Origin: a virus
IMG/VR virus record: IMGVR_UViG_3300036859_000169
Coordinates: 1 to 46,629 of that record
Strand: one strand, 5' to 3'
DNA: 46,629 bases
Every line of letters starts with the position of its first letter. The stretch's first letter is position 1. Both the position numbers and the translations under genes were made by a program. Positions 1-46,629 of this stretch are shown here, in pieces. The notes beneath the pieces were generated by a model that did no database searches, was not told the origin of the DNA, and worked only from the letters and a program-made list of their open reading frames with translations.

Positions 1-263
1 GGAGTTGGCGTTTTGCAGCGAGAGATAGGTGCGGTTGGTACCGTCGCCGGCCGTAGTGTAGACGAGCTCTCCGGCGGAATAGGACGTGCCGCTCGAGTAC
101 AGCGACACCGTCATCGGACCGAAATACTCGATCCAAGGCGGGACCGGCGGTATACCGAGGGCCTCACCGTTGCCGGGCTGGTGATTGAGATTGTCCCGGC
201 TCTGGGAAATCCAGAGCTGGCCGGACGAGTCCGACACGATGGAGCCGACGAAATAGGTCGGGA
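1..263. repeat. Left copy of the assembly overlap (circular junction)
   Basis: Bases 1-263 align without gaps to 46367-46629. Bases 137-263 are exactly identical (127 bases) and bases 1-136 carry nine substitutions. A 127-base exact overlap is what a k=127 de Bruijn assembler leaves on a circular contig. All nine differences fall at third codon positions of the tail gene that runs through both copies and all are synonymous, so 1-136 is best read as a second strain's allele of 46367-46502 rather than as a true terminal repeat. Confidence 0.85.
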
Positions 264-507
264 ACGACGACCATAGCGACGGGGCGAGCAGCATGGTGTT
301 GGCGTCGATCGCCCGCAGGATGGCCTTGCGGATGGCGAAGCGCCAGATGTTGCGGCGCAACTCGGCCTTGCGGACCTTGTCGTAGACGCGCGCGCAAATG
401 CGGGTGTTCTTGCTCGGCTCGGTGAATCCGAGCGTGGTGTCGATGGGATCGGCGCCGACGTGGTCCAACGCCCGGTTCGCGATGTCTACGGCATTTTGGA
501 AGCTCAT
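1..507 (-). CDS. Tail tubular protein A-like protein, N-terminal part (continues at right window end)
   Basis: This is the N-terminal part of a 440-residue protein whose remainder lies at 45551-46629. The frame is continuous through the overlap: residue 91 here equals the first residue of the right-hand open frame. It is expected to form the upper tail ring between portal and nozzle, as T7 gp11 does. The N terminus (MSFQNAVDIANRALDHVGAD) is typical of this family in BPP-1-like phages, and a basic helical stretch follows at residues 38-68. The ATG at 507 has no Shine-Dalgarno sequence, and a late promoter module sits 42 bases upstream, so the mRNA is predicted to be leaderless. The assignment is good; the exact family is from memory of homologues. 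Confidence 0.8.
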   Translation of the reverse strand, partial: MSFQNAVDIANRALDHVGADPIDTTLGFTEPSKNTRICARVYDKVRKAELRRNIWRFAIRKAILRAIDANTMLLAPSLWSSFPTYFVGSIVSDSSGQLWISQSRDNLNHQPGNGEALGIPPVPPWIEYFGPMTVSLYSSGTSYSAGELVYTTAGDGTNRTYLSLQNANS

Positions 508-549
508 GGCGGGGCAGAATGGCCGCCGCCCCTATTGCCGCAACGCACC
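507..549 (-). promoter_or_regulatory. Late promoter module, copy 1 (tail protein A)
   Basis: Read on the minus strand, GGTGCGTTGCGGC starts at 549, directly at the stop codon of the upstream gene. After 14 nt comes CCATTCTGCC. If TTGCGG (543-538) is the -35 box and ATTCTG (520-515) the -10 box, the spacer is 17 and the start point is 508, one base before the ATG at 507. The start of the box overlaps a short palindrome (GCACCTA, tc, TAGGTGC on the plus strand). Confidence 0.6.
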
Positions 550-1367
550 TATCTAGGTGCCGCCTCGTCCGCCATCGCGCCCACCGCCGTCATATAGCCC
601 GCTATTGCCTGATAGAACGCCATTTCCTTGCCAGTGAGCGACGCGCCCCACGCCGCCGCCGCAATCTGCCGGGTCGAGAAGTTCGACGGATTGGCTCCGC
701 ATATCCACTGCTCCGCATCGGGGACTCCGGTTGATGGAGCAGCAAATGGAGCAGCCCCAAGGGCAACGCCGTTGTGCCATGCGCGCTTGCTATCGGCGTC
801 CGCACGCGTCGCGCCCGCAAAACCAATCGGCTGCGAGCCCGTCGAGCCTGTCCCCGCGTCATTGATCGCAATCGCGATGTCGCCGTTGCCGTCCATCACA
901 CATATCCCCGCGATCGGATCGGTGACGCTGCCGATGTCGGCCACCGATGCCAGTATGGCCGTCCGGTTCCAGACCCATAGAGAGGCATCGTCCCGCTTAT
1001 AGTTCACGCCGTTGTTGAACGGATTGTACCGCGTGTGAATGCGGGCAGAGATGCCGTCGCCAGTGAAGCCGCGATCGGCCTGGAATACAGTGTTGAGCGC
1101 GATTGGGGTAGCCGTTGCTGCCTTCCAGTTCAGCAGCGCCGCCTGCTCGTCATGCGCCGCCAGCATCCAGAGCACGTCGAGCAACTGCCACACCCCGGCC
1201 GCCTTCAGCGCAACGATGCAAGTATTGATCGCTTGTTGGCGCTGCATGTCGGGCGACTGCGTCATCCGCTGGAACAATGCCAGCGCGTCGGGGTCCCACT
1301 CGACGGGCGGCGGCCGCTGCGTCCGAGCCAAGTCCTGCAACAGGATGATTTGCTCGGTCTCGAACAT
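549..1367 (-). CDS. Phage structural protein, probable tail or adhesion component
   Basis: A 272-residue protein of a type common in proteobacterial phages. It has a helical N-terminal segment (about 1-75) with the conserved stretch around LLDVLWMLAAHDEQAALLNW, followed by a beta-rich, glycine/asparagine-rich lectin-like region (about 85-250). Related proteins sit next to tail genes and are assumed to be virion surface proteins; the exact role is unknown. The ATG follows the upstream stop codon by one base (TGA G ATG), so the two genes are translationally coupled. The stop codon touches the late promoter module of the next gene. Confidence 0.55.
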   Translation of the reverse strand: MFETEQIILLQDLARTQRPPPVEWDPDALALFQRMTQSPDMQRQQAINTCIVALKAAGVWQLLDVLWMLAAHDEQAALLNWKAATATPIALNTVFQADRGFTGDGISARIHTRYNPFNNGVNYKRDDASLWVWNRTAILASVADIGSVTDPIAGICVMDGNGDIAIAINDAGTGSTGSQPIGFAGATRADADSKRAWHNGVALGAAPFAAPSTGVPDAEQWICGANPSNFSTRQIAAAAWGASLTGKEMAFYQAIAGYMTAVGAMADEAAPR

Positions 1368-1368
1368 C

Positions 1369-1650
1369 TCACATGGTCGTGACGATGCTGGTGACGACGA
1401 CGAAAGCTGCGGTCGCGGCCACGTTCAGCCGATAGGTGCCGCTCGGCAGGTTGAGCACGGCAGCGTTGACCCCGGTGAAGGGAGTCATAACAGGGACCCA
1501 GGTCACGTTATCGCCGCCGAGCTTTTCCAGCGCAACGCTGGTGAATGTGCCGACGGCATCGATGCCGTACTGGCCGCCGCGCAAGATGAAGACAGGCGGG
1601 TTGGCCGAGATGTTGGGGAAGGCGAAGCGTTCGACCGAGTTCCAGGTCAT
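1369..1650 (-). CDS. Small structural-region protein, 93 aa, unknown function
   Basis: The start chosen is the ATG at 1650, which overlaps the stop of the preceding gene as ATGA; a GTG eight codons earlier is less likely. The sequence looks like one small all-beta domain (alternating hydrophobic strands, several Gly/Pro turns, residues 10-92) with a Val/Thr-rich C terminus. It lies in the capsid-to-tail block between two tightly packed genes. A head-decoration or tail role would fit, but I do not recognise the family. Confidence 0.6.
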   Translation of the reverse strand: MTWNSVERFAFPNISANPPVFILRGGQYGIDAVGTFTSVALEKLGGDNVTWVPVMTPFTGVNAAVLNLPSGTYRLNVAATAAFVVVTSIVTTM

Positions 1651-1910
1651 GACATCCCGATGAGCGAGGCCCAATTGCTGCTGGCGATCGGACCGCCCTG
1701 GCCGAGCACGCCGAGCGTGAGGTTCGATGCGTTCAAGGCGGCGGTGACGGCGGTCTGGTAGGCCACGTCGGCGTCGGACAACGCGGTGTTGTAGGCCACG
1801 AGGTTCGCCGGATTGAAGAGATAGGCCGCGAACGCCGCGGCGCGCGCGTTCTGCCGGACACCTTCGGCCGCGACAACCGCGTTGTAAAAGACCTGCTCGG
1901 CTGCCAGCAT
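1647..1910 (-). CDS. Small helical structural-region protein, 87 aa
   Basis: An alanine-rich, almost wholly helical protein (residues 1-60) with a Gly/Ser-rich tail (residues 66-87). It has a strong ribosome site: AAGGAGG lies about 6 bases before the ATG at 1910. Its stop overlaps the next start. The sequence shows no known motif. Position between capsid and tail genes suggests a minor virion or assembly protein; this is inferred from context only. Confidence 0.6.
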   Translation of the reverse strand: MLAAEQVFYNAVVAAEGVRQNARAAAFAAYLFNPANLVAYNTALSDADVAYQTAVTAALNASNLTLGVLGQGGPIASSNWASLIGMS

Positions 1911-1921
1911 AGCCGCCCTCC

Positions 1922-2152
1922 TTAGTCCTTGACGACGAAGCCGGCCGCCTTGGCCTGCTGCGCGTTTTCGAAGAACCGGATGAATGCTTCGAGCGCCTTG
2001 ATCACGTCCACCTTGCGAGGGATGTCGGCGGCAACGAGTTCATCGAACACGCGCAGCTCAAGCTTTCCGCCGCTCGATCCGGTCCCGGTCGTGAAGTCCG
2101 AGTATTTGAGCCCCTCGACCCCGCGCGGGATGCTGACGAAATGATCGGCCAT
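1922..2152 (-). CDS. Small structural-region protein, 76 aa, unknown function
   Basis: A short protein with a mixed beta N-terminal half and a helical C-terminal half (about residues 38-70, with an FFENAQQAKAAG segment). AGGTGAG lies just before the ATG at 2152 and the gap to the upstream stop is only 8 bases, so it is co-transcribed with the capsid block. The family is not recognised. Plausible as a minor head or connector protein. Confidence 0.6.
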   Translation of the reverse strand: MADHFVSIPRGVEGLKYSDFTTGTGSSGGKLELRVFDELVAADIPRKVDVIKALEAFIRFFENAQQAKAAGFVVKD

Positions 2153-2160
2153 TGCTCACC

Positions 2161-2697
2161 TCAGTCCGTGTAGCTGACGCTCATCACCATGTTGCCGAGG
2201 CCGGTGGTGATCGCGGTCGTCAGGCTGAGCACGATATCGAAGTTGCCGCCGGGATCACTGGTCAAGCCAACCGCCTGCCAGAGTGGCATGTTGCGCTTGT
2301 CGGGCGTGTTGGCCGTGGTGATCGGATTGTTCGTGACATCCGTCGGCTGGACGGTCGTTTGAAGGTTGATGGCCGTCGCAAAGAAGTCGCGGTCGATGGC
2401 ATTGGCCACCAGCAGCGTGGTTGGCTTGCCGCCTTGGCCGTCGGTCGCGAAGTAGAGACCGATATCCGTCACGCCCACCGTCTGCGGTTGCGACTGCAAG
2501 GTGATCTGCTTGACCTTCGCGTTCGATGGCACACGGCACATCTGGAACGTGGAATCGATGTTGGCGTTGGCGGTGCCGACGGCGATGCCGGTCACGTTCT
2601 TCAACGGCGCTGGGCCGCCTTCGCCCGCCGTGTTGGCGACGATTGGGGAGGCGTCGGCGTTGACGATCGAAGCTGATTTCGTATGTTCAAGGGCCAT
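2161..2697 (-). CDS. Capsid-adjacent structural protein, 178 aa
   Basis: This gene directly follows the major capsid gene (10-base gap, GGGAGG before the ATG at 2697). In phages of this kind that slot is taken by a roughly 170-190 residue beta-rich virion protein. The sequence starts with a flexible Ala/Ser/Gly-rich segment (1-35), followed by strand-rich sequence with the pattern MCRVPSNAKVKQITLQ at about 53-68. It probably decorates the capsid shell or stabilises it; the role is inferred from position and composition, not from a motif. Confidence 0.6.
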   Translation of the reverse strand: MALEHTKSASIVNADASPIVANTAGEGGPAPLKNVTGIAVGTANANIDSTFQMCRVPSNAKVKQITLQSQPQTVGVTDIGLYFATDGQGGKPTTLLVANAIDRDFFATAINLQTTVQPTDVTNNPITTANTPDKRNMPLWQAVGLTSDPGGNFDIVLSLTTAITTGLGNMVMSVSYTD

Positions 2698-2707
2698 TGC
2701 TGCCTCC

Positions 2708-3625
2708 CTATGGCGTCACGTCGGCGGCGGCCGATGAGTCGGCGCAGAGCGCTTGCAGCAGCCGCCCCGGCTCCAACCGCGTCGCGCCCGACGACATGCA
2801 GGTGTAGATCTGATAGGGCAGGCCCGAGAGGTCCTTGCGCCGATCGATGTCGTTCTCGGTGTCCTTCCAGATGCCGAGATAGAGGCCCGATTTCACGAAC
2901 GGGATGTTCTGCCGGGTGATGCCGTCGCTGGTCAGGCGCTCCGAATAGACGATGTCGAAGCCGAGGAAGCGCGTGACCTTGCCCTCGACCAGAGTCGGCT
3001 TGTCGGAAAAGTCGGTCGAGACCACCTGCACCTGGTTGAGCAGATCGCTCTCGCCCTGCGAGTTGGTGACCCAGGTCAGGGTCTCGGCTTCGAGATCGAC
3101 CTGCGCCTTGCGGAAGATGCGCTTGGCCTCGATCATCTTGGCGACGGTGAGGCCCGACGCGGCGGCGGAGCCGAAGGTCGAGGCGATTTGATAGAGCGTG
3201 GTGTTGAAGGTCTCGGTGGTGAAGGCCGAGGCATCGACGCCGAGCGAGGCGACGGCGAAGGCCGAACTGATGAGGCGGTCATCCCACTCGCGCGAGACGG
3301 CGGCGGCGGCGACATCGGAATACTGCGACGTCGGCTCGATCGCGGTCTTGAGCTTGTCGAACGTGTCGATGAGCTGGTTGGCATCGCGATCGACGGGGAA
3401 CACCCAGCGCCGGGTGAAGTCCACATCCTGCCGGCCGATCGGGGCGAAGCGGCCCGCCGGTGGCTTCATCTGGATGGCGCCGATGTACTGGATCGGCGAT
3501 GCCTGCTTGCCGACATGGAAACCCTCCATGCACCGGCCGCGCAGCTTCGATTGCCGCTGCTGCAGCTTCAGCGCGAGGATGTCCGAAAACTGCGTCGTGA
3601 ATAGCTTGGGGAGATTTTCCGACAT
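2708..3625 (-). CDS. Major capsid protein (Phage_capsid_2 type)
   Basis: A 305-residue coat protein that forms the head shell. The N terminus (MSENLPKLFTTQFSDILALK) and the following stretch with residues for FHVGKQASPIQYIGAIQMK and the RRWVFPVDRDANQL motif are characteristic of the coat family found in BPP-1-like and related podophages. The ATG at 3625 is preferred to a GTG 18 codons earlier because family members start with MSEN-like sequence. It lies downstream of scaffold and portal, in the usual order. It has a long leader, about 246 nt from the predicted late promoter, containing a strong hairpin at 3822-3855. Confidence 0.85.
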   Translation of the reverse strand: MSENLPKLFTTQFSDILALKLQQRQSKLRGRCMEGFHVGKQASPIQYIGAIQMKPPAGRFAPIGRQDVDFTRRWVFPVDRDANQLIDTFDKLKTAIEPTSQYSDVAAAAVSREWDDRLISSAFAVASLGVDASAFTTETFNTTLYQIASTFGSAAASGLTVAKMIEAKRIFRKAQVDLEAETLTWVTNSQGESDLLNQVQVVSTDFSDKPTLVEGKVTRFLGFDIVYSERLTSDGITRQNIPFVKSGLYLGIWKDTENDIDRRKDLSGLPYQIYTCMSSGATRLEPGRLLQALCADSSAAADVTP

Positions 3626-3821
3626 GATCTGTCCCGCAAATGGAATGGTCCGAACGTCCGCGATCTTTCCCGTGCGCACGCGCGCGCGGAGATCATCAAA
3701 CCTTCAGCCTTTTCCTTGCGGGGGCTGTCTGTCGTCAGTCTTCGGTCTTGACCCTGGCGGGGGACCGTCGCGCCCGATCAGCCTTTCCGGAAAACCGGGA
3801 CTGAAGTTTCGGGGTAGAAGG

Positions 3822-3855
3822 ACCGGAGCCTCTGGAGAGCCGTGGAGGCTCCGGT
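3822..3855. terminator. Strong stem-loop upstream of the capsid gene
   Basis: An 11-bp perfect inverted repeat (ACCGGAGCCTC at 3822-3832, its complement at 3845-3855) with a 12-base loop. There is no clear T-tract on the minus strand, only CCTTCT. It could be a weak terminator that reduces read-through, or an mRNA processing or stabilising hairpin in the capsid leader. The 3626-3915 interval holds only this hairpin and the late promoter module; I see no convincing gene in it. Confidence 0.5.
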
Positions 3856-3870
3856 AGCGCTCTTTCCTGA

Positions 3871-3913
3871 ACGGCGCGGAGATTATCCGGGGCGGCCGAC
3901 GCCGCAACGCACC
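3871..3913 (-). promoter_or_regulatory. Late promoter module, copy 2 (capsid transcription unit)
   Basis: GGTGCGTTGCGGC on the minus strand starts at 3913, two bases after the stop of the upstream small gene. The second box is degenerate (ATAATCTCCG at the same 14-nt spacing). The predicted start near 3871 would give the capsid gene a 5' leader of about 246 nt, unlike the leaderless copies. Confidence 0.5.
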
Positions 3914-3915
3914 GC

Positions 3916-4095
3916 TTATTTCTGGCGCGCGTACTTGGCCAATTTGCCGATTTTCCGGCCTTTATCGGCGGCCATGTACTCGCTCGCCACTTTCACCGGC
4001 ATCGGCTTCTTGCCGTGCGCGCGCAGCTTGCGCCGACCGGCGGCAGTGCGTGACATCGCAGCGAACCCGTGCTGCGCTCTGCTGGTGGAAGGCAT
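3916..4095 (-). CDS. Small basic protein, 59 aa, unknown function
   Basis: A Lys/Arg-rich protein beginning MPSTSRAQHGFAAM, which resembles the short phage proteins with an MPxxSxxQ start (DUF3008-like). The resemblance is weak and from memory. AAGGAG lies 8 bases before the ATG at 4095, which favours this start over a GTG three codons upstream. It sits between scaffold and capsid genes; a nucleic-acid-binding or assembly-assisting role is possible but not shown. Confidence 0.6.
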   Translation of the reverse strand: MPSTSRAQHGFAAMSRTAAGRRKLRAHGKKPMPVKVASEYMAADKGRKIGKLAKYARQK

Positions 4096-4122
4096 GGGCC
4101 GCACTCCTTATTACATAGGGCC

Positions 4123-4443
4123 TCAGGCGTAGCGCAGATCCAGCGCGCGCTTGCCCAATGTCTTTTGCGCTTGATGCAGCCGGGCGATGGCCTCCGCATT
4201 GCCCATGTCGACGCCCTGCAGGCCACCCTTGCGCGGATGGCCGCAGTAGGCGCGGCCGCTGATCACGCAGCGCTCGGCGTTGCAGGCGCTCGGACAGTCG
4301 GCGATGGTGAGCCCGGCGAGATGCGTGGTCAGCTTCGGGGCCGCGGTGGCATCTGGGCGCGGCTTGCGCGGCTTGCGCTGCGTGTACTTGCGCTTCGGCT
4401 TCGGCGCGGGCGGCGGGGCGGGTTGATCGGTCATGGTCATCAT
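4123..4443 (-). CDS. Basic, cysteine-containing protein, 106 aa
   Basis: The ATG at 4443 overlaps the scaffold stop codon (ATGA), which fixes the start. Residues 5-35 are a proline/lysine/arginine-rich tail, and residues 50-80 carry four cysteines (CPSACNAERC, later YCGH) that could bind a metal ion. The C terminus is helical. The family is not recognised. It is encoded between scaffold and capsid, so a DNA-contacting head component is one possibility. Confidence 0.55.
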   Translation of the reverse strand: MMTMTDQPAPPPAPKPKRKYTQRKPRKPRPDATAAPKLTTHLAGLTIADCPSACNAERCVISGRAYCGHPRKGGLQGVDMGNAEAIARLHQAQKTLGKRALDLRYA

Positions 4444-5303
4444 GCGGCTCCATCGATCATCACGTTGAGCGCGTTCCACTCGGTGCGCGCGGCGGCATCG
4501 CCCTTGAGCAGCCGGGCGGCCCACGCCGGATCCGCCATCAGCTCGGCCTTGCGGGCAACTGCACCCTCACGGGTCGTCGGCGTGCCGAGCCCAGGGCCCG
4601 CCCCTCTCTCTATAAAGGTGTCCTCGCTGGTGCCCTGGCCGATCTTGCGGAAGATCTCCATGACGCGGGAGTATCCCAGCGAGTTCTCCAGCGCGTTGAT
4701 CGCCGCGAGGCCATCGGCGTCGTCTCGGCTGAGCCCCAGCCGGCGGGCGCCCTCCATCGCCTTGAGTAGGTTGAAGTCGTAGTTCTCCTTCCAGTTCGCC
4801 TTGAGCTTCACCTTCTCCTCGCCGATCTTGGCGGCCGTGGTCGCGGCCTCGGCCTTGTCGGCGTCCTCAAGAAACTTCACCACCGCCGCGGTGATGGCGC
4901 CGGCCTTGTCCTTCGGCACGAACGCGGTGGCGAGCGCGCTGCGCATGGTGTCGACGAAGCCGGCCTCGAGCTCGGTGCCGTCGGAGAACTTCACGCCCGA
5001 GAAGTCATAGTCCTTGGCTTCCGCCGGGGCCCCGAGCTTGCCCCAGAACGCCTTGATGTCCTCGGGCTTGGCGTCGGCCTTCGGCATCACGAGCAACTGA
5101 TCTGGACCGGCGCCCAAATGCTTTTCGAGACTGCGGTAATTCTTGGTGATCCCGTCCGCGAATTTCTTCGGGTCACTCAGGTCGTAACCCTTGTTCTGCC
5201 ACCAACCAACGGTCTCGGTATCAATGCCGGTGTGCCAGGACGTCGGGGCGGGCGTGGGGGTTGGTGTCGGGGTCGGATCAGGCGTCGGGGTCGGGTCGGG
5301 CAT
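4440..5303 (-). CDS. Capsid scaffolding-type protein
   Basis: A 287-residue protein between portal and capsid, the normal place for the scaffold that directs procapsid assembly. It has a repetitive Pro/Thr tail at residues 2-20 (PDPTPTP repeats), then the WWQNKGYDLSDP motif at about 34-45 that is common in scaffold-type proteins of these podophages. A long charged helical region follows (about 110-200), ending in an alanine-rich C terminus. TAGGAGC precedes the ATG; the first 26 bases overlap the Bbp19-like gene. Confidence 0.75.
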   Translation of the reverse strand: MPDPTPTPDPTPTPTPTPAPTSWHTGIDTETVGWWQNKGYDLSDPKKFADGITKNYRSLEKHLGAGPDQLLVMPKADAKPEDIKAFWGKLGAPAEAKDYDFSGVKFSDGTELEAGFVDTMRSALATAFVPKDKAGAITAAVVKFLEDADKAEAATTAAKIGEEKVKLKANWKENYDFNLLKAMEGARRLGLSRDDADGLAAINALENSLGYSRVMEIFRKIGQGTSEDTFIERGAGPGLGTPTTREGAVARKAELMADPAWAARLLKGDAAARTEWNALNVMIDGAA

Positions 5304-5571
5304 GGCTTGTCGCTCCTATTGCGGGCCGAGTGTAAAGGTCGCGGAGTTGTTCCGGGGTCAGGTCGAGGTGCTCGCGGATCCGCAGCCACACCTCTCTTCT
5401 TCCCTCCAGCACATAGGTTCGATCGCGATCGCCGAGCACCACGCAAGTCTCGCGCGCGCGGCAAAACGGGTTCAAGTCCGCCAGTACCGCCTCGCCTGCC
5501 GCCGAGCCGAACGCGATCTGATAGGCGGTCTTGCGCTCGGAGAAGAATTTCAGCGCTTCATCAGGTGTCAT
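5278..5571 (-). CDS. Bbp19-like phage protein
   Basis: A 97-residue protein carrying the signature of the Bbp19 family of Bordetella phage BPP-1: F(G/A)SAAGEAVLADLNPFCRA, then LEGRREVWLRIREHLDL. The family's function is not established, but it is conserved beside portal and scaffold. Its ATG overlaps the portal stop (ATGA). The C terminus runs over the start of the scaffold gene. Confidence 0.75.
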   Translation of the reverse strand: MTPDEALKFFSERKTAYQIAFGSAAGEAVLADLNPFCRARETCVVLGDRDRTYVLEGRREVWLRIREHLDLTPEQLRDLYTRPAIGATSHARPDPDA

Positions 5572-7307
5572 GCGGCCCCCGGAAGCGGGACGTTCTCGGC
5601 GGCGACCGAGCGCGCCTTCACCATGGCGGCGGCGGCCGGAGCCGCCTGGATCGCCAACTGTTGTTGTTGCGCCGCAGCACGCGCCCGGCGCTTCGCCGCC
5701 ACCGCGGCGTCATCGGACATCCAGCGCTCAGGCACCGCCTGGTCGCGCGCGATCTCCGGAATCGCGGTATCGAAGTCAAAGCGGTCGAGCAGGCTCACGT
5801 CCTGCGTCACGTTCACCAGCTCGCGCGTGGTCTCGACCGTGCGCATGAAGCCGGCCGATTGGCCAGCACGCGCCGCCTTCGCCAGCGGCGAGGTGTCGGT
5901 CACGGTGTATTGCCCCATCGCCTCGCGCAGCCGCGGCGGCATCGGCTCCAGCATTCCCATCTCGGACGCGAGATCGAGCTCGCGCTCCACCAGCCCGCCG
6001 ACATACTCGGTGTGCTGCCGGCCCAAGGTCGGCGCCACCAGCATGCCCTTCTCGTTGACCAGCTCGATCACCTGCGTCGCCGTCATGTTGGGATGCTCGG
6101 ACAGCACCTTGAACAGCGACACCAGAAAGACGTCGTCGATGATGCCGCGCTCCTCGCCCATCATCTTCTCGGTGACCTGGATCTCGCCGGACGGCAGCAC
6201 ATGCACCAGCGCCCGGCCATCGGAGTTGACGCCGCCTTTGTTCACGGCACCGGGGCGCAGGTCCATGCCCACGATGCCGTCGTCGGCCACCAACAGCACC
6301 GGATCGGCGGCGCGGTGACCCTGCTTGAGGAACGTGCGCTTCTCGGCATTGAGGGTCTTGAGCGACGGCAGCACGATCTGCGCCGGCCCGCGGCCGTAGG
6401 TCTCGCCCGGTGCCTGGTCATAGCGCGACACCGCATAGGGAAACACGCGATAGCCACGCTCCGGTTGCATCAGGCAACGGCCCTCGAGCGAGACATAATG
6501 CGAGGCGAACGGCATCCCCTTCTCGTCCAGCCGTTCCGGATCGTAGTCGTCGCCGCGCGGCCGCACGCAATGCAGGAAGTTGTACGGCCACATGCTTTTC
6601 TGCTCGAGCGGCGCCACCAGATTGGCCGGCAGCGCATCGCGGCCCCACTTCTGCACCGCCTGATAGGCGGTCAGCCGGAACCAGCGAATGATGCGATCGA
6701 CCTTGCCCTGGTGGTTCTCGCCATAGAACGTCTCGCCGAACGGCACAGCCTTGTAGCGGAACCCGCGCACGCCGCGGTGCCAGCGGCTGTCGAACTTGTC
6801 CACGTACATGGTGGAATTGCCGAAGGCGCCGAGCGATTGCCAGTTGTTGTAGTTCTGCGCCGCGAAGTTGGCGGTCGGCTCGTAGCGCTCGGCGAACAAG
6901 AGCCGCGTCGTGTTCTCGAACCACAGCCGCGTCGCACGATCCTTCATCACGTAGTCGTCGCCTTGGAGCCCATGCCAGTGCATGTTGCGCGGCGTGACCA
7001 GCGAATCCGCGATGGCGCAGAAGCGGTGCAGCGCGAGCGCGCCGGTGGCGTCGACCTGCTGCTGCGTCTTCTTCGCGCCCGGCCAGTTGAAGTTCTCGTA
7101 GAAGAACGTGTTGCGCGAGGTCGGCAGGATCAGCTCACTGACTTCTTCGCACTGACTCGCATAAGTGGCCCTCCAAATTTGATACTGAGAAAATTCCCTG
7201 AGAATGTCCGCAACGACCCGCTGCTCTTCGTCTGAAATAGTTCGCGGAATACCCATCGGATAGGCGTTGCCGCCGAATGGAATGAGGCTGGTTGATGCCG
7301 GGCTCAT
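5568..7307 (-). CDS. Portal protein (head-tail connector family)
   Basis: A 579-residue portal that forms the twelve-fold channel for DNA entry at the head vertex. Recognised by the ELILPTSR motif, the ADSLVTPRNMHWHGL segment near residue 100, the conserved QNYNNWQSLGAFGNSTMYVD stretch, and length typical of the Head-tail_con family. The C-terminal 60 residues are an Ala/Gln-rich tail. It overlaps both neighbours by ATGA, so it is part of one operon from terminase to scaffold. Confidence 0.9.
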   Translation of the reverse strand: MSPASTSLIPFGGNAYPMGIPRTISDEEQRVVADILREFSQYQIWRATYASQCEEVSELILPTSRNTFFYENFNWPGAKKTQQQVDATGALALHRFCAIADSLVTPRNMHWHGLQGDDYVMKDRATRLWFENTTRLLFAERYEPTANFAAQNYNNWQSLGAFGNSTMYVDKFDSRWHRGVRGFRYKAVPFGETFYGENHQGKVDRIIRWFRLTAYQAVQKWGRDALPANLVAPLEQKSMWPYNFLHCVRPRGDDYDPERLDEKGMPFASHYVSLEGRCLMQPERGYRVFPYAVSRYDQAPGETYGRGPAQIVLPSLKTLNAEKRTFLKQGHRAADPVLLVADDGIVGMDLRPGAVNKGGVNSDGRALVHVLPSGEIQVTEKMMGEERGIIDDVFLVSLFKVLSEHPNMTATQVIELVNEKGMLVAPTLGRQHTEYVGGLVERELDLASEMGMLEPMPPRLREAMGQYTVTDTSPLAKAARAGQSAGFMRTVETTRELVNVTQDVSLLDRFDFDTAIPEIARDQAVPERWMSDDAAVAAKRRARAAAQQQQLAIQAAPAAAAMVKARSVAAENVPLPGAA

Positions 7308-7492
7308 TCGCGATCCTGCTCAAGGGCGTGGCGCGCAATGTGGTGCGCCTCGGTGCTTGTCCCCACAACGTCACGGATTTTCATCAGCGCCGCGCGTAGT
7401 TTCACGTTTTCTTCGTTGACCTCCTCAAGCCGGCGCAGCCTGATATTGGCCAGCGCTTCCCAGCCCATCTCGTTCAGGAGACTCTCGCCCAT
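7304..7492 (-). CDS. Small coiled-coil protein, 62 aa
   Basis: A short helical protein; residues 14-42 read as a coiled coil (NIRLRRLEEVNEENVKLRAA). Its stop overlaps the portal start and its start shares one base with the upstream stop. No known family. The tight packing supports it being translated; it may act in head assembly. Confidence 0.55.
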   Translation of the reverse strand: MGESLLNEMGWEALANIRLRRLEEVNEENVKLRAALMKIRDVVGTSTEAHHIARHALEQDRE

Positions 7493-7917
7493 CAGTTCAC
7501 CACCAGCCGCTTGGCGTCGGGATCCTGCGGATCAAAGGTCGGATCGAGGCGGCGATCGGCCACCACCCAGCGCTGCACGCACTTGAACATCTCGATGCGA
7601 TCGGCGTCGGATAGCTTCAGCGTGTCGGCGAGCCGGCGGAAGTCGTCGCGCAGCGCGGTCTCGCTCCCATAGACCGCCACGTCCCGGTCGATCGTGCCGA
7701 CCTTGTTCACGACGTCGGCGACGATCTGGCCGGACTTGCCGACCTTGCCGGCGGTGCAGAGAAACGGCGCGGAGATCGAGGTGAAGCCGGGGAACGCGAC
7801 GCGCAGCAGCACCGGCATGGCGTCATCAAAGGTGTGCGCCAGCACCGAGAGCAGGATCACGCCGATATGCTGACGTTGCGTCGCAACAAGGGCGCGGGCC
7901 TGCCAAGTCTCGCGCAT
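7492..7917 (-). CDS. Conserved head-region protein, 141 aa
   Basis: I chose the ATG at 7917 (AGGGA four bases upstream, 22 bases after the previous stop) rather than an upstream start inside the neighbouring gene. The sequence has a hydrophobic middle and a helical C-terminal half containing LKLSDADRIEMFKCVQRW. Similar proteins of unknown function lie between terminase and portal in BPP-1-like phages. No catalytic motif is visible. Confidence 0.6.
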   Translation of the reverse strand: MRETWQARALVATQRQHIGVILLSVLAHTFDDAMPVLLRVAFPGFTSISAPFLCTAGKVGKSGQIVADVVNKVGTIDRDVAVYGSETALRDDFRRLADTLKLSDADRIEMFKCVQRWVVADRRLDPTFDPQDPDAKRLVVN

Positions 7918-7939
7918 GTCCCTGGAGTGCCGGATGAGA

Positions 7940-8161
7940 TCAGTAGCCGAGACCGCCACCCATGCCTCCGAGCGGCGAGCCGCCGAACAGCGAGAACGCG
8001 GCCGGACCCATCTGCTCGCGCTGCTGCGCCTGCGCCAGCCGCTTCTTGCGCAGTTCATCGGTCTCGGCGCCGACCTGATCGGCCAAGAGATCGCCCAGCC
8101 CGAGATCGGCGGCGGCGTTGCCGGCGGCAAGTGACATTCCGGCCATCGGTCGCAGCGGCAT
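7940..8161 (-). CDS. Small protein with Gly-rich tail, 73 aa
   Basis: Helical residues 10-50 include an Ala/Asp-rich part and a KKRLAQAQQREQMG segment; a flexible glycine-rich tail follows (FGGSPLGGMGGGLGY). The start lies four bases after the upstream stop. No family recognised. Position suggests a minor head protein or assembly factor. Confidence 0.55.
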   Translation of the reverse strand: MPLRPMAGMSLAAGNAAADLGLGDLLADQVGAETDELRKKRLAQAQQREQMGPAAFSLFGGSPLGGMGGGLGY

Positions 8162-8165
8162 GGTG

Positions 8166-8504
8166 TCAGCCTTTGGCTTTGAGCGCGTCGCATCTTTCCT
8201 GGGCGGCCTTGACGGCGGCCTGCGCGGCCGAGACCTGCGCCTGGGCTGCCGCCAATTGCACCTCGGCCTCGACCTGCGCCTCCAGCGCTTCGTACGTGGC
8301 CTTGTCCTCCGGGCTCAACCGCTGGAACAGCGAGCCGGAACCGCGCTCGATCTTGCCGTCAACGCGGCCACAGCGGTCGCCGAACAGCTTGTCCTCGAGC
8401 TTGGCAAGCTGCTCCGCCGCCGATGCCTCATAATCGGACCCAGCCATGGTCTCCGGGAGAGATTCGACCTCGGGAGCCGCCGTCGCGTCGGGTTCATCGA
8501 CCAT
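8166..8504 (-). CDS. Coiled-coil protein, 112 aa
   Basis: Start at ATG 8504 with AGGAGC five bases upstream; the open frame runs further upstream only into non-coding leader. Residues 33-110 form a long charged, alanine-rich helix (QLAAAQAQVSAAQAAVKAAQ), a probable coiled coil. It is the first gene after late promoter copy 3, so it probably heads the portal-scaffold transcription unit. Function unknown. Confidence 0.6.
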   Translation of the reverse strand: MVDEPDATAAPEVESLPETMAGSDYEASAAEQLAKLEDKLFGDRCGRVDGKIERGSGSLFQRLSPEDKATYEALEAQVEAEVQLAAAQAQVSAAQAAVKAAQERCDALKAKG

Positions 8505-8563
8505 GTGCTGCTCCTGAAAATGGGCGGGCCGCGATGCGCATCCCCCGCCAGTCTGGGCGTCGT

Positions 8564-8606
8564 GCCGGGGGAACGTGGGCGGTAGGGCGCGCTGCGGCAA
8601 CGCACC
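8564..8606 (-). promoter_or_regulatory. Late promoter module, copy 3 (portal unit)
   Basis: GGTGCGTTGCCGC starts at 8606, five bases after the TerL stop codon. The second box reads CCCACGTTCC at the standard 14-nt spacing. The predicted start near 8565 gives about a 60-nt leader to the gene at 8504, which has its own Shine-Dalgarno sequence, so this copy is not leaderless. Confidence 0.5.
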
Positions 8607-8610
8607 GCTG

Positions 8611-10155
8611 TCAGGCGGCCTCGCCGCCGAAGACATCGAAGTCAGTACCGGTGGCCAACCCGCCGGTTTCACCACGCCGGGCCTGCAACGCCCGGGCAAA
8701 GTCGGCCGGCCGCCGCGCGTACCGAATATCCATCATGGCCGTCCGAACGGCGCTGAGCAGATCGTCGTCGATCTTGTTCACCAGCCCGTTGACCCGGTGA
8801 TAGCCCTGGTACTCGTCGTGCAGCTCGCTCAGGTGCGAGGCGAACAGCAGGCGATTGGAGCCGAGGCGGTTCTCCATCTCGTCGAGCCCGGCGCCGAAGT
8901 CGTAGCCGCCGGCGGGGAAGGTCGCATGGCCCGGCCGCATGGCGAGCCCCAGCTTGCGGTAGGTCTGCGCGACCGTGTCGCCCGATACGATCCCCGCCCC
9001 GCGGCCGCCGTCATGCGGCCAACTGACAGGCGCGTCCCACATCGGGTTCTTCTTGATCGCCGCCACATGCAGCGGCGCGAGCCCGTGCATGCGCAACGTG
9101 TGCACAACGTAGATCGCGTCGTTGTCGGTGTCGTGGCATACCAGCGCCGCCGCGAACGGGTGGCCGCTGGTGGCCGAGCCGGAATGGCGGAAATCCAGCC
9201 CCCATAGCCAGCGCCACCACAGCGGGAAAGTCGCGGGGTCGCGAGTGTACTTGATGCGCTCGATCGGGACGGCAAACACGGCGCCCTCGCCCTGCATGTC
9301 GGCGCCGAACGCGCGGGTCTGCCGCTCGTTCTCGTCGTAGCTCGCGATGATCCCGGGGATGTCCTCGTCGGGGATATGCCCGCCCTTCGACTGCGCACAG
9401 TCGTAGATCGTCATCAGCACCTCGGCACAGTCGCCGCCGACGCGGGCCTTGAATCGCTTGCGCAGCGGGGATTGACCAAGCAGCGGGGTCAGCGAGCAGA
9501 TGATGCGCCCGCGCGTCGTGGTCTTGCGCGCCAGGCACTCGCCGTAAATCGAGGCATCGTCTCGACTCACGTCCTCGTCCAGCCAATTCACCTCGATCGG
9601 CTCGCCCTGATAAGCCTCGCGGCCCATTTCATAGGTCTTGCCGCGGACTATGGCCATGCCGCCGGTCTCGCGCCGCAGCGTAGTGCTGTCCACAAAGTCC
9701 GGGATCCCGCGCGCCATGGTCGGCCGGCCAACGATGTTGTCGAGCGGGATCAGCCCCGTCCCGAGCCCACCCTGCGAGCGGACCGGCCCCAAAAGCTTGA
9801 GTTGCGCACCGTCGCGGACCTTGGTGGACGTCGTGCAGGAATACCAGCCCATCCACTCGAACGGCCGCTCAATCGTCGGCGGGGTGAGGAACCGGCGTCC
9901 CTCGTACCATTCGGGATATATCGCCAGCGCATCCATCGTAAACTGCGCACCAGCCGCGTGCGTCTTGCCGAGCTGGTTGCCAGCCCGCAGCATGACCTCG
10001 GGCTGCATCAGGTTGTGAAATTCCCGCTGCTTTTCGTTCGGCTTGTAAAAGTCGATGCGCCGGTATTTCTGCCGGTACTGCATCTCGGTGTACATGCGCT
10101 TGGCATGCCGCCGCAGGTCGTTCGGGTCGGGGCCCTCCTCGACCTCCTCGGTCAT
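8611..10155 (-). CDS. terL: Terminase large subunit
   Basis: A 514-residue DNA-packaging motor: ATPase plus nuclease. Walker A is AGNQLGKT at residues 58-65. Walker B is in VNWLDED (189-195), with the catalytic Glu at 194. The nuclease domain shows Asp 321 in WGLDFRHSG, Asp 382 in SWPHDGG and the acidic cluster DDD at 463-465. The arrangement is like P22-type large terminases, which usually package by headful; that would fit the circular assembly. Its ATG overlaps the stop of the small gene upstream. Confidence 0.93.
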   Translation of the reverse strand: MTEEVEEGPDPNDLRRHAKRMYTEMQYRQKYRRIDFYKPNEKQREFHNLMQPEVMLRAGNQLGKTHAAGAQFTMDALAIYPEWYEGRRFLTPPTIERPFEWMGWYSCTTSTKVRDGAQLKLLGPVRSQGGLGTGLIPLDNIVGRPTMARGIPDFVDSTTLRRETGGMAIVRGKTYEMGREAYQGEPIEVNWLDEDVSRDDASIYGECLARKTTTRGRIICSLTPLLGQSPLRKRFKARVGGDCAEVLMTIYDCAQSKGGHIPDEDIPGIIASYDENERQTRAFGADMQGEGAVFAVPIERIKYTRDPATFPLWWRWLWGLDFRHSGSATSGHPFAAALVCHDTDNDAIYVVHTLRMHGLAPLHVAAIKKNPMWDAPVSWPHDGGRGAGIVSGDTVAQTYRKLGLAMRPGHATFPAGGYDFGAGLDEMENRLGSNRLLFASHLSELHDEYQGYHRVNGLVNKIDDDLLSAVRTAMMDIRYARRPADFARALQARRGETGGLATGTDFDVFGGEAA

Positions 10156-10358
10156 TTAACCCGCCCATCCGGCGTCCCGTAAACCTCGTCGTACCAATCG
10201 GGCGAGGCCACGCGATGAAATCCGATCGCATCTTTCGTGGCCGGCAGGCGCAGCCGAGGCGTCACCGGGCCATCCGTCGGCGCGTTCCAATACCCGCGGC
10301 CGCGCTTGTTCTCGCGGTGGATCGGCCTGCTGCTCGGATGCTTTGCCCTATCCGCCAT
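10152..10358 (-). CDS. Small protein between terminase subunits, 68 aa
   Basis: A basic N terminus (about residues 1-25) is followed by a short segment ending in DWYDEVYGTPDG. It overlaps TerS by 11 bases and TerL by ATGA, so it is embedded in the terminase operon. No recognised domain. It could be a terminase accessory peptide; this is context only. Confidence 0.5.
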   Translation of the reverse strand: MADRAKHPSSRPIHRENKRGRGYWNAPTDGPVTPRLRLPATKDAIGFHRVASPDWYDEVYGTPDGRVK

Positions 10359-10956
10359 CGCGCACCACCTCGCCCTCGATCACCGACCCGCCCGCCCGCC
10401 GCTCAATCTCCGCAAGCATCTTCTCCAGCCGCGGCAGCCCCGAAAACCCGAACGCCTCCAGCAGCTTCTCCCGCGGCGCACCCATGTCCCGCATGATCCG
10501 CAAATCCTCCAGCGCCGCCGCAGTGTGGTTCATCGTCACCGAGCCGCTCACGTTCACATCCACCGCCGTCCGCTCCGAATGCCCCACCCGGTTCAGCACC
10601 ATCTCAATCGATTTCCGATGGTCCGCATGGTCCGGCTTCGCAATCAGCTTCGACAGCGCAACCACCGCCGGAATGGCCAACCCCCGCAACTCCCGCCCCG
10701 ATACCTCCGTCATCGCCTCAAGCACGTCCTCGCGGTGCAGCAACCCGTGCGCCCGCACCTTCGCCCCCTCCTTCACGTCCGAATACCCAGCGTCCCGCGC
10801 CGCCTGCGCACCGTTCTCCTTCCCGTCGTACAGCGCATTCATCAGGTACGCCCACACAAACCGACGCTCGCGCTCCCGCAACGCCAGCATCTTCGGGCCA
10901 AACTGCCCCCAGTCAGGGAATGTCATCGGAGGCCGCGGCTGAAGAGGAGGAACCAT
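10348..10956 (-). CDS. terS: Terminase small subunit
   Basis: A 202-residue DNA-recognition subunit of the packaging machine. The N-terminal part (residues 25-75) has the ERERRFVWAYLMNALYDGK and AARDAGYS pattern of Terminase_2-type small subunits, a helix-turn-helix. A helical oligomerisation region follows, and the C terminus would contact TerL. The ATG at 10956 has no Shine-Dalgarno sequence, but it lies 42 bases from a late promoter box, exactly as in other late genes, which favours it over the ATG at 10926. It heads the late region. Confidence 0.75.
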   Translation of the reverse strand: MVPPLQPRPPMTFPDWGQFGPKMLALRERERRFVWAYLMNALYDGKENGAQAARDAGYSDVKEGAKVRAHGLLHREDVLEAMTEVSGRELRGLAIPAVVALSKLIAKPDHADHRKSIEMVLNRVGHSERTAVDVNVSGSVTMNHTAAALEDLRIMRDMGAPREKLLEAFGFSGLPRLEKMLAEIERRAGGSVIEGEVVRDGG

Positions 10957-10998
10957 ACCAACAACAGTCCGGTAACTTGTTATCCGCCGCAACGCACC
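10956..10998 (-). promoter_or_regulatory. Late promoter module, copy 4 (terminase)
   Basis: GGTGCGTTGCGGC begins at 10998 on the minus strand; a 17-nt spacer from TTGCGG leads to GACTGT, the least conserved second box. Predicted start 10957, one base before the TerS ATG. This copy would open the whole packaging and head region. Confidence 0.55.
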
Positions 10999-11360
10999 AC
11001 AGGACACACCATATGAAATACCAAAACAGCAGCGTGATATAAATGCAACACCTTCGGCGCAAGGGCCGCGAAATGAAGTGGGTGGGCGCTCTGCACTGAG
11101 GCTGGAACTTTTCGCCCCCACCCCCACCCCGCCCCGGCCTCGATGGTGGACAGGACGTGGAGAATGCGAAAACATCAATGATATCAACATGGGGCTCTCC
11201 CTTGGTTGGGGAGCGCCGTGGCCAGGCTGATCGCATTCGGATTGAGCAACAACGCCCCAGATGCAGCAATATCAATGACTTAACCCCGACCCATCGCACA
11301 CTGCAAATAGGCGTGACATGGCAAATGTGGGTTACGTGTGTGTGGTGGTGAGTGCCTTGA
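10999..11360. other. Intergenic region upstream of the terminase genes
   Basis: About 360 bases without a convincing gene on either strand; the open frames here lack start signals and coding character. On the minus strand it holds a very G-rich tract (11112-11138) with four runs of four or more guanines, able to form a G-quadruplex, and an AT-rich stretch (11011-11045). A half-operator-like AATACCAAAA lies at 11018-11027. Being just before terS, this is a reasonable place for the packaging site, but nothing proves it. Confidence 0.4.
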
Positions 11361-11840
11361 TTATTTGGGCCAATACCGCGTGGCCGCTATCCATGATGCG
11401 TCTGAGCGGTCGGCAGTCATCTCGTGCACCGGGATGCTGATAAACCCTGAGGTGAGGGCGTCGGCGCGCTGGTATATGATACAGCGCTCAGGCATCGACA
11501 CGAGTGCAAGCAGATCGGCTGACTTTCGATATTGCGAGAGATCGCAGAACTCGTATGCGGCTGCTTTTGATCGCTGTCCTCGATACCGTGCAAACGATCT
11601 GGCCTTCACTTGCACGCGCCGCAGCATTCCGATGTCGGCGATAAGGTCGTAGGGTAGGCTTTCGGCTGAGATTGAGCACCGATAGCCGCGGAGCAGGATG
11701 TCCATTGCGACGAGGTGCTGAGCTGCACATCCGATGCGAGAGTTCTCTGCTGGCGTTGATGGGACAGCGGTGCGCAACTCGATGCGCTTGGAGTAGGCGC
11801 CGCCTGCGTCGAGGACGGCCTGCATCTTTTCTCGGGTCAT
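11361..11840 (-). CDS. PD-(D/E)XK endonuclease-like protein
   Basis: A 159-residue protein resembling the PDDEXK endonuclease-like family that includes intron-type and resolvase-type nucleases. Visible motif elements: a helix IGCAAQHLVAMDILLRGY (36-53), Glu 60 and Asp 65 in ESLPYDLIAD, and QVK at 77-79. The ATG at 11840 follows the previous stop by one base (TGA A ATG), with AAAGGG upstream. It could process phage DNA or be a selfish nuclease; it lies at the end of the early-left operon. Fold assignment is from motif only. Confidence 0.6.
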   Translation of the reverse strand: MTREKMQAVLDAGGAYSKRIELRTAVPSTPAENSRIGCAAQHLVAMDILLRGYRCSISAESLPYDLIADIGMLRRVQVKARSFARYRGQRSKAAAYEFCDLSQYRKSADLLALVSMPERCIIYQRADALTSGFISIPVHEMTADRSDASWIAATRYWPK

Positions 11841-11841
11841 T

Positions 11842-12009
11842 TCAACCCTTTCGGATGGAGGTAGTTGCGGCGGCCTGCTGGGCGAGGGCTCGGAGCGACG
11901 CCTTGTCACCAAGTGGTGTGAGGCCCTTGCGTTTGAGGCGGTGGAGGCGGGCGTTGCGGGCTGCGATCTTGGGGTTCTGCTTCCAGGGAGGAGAGATACG
12001 GCCGCCCAT
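11842..12009 (-). CDS. Small basic protein, 55 aa
   Basis: A short frame, fitting exactly between its neighbours, encodes a strongly basic peptide starting MGGRISPPWKQNPKIAARNA and containing LHRLKRKGL. AAAGGA lies about 11 bases before the ATG. The gene ends one base before the start of the nuclease gene, which argues for coupled translation. Possibly nucleic-acid binding; no family recognised. Confidence 0.5.
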   Translation of the reverse strand: MGGRISPPWKQNPKIAARNARLHRLKRKGLTPLGDKASLRALAQQAAATTSIRKG

Positions 12010-12023
12010 GTTTGCTCTGTCCT

Positions 12024-12611
12024 TTACGTTGCCGCGCGTGGTTCGTGGCTTGGCTCGCGCACGCTCCCTGATTTGGGCGAGGTCGTCAACGCACCGTCAT
12101 TGAGCGCGGCGAGTGCGTCTCTTTTCATTTGTGCACGAACAGCTCGATCTCGGCGCCATGCGCGCCAACGCGATTTTGCGGCCTTGGATTGATGTTCCCG
12201 GAGCTGCTCTGGTGTGAGTAATTTAAACCGGGCTCGACCACCACTTGAGCCCCATTTGGCGCGCATTTCTCGCATAGTGCCTAGTGCCTTGGCATTCCGG
12301 TAGTGATTGGCGGTCCTTACGGCCCTTTTATCCCGCTTTGCGGTGCGTCTGATTCGGGTCTTGCGCTGCTCATCCTCGATCAGGGTCATGGCGTAGCCGA
12401 GCGCGCCGAGCAGCGGGAACAAGGTGACTGGGCCGATACCCTTAACCGGCGGCGTGGCCAGCAATTTCGAGGCGTGGCCGGATGTGAAGCCGGCGAGCTC
12501 GTCGAGGACCTCACGCGAGATGTTGAGTTCCTCGGCGCGCTTGCGCAGCGCCATGACCAGGTCGAGCTGGTCGCGCACGACGGCGATCTGGCGCGGCTCG
12601 CTCACGGCCAT
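12024..12611 (-). CDS. Helix-turn-helix protein, 195 aa
   Basis: Residues 5-75 resemble an XRE-like DNA-binding domain (RDQLDLVMALRKRAEELNIS, then LDELAGFTSGHASKLL, then GPVTLFPLLGALGYAMTLIED), a type often seen in alphaproteobacterial phages. Residues 80-165 are extremely basic, with an AAKSRWRAWRRDRAV segment. GGGAG lies four bases before the ATG at 12611. It lies near the end of the early-left operon and is a candidate regulator of the late promoter modules; that role is inference. Confidence 0.6.
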   Translation of the reverse strand: MAVSEPRQIAVVRDQLDLVMALRKRAEELNISREVLDELAGFTSGHASKLLATPPVKGIGPVTLFPLLGALGYAMTLIEDEQRKTRIRRTAKRDKRAVRTANHYRNAKALGTMREMRAKWGSSGGRARFKLLTPEQLREHQSKAAKSRWRAWRRDRAVRAQMKRDALAALNDGALTTSPKSGSVREPSHEPRAAT

Positions 12612-12709
12612 GTGCTCCCGTTGATCCAGCCCTGCGCGATCCACCACAGGGCGTAGATGCCGAGTGCGGCGGCAGCGAAGATCAGCAGCACGGCGAGGTG
12701 CACGGTCAT
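12602..12709 (-). CDS. Single-span membrane peptide, 35 aa
   Basis: A 35-residue frame between two larger genes: residues 3-28 are a clear membrane span (HLAVLLIFAAAALGIYALWW) and the C terminus is short and polar. Its ATG overlaps the upstream stop (ATGA) and its end overlaps the start of the HTH gene, which supports translation. It might be a small membrane effector; function unknown. Confidence 0.5.
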   Translation of the reverse strand: MTVHLAVLLIFAAAALGIYALWWIAQGWINGSTWP

Positions 12710-13335
12710 GTCGGCTCGCCCTCCAGTGGCTTCGCGTAGAGCGCTTTCAATTCGTCCGCGCTGTATCTGCGCAGTCCTGATTTGATGACCTTCGGCTGTT
12801 CGTCGCGATCGGTGTAGATGAACATGGGCACCCAGACGCCGCGCGGATCGAAGCGCGAAGATTGCGGATTTTGCTTAGCCCATTCAGCCATTTGCTCGTA
12901 GGCGGGCGCATTGAAGGGCACCAGCAGATTTGCGCGCGCGGTCGGATCGACGGGCCGCGGCGCGCGCTCCTCAAATCGCATGCTCGAAAAGCGTTTCAGA
13001 CGATCCGCGCGCGCTTTTTCAGCGTCGCAGAATTCCACGATCTCGGCGACGGAAGGCGGGAATTTGCACTTGCGGACGATGCCTGAAAGTGGGCTGCAAC
13101 ACTCACGGATCACCGGATCGGAATATCGCTCAAGCACTGTGCCGAGCAGCGCCAGGAATGCATCCGGATCGGCGAAATCATCCCTTCGGTAGGAGCCGTA
13201 CACTTGGCGCGCTTGGCCCGAAATCCAAGCTGAGCGGCTTGGGTCCGCTGGATCCGGGGACGTAGGCGCGCGCTGCTGCTGGTCCTCCGAAATGGTCGAT
13301 GAACCTGTCGGCTGCTGCGAGAAGAGATCGCTCAT
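12706..13335 (-). CDS. Replication-associated protein, 209 aa (possible loader)
   Basis: Placed directly after the O-like replication gene, in the slot where many temperate phages encode a helicase loader or partner. The N terminus is a Gln/Ser/Pro-rich linker (1-35); residues 55-115 carry a helical region with FPPSVAEIVEFCDAEK. No Walker motif is seen, so it is not a DnaC-type ATPase. AAGGA lies three bases before the ATG. The first 158 bases overlap the end of the O-like gene in another frame. Role inferred from neighbours. Confidence 0.5.
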   Translation of the reverse strand: MSDLFSQQPTGSSTISEDQQQRAPTSPDPADPSRSAWISGQARQVYGSYRRDDFADPDAFLALLGTVLERYSDPVIRECCSPLSGIVRKCKFPPSVAEIVEFCDAEKARADRLKRFSSMRFEERAPRPVDPTARANLLVPFNAPAYEQMAEWAKQNPQSSRFDPRGVWVPMFIYTDRDEQPKVIKSGLRRYSADELKALYAKPLEGEPT

Positions 13336-13900
13336 CGTCCTTGCCTTTCCGTCCTGTGATGGTGCGCACGCGGTTGCGCCATGTCGCCGGCCAATCGAGC
13401 TTGGTTCCGCGCTGGCCTGGCACGCCTATCCAGTAGTCGACGAATTCCGCCCACGCTGTTTCGATCTTGTGCGCTGGCATGCCGAGTTGCAGCGCGGCGT
13501 CGCGGTCAATGTCGGTGATCGGCAGGCCGACAGTCAGCCGGGTGCCTCGCGCGCGCGCAACCACCTCTTTCTTACTTTCTGTAGTTGGTAGAGAGTTAGA
13601 AGAAGAAAGAAAGGAAGAAAGATCACAGCGCGAATTGTGATTGTCCGGGACGTCTTTTGGGACATCAGGGACATTCGCAGGCGGCAATTCGGCATCGTTT
13701 GCTTCCGAATTACCGTTGTCTTCGTTAGACTTATTCGATCTATATCGCCTCTTACGGTCTCGCTCGTAATGCCGAACTGTCCCGGACACCTCGGCGGACA
13801 TTCGGGACAATTCCACAGTTAGGTTTGCCACGCGCTGTAGCAATTCCGGGTCCGTCAGCCCGGCGCGCACGAGATCAGCGATGAGTGTTTCATCGGTCAC
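13178..13900 (-). CDS. Replication protein O-like / DnaT-like
   Basis: The C-terminal region (about 120-190) has the pattern AALQLGMPAHKIETAWAEFV, then DYWIGVPGQRGTKLDWPATW and RNRVRTITGR. Similar helical segments end in a W..TWRNW/R motif in phage replication initiators and DnaT-like primosome proteins. The middle (55-120) is low-complexity Asn/Asp/Ser-rich. The gene carries repeated GGGACAT-type sequences, which may be the origin. Its stop lies inside the next gene. Replication role is likely; initiator versus primosome function is not resolved. Confidence 0.6.
   Translation of the reverse strand: MTDETLIADLVRAGLTDPELLQRVANLTVELSRMSAEVSGTVRHYERDRKRRYRSNKSNEDNGNSEANDAELPPANVPDVPKDVPDNHNSRCDLSSFLSSSNSLPTTESKKEVVARARGTRLTVGLPITDIDRDAALQLGMPAHKIETAWAEFVDYWIGVPGQRGTKLDWPATWRNRVRTITGRKGKDDERSLLAAADRFIDHFGGPAAARAYVPGSSGPKPLSLDFGPSAPSVRLLPKG
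13640..13816. repeat. Candidate replication origin with iteron-like repeats
   Basis: Within the O-like gene are two clusters of GGGACAT-type units: TGGGACATCAGGGACATTCG near 13660-13679, with GTCCGGGACGTC just before it (13644-13655), and CTGTCCCGGACAC with GGACATTCGGGACA near 13779-13811. They flank a relatively AT-rich stretch (13680-13760), and an A/G-rich tract lies at 13588-13623. Phage origins are often located inside the initiator gene, as in lambda. The assignment is inferred. Confidence 0.35.
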
Positions 13901-14211
13901 GGTCGCCGCTCGATGCTGGATCCATTGCCCACAGCCGCCGCGTCTCCGTCGCTCTCAACGTCGAAGGTCTCCAGCAGCGCGCCCATGGCCTCGTGCGCAC
14001 GGCGCAGGCTGTGCATGACGGGGCCAAGGCGCGCGTCGGCTTTCAGCACTGCGTTGTCCATGACTTCATAGGTGGTGAGCGCCCACCCGCATTTGCGGCA
14101 GCGTCGGCGCCGGCGGATCGATGCGCGGCTGTGGTAATGGGTCGCGCGCGAGTCCTTCACGTCCATGCGAGAGTCGCAGTTGGGACACGGAAAGCCGACG
14201 GACTCGGTCAT
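13897..14211 (-). CDS. NrdR-like zinc-ribbon protein, 104 aa
   Basis: Residues 9-50 match the zinc ribbon of the NrdR repressor: CPNCDSRMDVKDSRATHYHS, then IRRRRRCRKCGWALTTYEVM, with cysteines 9, 12, 38 and 41. The ATP-cone domain that follows in real NrdR is absent; instead there is a helical tail. It may bind DNA near nucleotide-metabolism or phage promoters. It overlaps both neighbours by ATGA. Zinc-ribbon call is firm; regulatory role is inferred. Confidence 0.7.
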   Translation of the reverse strand: MTESVGFPCPNCDSRMDVKDSRATHYHSRASIRRRRRCRKCGWALTTYEVMDNAVLKADARLGPVMHSLRRAHEAMGALLETFDVESDGDAAAVGNGSSIERRP

Positions 14212-14405
14212 GCGTGCCCCTTTTCGTTCTCGGCGAGCAGGTATCGCCGCATCGCGATCTGGGCGAGCGGAGCGACGAGGGCCTCGCGCTCATCCATGCC
14301 GAGCCGCCTGCATTCGTTGCGGAATAGCGCGTCAGCCTGCCAGCCGATATTCTGGGCGATCAGCATGCGGTCGCGTTCGGATAGGCCAATCATGCTGTCG
14401 TTCAT
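14208..14405 (-). CDS. Small helical protein, 65 aa
   Basis: Start at ATG 14405 is fixed by the ATGA overlap with the methyltransferase stop. The sequence is helical (SERDRMLIAQNIGWQADALF and EREALVAPLAQIAMRRYLLA). No motif recognised. It belongs to the chain of overlapping early-left genes. Confidence 0.5.
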   Translation of the reverse strand: MNDSMIGLSERDRMLIAQNIGWQADALFRNECRRLGMDEREALVAPLAQIAMRRYLLAENEKGHA

Positions 14406-15208
14406 GCGGCGCCCCCGAACTTGCCGACCTCGTTGCCCCAGCATTCCCAGCCGGGCCGTATCTCGCGCGAGAACAGTTCAAGGTATGGGCCGTCGCAGTA
14501 TTGGCGGACGCGTTCAAAGATTTCGTCTGGTTTGCGGGAATGCTCACGCACCGGAGCAAGTATTAATTCGCGGACGTTTTTGGCTTTGCGTCTGGCGTTC
14601 CCGCGGCGGCCGAGCAGCACAAATTCGGTGTTTTTGCGCGTGGTCAGGCCGAGCCCGACATGAAAGTCCGAATCGATTGAGGGCAGCACGCGCAGTTGCG
14701 CGACGCTGTGCGAGCGCTTGAGTTTGACCCAGGTGAAGGCAATCGCCGAATAGCGGAAGCCCCACGCCTCCATCACATCGAAGGCTTGGCGCAGGCAGGG
14801 GCCGGTGGTGCAGAGAAACAGGTGCGCGTCCTTGGCCGCGAGATCTCGCACCGGAAGCGCGCAGATGTCATCGACGCCCATCACCGCGTAGTGCTTCTCG
14901 GCGTCGCGCCGGCTCGTCCAATTTGACATCTGCAGCGCAGTGCGGGCGCGAAAATGCCAAGGCGGATCAGCTACGATGGCGCCGTAGCGACGGGCGACGA
15001 GTCCAGCGAACGGATCTTCACGACCAAGCGCGGCACATCCCCGAACATCTTCCAGGCATGCAAGCTCGTGATCTGCGAGTCGTCCCGCCACGCCACTGTG
15101 TTGAGCGCGTCCCCCACCATTTTCGTCAGATTGTCCACGTCCGCGCGCGACGTCTTCCACTGTGCGCCCGGGAGCGCGCGCTTTCGCGATGTCAAAGATT
15201 TCGGCCAT
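14402..15208 (-). CDS. MT-A70 family DNA N6-adenine methyltransferase
   Basis: The catalytic signature DPPW (residues 81-84 with the start used here) is followed by WTSRRDAEKHYAVMGVDDI, then LFLCTTGPCLRQAFDVMEAW, an MT-A70 fold that transfers a methyl group from S-adenosylmethionine to adenine. The C-terminal part includes LRVLPSIDSDFHVGLGLTTR and TEFVLLGRRG, also typical. It could protect phage DNA from host restriction. The ATG at 15208 lies inside rusA, giving a 238-base overlap in a different frame; a GTG at 15091 is an alternative start. The core is certain, the N terminus is not. Confidence 0.75.
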   Translation of the reverse strand: MAEIFDIAKARAPGRTVEDVARGRGQSDENGGGRAQHSGVAGRLADHELACLEDVRGCAALGREDPFAGLVARRYGAIVADPPWHFRARTALQMSNWTSRRDAEKHYAVMGVDDICALPVRDLAAKDAHLFLCTTGPCLRQAFDVMEAWGFRYSAIAFTWVKLKRSHSVAQLRVLPSIDSDFHVGLGLTTRKNTEFVLLGRRGNARRKAKNVRELILAPVREHSRKPDEIFERVRQYCDGPYLELFSREIRPGWECWGNEVGKFGGAA

Positions 15209-15405
15209 GCATAAACCGCCATCACCGAGAGTTCGATCGGGCCGTTGATTGGCCCCTGGCCGTTGAGCGCGCGCTGACAGAACATCCGCAGCGCGCCCAT
15301 GTAGTTTCGCTGCTTGGCAGGGGTAAACCGATGGGCGGTCTTGCCCCCCGCCGCACGCGCCCAAGGAACAGCTTCCCCGGGCAGCGTGAATTCGATTTCG
15401 CTCAC
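14971..15405 (-). CDS. rusA: RusA-type Holliday junction resolvase
   Basis: A 144-residue endonuclease that cuts four-way DNA junctions in recombination and replication. Diagnostic features are the N-terminal FTLPGEAVPWARAAGG strand, the WPKSLTSRKRALPGAQWKTS region, and the active-site line RADVDNLTKMVGDALN (conserved Asp residues and Lys), followed by WRDDSQI. Length fits the family. The ATG overlaps the stop of the upstream gene (ATGA); its 3' half also encodes the N terminus of the methyltransferase in another frame. Confidence 0.88.
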   Translation of the reverse strand: MSEIEFTLPGEAVPWARAAGGKTAHRFTPAKQRNYMGALRMFCQRALNGQGPINGPIELSVMAVYAWPKSLTSRKRALPGAQWKTSRADVDNLTKMVGDALNTVAWRDDSQITSLHAWKMFGDVPRLVVKIRSLDSSPVATAPS

Positions 15406-16010
15406 TGCGGCATTGCAGGCGCAGCAGGCATGTTCTCGGGCGGCGCGGCGAAAGGTGGATCACTCACGTCCGCAGGATCGAGCTCAGCCTCAACGGGCGC
15501 GGTCGGCGCCTTCTGGAAAGCTGACGCCAGGATCCCCTGGCCGTCCTGCCAGCCGGCCATCCACGCCGCGAATTGCGGAACGGACGGATCGTGCGGATTG
15601 TTGCAGGGCCCGCCCTCGAGGCCAATGCGCTTGCCTTCGGCGTGGGCGCGATCTTCGCCAGGCCGGCGGTCTTCCGGGAATAGCTCGGCGGTCTCACCGA
15701 CGTTCGTGCCGCTCCAGCGCAGCACTTGCGCGGTTTCGGCCATCTCGGCCTTGAGCTGGGACTCGCCTTCGGGCGATCGCGCCAGAATGGTCTTCTTGAC
15801 CTTGGCCACGCTGTCGTCTTCGGCCTTGATGCGCTTGCCGACGTTCTTGATTTCCGCATCGGCCTTCTTCTTGGCGCCGAGTGCGACCTCGTATTCGCGG
15901 CAGTGCCGATAGTGCAGCGCGCGCTTCTCGTCCTCGGTCAGTCCTGAGTTCTTGAGCGGCTGATCCTTGATCGCGTCTTCGATGTCGGCCTGTTTCTTCC
16001 GCCGTCCCAT
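15402..16010 (-). CDS. Early protein with C-terminal RMF-like motif, 202 aa
   Basis: Start at ATG 16010 with GGAG ten bases upstream; the frame extends further only without support. Residues 1-110 are charged and helical (RALHYRHCREYEVALGAKKK and DAEIKNVGKRIKAEDDS), resembling rhizobial phage proteins of unknown function. Residues 135-170 (EGKRIGLEGGPCNNPHDPSV, then AAWMAGWQDGQG) look like the motif of the ribosome modulation factor family. A Pro/Ala tail follows. A ribosome or DNA-binding role is not established. Confidence 0.55.
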   Translation of the reverse strand: MGRRKKQADIEDAIKDQPLKNSGLTEDEKRALHYRHCREYEVALGAKKKADAEIKNVGKRIKAEDDSVAKVKKTILARSPEGESQLKAEMAETAQVLRWSGTNVGETAELFPEDRRPGEDRAHAEGKRIGLEGGPCNNPHDPSVPQFAAWMAGWQDGQGILASAFQKAPTAPVEAELDPADVSDPPFAAPPENMPAAPAMPQ

Positions 16011-16061
16011 GATAATTTTCTCCGCTGCGAATGAGGGGTGCCGCACGCACGACAACTGGAG

Positions 16062-16463
16062 CTACGCAAGATTGATCAGGTCGATCTGGACGGAGATGCG
16101 CTCGGCACGCTTGAGCTCGCGCCACCATTCCGGCTCCGCGCCATCCATGAGGCATTCGAGAAACTGGCGGCCCTGCTCGCTGCGCAAGAGCGCGCGCAGG
16201 AAGTGTGCGGGCGGTTTAACGGATCCGGCCGCGTAACGGTGACATGACCGCTCATCCAAGCCGGTGATGAGGTGGAGCTCGAGGCCGGGCTTGGCGAGCA
16301 AGGATTGCGCCATCGCCGAAAACCACTGCTCGTCGTCAGCGACAGATTTGTCAGCGGACCTATTTCTGGGTACCGCGACGGGAGGTGTCGAAAAACCCTG
16401 ACTGACAGAACTGCCGTTAGGAATAATTGCCGAGTGTCGAAGTCCGGATATTCTGCCGTGCAT
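16062..16463 (-). CDS. Putative HTH-like early protein, 133 aa
   Basis: The conserved part is residues 50-125: LITGLDERSCHRYAAGSVKP, then PAHFLRALLRSEQGRQFLEC and WWRELKRAERI. This type is common beside Cro-like genes in rhizobial prophages and resembles a short HTH recognising DNA (RSCHRYAAG). AAGGGG lies eight bases before the ATG. It follows cro in the early-left operon. It could be a second regulator; that is inference. Confidence 0.55.
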   Translation of the reverse strand: MHGRISGLRHSAIIPNGSSVSQGFSTPPVAVPRNRSADKSVADDEQWFSAMAQSLLAKPGLELHLITGLDERSCHRYAAGSVKPPAHFLRALLRSEQGRQFLECLMDGAEPEWWRELKRAERISVQIDLINLA

Positions 16464-16596
16464 GGAACGAGCCCCTTACGCATACGCAACAAAGCTTGGG
16501 TATTCCCCGATGGCCGCCCACCGGAATCCGTCATACAGTCCGGTCGGTGGATGGTTACCGGGAGGTCAAAATGGGAATTGTTCTGCGTTTCCCGCG
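16464..16596. other. Gap between cro and the next early-left gene
   Basis: No minus-strand gene is seen. On the plus strand it contains a good ribosome site and ATG (GGGAGG, then ATG at 16570) that opens a frame running antisense through cro into the CI-type repressor gene without a stop codon (see findings). Confidence 0.4.
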
Positions 16597-16821
16597 TCAT
16601 GCGCACGCCTCAGGGCACTCATCCGGCCACAAGTCAGGGCGCAACTCACTTCGATGGATACCCGTCGCCTGCTCGATCGGCAGCACGAATTCAGCTGGCA
16701 CCCCGCGTTTGGATTTGGTGAGCCAATACGAGACCATCTGCTGTCTCGTGCCGATGCGGTCGGCCAAGGGCTTTTGCCCCCCGGCAACATCGCATGCACG
16801 GCGTAGCGCGTCTCTCGACAT
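16597..16821 (-). CDS. Cro/YdaS-like transcriptional regulator
   Basis: A 74-residue single-domain DNA-binding protein: LRRACDVAGGQKPLADRIGT, RQQMVSYWLTKSKRGVPAEF, LPIEQATGIHRSELRPDLW. These are the hallmarks of the YdaS/Cro-like family that opposes the repressor in temperate phages. It is divergent from the CI-type gene and is the first gene of the leftward operon. The predicted promoter starts transcription exactly at the ATG (16821) and there is no Shine-Dalgarno sequence, so the mRNA should be leaderless, as lambda cI is from its maintenance promoter. Confidence 0.78.
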   Translation of the reverse strand: MSRDALRRACDVAGGQKPLADRIGTRQQMVSYWLTKSKRGVPAEFVLPIEQATGIHRSELRPDLWPDECPEACA

Positions 16822-16855
16822 GTCCGAACCATACTCGAATTTTGGTGTAAATCAA
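16821..16855 (-). promoter_or_regulatory. Leftward early promoter (cro)
   Basis: On the minus strand: -35 TTGATT (16855-16850), 16-base spacer, -10 TATGGT (16833-16828); the expected +1 is 16821, the A of the cro start codon. The spacer contains operator-like site 1. The sequence is closely similar to the rightward promoter at 17281, about 24 of 30 bases. Confidence 0.65.
16832..16850. promoter_or_regulatory. Operator-like site 1
   Basis: TACTCGAATTTTGGTGTAA, an imperfect inverted repeat related to a TACCAAAATTTTGGTA consensus. It matches site 4 on the other strand at 16 of 19 positions. It lies between the -35 and -10 boxes of the cro promoter, so repressor bound here would block early-left transcription. 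Confidence 0.6.
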
Positions 16856-16881
16856 CCCAAAAATCTGTCCGACACACCCAA

Positions 16882-16898
16882 CCTAAATTTTGGTATGG
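16882..16898. promoter_or_regulatory. Operator-like site 2
   Basis: CCTAAATTTTGGTATGG shares AATTTTGGTRT with site 1. It overlaps the probable -10 box (TATGGG, 16894-16899) of the repressor gene, so it may mediate autoregulation. Confidence 0.5.
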
Positions 16899-16906
16899 GT
16901 TCCGTC

Positions 16907-17266
16907 ATGCGAGAGGTGGATTCAGCAGCGTTCGGTAGGCGTGTCCGGAGCCGGCGGACTGAGCTTGGCATGAGCCAGACCGAGTTGGGCAAGGAGGCCG
17001 GCCATAGCCAGCAAAACATCGACCACATCGAAAAAGGCAAAGCAAAGAAGCCTCAGCGCATCGTCACGGAAATTGCTGCGGCACTGCGAACGACCCGAGA
17101 GTGGTTGCTTTGGGAAGAGGGGCCACGGGAATTCGGCCCGCAGTATCTAAGCACTCAAAAACTTGTGGACAAATACAAAGACCTCCCAGCCAACATGAAA
17201 GAAGCCGTCAGCCAATTCATTGAGGAATCGGCGCGTCCCAAGCGACCGAAGCGCCGTACGGGCTGA
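16907..17266 (+). CDS. CI-type phage repressor (short XRE protein)
   Basis: A 119-residue regulator with an N-terminal XRE helix-turn-helix: FGRRVRSRRTELGMSQTELG, then KEAGHSQQNIDHIEKGKAKK (residues 9-48), followed by IVTEIAAALRTTREWLLWEE. The C-terminal 50 residues are a short helical segment; there is no LexA/S24 peptidase domain, so induction should not use RecA-stimulated self-cleavage. It is divergent from cro and flanked by operator-like sites. A TATGGG box at 16894 predicts transcription from 16906, one base before this ATG; ATG 16895 (four residues longer) and ATG 16570 (long extension antisense to cro) are alternatives. Confidence 0.75.
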   Translation: MREVDSAAFGRRVRSRRTELGMSQTELGKEAGHSQQNIDHIEKGKAKKPQRIVTEIAAALRTTREWLLWEEGPREFGPQYLSTQKLVDKYKDLPANMKEAVSQFIEESARPKRPKRRTG

Positions 17267-17280
17267 TACCAAATTTTCAG
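17265..17280. promoter_or_regulatory. Operator-like site 3
   Basis: GATACCAAATTTTCAG begins at the stop codon of the repressor gene and carries the inverted form of the operator half-site (complement AAAATTTGGTAT). It lies just upstream of the -35 box of the rightward promoter. Confidence 0.45.
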
Positions 17281-17315
17281 TTGACTTATACCAAGATTTG
17301 AGTAGGGTGCTCTCC
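17281..17315 (+). promoter_or_regulatory. Rightward early promoter with operator-like site 4
   Basis: -35 TTGACT (17281-17286), 16-base spacer, -10 TAGGGT (17303-17308), expected start 17315. The operator-like sequence TTATACCAAGATTTGAGTA (17286-17304) fills the spacer, as in the cro promoter. This drives the plus-strand operon; unlike cro, its first gene has a leader with GGAGG. Confidence 0.6.
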
Positions 17316-17333
17316 TGATCCTTGGAGGGCGCC

Positions 17334-17537
17334 ATGCTTCCCCACATCCGCCGCAGTTGGTTCCGCCCCGCCCGCACGATGCCGGTGGAGGCCGCCTTCA
17401 TCGCCGGGATGATTGTCCTGGCCACGGTGCTCTACGCGCTGGCCGTGCCCCGCTGCGCGCTGGGGCGCACCTGCGCGGCCGATCTCGTCGCGCCGCCGTG
17501 CGCCGATGCCCGCCAGCCATGCCGAGGGAGGGTTTGA
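17334..17537 (+). CDS. Small membrane protein, 67 aa
   Basis: First gene of the rightward operon; GGAGG lies seven bases before the ATG. Residues 18-38 form one membrane span (VEAAFIAGMIVLATVLYALA), followed by a cysteine-containing tail (CALGRTCAADLVAPPCADAR). It is the first protein expected after induction or infection. It might act on the host membrane, for example in exclusion; function unknown. Confidence 0.55.
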   Translation: MLPHIRRSWFRPARTMPVEAAFIAGMIVLATVLYALAVPRCALGRTCAADLVAPPCADARQPCRGRV

Positions 17538-17953
17538 TGACGATCATGGAGAAAATCCGCATGCGGAATCGGATCGAGCCGGAGCTTGAGCGCGAAGTCT
17601 CGGATGTACTCCTCGATAGCCTTCGGGAGGCTAGTGCCTTGGAGCGGCCGGCCGACGAGTTCGCACCGCAGCGGATGGACTATTCGCTTGAGCGCGTCGA
17701 GTCGTTTCTGTCTCAGCGCGTCACGGAGCTCCAGCAGGCGCGGTCCGCGCTCGCGCAGGAGGCCGACGCCACCAGAGAGCGCTTGGCCGACCTCGTACGG
17801 CGCCAAGCGATCATGCTGATCGTCGAGACATCCCTATCCGAGGGCTTGGCCAAACTGACGGAACAGATGGCGACCTCGGACACCGTGCCGCTGGACGAAC
17901 CAGAGCAGTCCGCGACCGAGGCATCGATGAGCCCCGAAGAGGCCGCGCGATGA
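17537..17953 (+). CDS. Coiled-coil early protein, 138 aa
   Basis: Start at ATG 17537 (GAGGGAGG upstream; shares one base with the previous stop). Residues 5-100 are a long charged helix (RIEPELEREVSDVLLDSLRE and QQARSALAQEADATRERLAD). Hydrophobic residues at 95-103 (RRQAIMLIVE) continue the helix. No known family. It is part of the early-right operon before the recombination genes. Confidence 0.55.
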   Translation: MTIMEKIRMRNRIEPELEREVSDVLLDSLREASALERPADEFAPQRMDYSLERVESFLSQRVTELQQARSALAQEADATRERLADLVRRQAIMLIVETSLSEGLAKLTEQMATSDTVPLDEPEQSATEASMSPEEAAR

Positions 17954-18204
17954 CCGCCCGCCCCGATCGCTACTTCGCGCGCATCGACGCGCACCTGCCG
18001 ACGCTCCCCGACGACGCGGCGCGCCGCTCGTTCCTACTGCAGCAGCAGGCGGGATGGGAGCTCCGATATGAGCGATTTATCCTGACCGAGGGCAAATCGG
18101 AGCCATGCGCTGACCACGGCGACCCGCCGCAGGCGTCCGACTTCATGCTCGTGATCACCGGCCTTGGCGCCCGGCGCGGCGCGCTCGAGAAGGTAGCCGC
18201 ATGA
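17950..18204 (+). CDS. Early protein of unknown function, 84 aa
   Basis: Overlaps its upstream neighbour by ATGA. The N-terminal half is helical (DRYFARIDAHLPTLPDDAAR, RSFLLQQQAGWELRYERFIL). No cysteine cluster or catalytic motif. It stands directly before the recombination genes and may be an accessory of Exo/RecT; not shown. Confidence 0.5.
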   Translation: MTARPDRYFARIDAHLPTLPDDAARRSFLLQQQAGWELRYERFILTEGKSEPCADHGDPPQASDFMLVITGLGARRGALEKVAA

Positions 18205-18470
18205 CCGCGCAATTCGCAATCCTGCTCTCGGTGGCCGTGGCCATCATCGTATTCATCGGCTGCACGGCCATCATCGTGGCAGTGCTCCGATGGATCAACA
18301 AAGGAGGTGCGCATCATGTAGGCCCACATCCATCGGAAGGGACGGAGGTGGGCTCGTTTCCGGCCCGGGGTGCCCCGGGTTTCTGCCAACCAAGGGGCTC
18401 CGCGGCGTGGGCAAGCACACGAACGAGCGCCGCGGGGCCTCAAGGAGTTGACCGATGCCTGATCCCTTGA
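18201..18470 (+). CDS. Small membrane protein, 89 aa (C-terminal part doubtful)
   Basis: Residues 4-32 are a strong membrane span (FAILLSVAVAIIVFIGCTAI), followed by RWINKGG. The remainder (35-89) has low-quality coding character (many Gly/Pro/Ser) and overlaps another possible frame in the same DNA (18316-18461). The start overlaps the previous stop (ATGA). The membrane segment is credible; the true C terminus may differ. Confidence 0.45.
   Translation: MTAQFAILLSVAVAIIVFIGCTAIIVAVLRWINKGGAHHVGPHPSEGTEVGSFPARGAPGFCQPRGSAAWASTRTSAAGPQGVDRCLIP
18316..18461 (+). pseudogene. Possible small gene with a stop at codon 2
   Basis: A near-perfect ribosome site (AAGGAGG, eight bases, ATG at 18316) is followed directly by TAG. 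After the TAG the same frame stays open for 46 codons, very basic (AHIHRKGRRWARFRPGVPRV), and ends overlapping the start of the exonuclease gene in the usual phage manner. It could be a gene killed by an amber mutation, a start-stop regulatory element, or chance. TAG is used as a normal stop elsewhere in this genome, so recoding is unlikely. Confidence 0.3.
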
Positions 18471-19405
18471 AGCAAACGCTATCGGCCACTCAGACGCCGG
18501 CGCTGTTCGATGTATCACCCTATGTGACTCGGTGGATGCTGCTGCGGCACTTTATCCACGGCGATCCGATCGACAGCCCCGAGCACAACCGCATGGATTG
18601 GGGCAAGCGCATGCAGCCGATGGTACTGGCGCAGGCGGCCGAAGATCTGCGCGTCGAGGTTCGGCCGAATGCCGATGATCAATACGTGCGCCGCGGCCTG
18701 CTCGGCTGCACGCGCGACGGCGATGTGATCTGTCCCGATCGCGGGCCTGGCGCCGTCGAGACGAAATGCGTCTTCGATTACGGCGTGTGGATGACGACCT
18801 GGAACGGCGGCAAGTCGCTGCCGCGACACATCGAAATCCAATTGCAGCAGCAGATGATGGTGGGCGATGGCGAGAAGCCTTTCGAGTGGGGCGTGCTGGC
18901 CGTGTGGCTGTGCGGCGAAATGAAGTATTTCGAGCGCAAGCCGATCGTCGCGCTGTGGGACGCGATCAGCGATGGGACCCACAAGTTTTTCGACGACGTT
19001 GCCGCCAAGGTTGAGGGCGAGCCGTTCGGCGAACCTGTCGAGATGGCGCTGCTCGGCAAGCTTTTCCCGACAAAAATCGGGACGACAATCGACTTCACGA
19101 CGCATCCGCGCGCGGCCGACCTCGCCGAGCAGGTCCGCATGATGGCCTACCACGCCAGCGAGCGCAGTGGGCACGAGAAGGGCGAGAAGGCCGTCAAGGC
19201 GATGCTCAAAGCCCTGATGGGCGATGCCGAGGAGGCGACCTTTCTGCACGGCATCAAGGTCCGCGCGAAGCCGCAGAGCCGCGCCGGCTACACCGTGAAG
19301 CCGACGACGTTCACCGTGATCGAGGCATTCGTTCCTGATGATACGCCGGCGCTCGAGCCGAAGTCCGACGGCGAGCCGACGCTGACCGACCTGAGAGGTG
19401 GCTGA
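18455..19405 (+). CDS. YqaJ-type viral exonuclease
   Basis: A 316-residue PD-(D/E)XK exonuclease, partner of the RecT-type annealing protein next to it; it would resect double-stranded ends for recombination. Motifs: LLGCTRDGDVI (83-92) with the catalytic Asp, VETKC (101-105) with Glu-X-Lys, and HIEIQLQQQMMV (125-136), the Gln-rich helix typical of YqaJ proteins. AAGGAG lies seven bases before the ATG. The stop overlaps the recT start. Confidence 0.85.
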   Translation: MPDPLKQTLSATQTPALFDVSPYVTRWMLLRHFIHGDPIDSPEHNRMDWGKRMQPMVLAQAAEDLRVEVRPNADDQYVRRGLLGCTRDGDVICPDRGPGAVETKCVFDYGVWMTTWNGGKSLPRHIEIQLQQQMMVGDGEKPFEWGVLAVWLCGEMKYFERKPIVALWDAISDGTHKFFDDVAAKVEGEPFGEPVEMALLGKLFPTKIGTTIDFTTHPRAADLAEQVRMMAYHASERSGHEKGEKAVKAMLKALMGDAEEATFLHGIKVRAKPQSRAGYTVKPTTFTVIEAFVPDDTPALEPKSDGEPTLTDLRGG

Positions 19406-20412
19406 TGAACGCCCTTGTCGCATTCGAGCAGCAGCTCCAGCCGCTCGCCCCGCGCTTCGCCGAGGTGCTGCCGGCGAACGTGAAGCCAGACCGGCTGATC
19501 CGCACGGTGGTGATCTCGGTCGAGCGGCTGCCGAAGCTCCTCGACTGCGACCGGCAATCACTGTTCAACGCCGCCATGTCCGCCGCGATCCTCGGCCTCG
19601 AGGTCGATGGCGTCACCGGCCAGGCGTACCTGATCCCGTTCAAAACCCGCGCGCAGCTCGTCGTCGGTTATAAGGGCTATAACACGATGGGCGCACGCTC
19701 GGGGCTAACCGTCGATGGCACAGTCGTGCGCGAGGGAGATGCCTTCGACTATGAGCTCGGCGACCGCGGCTACATCCGGCATAAGCCGGTGCTCGGTAGC
19801 ACGAAGCGTATTATCGGCGCGTGGGCAACGGCAGCATCATTGAGCCGACCGCCGATCATCAGCGTGCTCGGCATTGACGATATCATGGCCATCATGAAGA
19901 AGTCGCCCGGCGCGAAGATGTCGGACAGCCCATGGAATGATCCTACCATCGGATTCCCCGCGATGGCTTCGAAGTCGGCGAAGCGCCGACTTGCTCGCTC
20001 GATGCCGCTCAACGTGATGCAGTACGCGGCGCGCATGGAGGAGGCGTTCGAGGAGCAAGGCAAGCCGTCCTGGATCTCGCCCGACCGTGGGGTCATCGTC
20101 GATGGCGAGGCGCAGCCGCTCACGACCTTCGAACCGAACGAAACGCCGACGGCTGCAGAGCTGATCGGCCAGCCTTCGCCGCATGGTTCTTACCTGGCGG
20201 CGGACCAGCCGGCGCCCGCCATGACACCCAACTCGGCAGCGGGCGCCGGCGAGGTTCTCTCGATCGAGGATGAGGCGCGCAAGCAGGCCAAGCTCGGCTC
20301 CATCATGTTCAATGATTTCTACAAGGCGTGTGACACGGCCGAGAAGAAGCGCATCAACGCGATCGGCGATGAGCTGCGTGGCCTGATGAACGACGCGAAG
20401 CAGCCGGCGTAG
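19405..20412 (+). CDS. recT: RecT-type single-strand annealing protein
   Basis: A 335-residue protein that anneals complementary single DNA strands. The RecT core is residues 25-215: SLFNAAMSAAILGLEVDGVT, GQAYLIPFKTRAQLVVGYKG, EGDAFDYELG, and the segment FPAMASKSAKRRLARSMPLN. It follows the exonuclease directly (shared bases at TGATGA), forming an Exo-RecT pair. The C terminus (250-335) is variable and probably mediates partner contacts. Confidence 0.9.
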   Translation: MNALVAFEQQLQPLAPRFAEVLPANVKPDRLIRTVVISVERLPKLLDCDRQSLFNAAMSAAILGLEVDGVTGQAYLIPFKTRAQLVVGYKGYNTMGARSGLTVDGTVVREGDAFDYELGDRGYIRHKPVLGSTKRIIGAWATAASLSRPPIISVLGIDDIMAIMKKSPGAKMSDSPWNDPTIGFPAMASKSAKRRLARSMPLNVMQYAARMEEAFEEQGKPSWISPDRGVIVDGEAQPLTTFEPNETPTAAELIGQPSPHGSYLAADQPAPAMTPNSAAGAGEVLSIEDEARKQAKLGSIMFNDFYKACDTAEKKRINAIGDELRGLMNDAKQPA

Positions 20413-20449
20413 CTATAGCCGACGACAAGTGAGCAATTGGGAGAGGTAG

Positions 20450-20737
20450 ATGGACACCGAGGTCAAGCGGAAGTGGATCGAGGCGCTGCGCAGCGGGGAC
20501 TTCAAGCAGTGGCGCGGCGCGCTTGTAGCCACGGACGGCCATGACCGTTGGCTCTGCTGTTTGGGTGTCGGCTTTTGTATAGCGAAACCAGACAAGGATG
20601 TTGGCGCCTCATGGACAGACGAGGCCGCCGAAGCGATTGGCCTGACCGTCGAACAGCGGGAAATCCTGGTCAGCATGAACGATTCCGAAAAGCGGTCCTT
20701 CGCTGAGATCGCGGACTACATCGAAGCGAATCTATAG
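20450..20737 (+). CDS. Phage accessory protein with WxxALRSGxF motif, 95 aa
   Basis: Begins KRKWIEALRSGDFKQWRGAL and contains LCCLGVGFCIA, a pattern frequent in small phage and plasmid proteins of unknown function. AGAGGTAG lies before the ATG. It is the first of several genes separated by similar CTATAGCT / GGAGGTA junctions. Function unknown. Confidence 0.6.
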   Translation: MDTEVKRKWIEALRSGDFKQWRGALVATDGHDRWLCCLGVGFCIAKPDKDVGASWTDEAAEAIGLTVEQREILVSMNDSEKRSFAEIADYIEANL

Positions 20738-20769
20738 CTCACGGGAGTAAGGCAATCTGAGGAGGTAAC

Positions 20770-21075
20770 ATGCTCTACAATCCAAAATGGGAAGTGAAAG
20801 CCGACCCGTTCTCGTTGCGAAGTTTGATCGCATGGCTGGAGACGCAGCCGGCCGACGAGACGTATTGCTACATGGACAACGGCCACTGCTTGGTTGCTCA
20901 GTATCTAGAGAGCCATGGATACCGCAACCTCGGCGTTGACCGCCGTGGATTTTATTACAGCGTTGGCGTCGGCCGTGCTCGGGCCTGGCAAGACCTTCCC
21001 CCCGTCTTGAATGACATTGCCCTCCGTGGACTGCATACCTTTGGTGCGGCCTTAGAGCGGGCACGCAGCCTATAG
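20770..21075 (+). CDS. Accessory protein, 101 aa, unknown function
   Basis: GAGGAGGTAAC precedes the ATG. Sequence elements: LRSLIAWLETQPADETYCYM, then DNGHCLVAQYLESHGYRNLG; mixed alpha/beta, no catalytic motif. It resembles its neighbour at 21111 in general type (small single-domain proteins with a Cys pair) but not in sequence. Unknown. Confidence 0.6.
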   Translation: MLYNPKWEVKADPFSLRSLIAWLETQPADETYCYMDNGHCLVAQYLESHGYRNLGVDRRGFYYSVGVGRARAWQDLPPVLNDIALRGLHTFGAALERARSL

Positions 21076-21110
21076 CTTGTACGGAATAGGCAATTCGAGG
21101 AGGTAACAAC

Positions 21111-21509
21111 ATGCTAGCTCAAAACTTCAAATCACCGAACGAACTCGGGCTTACCTCAGATGAATTTGGTGCTGCGGTCAAAGTGCTCAATATGCTTGAG
21201 CGCGGGGAGCTAGTGCACCTGCCAAAAGGTCTATGCGATCCGCGGGCGGCAGAGGTGCGGGGCTTCTATATGCGCGGCTGGGCTGGGTATAAAGAGAGGG
21301 ACGAGTGCGGCACGGTTTGCTGCATCGGCGGTTGGATGGAGGTGGTGCTGCGCGAACCGCTTTCCAAAGAATGCCACAGGCGTTTCCATGACCTTTTCTA
21401 TCCAGACGGATACTACGGAGATTCAGAACGATACACGGTTGAGGCGGCGGCGCAGGCTATGCGCGCAAAGCTTACGACCGGCATCGCTGATTGGTCGCTC
21501 GCACTATAA
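21111..21509 (+). CDS. Accessory protein, 132 aa, unknown function
   Basis: GAGGAGGTAACAAC precedes the ATG. The sequence contains ECGTVCCIGGWMEVVLREPL, reminiscent of the CCLGV-type motif in the gene at 20450, suggesting related folds. The C-terminal half is tyrosine-rich. Family unknown; possibly an anti-host early protein, which is speculation. Confidence 0.6.
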   Translation: MLAQNFKSPNELGLTSDEFGAAVKVLNMLERGELVHLPKGLCDPRAAEVRGFYMRGWAGYKERDECGTVCCIGGWMEVVLREPLSKECHRRFHDLFYPDGYYGDSERYTVEAAAQAMRAKLTTGIADWSLAL

Positions 21510-21542
21510 CTCATGATTGAACTGTAATTCTAGGAGGTATCG

Positions 21543-21890
21543 ATGATCACCGAGGCTGACCACAAATCTCTACTCGCATGGGTCTTCACCAAAGAAGCGC
21601 CGCAGGGCGAGAGCGTTCTCTATAACCCTGAGAAATTTCAGGCCGCGCTTGACGAGATCGTGCAGCGCGAGCTGAGCGGCTTAAGGGCCCAGATTGAACT
21701 CTTGCGCGAGGCAAAGCTCGAGCTCGATGAATTCGAGGGCGTAATCGACGAGCAAACCTACGACGAGCACCGGAAATTTGAATTCGATATGCCGGGCGAC
21801 GCTGAGCTGCACATCGTCCTGACCGCGAAGGACGAGCGCCGGCTGGGCAAGGCGCTTACGCAGATGACCCGCGCGCTGATGGCACGCTGA
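21543..21890 (+). CDS. Accessory protein, 115 aa, helical centre
   Basis: TAGGAGGTATCG precedes the ATG. Residues 30-65 are a charged helix (DEIVQRELSGLRAQIELLRE); the C terminus is alpha/beta. No motif recognised. It belongs to the small-gene cassette with conserved junctions. Confidence 0.55.
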   Translation: MITEADHKSLLAWVFTKEAPQGESVLYNPEKFQAALDEIVQRELSGLRAQIELLREAKLELDEFEGVIDEQTYDEHRKFEFDMPGDAELHIVLTAKDERRLGKALTQMTRALMAR

Positions 21891-21931
21891 AAGTATCGCT
21901 TACCAAAGGTCTCTAATTCGTGGAGGTACAA

Positions 21932-22103
21932 TTGAGCGAGCACACACCGGGACCGTGGAAGTACGCTCGTGGCGACCCAGAACCCAATCAAGACAATTCG
22001 CAGCTCCACCGGAGAGGTGAGGCATTTCGAGACGAAAGCTGAGGCCCTGCGGTTCTGCCTCCGACGCGGCGGTGACAACCAGCTCTGGCGGATCGAGGAG
22101 TGA
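21932..22103 (+). pseudogene. Small gene disrupted by an apparent frameshift
   Basis: A strong site (GGAGGTACA) precedes TTG at 21932, which opens SEHTPGPWKYARGDPEPNQD. That frame stops at 22042. From about 21969 a second frame (+1) continues with IKTIRSSTGEVRHFETKAEA and ends LRFCLRRGGDNQLWRIEE at 22103. The two halves together read like one small phage protein with an HTPGPW start. Either a real frameshift, a sequencing error, or two tiny overlapping genes (TTG 21932-22042 and GTG 21969-22103). Confidence 0.4.
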
Positions 22104-22106
22104 TCC

Positions 22107-22523
22107 ATGGAAATCCGCAAATTCAAAATGCTGGAAGATGCGCTTGCCGCCGGCTTTAAGATCGACCTCGGCAATGGCGAATACGGTCGCGCCGATGTCA
22201 TTCCGAAATTGAAGCCGTGGAGGTGCTGCGGCTGCGGTATCCCATCGCCAGATCGCAAAAGGTCATGCGACTGCGCCACTGATTGCCTGTACCGCGATAA
22301 TGAGCAAGCGTTAAAAGTTAATCCCAAGACCTACGACACCAAGTGCTTCGACCTCGCCGAGGCGTTCCTGGAAGACTCGCCACATCTCGCCACTGCAAGG
22401 CGGACGGCAGAGCTGGCGGCGCTGATCCAGACAGCCATCGAGGATTGGCTCGACCACGAACGCGACAACTACGAACCGCCTGACCCACCGGGTTGGGAAG
22501 GCGGCTTCGCTGAGAACCACTGA
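22107..22523 (+). CDS. Cysteine-rich protein, 138 aa, possible zinc binder
   Basis: Residues 39-61 carry a dense cysteine cluster (CCGCGIPSPDRKRSCDCATD, then C), which could hold one or two zinc ions. The C-terminal third is acidic and helical, ending in a Pro/Glu-rich tail. The ATG lies three bases after the preceding stop. Unknown family. Confidence 0.55.
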   Translation: MEIRKFKMLEDALAAGFKIDLGNGEYGRADVIPKLKPWRCCGCGIPSPDRKRSCDCATDCLYRDNEQALKVNPKTYDTKCFDLAEAFLEDSPHLATARRTAELAALIQTAIEDWLDHERDNYEPPDPPGWEGGFAENH

Positions 22524-22558
22524 CGACACATCTCCGCATCTGCGGACAGAGAAGTAAG

Positions 22559-22777
22559 ATGCGACCGCTGACCGAGAAGATGCAACGTATGTTCGATGCT
22601 GTGAAGAAGACCGGCGAGGCCCGGCGCCAAATCAACTTCGACACGTGGCAAGTTGGCGACCAGCACTTCCATAGGTTCACCGGCGATGCGCTCGTGAAGC
22701 GCGGCCTCCTTGAACACTTCGTCGGGGAGCATGACGGTAACCACTACGACCGCTTCAAAATCGCAGACGACGAATAG
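22559..22777 (+). CDS. Small protein, possible winged-helix fold, 72 aa
   Basis: The order helix (EKMQRMFDAVKKTGEAR), strand (DTWQVG), helix (FTGDALVKRGLLEHFV) and a short hairpin (HYDRFKIAD) resembles a small winged helix. The ribosome site is modest. Located in the accessory cassette. A DNA-binding role is inferred from the predicted pattern only. Confidence 0.5.
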   Translation: MRPLTEKMQRMFDAVKKTGEARRQINFDTWQVGDQHFHRFTGDALVKRGLLEHFVGEHDGNHYDRFKIADDE

Positions 22778-22784
22778 GCAATTG

Positions 22785-23387
22785 ATGATGAGCACAACAG
22801 TAAGAGGTCAGAAACTCCGCGAGCTTGGAGCCCCAAAAGGGCTTCAAGTTACCGGATTTCGTCGCGCTCTCCGCGCCTTGATTGTCGAGTTTGTGGCTGA
22901 GCCGACTCCTGATGAGTTGGACGGCGAACCGCTCAATCCCGATTGGATCGAGTATGAGTTTGCAGAATGGTATGGTGACGTTAGTGTGGTGCCGGCAGGC
23001 TTTACTATCGAACGGCGCGATGAGGGTCGCGGTGTATGGGATTGCACAATTCATGTGTACGAAATCGAGGCGTCGGCCCCGCTCCCGCTCTGGAGGATAG
23101 GCGCATATGGCCGAATAGCCGATGGAGAGGGGCCGCTTATTTGTTTGCATATTTTCGACCGGTTTGGCCGCGAGCGAATATTGGATAACTCCCATCTGGA
23201 GCCGTTTTGTTTTTACGATATTTTTGAAAGCCCCGATGTGAGCAATGAGCAAAGAGAAGAAACAAAATCCTACTTTCAGGAACTCCTGAAAGGTACCACT
23301 CCGGACTCCGACCTTCCCAAAGCCGACCGAACTCGAAAGTGGAAAGCGGCCTATGACGCCCTCCGCGAATTGGGCGTTAAAATCTAA
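22785..23387 (+). CDS. Unknown protein, 200 aa, atypical base composition
   Basis: Start at ATG 22785 or 22788. The sequence is mixed alpha/beta with many aromatic residues (IEYEFAEWYGDVSVVPAGFT, LICLHIFDRFGRERILDN). From about 23120 to 23290 the DNA is distinctly A/T-richer than its neighbours, suggesting recent acquisition. Its stop shares bases with the next gene's upstream ATG. No family recognised. Confidence 0.55.
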   Translation: MMSTTVRGQKLRELGAPKGLQVTGFRRALRALIVEFVAEPTPDELDGEPLNPDWIEYEFAEWYGDVSVVPAGFTIERRDEGRGVWDCTIHVYEIEASAPLPLWRIGAYGRIADGEGPLICLHIFDRFGRERILDNSHLEPFCFYDIFESPDVSNEQREETKSYFQELLKGTTPDSDLPKADRTRKWKAAYDALRELGVKI

Positions 23388-23398
23388 TGGAGATTACA

Positions 23399-23890
23399 AT
23401 GGACTTACAGGTAAAGGGACTTGCCGCCACTCGCCAGACCTGGCGAGGCAAGACTGTGCGCGAATTGCTGGCAGAAGTTATCGCGGATAATCGAAACGCC
23501 GACGAAAATATACTACGTCGTGAATTCAGAGCGCGCCTTCGCGACGACGAAGAGTTTTTCCTAGCTGTTGCAGACTATGCGTTCGATGCTGCATTTCGGG
23601 CACTTACGGAGCAAAAGCAGCGCCATGCCCCTACCGCAGAGCAACGAGCTGCCACGGCAGCAGCATCGGCTGGGCGCGCTGCAGAACACGCGCGAGTCGT
23701 GAAGGGGCTGACGGAACAGATTCTTATGCTCAACCTCGAAATGCCCAACGGCAAGCGCATGCGTTATTGCACAGGCAGCGAGATGTCGACCTTCGGTCGT
23801 GCATACGAGAAAATCGGCCGCAGGGTCGGCAAAACTAAGCGCGTGGGCGAAGTCCTGGACGAAAAGCAAGTGCGTGAATTGATGAGCTGA
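23399..23890 (+). CDS. Unknown helical protein, 163 aa
   Basis: GGAG lies six bases before the ATG at 23399, which favours it over an ATG 12 bases upstream. The protein is mostly helical and charged (RQTWRGKTVRELLAEVIADN, EQRAATAAASAGRAAEHARV), ending in a basic region. Proteins of this general type accompany integrase modules in alphaproteobacterial phages. Function unknown. Confidence 0.5.
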   Translation: MDLQVKGLAATRQTWRGKTVRELLAEVIADNRNADENILRREFRARLRDDEEFFLAVADYAFDAAFRALTEQKQRHAPTAEQRAATAAASAGRAAEHARVVKGLTEQILMLNLEMPNGKRMRYCTGSEMSTFGRAYEKIGRRVGKTKRVGEVLDEKQVRELMS

Positions 23891-23896
23891 TCGAAC

Positions 23897-24223
23897 ATGA
23901 CCGCCCCTGCCCCAGAGACCGTCGAGCGCGAACGCGAGAAGCTCTACGTCACCGACGCGGAGCTGATCCGGCGCTTGGGCGTTCCTGAGAAGGAAGGGCG
24001 GCGGGTGCTACGCGAATTGACGACCAAGTCTCTAGGCTTCCCGAAGAAACAAAAGTTGTTTGGAGATCGCTACTATTGGCCTGCCATCCGCGCCTACTTC
24101 GACCGGATCAATGGTATGCTTCCGGTCGACGCGGCTAGGCCGATCACCGAAAACCGGGACCGCTCCCGGCTGCCGCGTCATTCCCAGCGGAGCCACCAAG
24201 CGGAGGGGCACCCCGATGAATGA
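23897..24223 (+). CDS. Putative excisionase / winged-helix DNA-binding protein
   Basis: Residues 16-75 resemble AlpA/Xis-like DNA-binding domains: LYVTDAELIRRLGVPEKEGR, then RVLRELTTKSLGFPKKQKLF and DRYYWPAIRAYFDRI. It lies immediately upstream of and overlaps the integrase gene by 8 bases, the usual place for an excision factor. The C-terminal 35 residues are basic and disordered. Function inferred from fold and context. Confidence 0.6.
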   Translation: MTAPAPETVEREREKLYVTDAELIRRLGVPEKEGRRVLRELTTKSLGFPKKQKLFGDRYYWPAIRAYFDRINGMLPVDAARPITENRDRSRLPRHSQRSHQAEGHPDE

Positions 24224-25508
24224 CTTTCCACGAATCCCGAACACGCCCGGCCTGACCTGGCGCCGACGCCGCATCCTTCTGGACAATGGCGAGCGCCGCA
24301 GCGGGTGGGAAGGGCGTTGGCGACCACGCACGGACCTCGTGACGCGCGGCTACCCGCCCACACCGATCCGACTATGGATGGGCATTGAGCCGTCCGAGGT
24401 CGAGGCGCAATGGATTTCCGATCGCTGCGTCGTCCTGCAAGACGAAATGCTGATCTGGGCGAACGGCGGCATCCCGACCGTCTCTAGCTTTGATGGGACG
24501 CTGCGCGCGCTCGCGGCCTGCTACCAATCCGACCCAGACAGCCGCTACCGCAAGATCAGATACGCCACCCGGAAAACCTATGACAGCCTGATCAAGATCA
24601 TCATGCAGGATCACGGCACCGAACTCCTGGAGGCCATCAAGGGCAAGACAGCACTACGGTGGCATGCCGAATGGCAACGATCGCGTGGTATCGCGCAGGC
24701 CCACGGCCTTGTCGGAATGTTGCGCATCCTGTTCGGCTTCGGCGCCACGATCATGGAAGACGAGGCGTGCAACGAGCAGTGCGAGCGGCTGTGCGCCGTG
24801 CTGCACAAGATGAAATTCGAGATGTCGGGCGCGCGCGTCGAGCGGTTGACGGCCGAGCAGGCGACCGCGGTGCGGCGCGCAGCTCGTGCCGGCGGCCGTC
24901 CCTCAATCGCCTTGGCCCAGGCTTTCCAGTTCGAATGCACGTTCCGCCAGAAGGACGTGATCGGTGAATGGGTGCCGATGGATGAACCGGAGCAAGGCCA
25001 ATTGACCCCGATCCACCACGCCAACAGAAAGTGGCTACGCGGCATCCGGTGGTCGGAGATCGACGCCAACTTGATCCTGCGGCACAAGACCAGCAAGCGG
25101 CTGAAGGATGTCGAGATCGACCTCAAACTGGCGCCCATGGTGATCGAGGAGCTGAAATTAGCCTTCGGGCTAAATTTAGCTGATGAGCTAACGAGGGCTC
25201 ATTTACCGGCGACCGGCCCAATCATCGTTTGCGAGGGCACCGGGCACCCCTGGGGTGGCGACGCCTTCCGGAAGTCCTGGCGCAAATTCGCTCAGGCTGC
25301 CGGCGTGCCTGACGAGGTCCACAACATGGACAGCCGGGCCGGCGCGATCACCGAGGCCACGGATTCCGGCGCTGCGCTCGAGGACGTGCGGCACGCGGCG
25401 ACCCACAGCAATATTGCTATGACCCAGCGGTATTCGCGTGGGGGCACGGAGAAGGTTGCGGGGGTCATGGGCAAGCGAATAGCGCACCGGAACGCATCGA
25501 AAACCTGA
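24216..25508 (+). CDS. int: Tyrosine recombinase (phage integrase)
   Basis: A 430-residue site-specific recombinase that inserts the phage into, and with an excisionase removes it from, the host chromosome. Catalytic residues visible: Arg 244 (CTFRQKDVIGE), Lys 291 (RHKTSKR), His/Arg around 369-374 (HNMDSRAG), His 397 (HAATHSNIA) and nucleophile Tyr 406 (MTQRYSRG). The first 90 residues would bind arm sites. GGAGGGG precedes the ATG at 24216. Gives clear evidence of a temperate lifestyle. Confidence 0.92.
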   Translation: MNDFPRIPNTPGLTWRRRRILLDNGERRSGWEGRWRPRTDLVTRGYPPTPIRLWMGIEPSEVEAQWISDRCVVLQDEMLIWANGGIPTVSSFDGTLRALAACYQSDPDSRYRKIRYATRKTYDSLIKIIMQDHGTELLEAIKGKTALRWHAEWQRSRGIAQAHGLVGMLRILFGFGATIMEDEACNEQCERLCAVLHKMKFEMSGARVERLTAEQATAVRRAARAGGRPSIALAQAFQFECTFRQKDVIGEWVPMDEPEQGQLTPIHHANRKWLRGIRWSEIDANLILRHKTSKRLKDVEIDLKLAPMVIEELKLAFGLNLADELTRAHLPATGPIIVCEGTGHPWGGDAFRKSWRKFAQAAGVPDEVHNMDSRAGAITEATDSGAALEDVRHAATHSNIAMTQRYSRGGTEKVAGVMGKRIAHRNASKT

Positions 25509-25648
25509 TGACGCCCATGACGCCCTGGAGAAAACGACAGATCAATGGGTTACGGGCTCCGATCACAGATAGTTCACGGGCAGTTGGCCCAATGAAATCA
25601 ATGGGCCAGGGCGTTATCAACACGGCGTAGGGACGCAGGGAGCAGCAG
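25509..25648. other. Region downstream of integrase, candidate attP
   Basis: Non-coding. It holds a direct repeat (ATGACGCCC twice at 25508-25525), a second pair of related words (GTTACGGGC, GTTCACGGGC) and an inverted repeat TGGCCCA (25585-25591) / TGGGCCA (25602-25608) with a 10-base loop. Attachment sites usually lie beside int, and such repeats could be recombinase binding sites; the core cannot be identified from this sequence alone. Confidence 0.35.
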
Positions 25649-25855
25649 ATGGCAAACGTCAAACGCGCAAAGGCCATGGATGTCTATGGCGCGCCGCCTA
25701 CCGCGATCTTGGAGCGGCTGACCGAAGCGCAAAAAGCCGAGCTTGATCGCTACGTCGGCAACGTCGCAGGCGAGGTCTATAGAATAGCGTTCGACTGCGG
25801 CAGACAACACATGTGGCGCGAGGTGAAGGCGACGCTGGACCGATTTGAAAAGTGA
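25649..25855 (+). CDS. Small helical protein, 68 aa
   Basis: First gene after the putative attP. The sequence is helical (TAILERLTEAQKAELDRYVG, GEVYRIAFDCGRQHMWREVK). No motif. Its ribosome site is GGGAGCAG. Unknown. Confidence 0.55.
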   Translation: MANVKRAKAMDVYGAPPTAILERLTEAQKAELDRYVGNVAGEVYRIAFDCGRQHMWREVKATLDRFEK

Positions 25856-25885
25856 CGACACATGCGTCGTGAGCAGGAGATGACG

Positions 25886-26095
25886 ATGCCAACCTACGAA
25901 GTCCAATGCGGCGACATCGAAGGAAGATTTTCGGCTGAGGGGCCTGGCGAGGCCTATCGGCAACTCCTCGCGCGAGCAAAGAAACCGATCTGTCTTGGTG
26001 TACTTGCACGCTTTCGGCGCGTTGATAAAGGCCGGACACGCGACGAAACGAAGTGGCGCTATCAAGAGCCGGAATGGCTGGAGAAGTCACGCTAA
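25886..26095 (+). CDS. Small protein, 69 aa, unknown function
   Basis: Start at ATG 25886 with AGGAG six bases upstream; two earlier Met codons have poorer spacing. It reads as a beta-alpha-beta unit (TYEVQCGDIEGRFSAEGPGE, then AYRQLLARAKKPI) with a basic tail. Family unknown. Confidence 0.5.
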   Translation: MPTYEVQCGDIEGRFSAEGPGEAYRQLLARAKKPICLGVLARFRRVDKGRTRDETKWRYQEPEWLEKSR

Positions 26096-26123
26096 GCGTC
26101 AGGCTGTAAGCCCGGAGGTAGCT

Positions 26124-26258
26124 ATGGAGCAGCACAAATGTGAACGATGCAGCGAGCCGGGCATCGCGTACAACGATGATGGTGTCTGGCTTTGCGAGGA
26201 CTGCTTATTCGAGGAGCAGATCGAAGCGAACCCAGAATTCGAAGACGATCACCTATAA
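26124..26258 (+). CDS. Zinc-ribbon-like peptide, 44 aa
   Basis: Two cysteine pairs, CERC (6-9) and CEDC (25-28), spaced as in a small zinc ribbon, with an acidic tail. GGAGGTAG lies before the ATG. Shorter than most annotation cut-offs, but the ribosome site and motif support it. Possibly a protein-binding or DNA-binding peptide. Confidence 0.55.
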   Translation: MEQHKCERCSEPGIAYNDDGVWLCEDCLFEEQIEANPEFEDDHL

Positions 26259-26268
26259 GGCGAATGCA

Positions 26269-26505
26269 ATGAACTTCTGGGAACGACACTTCGGAGGTCA
26301 CGTGAACATCGGACCAGCCACTATCTACGGCTGGAACGCGATGCACGTCGCCATCAACATCAGAACGAAACGATGGGGCTGGATTTGCTTCCATCCCACT
26401 TGGCACATGTTCGGCAAGTGGTGGCCTTGGTATTTCTACATCAGCCCGGATGCGACGCCGTGCAGCGCAAAGTTCGGGGTCGGCCCCGGCTTCAAGGAGG
26501 ATTGA
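26269..26505 (+). CDS. Tryptophan-rich protein, 78 aa
   Basis: Starts at ATG 26269; contains NIRTKRWGWICFHPTWHMFG and KWWPWYFYISPDATP. This W-rich pattern is common in short phage proteins of unknown function. The hydrophobic part could associate with the membrane but no clear span is present. Overlaps nothing; the next gene starts three bases after its stop. Confidence 0.55.
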   Translation: MNFWERHFGGHVNIGPATIYGWNAMHVAINIRTKRWGWICFHPTWHMFGKWWPWYFYISPDATPCSAKFGVGPGFKED

Positions 26506-26507
26506 AA

Positions 26508-26702
26508 ATGTCACAGGTACTTTCAGGCTGCGCAGTCCGCGCGGCGATCCAGCAGGAACTTCCGGCCGAAGAGAGGCACTATCTCGGCGCGATCCTGGTC
26601 CGCCTCAATGCGCTCTATGAGCTGACCGAAGCGCCGAACATCCGAGAGCAGCTTTCCGATGAGATCGGATGGCTGGAAGCCAGATTGGGCATAGCCGAAT
26701 AA
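26508..26702 (+). CDS. Small helical protein, 64 aa
   Basis: AAGGAGG lies seven bases before the ATG. Entirely helical (AAIQQELPAEERHYLGAILV, NIREQLSDEIGWLEARLG). No motif. Unknown. Confidence 0.55.
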   Translation: MSQVLSGCAVRAAIQQELPAEERHYLGAILVRLNALYELTEAPNIREQLSDEIGWLEARLGIAE

Positions 26703-26732
26703 AGTCCGACCCATAAGGCGATGGAGGGAACG

Positions 26733-26960
26733 ATGGTAACCGAGGCCCAGATCACCGCTGCTATTGCCGCATGGAACGATGCCTGTGGCGCCACCGAAGA
26801 GTGCCCGCGGTGCCAAGGGCGGGGCTATCATCACGGCTTCGGCGAGCATGGCCATGATCCGGATTGGTGCGAGACCTGTGGCGGCCCCGGCCTCGTGCCG
26901 ACGTTCAACGAACATGACGCCATGCGGGCCGCGATCGAAGCGGCGCTAATACATCAGTAG
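26733..26960 (+). CDS. DnaJ-type zinc-finger protein, 75 aa
   Basis: Contains CPRCQGRGYHHG and CETCGGPG, i.e. two CxxCxGxG-type repeats like the DnaJ zinc centre, flanked by helices. GGAGGG lies before the ATG at 26733. Short phage proteins of this type occur alone; they may capture or imitate chaperone contacts. Related in motif to 27183 and 28963. Confidence 0.6.
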   Translation: MVTEAQITAAIAAWNDACGATEECPRCQGRGYHHGFGEHGHDPDWCETCGGPGLVPTFNEHDAMRAAIEAALIHQ

Positions 26961-26982
26961 TGACTGATACTTGGAGAGATAG

Positions 26983-27186
26983 ATGGCTGAGCCAAAATGG
27001 GTTGCTGTTAATGAGGTCGGAAACGACAACTTCGCAACCAGCATTTACGAAAACGACTACAAAGGGCTGCTAGTCGCCCGCTGCAACCAAAACGGACAGT
27101 ATCCCGAACAAGCGGCAATGATCATCCGCGCGCTCGAATTCAGCAATGTCGTGTCGCTATTCCCAAGACCGGAGGCTGTCCAATGA
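26983..27186 (+). CDS. Duplicated cassette gene A1, 67 aa
   Basis: First member of a duplicated pair; the second copy is at 28744. The proteins differ at only four positions (three near the N terminus, one at the last residue). DNA bases 27016-27098 are exactly identical to 28777-28859, whereas the 3' part differs mainly at third codon positions. The sequence has a mixed fold (NFATSIYENDYKGLLVARCN) and no known family. It overlaps its partner gene by ATGA. Confidence 0.65.
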   Translation: MAEPKWVAVNEVGNDNFATSIYENDYKGLLVARCNQNGQYPEQAAMIIRALEFSNVVSLFPRPEAVQ

Positions 27187-27419
27187 ACAGCCCGCCACAA
27201 CAATGGTACGTCTGCGACGCTTGCGACGGTTCCAGCGAGATCGTTCGCGGCGAATGGGGCTGCGAGCCCGGCTGCGGACATCGACACATGATGGAAATCG
27301 GCGAGACGTGCGGGAAGTGCAACGGCGAAGGCGGGCGGGTGGACGATGTGAAGCCCGACCTTGACTACGAGTCAGCGATGGCCAGCGAACATGGTCCCGA
27401 TTTCATGCGCGAATGGTGA
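27183..27419 (+). CDS. Duplicated cassette gene B1, CxxC zinc protein, 78 aa
   Basis: Second gene of the duplicated cassette, paralogue of 28963. Two cysteine pairs (VCDACDG and CGKCNGEGG) form a probable zinc site; the conserved C terminus DLDYESAMASEHGPDFMREW is shared with the other copy. The paralogue pair is much more divergent than gene A. Confidence 0.65.
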   Translation: MNSPPQQWYVCDACDGSSEIVRGEWGCEPGCGHRHMMEIGETCGKCNGEGGRVDDVKPDLDYESAMASEHGPDFMREW

Positions 27420-27454
27420 AGGTATCGCCAACATCACACAGGCAGGAGATGAAA

Positions 27455-27718
27455 ATGGGCTCAAAGAATAATCCAGGCGACTTCGATTGCTACCACAACG
27501 CTCTGCCAGACGAGCCCATGTTCATTCTGCTGGCGCGCGATCCCAATGCGCCGAATCTGGTCGATGAGTGGGCGGTAGGCAGGATGCGAGATATAGCGCT
27601 AAACCTACGGCCTAAGTCCGACCTTCCCATGGTCGATGAGGCGCAGAAGTGCGCTGCCGACATGCGGCGATGGCGAAAGGAAAATGATGGCGCTTGGCGC
27701 AAGGATCACGCACGATGA
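27455..27718 (+). CDS. Accessory protein, 87 aa
   Basis: Start at ATG 27455 with AGGAG nine bases upstream, favoured over two earlier Mets. Contains PDEPMFILLARDPNAPNLVD and WAVGRMRDIALNLRP; small phage proteins with this pattern are widespread and uncharacterised. Its stop overlaps the next start (ATGA). Confidence 0.6.
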   Translation: MGSKNNPGDFDCYHNALPDEPMFILLARDPNAPNLVDEWAVGRMRDIALNLRPKSDLPMVDEAQKCAADMRRWRKENDGAWRKDHAR

Positions 27719-28023
27719 CGATGTCGGACATTCACATCGGGATCACGGCGCGAGCCGTCGCCGAGGCGATCGAGATTGAGCGCAAGAAGTCCGCCGCCGA
27801 GATCGAGCGGCTGCAAGCCGCCAAGCGCCGCGCGCTCGCCATCGCGGACGAGCGGGCGAAGGAGGCAAACGCGCTGAGGGCGGCGCTGCGTAGCGCGCGT
27901 TGTCCCGGCGGAGGGTTCAATGGGATGCCCAAGGACGCAGAGCCGACGGTAGGGCTCTGTCTCGATCATAAAGTGTGTGGCTGCGATCTGGGCGCCGCAC
28001 TTGAGCAGAAGGCGGGAAAGTGA
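27715..28023 (+). CDS. Coiled-coil protein with Cys tail, 102 aa
   Basis: Residues 15-65 form a charged coiled coil (EAIEIERKKSAAEIERLQAA); the C-terminal part has cysteines (RCPGGGF, GLCLDHKVCGCDLG) that may bind metal. ATGA overlap fixes the start. Unknown family. Confidence 0.55.
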   Translation: MTMSDIHIGITARAVAEAIEIERKKSAAEIERLQAAKRRALAIADERAKEANALRAALRSARCPGGGFNGMPKDAEPTVGLCLDHKVCGCDLGAALEQKAGK

Positions 28024-28196
28024 TGACGCAGACCTATCTGTTGCTGGTGGCGGCCTGGATCATGTTCGGATGTATGATTGTGGTGGCACTTGCCGCACGT
28101 CGTCGAAGTAAAAAACTCGACCGACTTATCGCGGAGACGCAAAGGGCAGCACATGGGCAAGCTGAGCAGTCTGCGAGCGGAGAGGTAAAGCGATGA
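28023..28196 (+). CDS. Single-span membrane protein, 57 aa
   Basis: MTQTYLLLVAAWIMFGCMIV forms a span, followed by a basic loop (RRRSKK) and a charged tail: N terminus out, C terminus in the cytoplasm by the positive-inside rule. The start shares one base with the previous stop and the end overlaps the next start, so it is well packed in the operon. Function unknown. Confidence 0.55.
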   Translation: MTQTYLLLVAAWIMFGCMIVVALAARRRSKKLDRLIAETQRAAHGQAEQSASGEVKR

Positions 28197-28432
28197 GCGA
28201 TCCTCGGCAGGAGGTCAGCATCGACTACACGAACTGGCGCGGCGAGCGCAGGTTTCGACGCATACGCCCGCTGCGCGTCGTGTTCGAAAACAACGAGTGG
28301 CACGCGGAGACGCAATGGCTCTTAGAGGCAATCGACCTCGACAAGAGCGCCGAGCTGACGTTCGCGCTCGCCAATATCCATTCGTGGACGCCAATTGCTG
28401 TTGGGCAAAATATAAGCCGGGAGGTAAAATGA
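28193..28432 (+). CDS. WYL-like domain protein, 79 aa
   Basis: Pattern IDYTNWRGERRFRRIRPLRV, then VFENNEWHAETQWLLEAIDL and KSAELTFALANIHSW matches the WYL-type SH3-like sensor domain that is common as a stand-alone protein in phages. No HTH is attached. WYL domains bind ligands or nucleic acids and regulate defence and DNA damage systems; what this one binds is unknown. Confidence 0.65.
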   Translation: MSDPRQEVSIDYTNWRGERRFRRIRPLRVVFENNEWHAETQWLLEAIDLDKSAELTFALANIHSWTPIAVGQNISREVK

Positions 28433-28599
28433 ACGCCGCCGACATCGTGACCAGGTTGCGCAGATCGATCACGACGGCCTCAAACGACGATGAATCGAAG
28501 CCGGGAACGGAAAAACGTCGTCGCCATATCGAGCGGATGGAAGCCATGAACGACGCGATCGATCTAATCTGGCAATCTGTCGAACCAGAGGCAAAATGA
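28429..28599 (+). CDS. Small helical protein, 56 aa
   Basis: ATG 28429 overlaps the previous stop (ATGA). MNAADIVTRLRRSITTASND is a pattern seen in phage proteins that help schedule or bind nucleic acid, but no function is known. The rest is charged helix. Confidence 0.5.
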   Translation: MNAADIVTRLRRSITTASNDDESKPGTEKRRRHIERMEAMNDAIDLIWQSVEPEAK

Positions 28600-28721
28600 A
28601 AACCACCTACTCGATTGATACAAAACGAGCATGGTGGCACGGCTTTATCTACGGGTTCTTTTCGTCCAGCATATTCTTTGCGTTTGCTTTAGCCGTGGTC
28701 CTAAGTTCGATAGATAGATGA
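28596..28721 (+). CDS. Membrane peptide, 41 aa
   Basis: A short frame overlapping its neighbour by ATGA. Residues 14-36 are an aromatic-rich span (HGFIYGFFSSSIFFAFALAV). The short N-terminal segment is basic. Unknown function. Confidence 0.5.
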   Translation: MKTTYSIDTKRAWWHGFIYGFFSSSIFFAFALAVVLSSIDR

Positions 28722-28743
28722 TGACCGATTGATGGAGACGAAT

Positions 28744-28947
28744 ATGGCTGAGCCGAAATGGATTTCGGTTGATGAAGTCGGAAACGACAACTTCGCAACC
28801 AGCATTTACGAAAACGACTACAAAGGGCTGCTAGTCGCCCGCTGCAACCAAAACGGACAATACCCCGAGCAGGCGGCAATGATTATCCGCGCACTCGAAT
28901 TCAGCAACGTTGTGTCGCTATTTCCGCGTCCGGAAGCCGTTCCGTAA
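28744..28947 (+). CDS. Duplicated cassette gene A2, 67 aa
   Basis: Paralogue of the gene at 26983; 63 of 67 residues identical. GGAG lies six bases before the ATG at 28744. The 83-base exact identity with the first copy lies inside the gene, not at its ends, which suggests recent gene conversion between the copies. Function unknown. Confidence 0.65.
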   Translation: MAEPKWISVDEVGNDNFATSIYENDYKGLLVARCNQNGQYPEQAAMIIRALEFSNVVSLFPRPEAVP

Positions 28948-28962
28948 AGAGGAGAGAGGTAA

Positions 28963-29184
28963 ATGAGCGACCATCGCATAGTCCTCTGTGAAGTCTGCGG
29001 CAGCGAAGGGCGAATTCTGACCGGGCACCCGAATGATCCGTATCCGCGCGACGGCGGTCCATGCCCCGCTTGCGAGGGGACCGGCCTGGAGGTGATCGAA
29101 GTGGAGCCGATCACAGAAGAAGACCTGGATTACGAGTCGGAGATGGCCCGCGAGCACGGCCCCGGCTTGATTCGAGAATGGTGA
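28963..29184 (+). CDS. Duplicated cassette gene B2, CxxC zinc protein, 73 aa
   Basis: Paralogue of 27183 with CEVCGSEG and CPACEGTG pairs and the same C-terminal signature (DLDYESEMAREHGP). GAGAGGTAA precedes the ATG. Unlike the first copy it does not overlap gene A but stands 15 bases away. Confidence 0.65.
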   Translation: MSDHRIVLCEVCGSEGRILTGHPNDPYPRDGGPCPACEGTGLEVIEVEPITEEDLDYESEMAREHGPGLIREW

Positions 29185-29215
29185 AAGTATAAGTCGCAAG
29201 AGATAGGCGATAGTG

Positions 29216-29458
29216 ATGGAGAAGTTCGGCGGAGAATGCGTCGGCGGCCCAATCGACGGGAAGCTTCTTGTGCATTGGGCGCGCACCAAGAAATTCTATC
29301 GGCCGATGGTCGATGCTTTGAGTTTGGATATCGACAACACGCCGGTCGAAGCGATCGAAATTGGCGAGTATCGGCTAAACGACTACGGCCATTGGCACTG
29401 GTGGCCGACCGAGGCAGGACGCGCGATGGACACACTGCACGGTGAAATGAAACTATAG
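29216..29458 (+). CDS. Phage protein with GGPxDG motif, 80 aa
   Basis: The N-terminal GGECVGGPIDGK motif is shared by many short phage proteins of unknown function; the rest is beta-rich and aromatic (YRLNDYGHWHWWPTEAG). ATG 29216 is chosen over GTG 29213. Last gene of the rightward operon; its CTATAG end resembles other gene junctions in this operon. Confidence 0.6.
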   Translation: MEKFGGECVGGPIDGKLLVHWARTKKFYRPMVDALSLDIDNTPVEAIEIGEYRLNDYGHWHWWPTEAGRAMDTLHGEMKL

Positions 29459-29479
29459 CTCATGCCTAATCTGTCGAAC

Positions 29480-29941
29480 TTACACGCTCGGCTTCGGCGC
29501 GAAGAAACACACCAGCACCCCCGTCGATGAAAAGCAGCCGTGATACTCGCCGTCGAACGGGATCATGACCCTAGCGTGCGGGATGAAATGCACCTCGTCG
29601 ATGAAATAGCCCTCAGATGTCGGCCGCACCCGGCTTTGATCAAGAGGCGCACAGTCGCGGTCTGAACAACAGTTAGCTGGGTACCAGGAATGCGCCTGCG
29701 CGGCCACGACGAGCGCGACGCCGAATAGGAACAGTATCCCGAGGATCGACCATCGAAACTTTCCGATCTGAATCAGGAACGTCCCGACGCCGATCAGGAA
29801 CCCGACAAGCCCGGCGAAGACGAGGACGGCCCACTTCACGCCATACGCCTGCATGAGGACCGCGTGCATCTCGTCAACTTTGGTCTCCATGGAGGACAGC
29901 TTCTGTTCCACCACGGCGATCCGCTCGTTAACGGGCCTCAT
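29480..29941 (-). CDS. Membrane protein: holin-like N-half fused to a Cys-rich exported domain
   Basis: Residues 1-33 are a short coiled coil (ERIAVVEQKLSSMETKVDEM), then two membrane spans (about 36-58 and 64-82; LVFAGLVGFLIGVGTFLIQI, then WSILGILFLFGVALVVAAQA). The exported remainder has HSWYPANCCSDRDCAPLDQS and a C-terminal GCFSSTGVLVCFFAP. Coiled-coil-plus-span proteins are holin/XhlA-like, and HSWY..CC proteins are usually separate rhizobial exported proteins, so this looks like a fusion. It ends the lysis block; probably part of host lysis, but unproven. A hairpin covers its ribosome site. Confidence 0.55.
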   Translation of the reverse strand: MRPVNERIAVVEQKLSSMETKVDEMHAVLMQAYGVKWAVLVFAGLVGFLIGVGTFLIQIGKFRWSILGILFLFGVALVVAAQAHSWYPANCCSDRDCAPLDQSRVRPTSEGYFIDEVHFIPHARVMIPFDGEYHGCFSSTGVLVCFFAPKPSV

Positions 29942-29943
29942 AG

Positions 29944-29971
29944 CCGCCCCCTATACGGTAGCAGGGGGCGG
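29944..29971 (-). promoter_or_regulatory. Hairpin covering the ribosome site of the 29941 gene
   Basis: A 9-bp GC stem (CCGCCCCCT / AGGGGGCGG on the minus strand, 10-base loop) ends two bases before the ATG at 29941. Its 3' arm contains the only Shine-Dalgarno-like sequence (AGGGGG). Folding would hide the ribosome site and could delay translation of this lysis-block membrane protein. Confidence 0.5.
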
Positions 29972-30091
29972 GGTGAAAACACCCAAGGTTTCTGTATATT
30001 AAGATTGCCGTCATGGGAGATCCTACGTCTCTCGTTTCGGAAGGGGCCATCGGCCGTTACCGCGTCCGGTGGTCCCGCTGTTGTTTACGCC
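29972..30091. other. Short gap in the lysis block
   Basis: No gene seen. A small hairpin (GGGTG AAAA CACCC, 29971-29984) lies next to the ribosome-site hairpin; an AT-rich stretch with TTAATATACA on the minus strand (29994-30005) could hold a weak promoter, but no good -35 box is at the right distance. Confidence 0.3.
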
Positions 30092-30277
30092 TCACTTTGG
30101 CAAGCACCGCTCCATGAGCTGATCGATATGATGCACATGGCGATCTGCCTGCTTCTGCACGCCGAGATAAACCATCAGCAGCACTGCGAGGTTGAGCGTG
30201 ATCACGACAGTTGGAACGGGCGATGCCTTGAGCCCTTCGACGATCGATGTAGCGATCGTGTTGACCGTCTCGCTCAC
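30092..30277 (-). CDS. Single-span membrane protein, 61 aa (holin-like size)
   Basis: GTG start at 30277 overlaps the previous stop as GTGA, with CGGAG six bases upstream; this is preferred to an internal ATG of the other gene. Residues 20-40 are a span (VPTVVITLNLAVLLMVYLGV), then a charged C terminus (HHIDQLMERCL). Its place in the lysis block makes a holin or holin-regulator possible. Confidence 0.5.
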   Translation of the reverse strand: MSETVNTIATSIVEGLKASPVPTVVITLNLAVLLMVYLGVQKQADRHVHHIDQLMERCLPK

Positions 30278-30528
30278 GACTTGCTCCGACACTGGTAGCG
30301 GTTGCGAGAGACGCATGCGCGCGTGAAGAACTTGGTCCGGTGCGTACCGCCGCACTGCGTCGTGATGCGCTGCATGCACGCGGCATAGGCCGTCAACTGG
30401 ACAGCCACCGGCGGCAATTGCTCGACTTGCACAGGTTCGCGCTTCGGCGCCAGTTGTGGCACCCGCAATTCGGTCGCTGACGCAATACCAGCACACAGAA
30501 CAAATGCGAGAATGGCGACGATCTTCAT
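30274..30528 (-). CDS. Small exported Cys-rich protein, 84 aa
   Basis: A typical signal peptide (MKIVAILAFVLCAGIASA, cleavage after ASA) is followed by a proline-rich linker and four cysteines (CMQRITTQC, ACVSRNRYQC), probably forming disulphides in the periplasm. It is embedded in the lysis block by ATGA overlap upstream. No known family; outer spanin is unlikely because no lipobox is visible. Confidence 0.5.
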   Translation of the reverse strand: MKIVAILAFVLCAGIASATELRVPQLAPKREPVQVEQLPPVAVQLTAYAACMQRITTQCGGTHRTKFFTRACVSRNRYQCRSKS

Positions 30529-30740
30529 GTCGATTTCTCCTCAGACTCTTTGATGGCTTTGAGTGCGCTCTGTCGCACCAAGTTCAAATTCTGCAGCCCC
30601 TTGACAAACGCAACTATGGGCCTTTCTACGCGTCCGTGGTTCGTTGTCGTCTCACTTCGCAAGACCTCAAACAACTTTCGCACGCCGTCGCTGTAGGCGT
30701 GATCAACCGCGATGATCGCTAGTGTCCAGGGCTCGATCAT
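30525..30740 (-). CDS. Small helical protein, 71 aa
   Basis: ATG at 30740 overlaps the previous stop (ATGA). MIEPWTLAIIAVDHAYSDGV is moderately hydrophobic at the start, followed by an amphipathic, charged helix (NLNLVRQSALKAIKESEEKS). It may associate with the membrane. Lysis-block context only; function unknown. Confidence 0.5.
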   Translation of the reverse strand: MIEPWTLAIIAVDHAYSDGVRKLFEVLRSETTTNHGRVERPIVAFVKGLQNLNLVRQSALKAIKESEEKST

Positions 30741-31108
30741 TGGTAGCCGCACGCTTGTTCGGCATTGGCGATTGCCGCTTCGGTCTTTCCGCGTCGTCGG
30801 GCTTCCTGCCGCACGCCCTCCTTGCCTATGGAGGCGATGCCCCAATCAATGCCACTACAGTACGCTGGGCGTTCGGCAATCTTCAGCGGCGGCTTCTGTT
30901 TTGGCTTCGGTTTTGGCTTCTCGAGTGCCGCCGGCTTCGGCTTTGGAAGCGGCGGCTCGACTTCCACGCGTTTGGTCTTTTGCACGGTCTGCGCGGGCGG
31001 ACGCGGACCCTCAACGATATTTTGAATTGAGGCTATCGGATTGAAGCCCGTAGCGATGGCGGTCACCGCCAATACCGAGACGCCAGCTATCAGCCCAAAT
31101 GCGTTCAT
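30737..31108 (-). CDS. Anchored proline/lysine-rich periplasmic protein, 123 aa
   Basis: An N-terminal span or uncleaved signal (FGLIAGVSVLAVTAIATGF), then a long Pro/Lys-rich spacer (PPLPKPKPAALEKPKPKPKQ, residues 52-75) that would reach across the periplasm, then a C-terminal domain with YCSGIDWGIASIGKEG. The architecture is reminiscent of TonB-like or spanin-like spacers. Directly after the endolysin gene (ATGA), so a role in envelope disruption is plausible but inferred. Confidence 0.5.
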   Translation of the reverse strand: MNAFGLIAGVSVLAVTAIATGFNPIASIQNIVEGPRPPAQTVQKTKRVEVEPPLPKPKPAALEKPKPKPKQKPPLKIAERPAYCSGIDWGIASIGKEGVRQEARRRGKTEAAIANAEQACGYQ

Positions 31109-32178
31109 GACTGCTTGTTTCGATTGAGGAAGCGGCTAACGAGACCAGCGAGCCCTGAAGCGAAGATGCCCCCAAGGCCCGCCGCCGTCGTGGTTGCGGT
31201 AGGTGTGGCGGCTGGCCCCGTCGCCGGACCGAGGATGTTGAGCGCCTGTAACGCGAGCATGCCCACCGTTCCCCAGATGCCGCCCTGCACACCGAGCATC
31301 GGCAATGCCTTCGTGACGATCGGCAAGGCCAAGCTCAAGATCCCGCCCAATGACGATGGCGCCGCCGCGGCGGCCGGGGCGATGTCGGTCGGTGGCGCCG
31401 GCAACGCGATGGGTGCCTGGCCGGTCTGGCGCTTCTCCATCATGTCGGCGAACTTGATGAAGCCTTCCGCGATTCTCTCGATCTTCGCCCAATCGAATTG
31501 GATGTTGACCTGCGGCTGAGCGGCTGGGGTGTCAGACATATCAGGCTCCGGAGTGCTCGGCGGCTCAACGCCCATGGGAGTCTCACGCACGAAGATCACA
31601 CTCGGGTCGAGCTTGGCGATCATCGCCAAAATCGGCGCGCAGCCCGGTTGCGCATCCATTGTGTTCGGATCGAAGACGTGATCGGCAATGTACTTGCCTG
31701 GGCGCTGCTGGTTTGTGCCGCCCCAGATGTATGGCGACGGCATCGGAGGATATTTGATCCCCGTCCGCCTATCCGTTGGACCTTGCGCGTATCCGAGGCC
31801 ATTCAACCGCTCGAGGTGCCACAACTGTTTTTCCAGGCGCCAGTCGATGACCTGTGTCAGGCCGTCATGGTTCATCGTCCAGATCGCGCTTTCCTCGAAC
31901 GAGCTGAATGGCCCACTAATCGGCTCGTTCGTCGAACGCTGATTCCACGGATCGCCCTGCGCCAGCGACTTCGAAAAGTCGTTGTCGCTCTCGCGCATGT
32001 GCATGACGGCAAAAATCTGCCATGGGATCCCGGTCTGGTTTGCCAGCGGCACATACCGAGGCTTCAAGTCTATGAATTTCAGCGCGAGCTTTCTAAACGT
32101 CTCGTCGCGCGACGGGTTGATGATCATCGCGTCCCACTGACGCGCGTATTCTGGCCACTTCGATCCGTAGGAGGTCAT
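31105..32178 (-). CDS. Endolysin, lysozyme-family, with C-terminal hydrophobic domain
   Basis: Residues 1-200 form a peptidoglycan hydrolase domain of a type common in rhizobial phages: WQIFAVMHMRESDNDFSKSL with the probable catalytic Glu 63, AQGDPWNQRS, then YELERLNG-like LWHLERLNGLGYAQG and SPYIWGGTNQQRPGKYIADH. A Pro-rich linker follows (205-225, 260-285). The C-terminal 80 residues are unusual: hydrophobic, Gly/Ala-rich stretches (LSLALPIVTKALPMLGV and GTVGMLALQALNIL) that could span membranes. ATG 32178 chosen over the GTG at 32190. Confidence 0.75.
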   Translation of the reverse strand: MTSYGSKWPEYARQWDAMIINPSRDETFRKLALKFIDLKPRYVPLANQTGIPWQIFAVMHMRESDNDFSKSLAQGDPWNQRSTNEPISGPFSSFEESAIWTMNHDGLTQVIDWRLEKQLWHLERLNGLGYAQGPTDRRTGIKYPPMPSPYIWGGTNQQRPGKYIADHVFDPNTMDAQPGCAPILAMIAKLDPSVIFVRETPMGVEPPSTPEPDMSDTPAAQPQVNIQFDWAKIERIAEGFIKFADMMEKRQTGQAPIALPAPPTDIAPAAAAAPSSLGGILSLALPIVTKALPMLGVQGGIWGTVGMLALQALNILGPATGPAATPTATTTAAGLGGIFASGLAGLVSRFLNRNKQS

Positions 32179-32291
32179 GGGGTCACCCACACGCTGGCGA
32201 GGGCGATCGCGGTGGCACGAGCGCAGGCGCGGTAGAGCCCCAGAATGAAGACGACGCCGAGGATCAGGCCGAGGATCTGCAGGGGCTCCAT
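32175..32291 (-). CDS. Single-span membrane peptide, 38 aa
   Basis: A short frame between holin-like and endolysin genes: residues 5-35 are hydrophobic (LQILGLILGVVFILGLYRAC and TAIALASVWV). Its start follows the previous stop by one base (TGA G ATG) and its stop overlaps the endolysin ATG, so it fits exactly in the operon. Possibly a second holin or regulator of lysis timing. Confidence 0.5.
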   Translation of the reverse strand: MEPLQILGLILGVVFILGLYRACARATAIALASVWVTP

Positions 32292-32292
32292 C

Positions 32293-32556
32293 TCAAGACA
32301 CCACGGCCGGGGCCTCTTTCAAGACCTCCGGCTCGACCGTCTGCTCGACGACCTTCTTGATTTCGGCCGGCGTGGTCTTCTTGCGCTCGCGCAGCACGAC
32401 GCCAGCGAGGCCGCCGGCGCTCATGCCCACGCCCATGATCGCCTGCCAATATTCGGGGGCGATGACGACACCGAGTCCGGTTAACATCGTGCCGAGCGAT
32501 ACCCAAGTCGATGGTTCCTGGAGCCGGGCGACGGCGTATTCGAGAATGTTGTCCAT
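32293..32556 (-). CDS. Putative holin, 87 aa
   Basis: Residues 12-60 include two hydrophobic segments (TWVSLGTMLTGLGVVIAP and IMGVGMSAGGLAGVVLRE) and a conserved EPSTWVSLGTMLTGLGVVIA pattern known from phage holin-like proteins beside endolysins; a charged cytoplasmic tail follows (KKTTPAEIKKVVEQTVEPEV). It would make membrane holes that release the endolysin. Start ATG 32556 has no good Shine-Dalgarno sequence but matches the leaderless late promoter geometry. It heads the lysis unit. Confidence 0.65.
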   Translation of the reverse strand: MDNILEYAVARLQEPSTWVSLGTMLTGLGVVIAPEYWQAIMGVGMSAGGLAGVVLRERKKTTPAEIKKVVEQTVEPEVLKEAPAVVS

Positions 32557-32597
32557 GCTCGGCAGGATGGCGCGGTGCCCGGTTGTCGCAACGCACC
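32556..32597 (-). promoter_or_regulatory. Late promoter module, copy 5 (lysis genes)
   Basis: GGTGCGTTGCGAC starts at 32597; CCATCCTGCC follows at the 14-nt spacing. With TTGCGA as -35 and ATCCTG (32568-32563) as -10, the start point falls exactly on the A of the holin ATG at 32556. Confidence 0.6.
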
Positions 32598-32606
32598 GCT
32601 GCCCTA

Positions 32607-32643
32607 ATGACACCGGGGGTTGAATCCGCCTATAGTTGTGGGG
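32607..32643 (+). promoter_or_regulatory. Plus-strand promoter of the 32643 moron-like gene
   Basis: -35 ATGACA (32607-32612), 18-base spacer, -10 TATAGT (32631-32636), expected start 32643, which is the G of the GTG start codon. Divergent from the late promoter of the lysis genes, 10 bases away. Confidence 0.55.
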
Positions 32644-32792
32644 TGGATCAGCTCAATTTTGAGAAACGCTATCTCAGGACGGCCGCGCCGAAGCTCTCAT
32701 TCTGGGCGCGCATCGCGCTTTGGTGGCGCCGGCGGCGATCCCAGCAGGCAATCCAGCATCCGAGCGAAATGACGGGGCGGTGCCTACCCTAG
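32643..32792 (+). CDS. Small basic moron-like gene, 49 aa
   Basis: A plus-strand gene between minus-strand lysis and tail genes, with its own promoter and a predicted leaderless GTG start. The protein is basic and helical (VDQLNFEKRYLRTAAPKLSF, WARIALWWRRRRSQQ). Its TAG stop shares the CTAG palindrome with the stop of the opposing gene. It could be expressed from the prophage when late genes are silent. Function unknown. Confidence 0.45.
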   Translation: MDQLNFEKRYLRTAAPKLSFWARIALWWRRRRSQQAIQHPSEMTGRCLP

Positions 32793-33031
32793 TCCTTCTT
32801 TTCTTTGGCGTGCTCCGCGACCTTGGCCCGGGCGGCGCGCATCTGCGCCTCACGCTGCACGTTCTGCAGGATAATCTGCACCTGCTGATGCGCCGGTAGC
32901 GGCATAGAAATGCCGGCGAGCGCTTCAGTCATCTGCCGCCAGAGCTCGGCGTCGGGCGCGGTGTACTCCTGCGCGATGGCGCCCGCGTTGCCGAACAGGA
33001 GAAGCAGGCCCCCGCAGACTAATCTGATCAT
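32789..33031 (-). CDS. Small exported protein, 80 aa
   Basis: Signal peptide (LVCGGLLLLFGNAGAIAQ) then a charged helix (QQVQIILQNVQREAQMRAAR) and a lysine-rich end. Because it lies between fibre genes and lysis genes, it may be an outer component of the lysis apparatus or a virion accessory. It lacks a lipobox and is not a typical Rz1. Unknown. Confidence 0.5.
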   Translation of the reverse strand: MIRLVCGGLLLLFGNAGAIAQEYTAPDAELWRQMTEALAGISMPLPAHQQVQIILQNVQREAQMRAARAKVAEHAKEKKD

Positions 33032-33034
33032 TTT

Positions 33035-34138
33035 TTAGTTCCAGTTGCCGACGTTGAGCACCGTGTTGGTGCCGATGGGATACATGCGAAAGTAGCTGTT
33101 CGCCAAGATCGCCGGCGCGCCGCCGGGCGCAGCAGAATACTGAAACTGCGGGATGAAGGTGCCGGCTCCGTTGATGCGGACGATTCCCCGGATGTGCCAG
33201 AAAGAAACCTGATCGGCGTTTGTCGAGGCAAGATCGACGATCGTCGATGCGGTCGCGGCATTCCAGTGGCCGAGCCTCAAGTTGCCGAAGTTTCCAACAG
33301 GATTAGACGTGTCCGCGAACGCCGTATAGGACACGTAGTCGATGCTGGTAATGGTCGCCGTGCCCCCGAACAGGTTCGCAATTGTGTGCGAGGTCGTTCC
33401 CGCCGCCTTGTCGAGAATGAGGGTCCCTTCGAAGAAGTAGGACGTCGAGGCCGGCAACGTGATCTGCGTGGCGCCTCCACCGGGAAACCAGGTCTGTGCC
33501 GAGGCGGTATCGGCGCCGGTCTGATTTGCGCTGAGGCTGAGGAAGTGCACCGACGGCGACACACCGCGATTAGACGCGTTGGGCGTCGTATAGAAGACGT
33601 TCGTCAGGTACTCCTGGGCGCCGGCAGCCGGGGTCGTGAGCAGCGAGCCGCTGGCAAAGGTCAAAGGTGCAACGGCGGTCGTTCCAGCCGTCAGCAAAAG
33701 CCCCGTGATGGTTTTGTTGGTGAAGACCTCCGTCCCCGCCAACGTCGCCAGCGTTCCGGTCGTCGGCAGCGTGACGTTCGTCGAGCCGGTGGCGGTCAAC
33801 GTGATCGCTTGGCCACCAGCGTTCGTTAAATCGCCGGACAGAAACAATGTCCGGTTGCCATTGGCCGTATTGAACGTCAGCGTGCGGTTCGCCGCCATTG
33901 TGGCGTCGTTAGAAGCCAGCAACAGATTGAACGCGGCCGCCGTGTTGTCCACGCTGAGCGCCGTAAGGGCCGTGGCTGTGCCGCCGACGATGTTCGGCGC
34001 CGTGAGCGTGGACGAACACACCATCTGTGTGCCGTTGAACTGCGCGATGGTGGCGTTCGCGCACTGCGCAGAAGCGGCAGCGGGCGCAAGCACGAGCGCA
34101 AATGCGAGGGCGCAGAAGACGGATCGAGCTGCCTTCAT
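33035..34138 (-). CDS. Tail fibre-type protein with signal peptide, 367 aa
   Basis: The mature part contains TGTLATLAGTEVFTNKTITG (about 116-135), a hallmark of phage tail fibre and receptor-binding proteins; the rest is beta-rich with Thr/Asn/Gly repeats and a C-terminal jelly-roll-like region. It starts with a textbook signal peptide (MKAARSVFCALAFALVLAP, AAASAQ). A signal on a virion protein is unusual (see findings). The ATG follows the previous stop by one base. Confidence 0.65.
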   Translation of the reverse strand: MKAARSVFCALAFALVLAPAAASAQCANATIAQFNGTQMVCSSTLTAPNIVGGTATALTALSVDNTAAAFNLLLASNDATMAANRTLTFNTANGNRTLFLSGDLTNAGGQAITLTATGSTNVTLPTTGTLATLAGTEVFTNKTITGLLLTAGTTAVAPLTFASGSLLTTPAAGAQEYLTNVFYTTPNASNRGVSPSVHFLSLSANQTGADTASAQTWFPGGGATQITLPASTSYFFEGTLILDKAAGTTSHTIANLFGGTATITSIDYVSYTAFADTSNPVGNFGNLRLGHWNAATASTIVDLASTNADQVSFWHIRGIVRINGAGTFIPQFQYSAAPGGAPAILANSYFRMYPIGTNTVLNVGNWN

Positions 34139-34139
34139 G

Positions 34140-35330
34140 TCAAAATTCCGTGTTTGCAACCAGCGTGCAATTGGTGACGCTGCCAGACGTCGCCGTTCCA
34201 GCGACCGTCCGCAGCCAACCAGTGACGCGATAGAAGCCTGGTGGGACGGCGGGGAATGGAAGCTCTGCGACGACGGCCAATGCGACGTTGCCGGAGATGT
34301 CATAGATATCCTGGAAATAATCCGGCGCGGTCGCGCTGTTCTGATAGGAGAGACCAAAGTCGATCTTATTGAGCGCAGCGCTTCCCACTACTCCGCAAGC
34401 CGCGCGCACCGACGGCATTGCATCCGCCCAGATCAGAAAATCAAGCGTGCCGGTGAGCTTCACCCAAGTATTCAACAGCCCGCCTGTATTTCCGAGCGCG
34501 GAATTAGTCAGGTCCACCCGCCCCCGATTATACCAAGAGACGCATAGCTCATTATTGGCGCTACCCTGAATGGTGCCGTTGTGCTTGACGCATTGCCCGA
34601 TCAGCGGCGTGTTGGTGTAGCCGGACAGAATATTGAAGCCGACCGTGCTGTCCACGGAGTAGCCCGTCGTCGTGGCAACAAACTTGCCGATCGTGCAGTC
34701 AGCATCGAAGAACTGGAAGCCTATGTAGTGCGGTGTGTCCGCGGCAAAGGACTGATTCGCCACGTTGTTGATGGTGATGTTGTCCGAGCGCCCCGCCACC
34801 GCGCCGTAGACGAGCCCACCCGACGTGTAATTATTGACGAACACCGAGCCCACCAGATCGAACTGCGTGGAGTTGATGACGGTGATCTGCCATACTTCAT
34901 TGGCTTCGACCGTGCCGCCGACCTGTGTGATCCAAACGAACTGGCCAGTGGCGAGCGGGCGCGTCGTCGCGGCGTGCGAGATGCGGATCACCCCGCCCGC
35001 GTTGCCTGCGCTCGTGATGGCCACCGTCTCCGGTATCAGGAAGGTCTTGTATGCGCCCGTGGCCGTGCAGTAGCCGCGGAAGGCGTTGCCGTTGTAGGCG
35101 ATCAGGCCCATCCCCGTCGTAGTGCCGAGATTGATGAACTCGACCGTGCCGTGGGTAGTCGGCGCCGCACCGATTCCGAGCTGCACCCCCAGCGTCGCGA
35201 ACGGGATGGCCTGCGACGGGCCGGCGTTGGGGGGCATGCGCCCGACCACGGTGCCCGGGGGCAGTGTCTGCTGGGCGAGGACAGGGCCGGCAAACGCCAG
35301 CGCCGCCAGGAGGGCAAGGATGCGTTTCAT
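34140..35330 (-). CDS. Fibre-type protein with signal peptide, 396 aa
   Basis: Starts with a signal peptide (MKRILALLAALAFAGPVLAQ) and then TLPPGTVVGRMPPNAGPSQA, a pattern used at the start of fibre proteins in rhizobial phages. The rest is beta-rich (many N-G, S-A and T repeats) and ends with a carbohydrate-binding-like fold segment (PAVPPGFYRVTGWLRTVAG). It probably forms part of the adsorption apparatus. Predicted leaderless from a late promoter. Alternatively it is an exported prophage surface protein. Confidence 0.6.
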   Translation of the reverse strand: MKRILALLAALAFAGPVLAQQTLPPGTVVGRMPPNAGPSQAIPFATLGVQLGIGAAPTTHGTVEFINLGTTTGMGLIAYNGNAFRGYCTATGAYKTFLIPETVAITSAGNAGGVIRISHAATTRPLATGQFVWITQVGGTVEANEVWQITVINSTQFDLVGSVFVNNYTSGGLVYGAVAGRSDNITINNVANQSFAADTPHYIGFQFFDADCTIGKFVATTTGYSVDSTVGFNILSGYTNTPLIGQCVKHNGTIQGSANNELCVSWYNRGRVDLTNSALGNTGGLLNTWVKLTGTLDFLIWADAMPSVRAACGVVGSAALNKIDFGLSYQNSATAPDYFQDIYDISGNVALAVVAELPFPAVPPGFYRVTGWLRTVAGTATSGSVTNCTLVANTEF

Positions 35331-35372
35331 GGACCGGAAGAATGGCGGGCGGGGCCTGTGCCGCAACGCACC
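35330..35372 (-). promoter_or_regulatory. Late promoter module, copy 6 (fibre genes)
   Basis: GGTGCGTTGCGGC starts at 35372, six bases after the previous stop; CCATTCTTCC follows at the same spacing. -10 ATTCTT (35343-35338) predicts a start at 35331, one base before the ATG at 35330. Confidence 0.6.
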
Positions 35373-35377
35373 CCCCG

Positions 35378-35650
35378 TTAAGGAGCGGGCTCTCCCGGTG
35401 GTCCTTGAGGGCCGGGCTCGCCCTGTGGCCCCTCCGGCCCTTGTGGCCCTTGTGGCCCGGGCTCTCCTTGAATGCCTTGCGGTCCTGCCGGTCCGACTAC
35501 CGGCTGCACTGGCACGTTCCAGAAGGCGCACCAATCGATCGCATCAACCGATGGCCAGCGCGGTATGCCGCCGGGCAGAACGCGCCGACAAGTGCCATCA
35601 ATGTAGAAATCGCAATTGGCGCAGCTCTGACCGTCGGGAGGAGATCGCAT
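35378..35650 (-). CDS. Collagen-like phage protein with Cys motif, 90 aa
   Basis: Residues 9-42 carry [14 protein letters not shown] and DWCAFW, a CxxC..C..WC motif found in many phage proteins; residues 49-88 are Gly-Pro-Gln/Glu triplets ([19 protein letters not shown]) like collagen, which trimerise in phage fibres. It is probably a fibre or a fibre-linker. The ATG at 35650 lacks a Shine-Dalgarno sequence and lies one base from the predicted transcription start. Confidence 0.7.
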
Positions 35651-35690
35651 GGTCGCAAGATGGCGGGCGGACGGGTGACCGCAACGCACC
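35650..35690 (-). promoter_or_regulatory. Late promoter module, copy 7 (collagen-like gene)
   Basis: GGTGCGTTGCGGT starts at 35690; CCATCTTGCG follows after 14 bases. The -10 candidate ATCTTG is at 35661-35656, giving a start at 35649, one base from the start codon at 35650. Divergent from the plus-strand promoter of the gene at 35709. Confidence 0.6.
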
Positions 35691-35709
35691 TTCTGCTATG
35701 CTGGCGCCA
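35675..35709 (+). promoter_or_regulatory. Plus-strand promoter of the 35709 moron-like gene
   Basis: -10 TATGCT (35697-35702) predicts a start at 35709, the A of the ATG. The -35 candidate is GTGACC (35675-35680), spacer 16. It overlaps the late promoter module of the opposite strand, so the two could interfere. Confidence 0.45.
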
Positions 35710-35954
35710 TGACCCGCTTCCGCCTTTTCGACCGCACGGCCGCGCTGCGCTGCAAGGTGGCGTGCGATCAAGAACGGGAAATCACGGTGACCTACCCGAA
35801 CGGCCGCGGGCTGGCGACGGTCACCGGCATCGTGAAATCAGTCTATTCGGACACGTCGCGGCGGGCCAAGCCGTTCTGGACCGTGACGATCGACGAATCA
35901 TTGCCCGATCCCCATGCCGGCGTCAGGGTCGTACCCGGTCTCGGTCCGGGGTAG
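35709..35954 (+). CDS. Moron-like gene, 81 aa
   Basis: A plus-strand gene between minus-strand fibre and internal-protein genes. The protein reads as a small beta-barrel (RCKVACDQEREITVTYPNGR, KPFWTVTIDESLP), no known family. Predicted leaderless mRNA; the last 57 bases overlap the end of the opposing internal virion gene. Independent expression in the prophage state is likely, as with other morons. Confidence 0.5.
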   Translation: MTRFRLFDRTAALRCKVACDQEREITVTYPNGRGLATVTGIVKSVYSDTSRRAKPFWTVTIDESLPDPHAGVRVVPGLGPG

Positions 35955-38900
35955 CTTCTTGTTCCGCAGGTCGGTGCTGGTAAGACGTTCGACCTGTTTC
36001 TGCACACCCTTCTGGATCAGCTCCGGATACATGGCCTGGATCGAGGCGGCGGCCGATTGTCGGGTAGCGTGGATCACGGACTTGATCGAGTTCTCCCGCA
36101 CGAACGGCGGAAGCCGGTTCCAGCCGTCCTGATGGACGAGGCTCTCGAGCGTGGCCCGAGTGAGCGCGCCGGCGACGGCCTGGTAGCGGTCGTACTGCTC
36201 GGGGTCGAGCTCCACGCCCTTGATGGTCTTGGACACCTTGGTCGGCCAGATGTTGAGCTGCTGCATTTCCTGATCGACGCGGTTCGTGTTCACGGCGGTC
36301 GTGGCCGCGATCGCGCCCTCGCCCCCCCTCGGATTGGCGCGGGGCTGGCCCGTCCAGTCGCGCAGGGGATAGATGGTCTCGCGCAGGACCGGAATCTTGT
36401 TCTTGAAAGCGTCGATGAAGGTCTTGGCGTCTCGCATGGTCGGGTCCATGAAACTGGCGCTCTGGCCCATCAGCGTCGAGAACGGGATGAAGCCGGCCGC
36501 AAATTGATTGACCCAGCGACCGCCGTAGCGGTCCGGGTCTTTCATGACCTGGATCAGATCGGCCAGCCCCTTCATGCCCGTATTCTCTGTGACCCACGCA
36601 CCGCCCGCTTTCACGAGATGGCCGGCGGCATGGCTGTATTCCTTCTCGGTGATCAGGTCGCTGACATCGTGCAGGTTGGCGCCGAGCGTGAGCAATCCGG
36701 AGATGGCGCCGAAGCGGGCGTAATTGACCCAGTATTCCTGCCCGCCGCTCTTGATCCGCACCGAATTGGGTTGATGCGTGAGCAGCCATTGCGCCCGCGC
36801 CTTCGGATCACTTGGTCCCTCGCCGGTGATCAGGTCGCTGGCGGCCCAGTGCGCGACCATGCCGGTGACGGCTGAGCCGGCGACGAGCCGGGCCCATTGC
36901 GTGTCACGTGCCACGGCACCGTTCTCGCCGCGCAGGTTCGCCCGCATATCCTTGTCGAGGAATGCCAGCGGCGTGCCCTCGGCGGCGGCCTTGAGCGTAT
37001 TGATCGGCGCCTGGAGGAACGGCAGGATCAGCTTGATCGGCTTGGCGTCCTGATTGGTGAAGCGCTGCAGGGCCTTGCCGGCTTGGCCGAGCGGCGTGGT
37101 GAAGGTGTAGCGCTGGCCGGTCACGATCCCCGCATCCATCATGGCGTCGGTCGGCGCGGTCGCGATCTCGGCCTTGCGCTCCCAGAATTGCTGCGTGAAC
37201 GGCGACAGTCCCTCCTTGGCGGCCGCGCGATATGCCTGCGCCTCGATCTCGGAGCGGTAGGCGGCAAACTCGAAGAAGCTGTGCAGCCCGGCGAGCCCGC
37301 GGGACGGCACGCCGAATATCTTGCCGACCGTACCCGGAATGGGCTTGAGCTGCGTGACGGGGTGCTGGCCGGTCGCGACCTGCCGGGGCAGCGGGGTGGC
37401 GACATCGTTCTTGATGGCCTGGTAGGTGGCAACGATCGCGTCCGGCGTGCCCTGCACAAAGCCCCAGATGCGCGCCGCGCTCTCGCCCATGTAGACGCGC
37501 TCGATATTCGCGGGATAGACCAGCTCGCGCGCCTTGCCGATCGCGCCTGCCAGCGGGGTGATGACGGCCGCCTCATACGCGGCAAAGGTCGCGTCACCGA
37601 TCGCATAGCCGAGGTGGGAGAACGGGCCGGACAGCAGGGCGTTCGTCCAGTAGTAGATGAACTTGTCCCAGAAATTCGGCTTGCGGCTGTCGTGCAGGAA
37701 GCGCGGGAGCTGCGTGCGAGGGTCGAGCGCGGCGCCGGCCTTGGCCATCGCCTTGAGATCGTCGAGCGTCTCGCCCTTCTTCGACTTGAGGAACTCGCCC
37801 AGCGACTTCGCATCCTTCACCGCCGCGCCGAACTCCTGGAACACGTTGCCGGTACGGCCCCATTCGGCGGTGAGGCCGGCGACCTGCTCCTGCAGGACGC
37901 TGTGGCGCATCCTCATTTTCTGCAGCTCGATCAGATCCTCGTCGAGTCCGGTCGCCGCCGCCTTCTGCATCTGCTTTGCGGTGTCCTCGGCCGACTGGAT
38001 CATGGCCGTAATCGCGACGCGGACTTCGTTGTCGTTGCGCATCAGGCGGCCCATGCCGCGCAGGTTCATTTCCTCGATCGGGATGCCGGTGGCCTGCGAG
38101 ATGGCATCGACCTGCGCCAGCGGGATGTCGCCGCGGCGCGCCGGCATGAAGTCGCCGTTTTCCTTGGCGGCCTCGCGGATGACGTTCTTGGCGTCGTTGT
38201 GCGTATCAATCAGGTCGAGGCGGATGTTGCCGGCCTTGTCTGTGAACGGCCCCTCGGACGTGACTTTCTCGTCGGGCTTTCGGGCTTCCGCTGCGGCGCG
38301 CGCGGGAGGCTCGACCGGCTCGCCGTTCTTGTGCGTGATCTCGATCAGCGCGTCGTCGAACACGACGAAGTTGTGGCTCTGCGGCTGTCGCTCCTGCAGC
38401 CAAGCTTCCGCTTCGCTCTTCGTCTTGAAGTATGGAGCCGGGCCGCCGTCGGCGCCGTAGATCGTGTATAGGGTTTCTCCCGCTGGCCCCTTGGCCTCCG
38501 ATACGGTCATGGATCGCTGCGTCGGCCTCGAGCCCTGGTCGAGGTACTTGATGCCGGGAATGCCAGCCTCGCGGAGCTTCTGCGAGCCGAGCGCTGGGTC
38601 GTGGTGCGATTCCGTTAGCCCCAGATCACGCAGTGCTTGGCCCCCGGTTTGTCCTTTATCCTCAACTCCAAGCTCCTTGAGCGCCGCCTTCACTTGCGGG
38701 CTCTGCTCGCTGAGCGGCTTGTCCCAGTCGAGCAGCGTCTCCTTGTCGGCGTGGATGCGGACTTGGTATTCGACCCCCGGCTCCCGGATTTTTTCTTTTT
38801 CCAGAGCTTCAAGCCGTTCCGTCAATTCGGGCAAACGTTGGAAATCGGGATCGGAAGCTCCCATCTTTTTGAGATACGTGATGTCCCCATTCACTTCCGC

Positions 38901-39752
38901 AATTTCGGCGTCGATCTCGGCATCCGTCATGCGCCGGCCGAGCTTGTCTTTGTACGCCGCCGAAACCTTCGGGTTCTCCGCGAAATAGAGCCCGTGGCCA
39001 TACGACTGCGCGCCTTCGCCGGTGCCGATCTTCTCCAGCGAAAAGCTGTCGAAGCTGTGCGGCGAGCCGTGGAACGCCTCGATCGGTCGGACGATATTGG
39101 CCGCCGCCTCGGCCGGCGTGCCTTCACGGATCGATGGCTTCTCCTCGCCGACCACACCGAGGTCGCGCGCCACCGGGAGGTTCGGCGCGTCGTGCACGCC
39201 GCCCGTGATGCGCGGGCCCTTCGGCACCGCCGGCACGCCAGTCGTGAGCCCGCGCACGGGGGCGCCCTGGAACATGCCGGGGAGTGCCGCTATGTCGCGC
39301 GCCAGCGACTTCTGGCCGGTCTCCTCGCCGGTCTGCACGATCGCATCACCGAGGGCGTGCCCGATGGCGCTCGGCGTGCGCACAATGATAGCGTCGAGCA
39401 GGCCCGCCGCCGGGCGCATCCACGCCTCGTTGAACGCCTTGATGACGCTCGGCGCGCCCTTCTCCAGGTCGTTGAAGACGCCGACCTTGCGGAACCAATC
39501 GACGCTCTCCTGCGAGAACCCGACGTTCTCGGCACCCCAGCCCCGCGCCGCGCCCTGATCGAACGCATCGAGCACGCGGCCGACGCTGGTGTCCGACGAG
39601 AACAGCGCGTCCATGACGGGCCCGACGACCGCGCGGCCGCCGCTGATGATCTCTGGCACGCTGCGCGCGGGAGTAGCTGCGGCGACCGGCACCCATTCAT
39701 CGGCTGGCGCCATCTGACTGACCGGCACCCACTCATCTACCGGATCAGCCAT
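35898..39752 (-). CDS. Large internal virion (ejection) protein with ADP-ribosyltransferase-like domain
   Basis: A 1284-residue protein expected to be ejected with DNA into the host. It starts with two DEWVPV repeats (6-24). Residues 225-475 resemble a phage-borne ADP-ribosyltransferase domain: AFHGSPHSFDSFSLEKIGTG, then YGHGLYFAENPKVSAAY, LLDWDKPLSEQSPQ, GIPGIKYLDQGSR and NFVVFDDALIEI. The remaining 800 residues are helical with hydrophobic patches (ALLSGPFSHLGYAIGDATFA), as in large injection proteins. It shares one base with the preceding gene. Confidence 0.75.
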   Translation of the reverse strand: MADPVDEWVPVSQMAPADEWVPVAAATPARSVPEIISGGRAVVGPVMDALFSSDTSVGRVLDAFDQGAARGWGAENVGFSQESVDWFRKVGVFNDLEKGAPSVIKAFNEAWMRPAAGLLDAIIVRTPSAIGHALGDAIVQTGEETGQKSLARDIAALPGMFQGAPVRGLTTGVPAVPKGPRITGGVHDAPNLPVARDLGVVGEEKPSIREGTPAEAAANIVRPIEAFHGSPHSFDSFSLEKIGTGEGAQSYGHGLYFAENPKVSAAYKDKLGRRMTDAEIDAEIAEVNGDITYLKKMGASDPDFQRLPELTERLEALEKEKIREPGVEYQVRIHADKETLLDWDKPLSEQSPQVKAALKELGVEDKGQTGGQALRDLGLTESHHDPALGSQKLREAGIPGIKYLDQGSRPTQRSMTVSEAKGPAGETLYTIYGADGGPAPYFKTKSEAEAWLQERQPQSHNFVVFDDALIEITHKNGEPVEPPARAAAEARKPDEKVTSEGPFTDKAGNIRLDLIDTHNDAKNVIREAAKENGDFMPARRGDIPLAQVDAISQATGIPIEEMNLRGMGRLMRNDNEVRVAITAMIQSAEDTAKQMQKAAATGLDEDLIELQKMRMRHSVLQEQVAGLTAEWGRTGNVFQEFGAAVKDAKSLGEFLKSKKGETLDDLKAMAKAGAALDPRTQLPRFLHDSRKPNFWDKFIYYWTNALLSGPFSHLGYAIGDATFAAYEAAVITPLAGAIGKARELVYPANIERVYMGESAARIWGFVQGTPDAIVATYQAIKNDVATPLPRQVATGQHPVTQLKPIPGTVGKIFGVPSRGLAGLHSFFEFAAYRSEIEAQAYRAAAKEGLSPFTQQFWERKAEIATAPTDAMMDAGIVTGQRYTFTTPLGQAGKALQRFTNQDAKPIKLILPFLQAPINTLKAAAEGTPLAFLDKDMRANLRGENGAVARDTQWARLVAGSAVTGMVAHWAASDLITGEGPSDPKARAQWLLTHQPNSVRIKSGGQEYWVNYARFGAISGLLTLGANLHDVSDLITEKEYSHAAGHLVKAGGAWVTENTGMKGLADLIQVMKDPDRYGGRWVNQFAAGFIPFSTLMGQSASFMDPTMRDAKTFIDAFKNKIPVLRETIYPLRDWTGQPRANPRGGEGAIAATTAVNTNRVDQEMQQLNIWPTKVSKTIKGVELDPEQYDRYQAVAGALTRATLESLVHQDGWNRLPPFVRENSIKSVIHATRQSAAASIQAMYPELIQKGVQKQVERLTSTDLRNKKLPRTETGYDPDAGMGIGQ

Positions 39753-41371
39753 TACTGCTTCACCTTCTTGCCGGATGCGTCATAGATTGTGTTCGTCGCC
39801 GGATCGCGGTATTGGCGCCGCGCCGCATTCCACTCCCATGTCGGTGGAGGCGTGAATGAAGTCGGCGCAGGCGGTGTCACTGCAGATGGTGAAAGCGTCG
39901 ATAGCTCCTCGATCCGGTCCTTCAGCTTCTGCGCCGGTGTGCGGTCGTACTTCTGCACCATCTCCGAGATCAGTGAGGACTTGTCGCCGAAGTTCGTCGC
40001 CTTTGGCCGCTCATCCGGCGGCAGCGCGAGATAGCGCGCGACGAACTCGTTCATGAAGTCGGCGTAGGCCTGAGAACCCTTCGGGTCCTTGCCCGGCAAT
40101 CCCGGCATCTGGTAGGTGAGCTGATCCTTCGCGGCGTGGATCGCGGCCTGTGTCGCCGGCCCGGCCAGCGGGTCTTTCTTCAGGTCCATCACGTTCTGCC
40201 GCAGCTTGGCGAAGTCGGTGTCGCTCAGCTTGCGTTCGGCGTGCGCGCGGATCACATCCTCCAGCGTCGTCGGAGCAGTGCGATCGAACAGCCCGACCGC
40301 CAGCCGCTCGCGCGTCGCCGGGTCGCTCTGCAACACCGCCTCTTTCTTCGTGGCCTCGTGCTCAAGGATGCGCAGCAGTTTCTCTTTCGTCACATTGGTG
40401 AGGCGATCATCGTTGACGATCGATTTCGACGACACGCCGGCGCGCGCGCTCATGTCGCCGCTGTAGATATCCTTGATGACCTCGTTCTCGGCCGCCTCGC
40501 TCACCTCCTTGCGCTGCTGCTCCTGCAGATGGCGGGCATAGGCCTGATCGGTGCGCTCGGCCCTGATCTGCTGCTTGGCGTTGGCCACGATCATCTTGGC
40601 TTCGGGGCCGCTGATGTAATCGCTGTACTTGCCGGACTCGACCGCCTTCATTGCGGCATCCGGGTTGATCGCGGCCAAGCCGATGAGCGACGATTTGACG
40701 ATCTCGGACTTGCCGTGCTGCAGCAGGTCGGTGCGGACCTTCGATGCCTGCACGCCGGTGAGTGTGGGGCTCGTTTCGATCAGCTTCTCGACCGCGCTCT
40801 CGTATATCTTCAGGCTTTCCCCGGTCGATGTCGGGTCGCTGCGCACGGTCGCGGACAGATTGTTCCTGGTCTTCTCCAGATTGACCGCGATGGCGTGGCC
40901 GGCCATCGTCGCCTGATCGGCCGCGACTTTCTGCGTCATGTGATCGCGGAATGCCGCGACACGCGCCTCGGCCCACTTCTGGCCGCCCTGCGTCGTGAAG
41001 CCCTCCCGGAACGTTTCCAGATTGGGCTCAAGCTTCTCCTTCAGGAACTTCGGCCCTACGGCTGGGTCGTTTGGGTCCGCGGTCTTCGCCGCCTCGTTCC
41101 ACTGCGTCGTCGCCTCGGCGTGCATCTTCGCCAACGCGGCGGCGCCGACGCTGACTTCGCGGTGCTCCTCCAGTTTGTCCACGGCCTCGCTGACTTGGGC
41201 GAGACCCGCTACCGCGCTGCCGATCTGCCGTCCGCTCTCTTCCTGAGCGCGCGCAGCCTCGTCATAGGCGCGCTGCACACCGGCCGCCGAGCGCGCCGTT
41301 GCTGTGACGCCGCCCTCGTTCGTGCGGATGCCGAGATTTTCCGGCGCGCTGTATTCCCTGATGGCGGGCAT
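39752..41371 (-). CDS. Internal virion protein, long coiled coil, 539 aa
   Basis: Helical throughout, with heptad-like stretches (QVSEAVDKLEEHREVSVGAA, QQIRAERTDQAYARHLQEQQ). In related podophages the gene between core protein and largest ejection protein codes for an internal or ejection protein of about this size. The C terminus is Pro-rich, then WEWNAARRQYRDPATNTIYD. The role in DNA ejection is inferred from the order of genes. Confidence 0.65.
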   Translation of the reverse strand: MPAIREYSAPENLGIRTNEGGVTATARSAAGVQRAYDEAARAQEESGRQIGSAVAGLAQVSEAVDKLEEHREVSVGAAALAKMHAEATTQWNEAAKTADPNDPAVGPKFLKEKLEPNLETFREGFTTQGGQKWAEARVAAFRDHMTQKVAADQATMAGHAIAVNLEKTRNNLSATVRSDPTSTGESLKIYESAVEKLIETSPTLTGVQASKVRTDLLQHGKSEIVKSSLIGLAAINPDAAMKAVESGKYSDYISGPEAKMIVANAKQQIRAERTDQAYARHLQEQQRKEVSEAAENEVIKDIYSGDMSARAGVSSKSIVNDDRLTNVTKEKLLRILEHEATKKEAVLQSDPATRERLAVGLFDRTAPTTLEDVIRAHAERKLSDTDFAKLRQNVMDLKKDPLAGPATQAAIHAAKDQLTYQMPGLPGKDPKGSQAYADFMNEFVARYLALPPDERPKATNFGDKSSLISEMVQKYDRTPAQKLKDRIEELSTLSPSAVTPPAPTSFTPPPTWEWNAARRQYRDPATNTIYDASGKKVKQ

Positions 41372-41863
41372 CTAGGTCACCCCCGAGAACAGATTTCCCG
41401 CGATGCTCAAGCCCATGGTCGCATTGATGTTTTCGGCGGTCTTCTCGCTCTCGGCCGCCGACATCCGCGAGGCTTTTGCCATGAACTCATAGGACTTGGC
41501 CTGCTGCTCGAAAGCGGTCTCATCGACAAGGCCCTGGAAACCGAGCACTGCCTTTTCGAGCGCGCCCTGCGAGGCGCTGTCACGCAGCAGGTCGAGCGCA
41601 GTGCCGCTCGCCCCGAACCCAGCGGCCGCGACATCCGCCTGCTGCCCGCCGACCGTCTTGAGGATGTTGCGCTCGGTCTGAAACTGCTTCAGTTCGGTCG
41701 ATTGCCGCGTGAACAGCTTTTGCTCGCGCGCATAGCCGGCGGCGAGGTCGTACTGCTCGGCCTCCATCCGCTGGCCCTTCGCGCGCGTGCGCAGGCTCTG
41801 CTGCGAAAACAGGTCTTTCGCCACCCCGCCCGCCGTCTTGAAGATTCCCGATGCTATTGCCAT
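41372..41863 (-). CDS. Internal core protein (T7 gp14-like position), 163 aa
   Basis: Start at ATG 41863, two bases after the tail B stop. Helical, with AAGFGASGTALDLLRDSASQ, a conserved element of small internal virion proteins of the T7 gp14 type in BPP-1-like phages. It probably sits in the head core and is ejected first into the host envelope. Confidence 0.7.
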   Translation of the reverse strand: MAIASGIFKTAGGVAKDLFSQQSLRTRAKGQRMEAEQYDLAAGYAREQKLFTRQSTELKQFQTERNILKTVGGQQADVAAAGFGASGTALDLLRDSASQGALEKAVLGFQGLVDETAFEQQAKSYEFMAKASRMSAAESEKTAENINATMGLSIAGNLFSGVT

Positions 41864-41865
41864 GG

Positions 41866-44800
41866 CTATAAATCTTGTGTGTGCACGAAGCCCCCGATTG
41901 CCGCGATCATCGCCGGCAACGGACGCGAGACGCGCCACGCCAGCATGCTTTCGAGGCTGTAGTCATCGGTGAGCGAATCCCGGTAGATGCCGGTGAAGGT
42001 CTGTCCAGGCGCCAGCCGCGGGCCGCTGCCGTTCTCGGACTTGAACGGGATTGGATCGAGCTTGGCGAACGTTGTGCCGATCGAAAGCCCGGCGGTCTTG
42101 ATGACCTGGATGCCGTAGCGCTGCGTACGCCGGGTCTTGCCAAATGCCGGACCGCTGCGCGCGCCGCTCTCGGCGGGCAGCGCCGGCCGTACGATCTGGC
42201 CATCGGAGTCGTAGGTGAAGCCGATCACGACTTGTCCGGCGGCAACCGCAGCAGCGGCGAAGACGGCCGTGAACAGCCCGCCGCCGGGGCCGGCCGAAAT
42301 GCTGTCGCCGTAGGGCACGGTGATCGAGCCGTTGCTCACGACGAAGTCGGAGATGGGCGTCAGATATTCACCCTGGCCGCAATCGAGCCCGGCGGCGAAG
42401 ACCTGGACCGTCTTGCCGTTGAGATGCCAGAGGCCGTTGATCGTGAGCCCGCCGAACGGCGCCGGCGTCACATTGCTGGTCGTGGTCGATGACGGCCGCA
42501 CCGCGTCGTCGAGGAACCACGCATTCGCCAAGTCGTCGGTCTCGTCGAAGACCTTCGTCATCATCTCGACGTGACGGACGCCGCTGGCGTCATTGGTCAC
42601 TGCGGTGAGCGCGTCGAGCGTGCCGTCGGCGCTTGCTGCAACGCAGATGCTTTCGACGGTGCGGCCTGATCCCAGCGTGTGCCGGTGCCAGCCGGTAATG
42701 GGCGGCGCGACGGATGTCAGGCTTTTCCGCAGATAGGTCATACCGATCAGGCTGCCGTTGCCGCAGCGCGCCCAGATCGTCGGCACGATCTCCTGCTGCC
42801 AGGCAATCTCTTGGAGGCCGGTCACAACCAAATGCCTTGCGGTATCAGCCAGATCGTCGGCAACGAACTTGCCGCTGTAGACTTCGGCGTAATATTCCAG
42901 CAGATCGCGCTTGAGATTTTGCACCATCGCCAGCGTCATATCGGTACGCGCCGGCACGATATTGGCGCACTTGTAGGTGGTGTAGCGGTGCGCCTGGATC
43001 GTGGTCGGCGTCAGCGGCAGGTTCTGCGTCGTGGCCTGCACCAGCCATTCGCCGCCCTGTGTGCCGCAGACGATGCCGTGATAGTCCGGCTCCATCCAGA
43101 AGATCGGGTTCACGTCGGGCGAGTTGAACGTATAGCTGATGGCATTATTTGGCGACACCACGCCGTTGGTCTCGGTCGGCGCGAAGTTGAACGGGTTGTC
43201 CGACTTGCTGCTATCGATGCGGTTGGCGACCGCGCCGGATAGCCACAGCCGGCCCTCGTGATAGGTGCCGCACACCGGCCATGTCGTGGTGCTGCTGTAG
43301 AGCCCGAGGCGCCACACGCGCACGGGCGTCGTATAGAGCAGCGCATCACCGAGTATTTGCACTACCACGCCACTAGCCGTGCCGCTGCCGGGAGGATTGA
43401 AGAACTTGCATTCGGCGGAATAGATGAAGGCGAGGAGCCCGCCATAGCTGGAGGCGTCGCCGATGATCTCGAACCAGACATAGTTCCAGGTCGTAATCAG
43501 GTTGTTCGATGTGATCGTGACCGGAGATGACGAGTTTGGAAACGCGCCGGACGTTCCCAGCAGCGTCCCATCGCTGGCCGACGCCGGCGCCGTCGCCTTG
43601 CCACGCAGATTAATCGTGACGGTCGGGACCTGGCCAAAGAACGCCGGCTGGGTAAAGCCCCAATCGCTCGATGGGAAGATCGTCGCCGAACCGATCGCCT
43701 GCGCGCTGGCGCCAGAGTAATTCTTGCCGATAAATCGCGTGGCAATAGCCACCGAGAGAGCGTTCGATGCCGAGCATGCCGCGCTCGATTGATTGGAGTT
43801 GCCGTCGAACGATGCCGCGAGCCCACCATTGGCCGTCAAGTCGCCGATGTTGACCGAGCCTGCCAGCGCGCGATCGATCTCGTTGAGAAGCGAGATAATC
43901 TTGCCCCAAGTCCAGATCGCGCCCGTGGGAAACAGCGCCCACGTCGCCGGCGCGGTATCGGGGGTGACGCCGGTGCTGTTCGCGAGCGCCTTGTAGTAGG
44001 TCCCGCCATAGGCAACCACGTTGCCCACCACGTAGGCCGTTGCGACCGCCCAGAATGGCGGCTCTGAGAACAGCCGGATCATGCGGCCGATGTCGGAGCC
44101 CTGGAAACCGTTCGGGCCTACCGCATCATCTGCCTCGACGGGGACCCAATGCGTGGCATTCGGTGGAAGATGATTGAGGTTCGCGTCCGTGAGCGATTTG
44201 TAATTAACGCCTACCGAAGTGACGTAGTCGCCGATCGCATACGACCGCGCCGCATCGTAGGCATTGAACGACAGCGTGATGTTGACATTGCCGATCAGCG
44301 CCGATGGCGTCGCCAGCGTGCCGCCCGGCACCGGGTCGAAATAGGGGCCATCCTTGAAGTTGGCGGCGGCGAGCGAGAATATCGCCGTGGTCGTAGCGGT
44401 TGGCGGCGAGGTGACCTGCAGCACATAAGGCTGGACGGTCGGCTGCAGCAACACGGCGCCCGGCGTCGTGGAATTCTTCGTCGGGATGTCGGCCTGGATC
44501 GCGCGCAGCGATGACCACAGATCGCCAGTGTACGGCGTGGCCAGCTCGCGAACGGCCGCGACGCTACCAGAGACGAAGGCACCTAGCGTTGCACCATCAA
44601 TGGTCGCGCCCGTAACCGCATCGGTGAGCGTGAATTCGGTCGCGCTCGTGACCGTGATCGTGAACACTCTATTTTGCAGCAATGGATTATTCGCCTCGAG
44701 GTCACGGAACACCACCGAGTTTCCGGTGGTCCAACCGTGCGCGGGTGTGGTCGCCACCTTGGCCGGATTGGCGGCCGAGATGCTCACCACTGCTGGCGGG

Positions 44801-45099
44801 TTGTTGCGCGTGACCAGCGTCGGGCCGGCGCGAAACCGCAGGAACCCAGCGGTGAATTCCATCGAGTACGGTGATGATTGCTTGAAGTCGAAGTTGATCA
44901 CGCGCCCCGGCGCGCCGCCGCGCGTGGTCGAGGCATGCTGCGTGCCCGGCCGCCGCGTCCACGCGCCCTGCTCCATGGGGAGAGAGTTGAGACAAACGTT
45001 GAGCGCGGTTTGATACGAGGGCAAATCGACGCGCCCCTGCATCGATTGCGACCATTCGCCCCCGAGGAAATTCAATCTTTGATATGAGGCTGCGGCCAT
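41866..45099 (-). CDS. Tail tubular protein B-like nozzle protein, 1077 aa
   Basis: The start LNFLGGEWSQSMQGRVDLPS, then YQTALNVCLNSLPMEQGAWT and RRPGT, is the signature of the gp12-like nozzle family that closes the tail tube. Residues about 281-318 and 350-390 are two short modules (YAIGDYVTSVGVNYKS and YVVGNVVAYGGTYYKA) similar to chitin-binding CBM5/12 folds. Longer than T7 gp12 because of such insertions. Follows the HNH gene (2-base gap). Confidence 0.85.
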   Translation of the reverse strand: MAAASYQRLNFLGGEWSQSMQGRVDLPSYQTALNVCLNSLPMEQGAWTRRPGTQHASTTRGGAPGRVINFDFKQSSPYSMEFTAGFLRFRAGPTLVTRNNPPAVVSISAANPAKVATTPAHGWTTGNSVVFRDLEANNPLLQNRVFTITVTSATEFTLTDAVTGATIDGATLGAFVSGSVAAVRELATPYTGDLWSSLRAIQADIPTKNSTTPGAVLLQPTVQPYVLQVTSPPTATTTAIFSLAAANFKDGPYFDPVPGGTLATPSALIGNVNITLSFNAYDAARSYAIGDYVTSVGVNYKSLTDANLNHLPPNATHWVPVEADDAVGPNGFQGSDIGRMIRLFSEPPFWAVATAYVVGNVVAYGGTYYKALANSTGVTPDTAPATWALFPTGAIWTWGKIISLLNEIDRALAGSVNIGDLTANGGLAASFDGNSNQSSAACSASNALSVAIATRFIGKNYSGASAQAIGSATIFPSSDWGFTQPAFFGQVPTVTINLRGKATAPASASDGTLLGTSGAFPNSSSPVTITSNNLITTWNYVWFEIIGDASSYGGLLAFIYSAECKFFNPPGSGTASGVVVQILGDALLYTTPVRVWRLGLYSSTTTWPVCGTYHEGRLWLSGAVANRIDSSKSDNPFNFAPTETNGVVSPNNAISYTFNSPDVNPIFWMEPDYHGIVCGTQGGEWLVQATTQNLPLTPTTIQAHRYTTYKCANIVPARTDMTLAMVQNLKRDLLEYYAEVYSGKFVADDLADTARHLVVTGLQEIAWQQEIVPTIWARCGNGSLIGMTYLRKSLTSVAPPITGWHRHTLGSGRTVESICVAASADGTLDALTAVTNDASGVRHVEMMTKVFDETDDLANAWFLDDAVRPSSTTTSNVTPAPFGGLTINGLWHLNGKTVQVFAAGLDCGQGEYLTPISDFVVSNGSITVPYGDSISAGPGGGLFTAVFAAAAVAAGQVVIGFTYDSDGQIVRPALPAESGARSGPAFGKTRRTQRYGIQVIKTAGLSIGTTFAKLDPIPFKSENGSGPRLAPGQTFTGIYRDSLTDDYSLESMLAWRVSRPLPAMIAAIGGFVHTQDL

Positions 45100-45101
45100 G
45101 G

Positions 45102-45542
45102 TTAATCCTTCCCATGGTGCCTGAGATAGGCTGCGGCTTTTTCTAAGCGGTCCGCATCCTCCAAAAATACGCCAATGCCTCTATTGCAGGGATGACAAAG
45201 CAGAGCCCGCACCACTCCCGTTGCATGATCGTGGTCCACATCTAAACTAGAGGCCCTATCTATTCTTCCGCGACCACCACAGATGGCACATCCGCCATTT
45301 TGCGCGTTAAACATTGCCTCGTATTCTTGTAGAGAAATTCCATAATGAAATTTCAATACGCGATTGCGGTTGTTTCTCTTGCCGTTCGGCGTGGCATTGT
45401 ACGCGCGCTTTTTATCGCGCCACATTTTCAAACCCTCTGGCGTCGCCGCTATTTTTGCGCGGTAGCGCGCTTCCGCTTGCTTTGCGCGCTGTCGTGGGGT
45501 TTGGTGATAAGCTTTCATATAGGCTTTCCGATCAAAGGCCAT
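45102..45542 (-). CDS. HNH endonuclease (endonuclease VII family), free-standing
   Basis: The C-terminal half is the recombination endonuclease VII/HNH signature: CAICGGRGR, SLDVDHDHATGVVRALLC and HPCNRGIGVFLEDADRL, with four cysteines binding zinc and DHDH catalytic residues. The N-terminal half is basic (RQRAKQAEARYRAKI). It stands between tail A and tail B, so it is a likely mobile homing-type gene. Lower GC than its neighbours. ATG 45542 chosen to clear the upstream stop. Confidence 0.85.
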   Translation of the reverse strand: MAFDRKAYMKAYHQTPRQRAKQAEARYRAKIAATPEGLKMWRDKKRAYNATPNGKRNNRNRVLKFHYGISLQEYEAMFNAQNGGCAICGGRGRIDRASSLDVDHDHATGVVRALLCHPCNRGIGVFLEDADRLEKAAAYLRHHGKD

Positions 45543-45550
45543 CGCGTGGC

Positions 45551-46629
45551 TCAATATCGGCAAGCGATATAATCATCGGTAGGCGCTTCTTCCGGACCAA
45601 CTTCTATGCCATTGACCAATCGCGCATCTCCCATTTGAAGCGCGTAGACGCCCGCGATCGTCGTAAGCTTCTGGCTCGACTGCGTGATCGGCTCGCAGAT
45701 TTCCAGCCCCATCCGCGCCGCCAGCCCCTCGCAGAACATGTCGTCCATGTTGGGCACATCGACGGTGTCGGCGACGAACCGCAGCATGATCGGATCGGTC
45801 TGGATCGTGGTGATGTAATTGCCCTCGAACAGCCAATCGTTGTAGAGCAGCGAGGTATCCGACCCCATGAACGTGTTCGAGCCGGCCTTCGGGTCCGATG
45901 ATGCCTTGCGCAGGAAGCCGGCCGGCAGGCGATAGACGTTGCGCGAGGTAATCTCGGTCGATGGGCCGGTGCCGACCGGATAGATGATGTTGAGGGTCGT
46001 GAGTGCGACGCCGAACGGAAACTCGGCGCCGCCGATCTGCAGCCATTTTAGCGAGCCGGTGCCGCCGCTGAACACCGTCGTCCAGGGCGTGAGGATGCCG
46101 GTGTTGGTCCAGAAGCCGAATGTGAGAACCGGATCGTTGCCGAGGTTGCCGCCAGCGATCGATGTGTACCGCACGCCATCGGAGCCGGTCACGGCGGCAC
46201 TGGCGCCGTAGACCGTGCCGCTATCCCAGTCCGCCGCCGATGCAGTCGGGGTTTGGTTGGTGTTGAGATCGATGCGGCTCATGTAGGCCACGGAGGAGAA
46301 CGTCACGACCTGGTTCTTGAAGTAGACCGCGGTCGCGTTCCACGCCGTCGCCGTCGCCGGGTTGTCGGAGTTGGCGTTCTGCAGCGAAAGATAGGTGCGG
46401 TTGGTGCCGTCGCCGGCCGTGGTGTAGACCAGCTCGCCGGCGGAATAGGACGTGCCGCTCGAGTACAGCGACACCGTCATCGGGCCGAAATACTCAATCC
46501 AGGGCGGGACCGGCGGTATACCGAGGGCCTCACCGTTGCCGGGCTGGTGATTGAGATTGTCCCGGCTCTGGGAAATCCAGAGCTGGCCGGACGAGTCCGA
46601 CACGATGGAGCCGACGAAATAGGTCGGGA
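45551..46629 (-). CDS. Tail tubular protein A-like protein, C-terminal part (continues at left window end)
   Basis: The larger part of the 440-residue protein that begins at 507. Residues 136-260 hold three short modules ending in Trp 178, Trp 216 and Trp 255 (YSAGELVYTTAGDGTNRTYL and VYFKNQVVTFSSVAYMSR), similar to carbohydrate-binding CBM5/12 units inserted into the tube protein. The C terminus (ITTIQTDPIMLRFVADTVDV, then MFCEGLAARMGLEICEPITQ) is characteristic of tail tubular A. It is followed by the HNH gene and tail B. Confidence 0.85.
   Translation of the reverse strand, partial: PTYFVGSIVSDSSGQLWISQSRDNLNHQPGNGEALGIPPVPPWIEYFGPMTVSLYSSGTSYSAGELVYTTAGDGTNRTYLSLQNANSDNPATATAWNATAVYFKNQVVTFSSVAYMSRIDLNTNQTPTASAADWDSGTVYGASAAVTGSDGVRYTSIAGGNLGNDPVLTFGFWTNTGILTPWTTVFSGGTGSLKWLQIGGAEFPFGVALTTLNIIYPVGTGPSTEITSRNVYRLPAGFLRKASSDPKAGSNTFMGSDTSLLYNDWLFEGNYITTIQTDPIMLRFVADTVDVPNMDDMFCEGLAARMGLEICEPITQSSQKLTTIAGVYALQMGDARLVNGIEVGPEEAPTDDYIACRY
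46367..46629. repeat. Right copy of the assembly overlap (circular junction)
   Basis: Pairs with bases 1-263. The last 127 bases (46503-46629) equal bases 137-263 exactly. If closed at this overlap, the circle runs from 137 to 46502 and is 46,366 bp long; 46367-46502 is the allele linked to the rest of this genome, 1-136 the variant. Confidence 0.85.

Follow-up and report, generated by a model that had tools for sequence, protein, structure and literature searches.

The virion and lysis genes of a little-known group of phages from soil and freshwater are predicted to share one repeated, phage-specific promoter, and about half of the RNAs made from it would start at the start codon itself. The sequence module that marks this promoter is conserved across the group, has a fixed geometry and lies on the late strand, the genes spaced closely behind it lack Shine-Dalgarno sequences, and each phage carries its own variant of the box. 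From these features we infer promoter activity, start sites, late timing, the identity of the activator and the use of host sigma-70. In the preferred reading, to which we give a probability of about 0.68, the 45-bp module is a late promoter that belongs to the sigma-70 class and is specific to phage, served by host sigma-70 together with a phage activator that is likeliest to be an XRE protein.

The window and its relatives

The window (the whole stretch of DNA analysed, 46,629 nucleotides) comes from IMG/VR as a virus record of 46.6 kb, and its G+C content is 62%. Its virion module is T7-like, with a head-tail adaptor, capsid, internal virion proteins and tail proteins, and it also encodes a RecE/RecT pair and an integrase; it is the podophage-like genome of a temperate phage. 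The closest isolates have less than 60% protein identity to the window in terminase and portal, and the best isolate matches to its terminase include Rhizobium phages (33-36%). The host is probably an alphaproteobacterium, given the G+C content, these terminase matches and the presence in Xanthobacter of a homologue to the candidate activator. Three further features of the window were recorded: an int-alpA RNA (RF02996, E 7e-7) at 24128-24193 (+) that overlaps the start of the integrase ORF, a YdaS/Cro-like regulator at 16597-16821 (-) with CII- and repressor-like matches in PHROGs, and a 217-aa protein at 15402-16055 (-) with a weak, below cut-off match (E 8e-5) to ribosome modulation factor.

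Relatives were collected by portal search (48 loci) and capsid search (80 loci), and 20 phage records, the window included, were assembled from pieces and then oriented. Three of the 20 came from a search with the two-box pattern, and these have no match to the window terminase, portal or capsid. Counts of the core motif cover the 20 genomes and about 120 further loci, part of which overlap those genomes (about 140 sequences in total). No provirus with the window capsid protein was found in the genome collections searched, and the portal search of those collections gave one short contig without a box, whose Patescibacteria label is probably due to misbinning. Among the titles and abstracts listed in searches on the box string, on leaderless late phage promoters and on alphaproteobacterial late promoters, none describes this regulon.

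Occurrence and strand bias of the box

The first-pass annotation had listed seven 13-mers, all on the minus strand, and every one is present in the sequence at the position given for it (Table 1). The exact box GGTGCGTTGC has seven matches in the window, all on the late strand, against a chance expectation of 0.20, and none of 100 shuffled sequences reached seven. The two-box pattern GGTGCGTTGCGNC-N13..15-CCATYYT has three matches (0 expected); CCAT lies at the correct distance in four copies, as had been noted of the second box. The boxes are confined to 0.5-11 kb and 32.5-35.7 kb, and early genes are without them.

Table 1. Features of the window, with hairpin arrays of relatives
Feature	Position	Strand	Evidence or remark
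Tail tubular protein A-like gene, predicted leaderless	1-507	-	Runs off window end
Late promoter box GGTGCGTTGCGGC	537-549	-	-10 CATTCT at 516-521; ATG at 507
Major capsid protein gene	2708-3625	-	PHROG 3437, E 5e-50; scanned as 2708-3679
Predicted major capsid gene leader, 248 nt, tandem hairpins	3626-3873	-	Folding z -3.66
Conserved leader hairpin unit CAGCC-C-CC-GCAA-GG-AAAA-GGCTG	3700-3731	-	Covariance model, 37.6 bits
Late promoter box before major capsid gene	3901-3913	-	Predicted start ~3873, long leader
Late promoter box just after large terminase gene	8594-8606	-	-10 CACGTT; best window score
Small terminase subunit gene (terS), predicted leaderless	10348-10956	-	PHROG 51, E 2e-7
Palindrome TAACAAGTTA in terS promoter spacer	10973-10982	-	Once in window, 0.05 expected
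Late promoter box before terS	10986-10998	-	Poor -10; ATG 10956
Candidate late activator gene	12024-12611	-	XRE-type HTH and basic helical C-terminus; ORF extendable to 12647
Eighth candidate box GGTGCGTTGACGA, weaker	12083-12095	-	Inside 3' end of candidate regulator gene
87-aa protein gene, predicted leaderless	32293-32556	-	Pfam Phage_holin_10, E 0.04, below cut-off
Late promoter box	32585-32597	-	-10 CATCCT; ATG 32556
396-aa protein gene, predicted leaderless	34140-35330	-	Signal-peptide-like N-terminus (sequence)
Late promoter box	35360-35372	-	-10 CATTCT; ATG 35330
90-aa protein gene, predicted leaderless	35378-35650	-	Cysteine-rich N-terminus, collagen-like repeats; Pfam Collagen, E 8e-7
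Late promoter box	35678-35690	-	-10 CATCTT; ATG 35650
Hairpin arrays of relatives	L139:7082-7190, L142:5781-5846, L157:18842-18907		Capsid gene leader

Lack of conservation in close relatives had been set beforehand as a ground for refuting the regulon; the module turned out to be widely conserved. The core RGTRCGTTG occurs at 273 unique sense (late-strand) sites in the related sequences against 20 antisense sites, so that by strand the same element precedes several late operons and not early genes. In loci oriented by portal or capsid, GGTGCGTTGC was found 121 times in sense and three times in antisense, with five matches for the reversed control. These strand counts bear out the proposed restriction of the module to the late strand. 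One genome (G013) had just one good box. Of the seven contigs that were found by motif and lack the XRE protein, most are fragments, but one, a record of 259 kb, has just one match.

A two-box model trained on the relatives, with the window left out, placed all seven window boxes within its top eight, the other being the candidate at 12083-12095 (-). This eighth box is doubtful, because its score of 20.3 falls within the null range (maximum 22.1 in 20 simulated genomes). The terS copy, at 18.9, is also within the range of the 20 simulated genomes, and its standing as genuine rests on the exact box and its position, not on score.

Most of 17 relatives have a homologous promoter before the tail tubular protein A-like gene; the protein is 45-63% identical to that of 16 relatives, with start codons aligned. 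The box upstream of this gene takes forms such as GGTACGTTG, AGTGCGTTG and AGTACGTTG, and one genome (G005) carries TACGTTGCCG six times and never in antisense. Agreement in the box flanks is greater within genomes than between them (0.73 vs 0.31 at one position; 0 of 500 permutations), as would be expected if the sites of a genome were all read by a single factor. Host differences could also contribute to the variants.

Several predicted products of the late operons deserve mention. The 87-aa protein is possibly holin-like, from a weak match. Signal-peptide-like starts (e.g., MKRILALLAALAFAGPVLAQ) are seen in tail/lysis late genes at 35330, 34138 and 33031 (-), and in four relatives (L005, L008, L011 and L012) the gene directly after the box likewise has a signal-peptide-like N-terminus. 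The palindrome in the terS promoter spacer belongs to a strict TAACN2-3GTTA form that, where present in relatives, occurs once per genome, at terS (10 relatives), at varying distance from the terS box. It is a possible operator or packaging signal; as an operator of the whole regulon it was rejected, since it is found at terS only.

Anatomy of the predicted promoter

With the ATG taken as +1, the box spans roughly -41 to -32 and its TTG occupies -35 to -33. The -10 element cA(t/c)nnT lies at -12 to -7 behind a spacer that is mostly 17 bp across relatives. A at -11 is conserved in 96% and T at -7 in 84% after adjustment for spacing, which inflates the values somewhat (46-62% and 52-61% unadjusted), and C at -1 in 84% fits a pyrimidine-purine start. 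The module has the marks of the sigma-70 class, i.e., a -35/-10 pair, a spacer of 15-19 bp and conserved A-11 and T-7, and the sigma-70-like box spacing that had been proposed is upheld by A-11, T-7 and the spacer mode of 17. The assignment of a 17-base spacer holds in most relatives, but in the window itself a -10 that starts one base earlier fits better (CATTCT, CATCCT or CATCTT), with A at -11 and T at -7, and most window copies therefore have a 16-nt spacer. Apart from the terS copy, whose -10 is poor at 0.7 bits, the window copies have good -10 elements. Conservation of the -10 is equal at sites with and without an ATG at +1, for which reason the module is taken to be a promoter and not a translation signal; a translation element was rejected on this ground.

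Predicted leaderless late genes

The ATG of a long ORF lies 40-43 nt after the box start at 130 of the 273 sites. Other nearby offsets have 0-4 such ATGs each, and offsets 34-38 have none. In the window, the five copies for which the start codon had been placed at the predicted start show offsets of 42, 42, 41, 42 and 40 nt (ATGs at 507, 10956, 32556, 35330 and 35650). Shine-Dalgarno-like strings precede 3.6% of the box-spaced ATGs versus 45% of other late-strand starts (p ~1e-31), which agrees with their reported absence before the predicted leaderless genes, and the upstream regions of box-spaced genes have Shine-Dalgarno complementarity below even that of shuffled sequence. The other two window copies would feed leadered genes, as claimed: one is predicted to reach the capsid gene through a 248-nt leader, and from the post-terminase box at 8594-8606 the predicted leader runs for about 60 nt, GGAG included, up to the ATG at 8504.

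As their RNA is predicted to begin at the start codon, the box-spaced genes would need no ribosome-binding site. Caulobacter has 375 leaderless mRNAs with the ATG at the transcription start, as predicted for the phage genes, and these are translated as well as leadered mRNA (PMC4117421), so that late genes would need no leader there. The leaderless genes of Caulobacter are scattered over the genome (PMC4117421), whereas those predicted in the phages are tied to one family of late promoters.

Hairpins in the capsid gene leader

The capsid gene leaders of window-type phages contain tandem hairpins of the form NNNNN-C-CC-GCAA-GG-ACAA-NNNNN, with a GCAA loop, a fixed C / ACAA internal loop and a freely covarying outer stem. 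In an alignment of 33 units, from which units with insertions were left out, changes occur on both sides in all five outer pairs, 98% of cells are paired, and the covariation score is 0.58 versus 0.19 for shuffled units; in 67 unselected units, 84-96% pair at each outer position. A covariance model had 24 matches in 936 kb (both strands). The window match is on the late strand, within the capsid leader; the other matches, where coordinates were compared, are just upstream of a capsid gene. Rfam has no match at the window capsid leader hairpins. The array may have a role in controlling translation of the capsid gene.

The probable factor that reads the box

In the mechanism we favor, host RNA polymerase with its housekeeping sigma would contact the -10 element and a degenerate -35, which in the window reads TTGCGG, and a phage-encoded activator would bind the asymmetric box GGTGCGTTG, which overlaps and extends the -35. 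The bound activator would make the promoter active late in infection. Where the start codon is 40-43 nt from the box, transcription would begin at the A of the ATG or at most two bases off, giving a leaderless mRNA, and the remaining copies would feed leaders. The XRE protein would be the activator, placed beside or over the -35 and in contact with sigma region 4. Activators of the CI and CII types contact sigma region 4. An alphaproteobacterial precedent is GafY of the Caulobacter gene transfer agent (GTA), which acts from a distance, contacts RpoD domains 3-4 and activates at a degenerate -35 (PMC11150451).

Among regulator-like families, the XRE protein alone was detected by profile in every one of the 20 genomes, the three without window-like virion genes included. 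Its AlphaFold2 model has a pLDDT of 86.7 with the HTH confidently modelled, and the N-terminal domain matches HipB and P22 c2 in Foldseek with probability 1.00, the best E being just 5e-3. The assignment by sequence profile is weak (E 0.01); on the model, which has the five-helix HTH, the candidate belongs to the XRE/Cro-CI family. Its gene follows the replication genes (replication initiation protein-like 13178-13900; 12706-13335) and precedes terS, and in most genomes the nearest box is about 1 kb downstream. The corresponding position in lambda is occupied by Q.

A tblastn search with the XRE protein led to one phage record, Microcystis phage Mwe-JY08 (PP395640, L199), a member of the second virion lineage. 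Its genome has GTGCGTTG seven times on the late strand and once on the other (0.7 expected per strand), with at least two boxes that have an ATG at the leaderless distance; predicted leaderless starts in the record include 25515 and 36826. The early module and the promoter of this phage are in common with window-type phages. Its G+C content of 66% is, in our judgement, a poor fit to the listed host Microcystis, and its real host may be an associated alphaproteobacterium. Other XRE homologues led to no further isolates in the phage collection; one homologue is encoded on a plasmid of Xanthobacter, together with phage-like genes and a single plausible box.

Some observations count against this assignment. 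The box is asymmetric and not palindromic; palindromes are the usual targets of XRE proteins. The two virion lineages also have integrase and replication genes in common, though not every genome has them. The poor -10 of the terS copy, the single good box of G013 and the motif-bearing contigs that lack the XRE protein also speak against the preferred reading. In a Mantel test the distances of XRE protein and box were weakly correlated (r 0.21, p 0.05), and within the portal family the correlation was 0.32, not better than that of the portal itself (0.35); such covariation was rejected as proof of the activator, being weak and not specific. An Ogr-like zinc ribbon protein (13897-14211, weak Ogr_Delta match) was also rejected, since it is not among the families found in at least five of the 20 genomes. 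The XRE protein is most likely the activator that reads the box.

The first-pass annotation had left open whether the control lies with an activator or with a sigma factor, and the activator is now favored. An alternative sigma that reads the two boxes directly, either host-encoded or encoded by the phage and too diverged to detect, seems unlikely to us. A pair of boxes with constant spacing is what a sigma promoter looks like, and eight of the 20 genomes have sub-threshold matches to sigma-70 region 4. These matches are below cut-off, however, and the window and 11 other genomes have none at all; region 2 has no match in any of the 20, whereas 11 of 14 control genomes do match; and the housekeeping class has the same TTG at -35, A-11 and T-7. 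A phage sigma factor was set aside as neither domain was detected above cut-off in the 20 genomes, and for this reason a phage activator with host sigma-70 is preferred. A search for single-subunit (T7 type) RNA polymerase gave no match in the 20 genomes, nor in the control genomes.

The activator could instead be encoded by the host, with the differences between phages reflecting differences between hosts, which could equally produce a box variant peculiar to each phage. We consider this decidedly unlikely, as the array accompanies one phage gene across two virion lineages but is absent from four isolates with a related terminase or portal and without the XRE protein (Rhizobium, Burkholderia and Stenotrophomonas phages). 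That the element acts in RNA or in DNA packaging (as a translation element, processing site or pac-like repeat) and not in transcription initiation is barely credible: its sites do fall in intergenic gaps, with a stop triplet at most 12 nt upstream at 159 of 273, but the -10 is kept irrespective of an ATG at +1, the distances match a sigma-70 promoter to the base, and many different genes lie downstream.

Comparison with other regulons and implications

The preferred reading, a phage activator acting with host sigma-70, has several partial parallels. The Ogr-Delta system of P2/P4 likewise serves several late promoters in a temperate phage through a small phage activator and host sigma-70, but Ogr sites are palindromic and near -55. 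Lambda CII, with TTGC repeats on both sides of the -35, and T4 MotA, which acts near -30 with AsiA remodelling sigma, resemble the proposed system in that a phage factor takes over recognition of the -35 region; neither regulon is known to be leaderless. The system described here differs from that of Mu C in its asymmetric box, which overlaps the -35, in a candidate that is XRE-like and not Mor/C-like, and in the leaderless mRNA predicted for half of the promoters. The likeness to phage Mu is in the use of one phage-encoded activator (here a candidate), several late promoters (Plys, PI, PP and Pmom in Mu) and host RNA polymerase (PMC4461284). GafY is similar as a phage-derived alphaproteobacterial activator that aids RpoD at many promoters whose -35 is degenerate, but it binds far upstream and requires IHF (PMC11150451).

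A bolder proposal is that an XRE repressor fold has been recast as a dedicated late activator on an asymmetric box fused to the -35, and that leaderless mRNA now carries much of the late translation in the whole family, possibly with a phage-directed change of the ribosome, for which the protein at 15402-16055 with its weak ribosome modulation factor match would be a candidate. This is a long shot; if true, the late mRNAs would compete for ribosomes differently than host mRNAs. The preferred reading would itself provide a sequence-level rule for late transcription across a large uncultivated phage group, by which start codons and operons could be called where gene finders based on Shine-Dalgarno sequences err. 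It also narrows direct tests, by binding and by reporter, to a single protein and a single short box, and these phages would offer a clean system for asking how the leaderless mRNA of late virion genes is translated.
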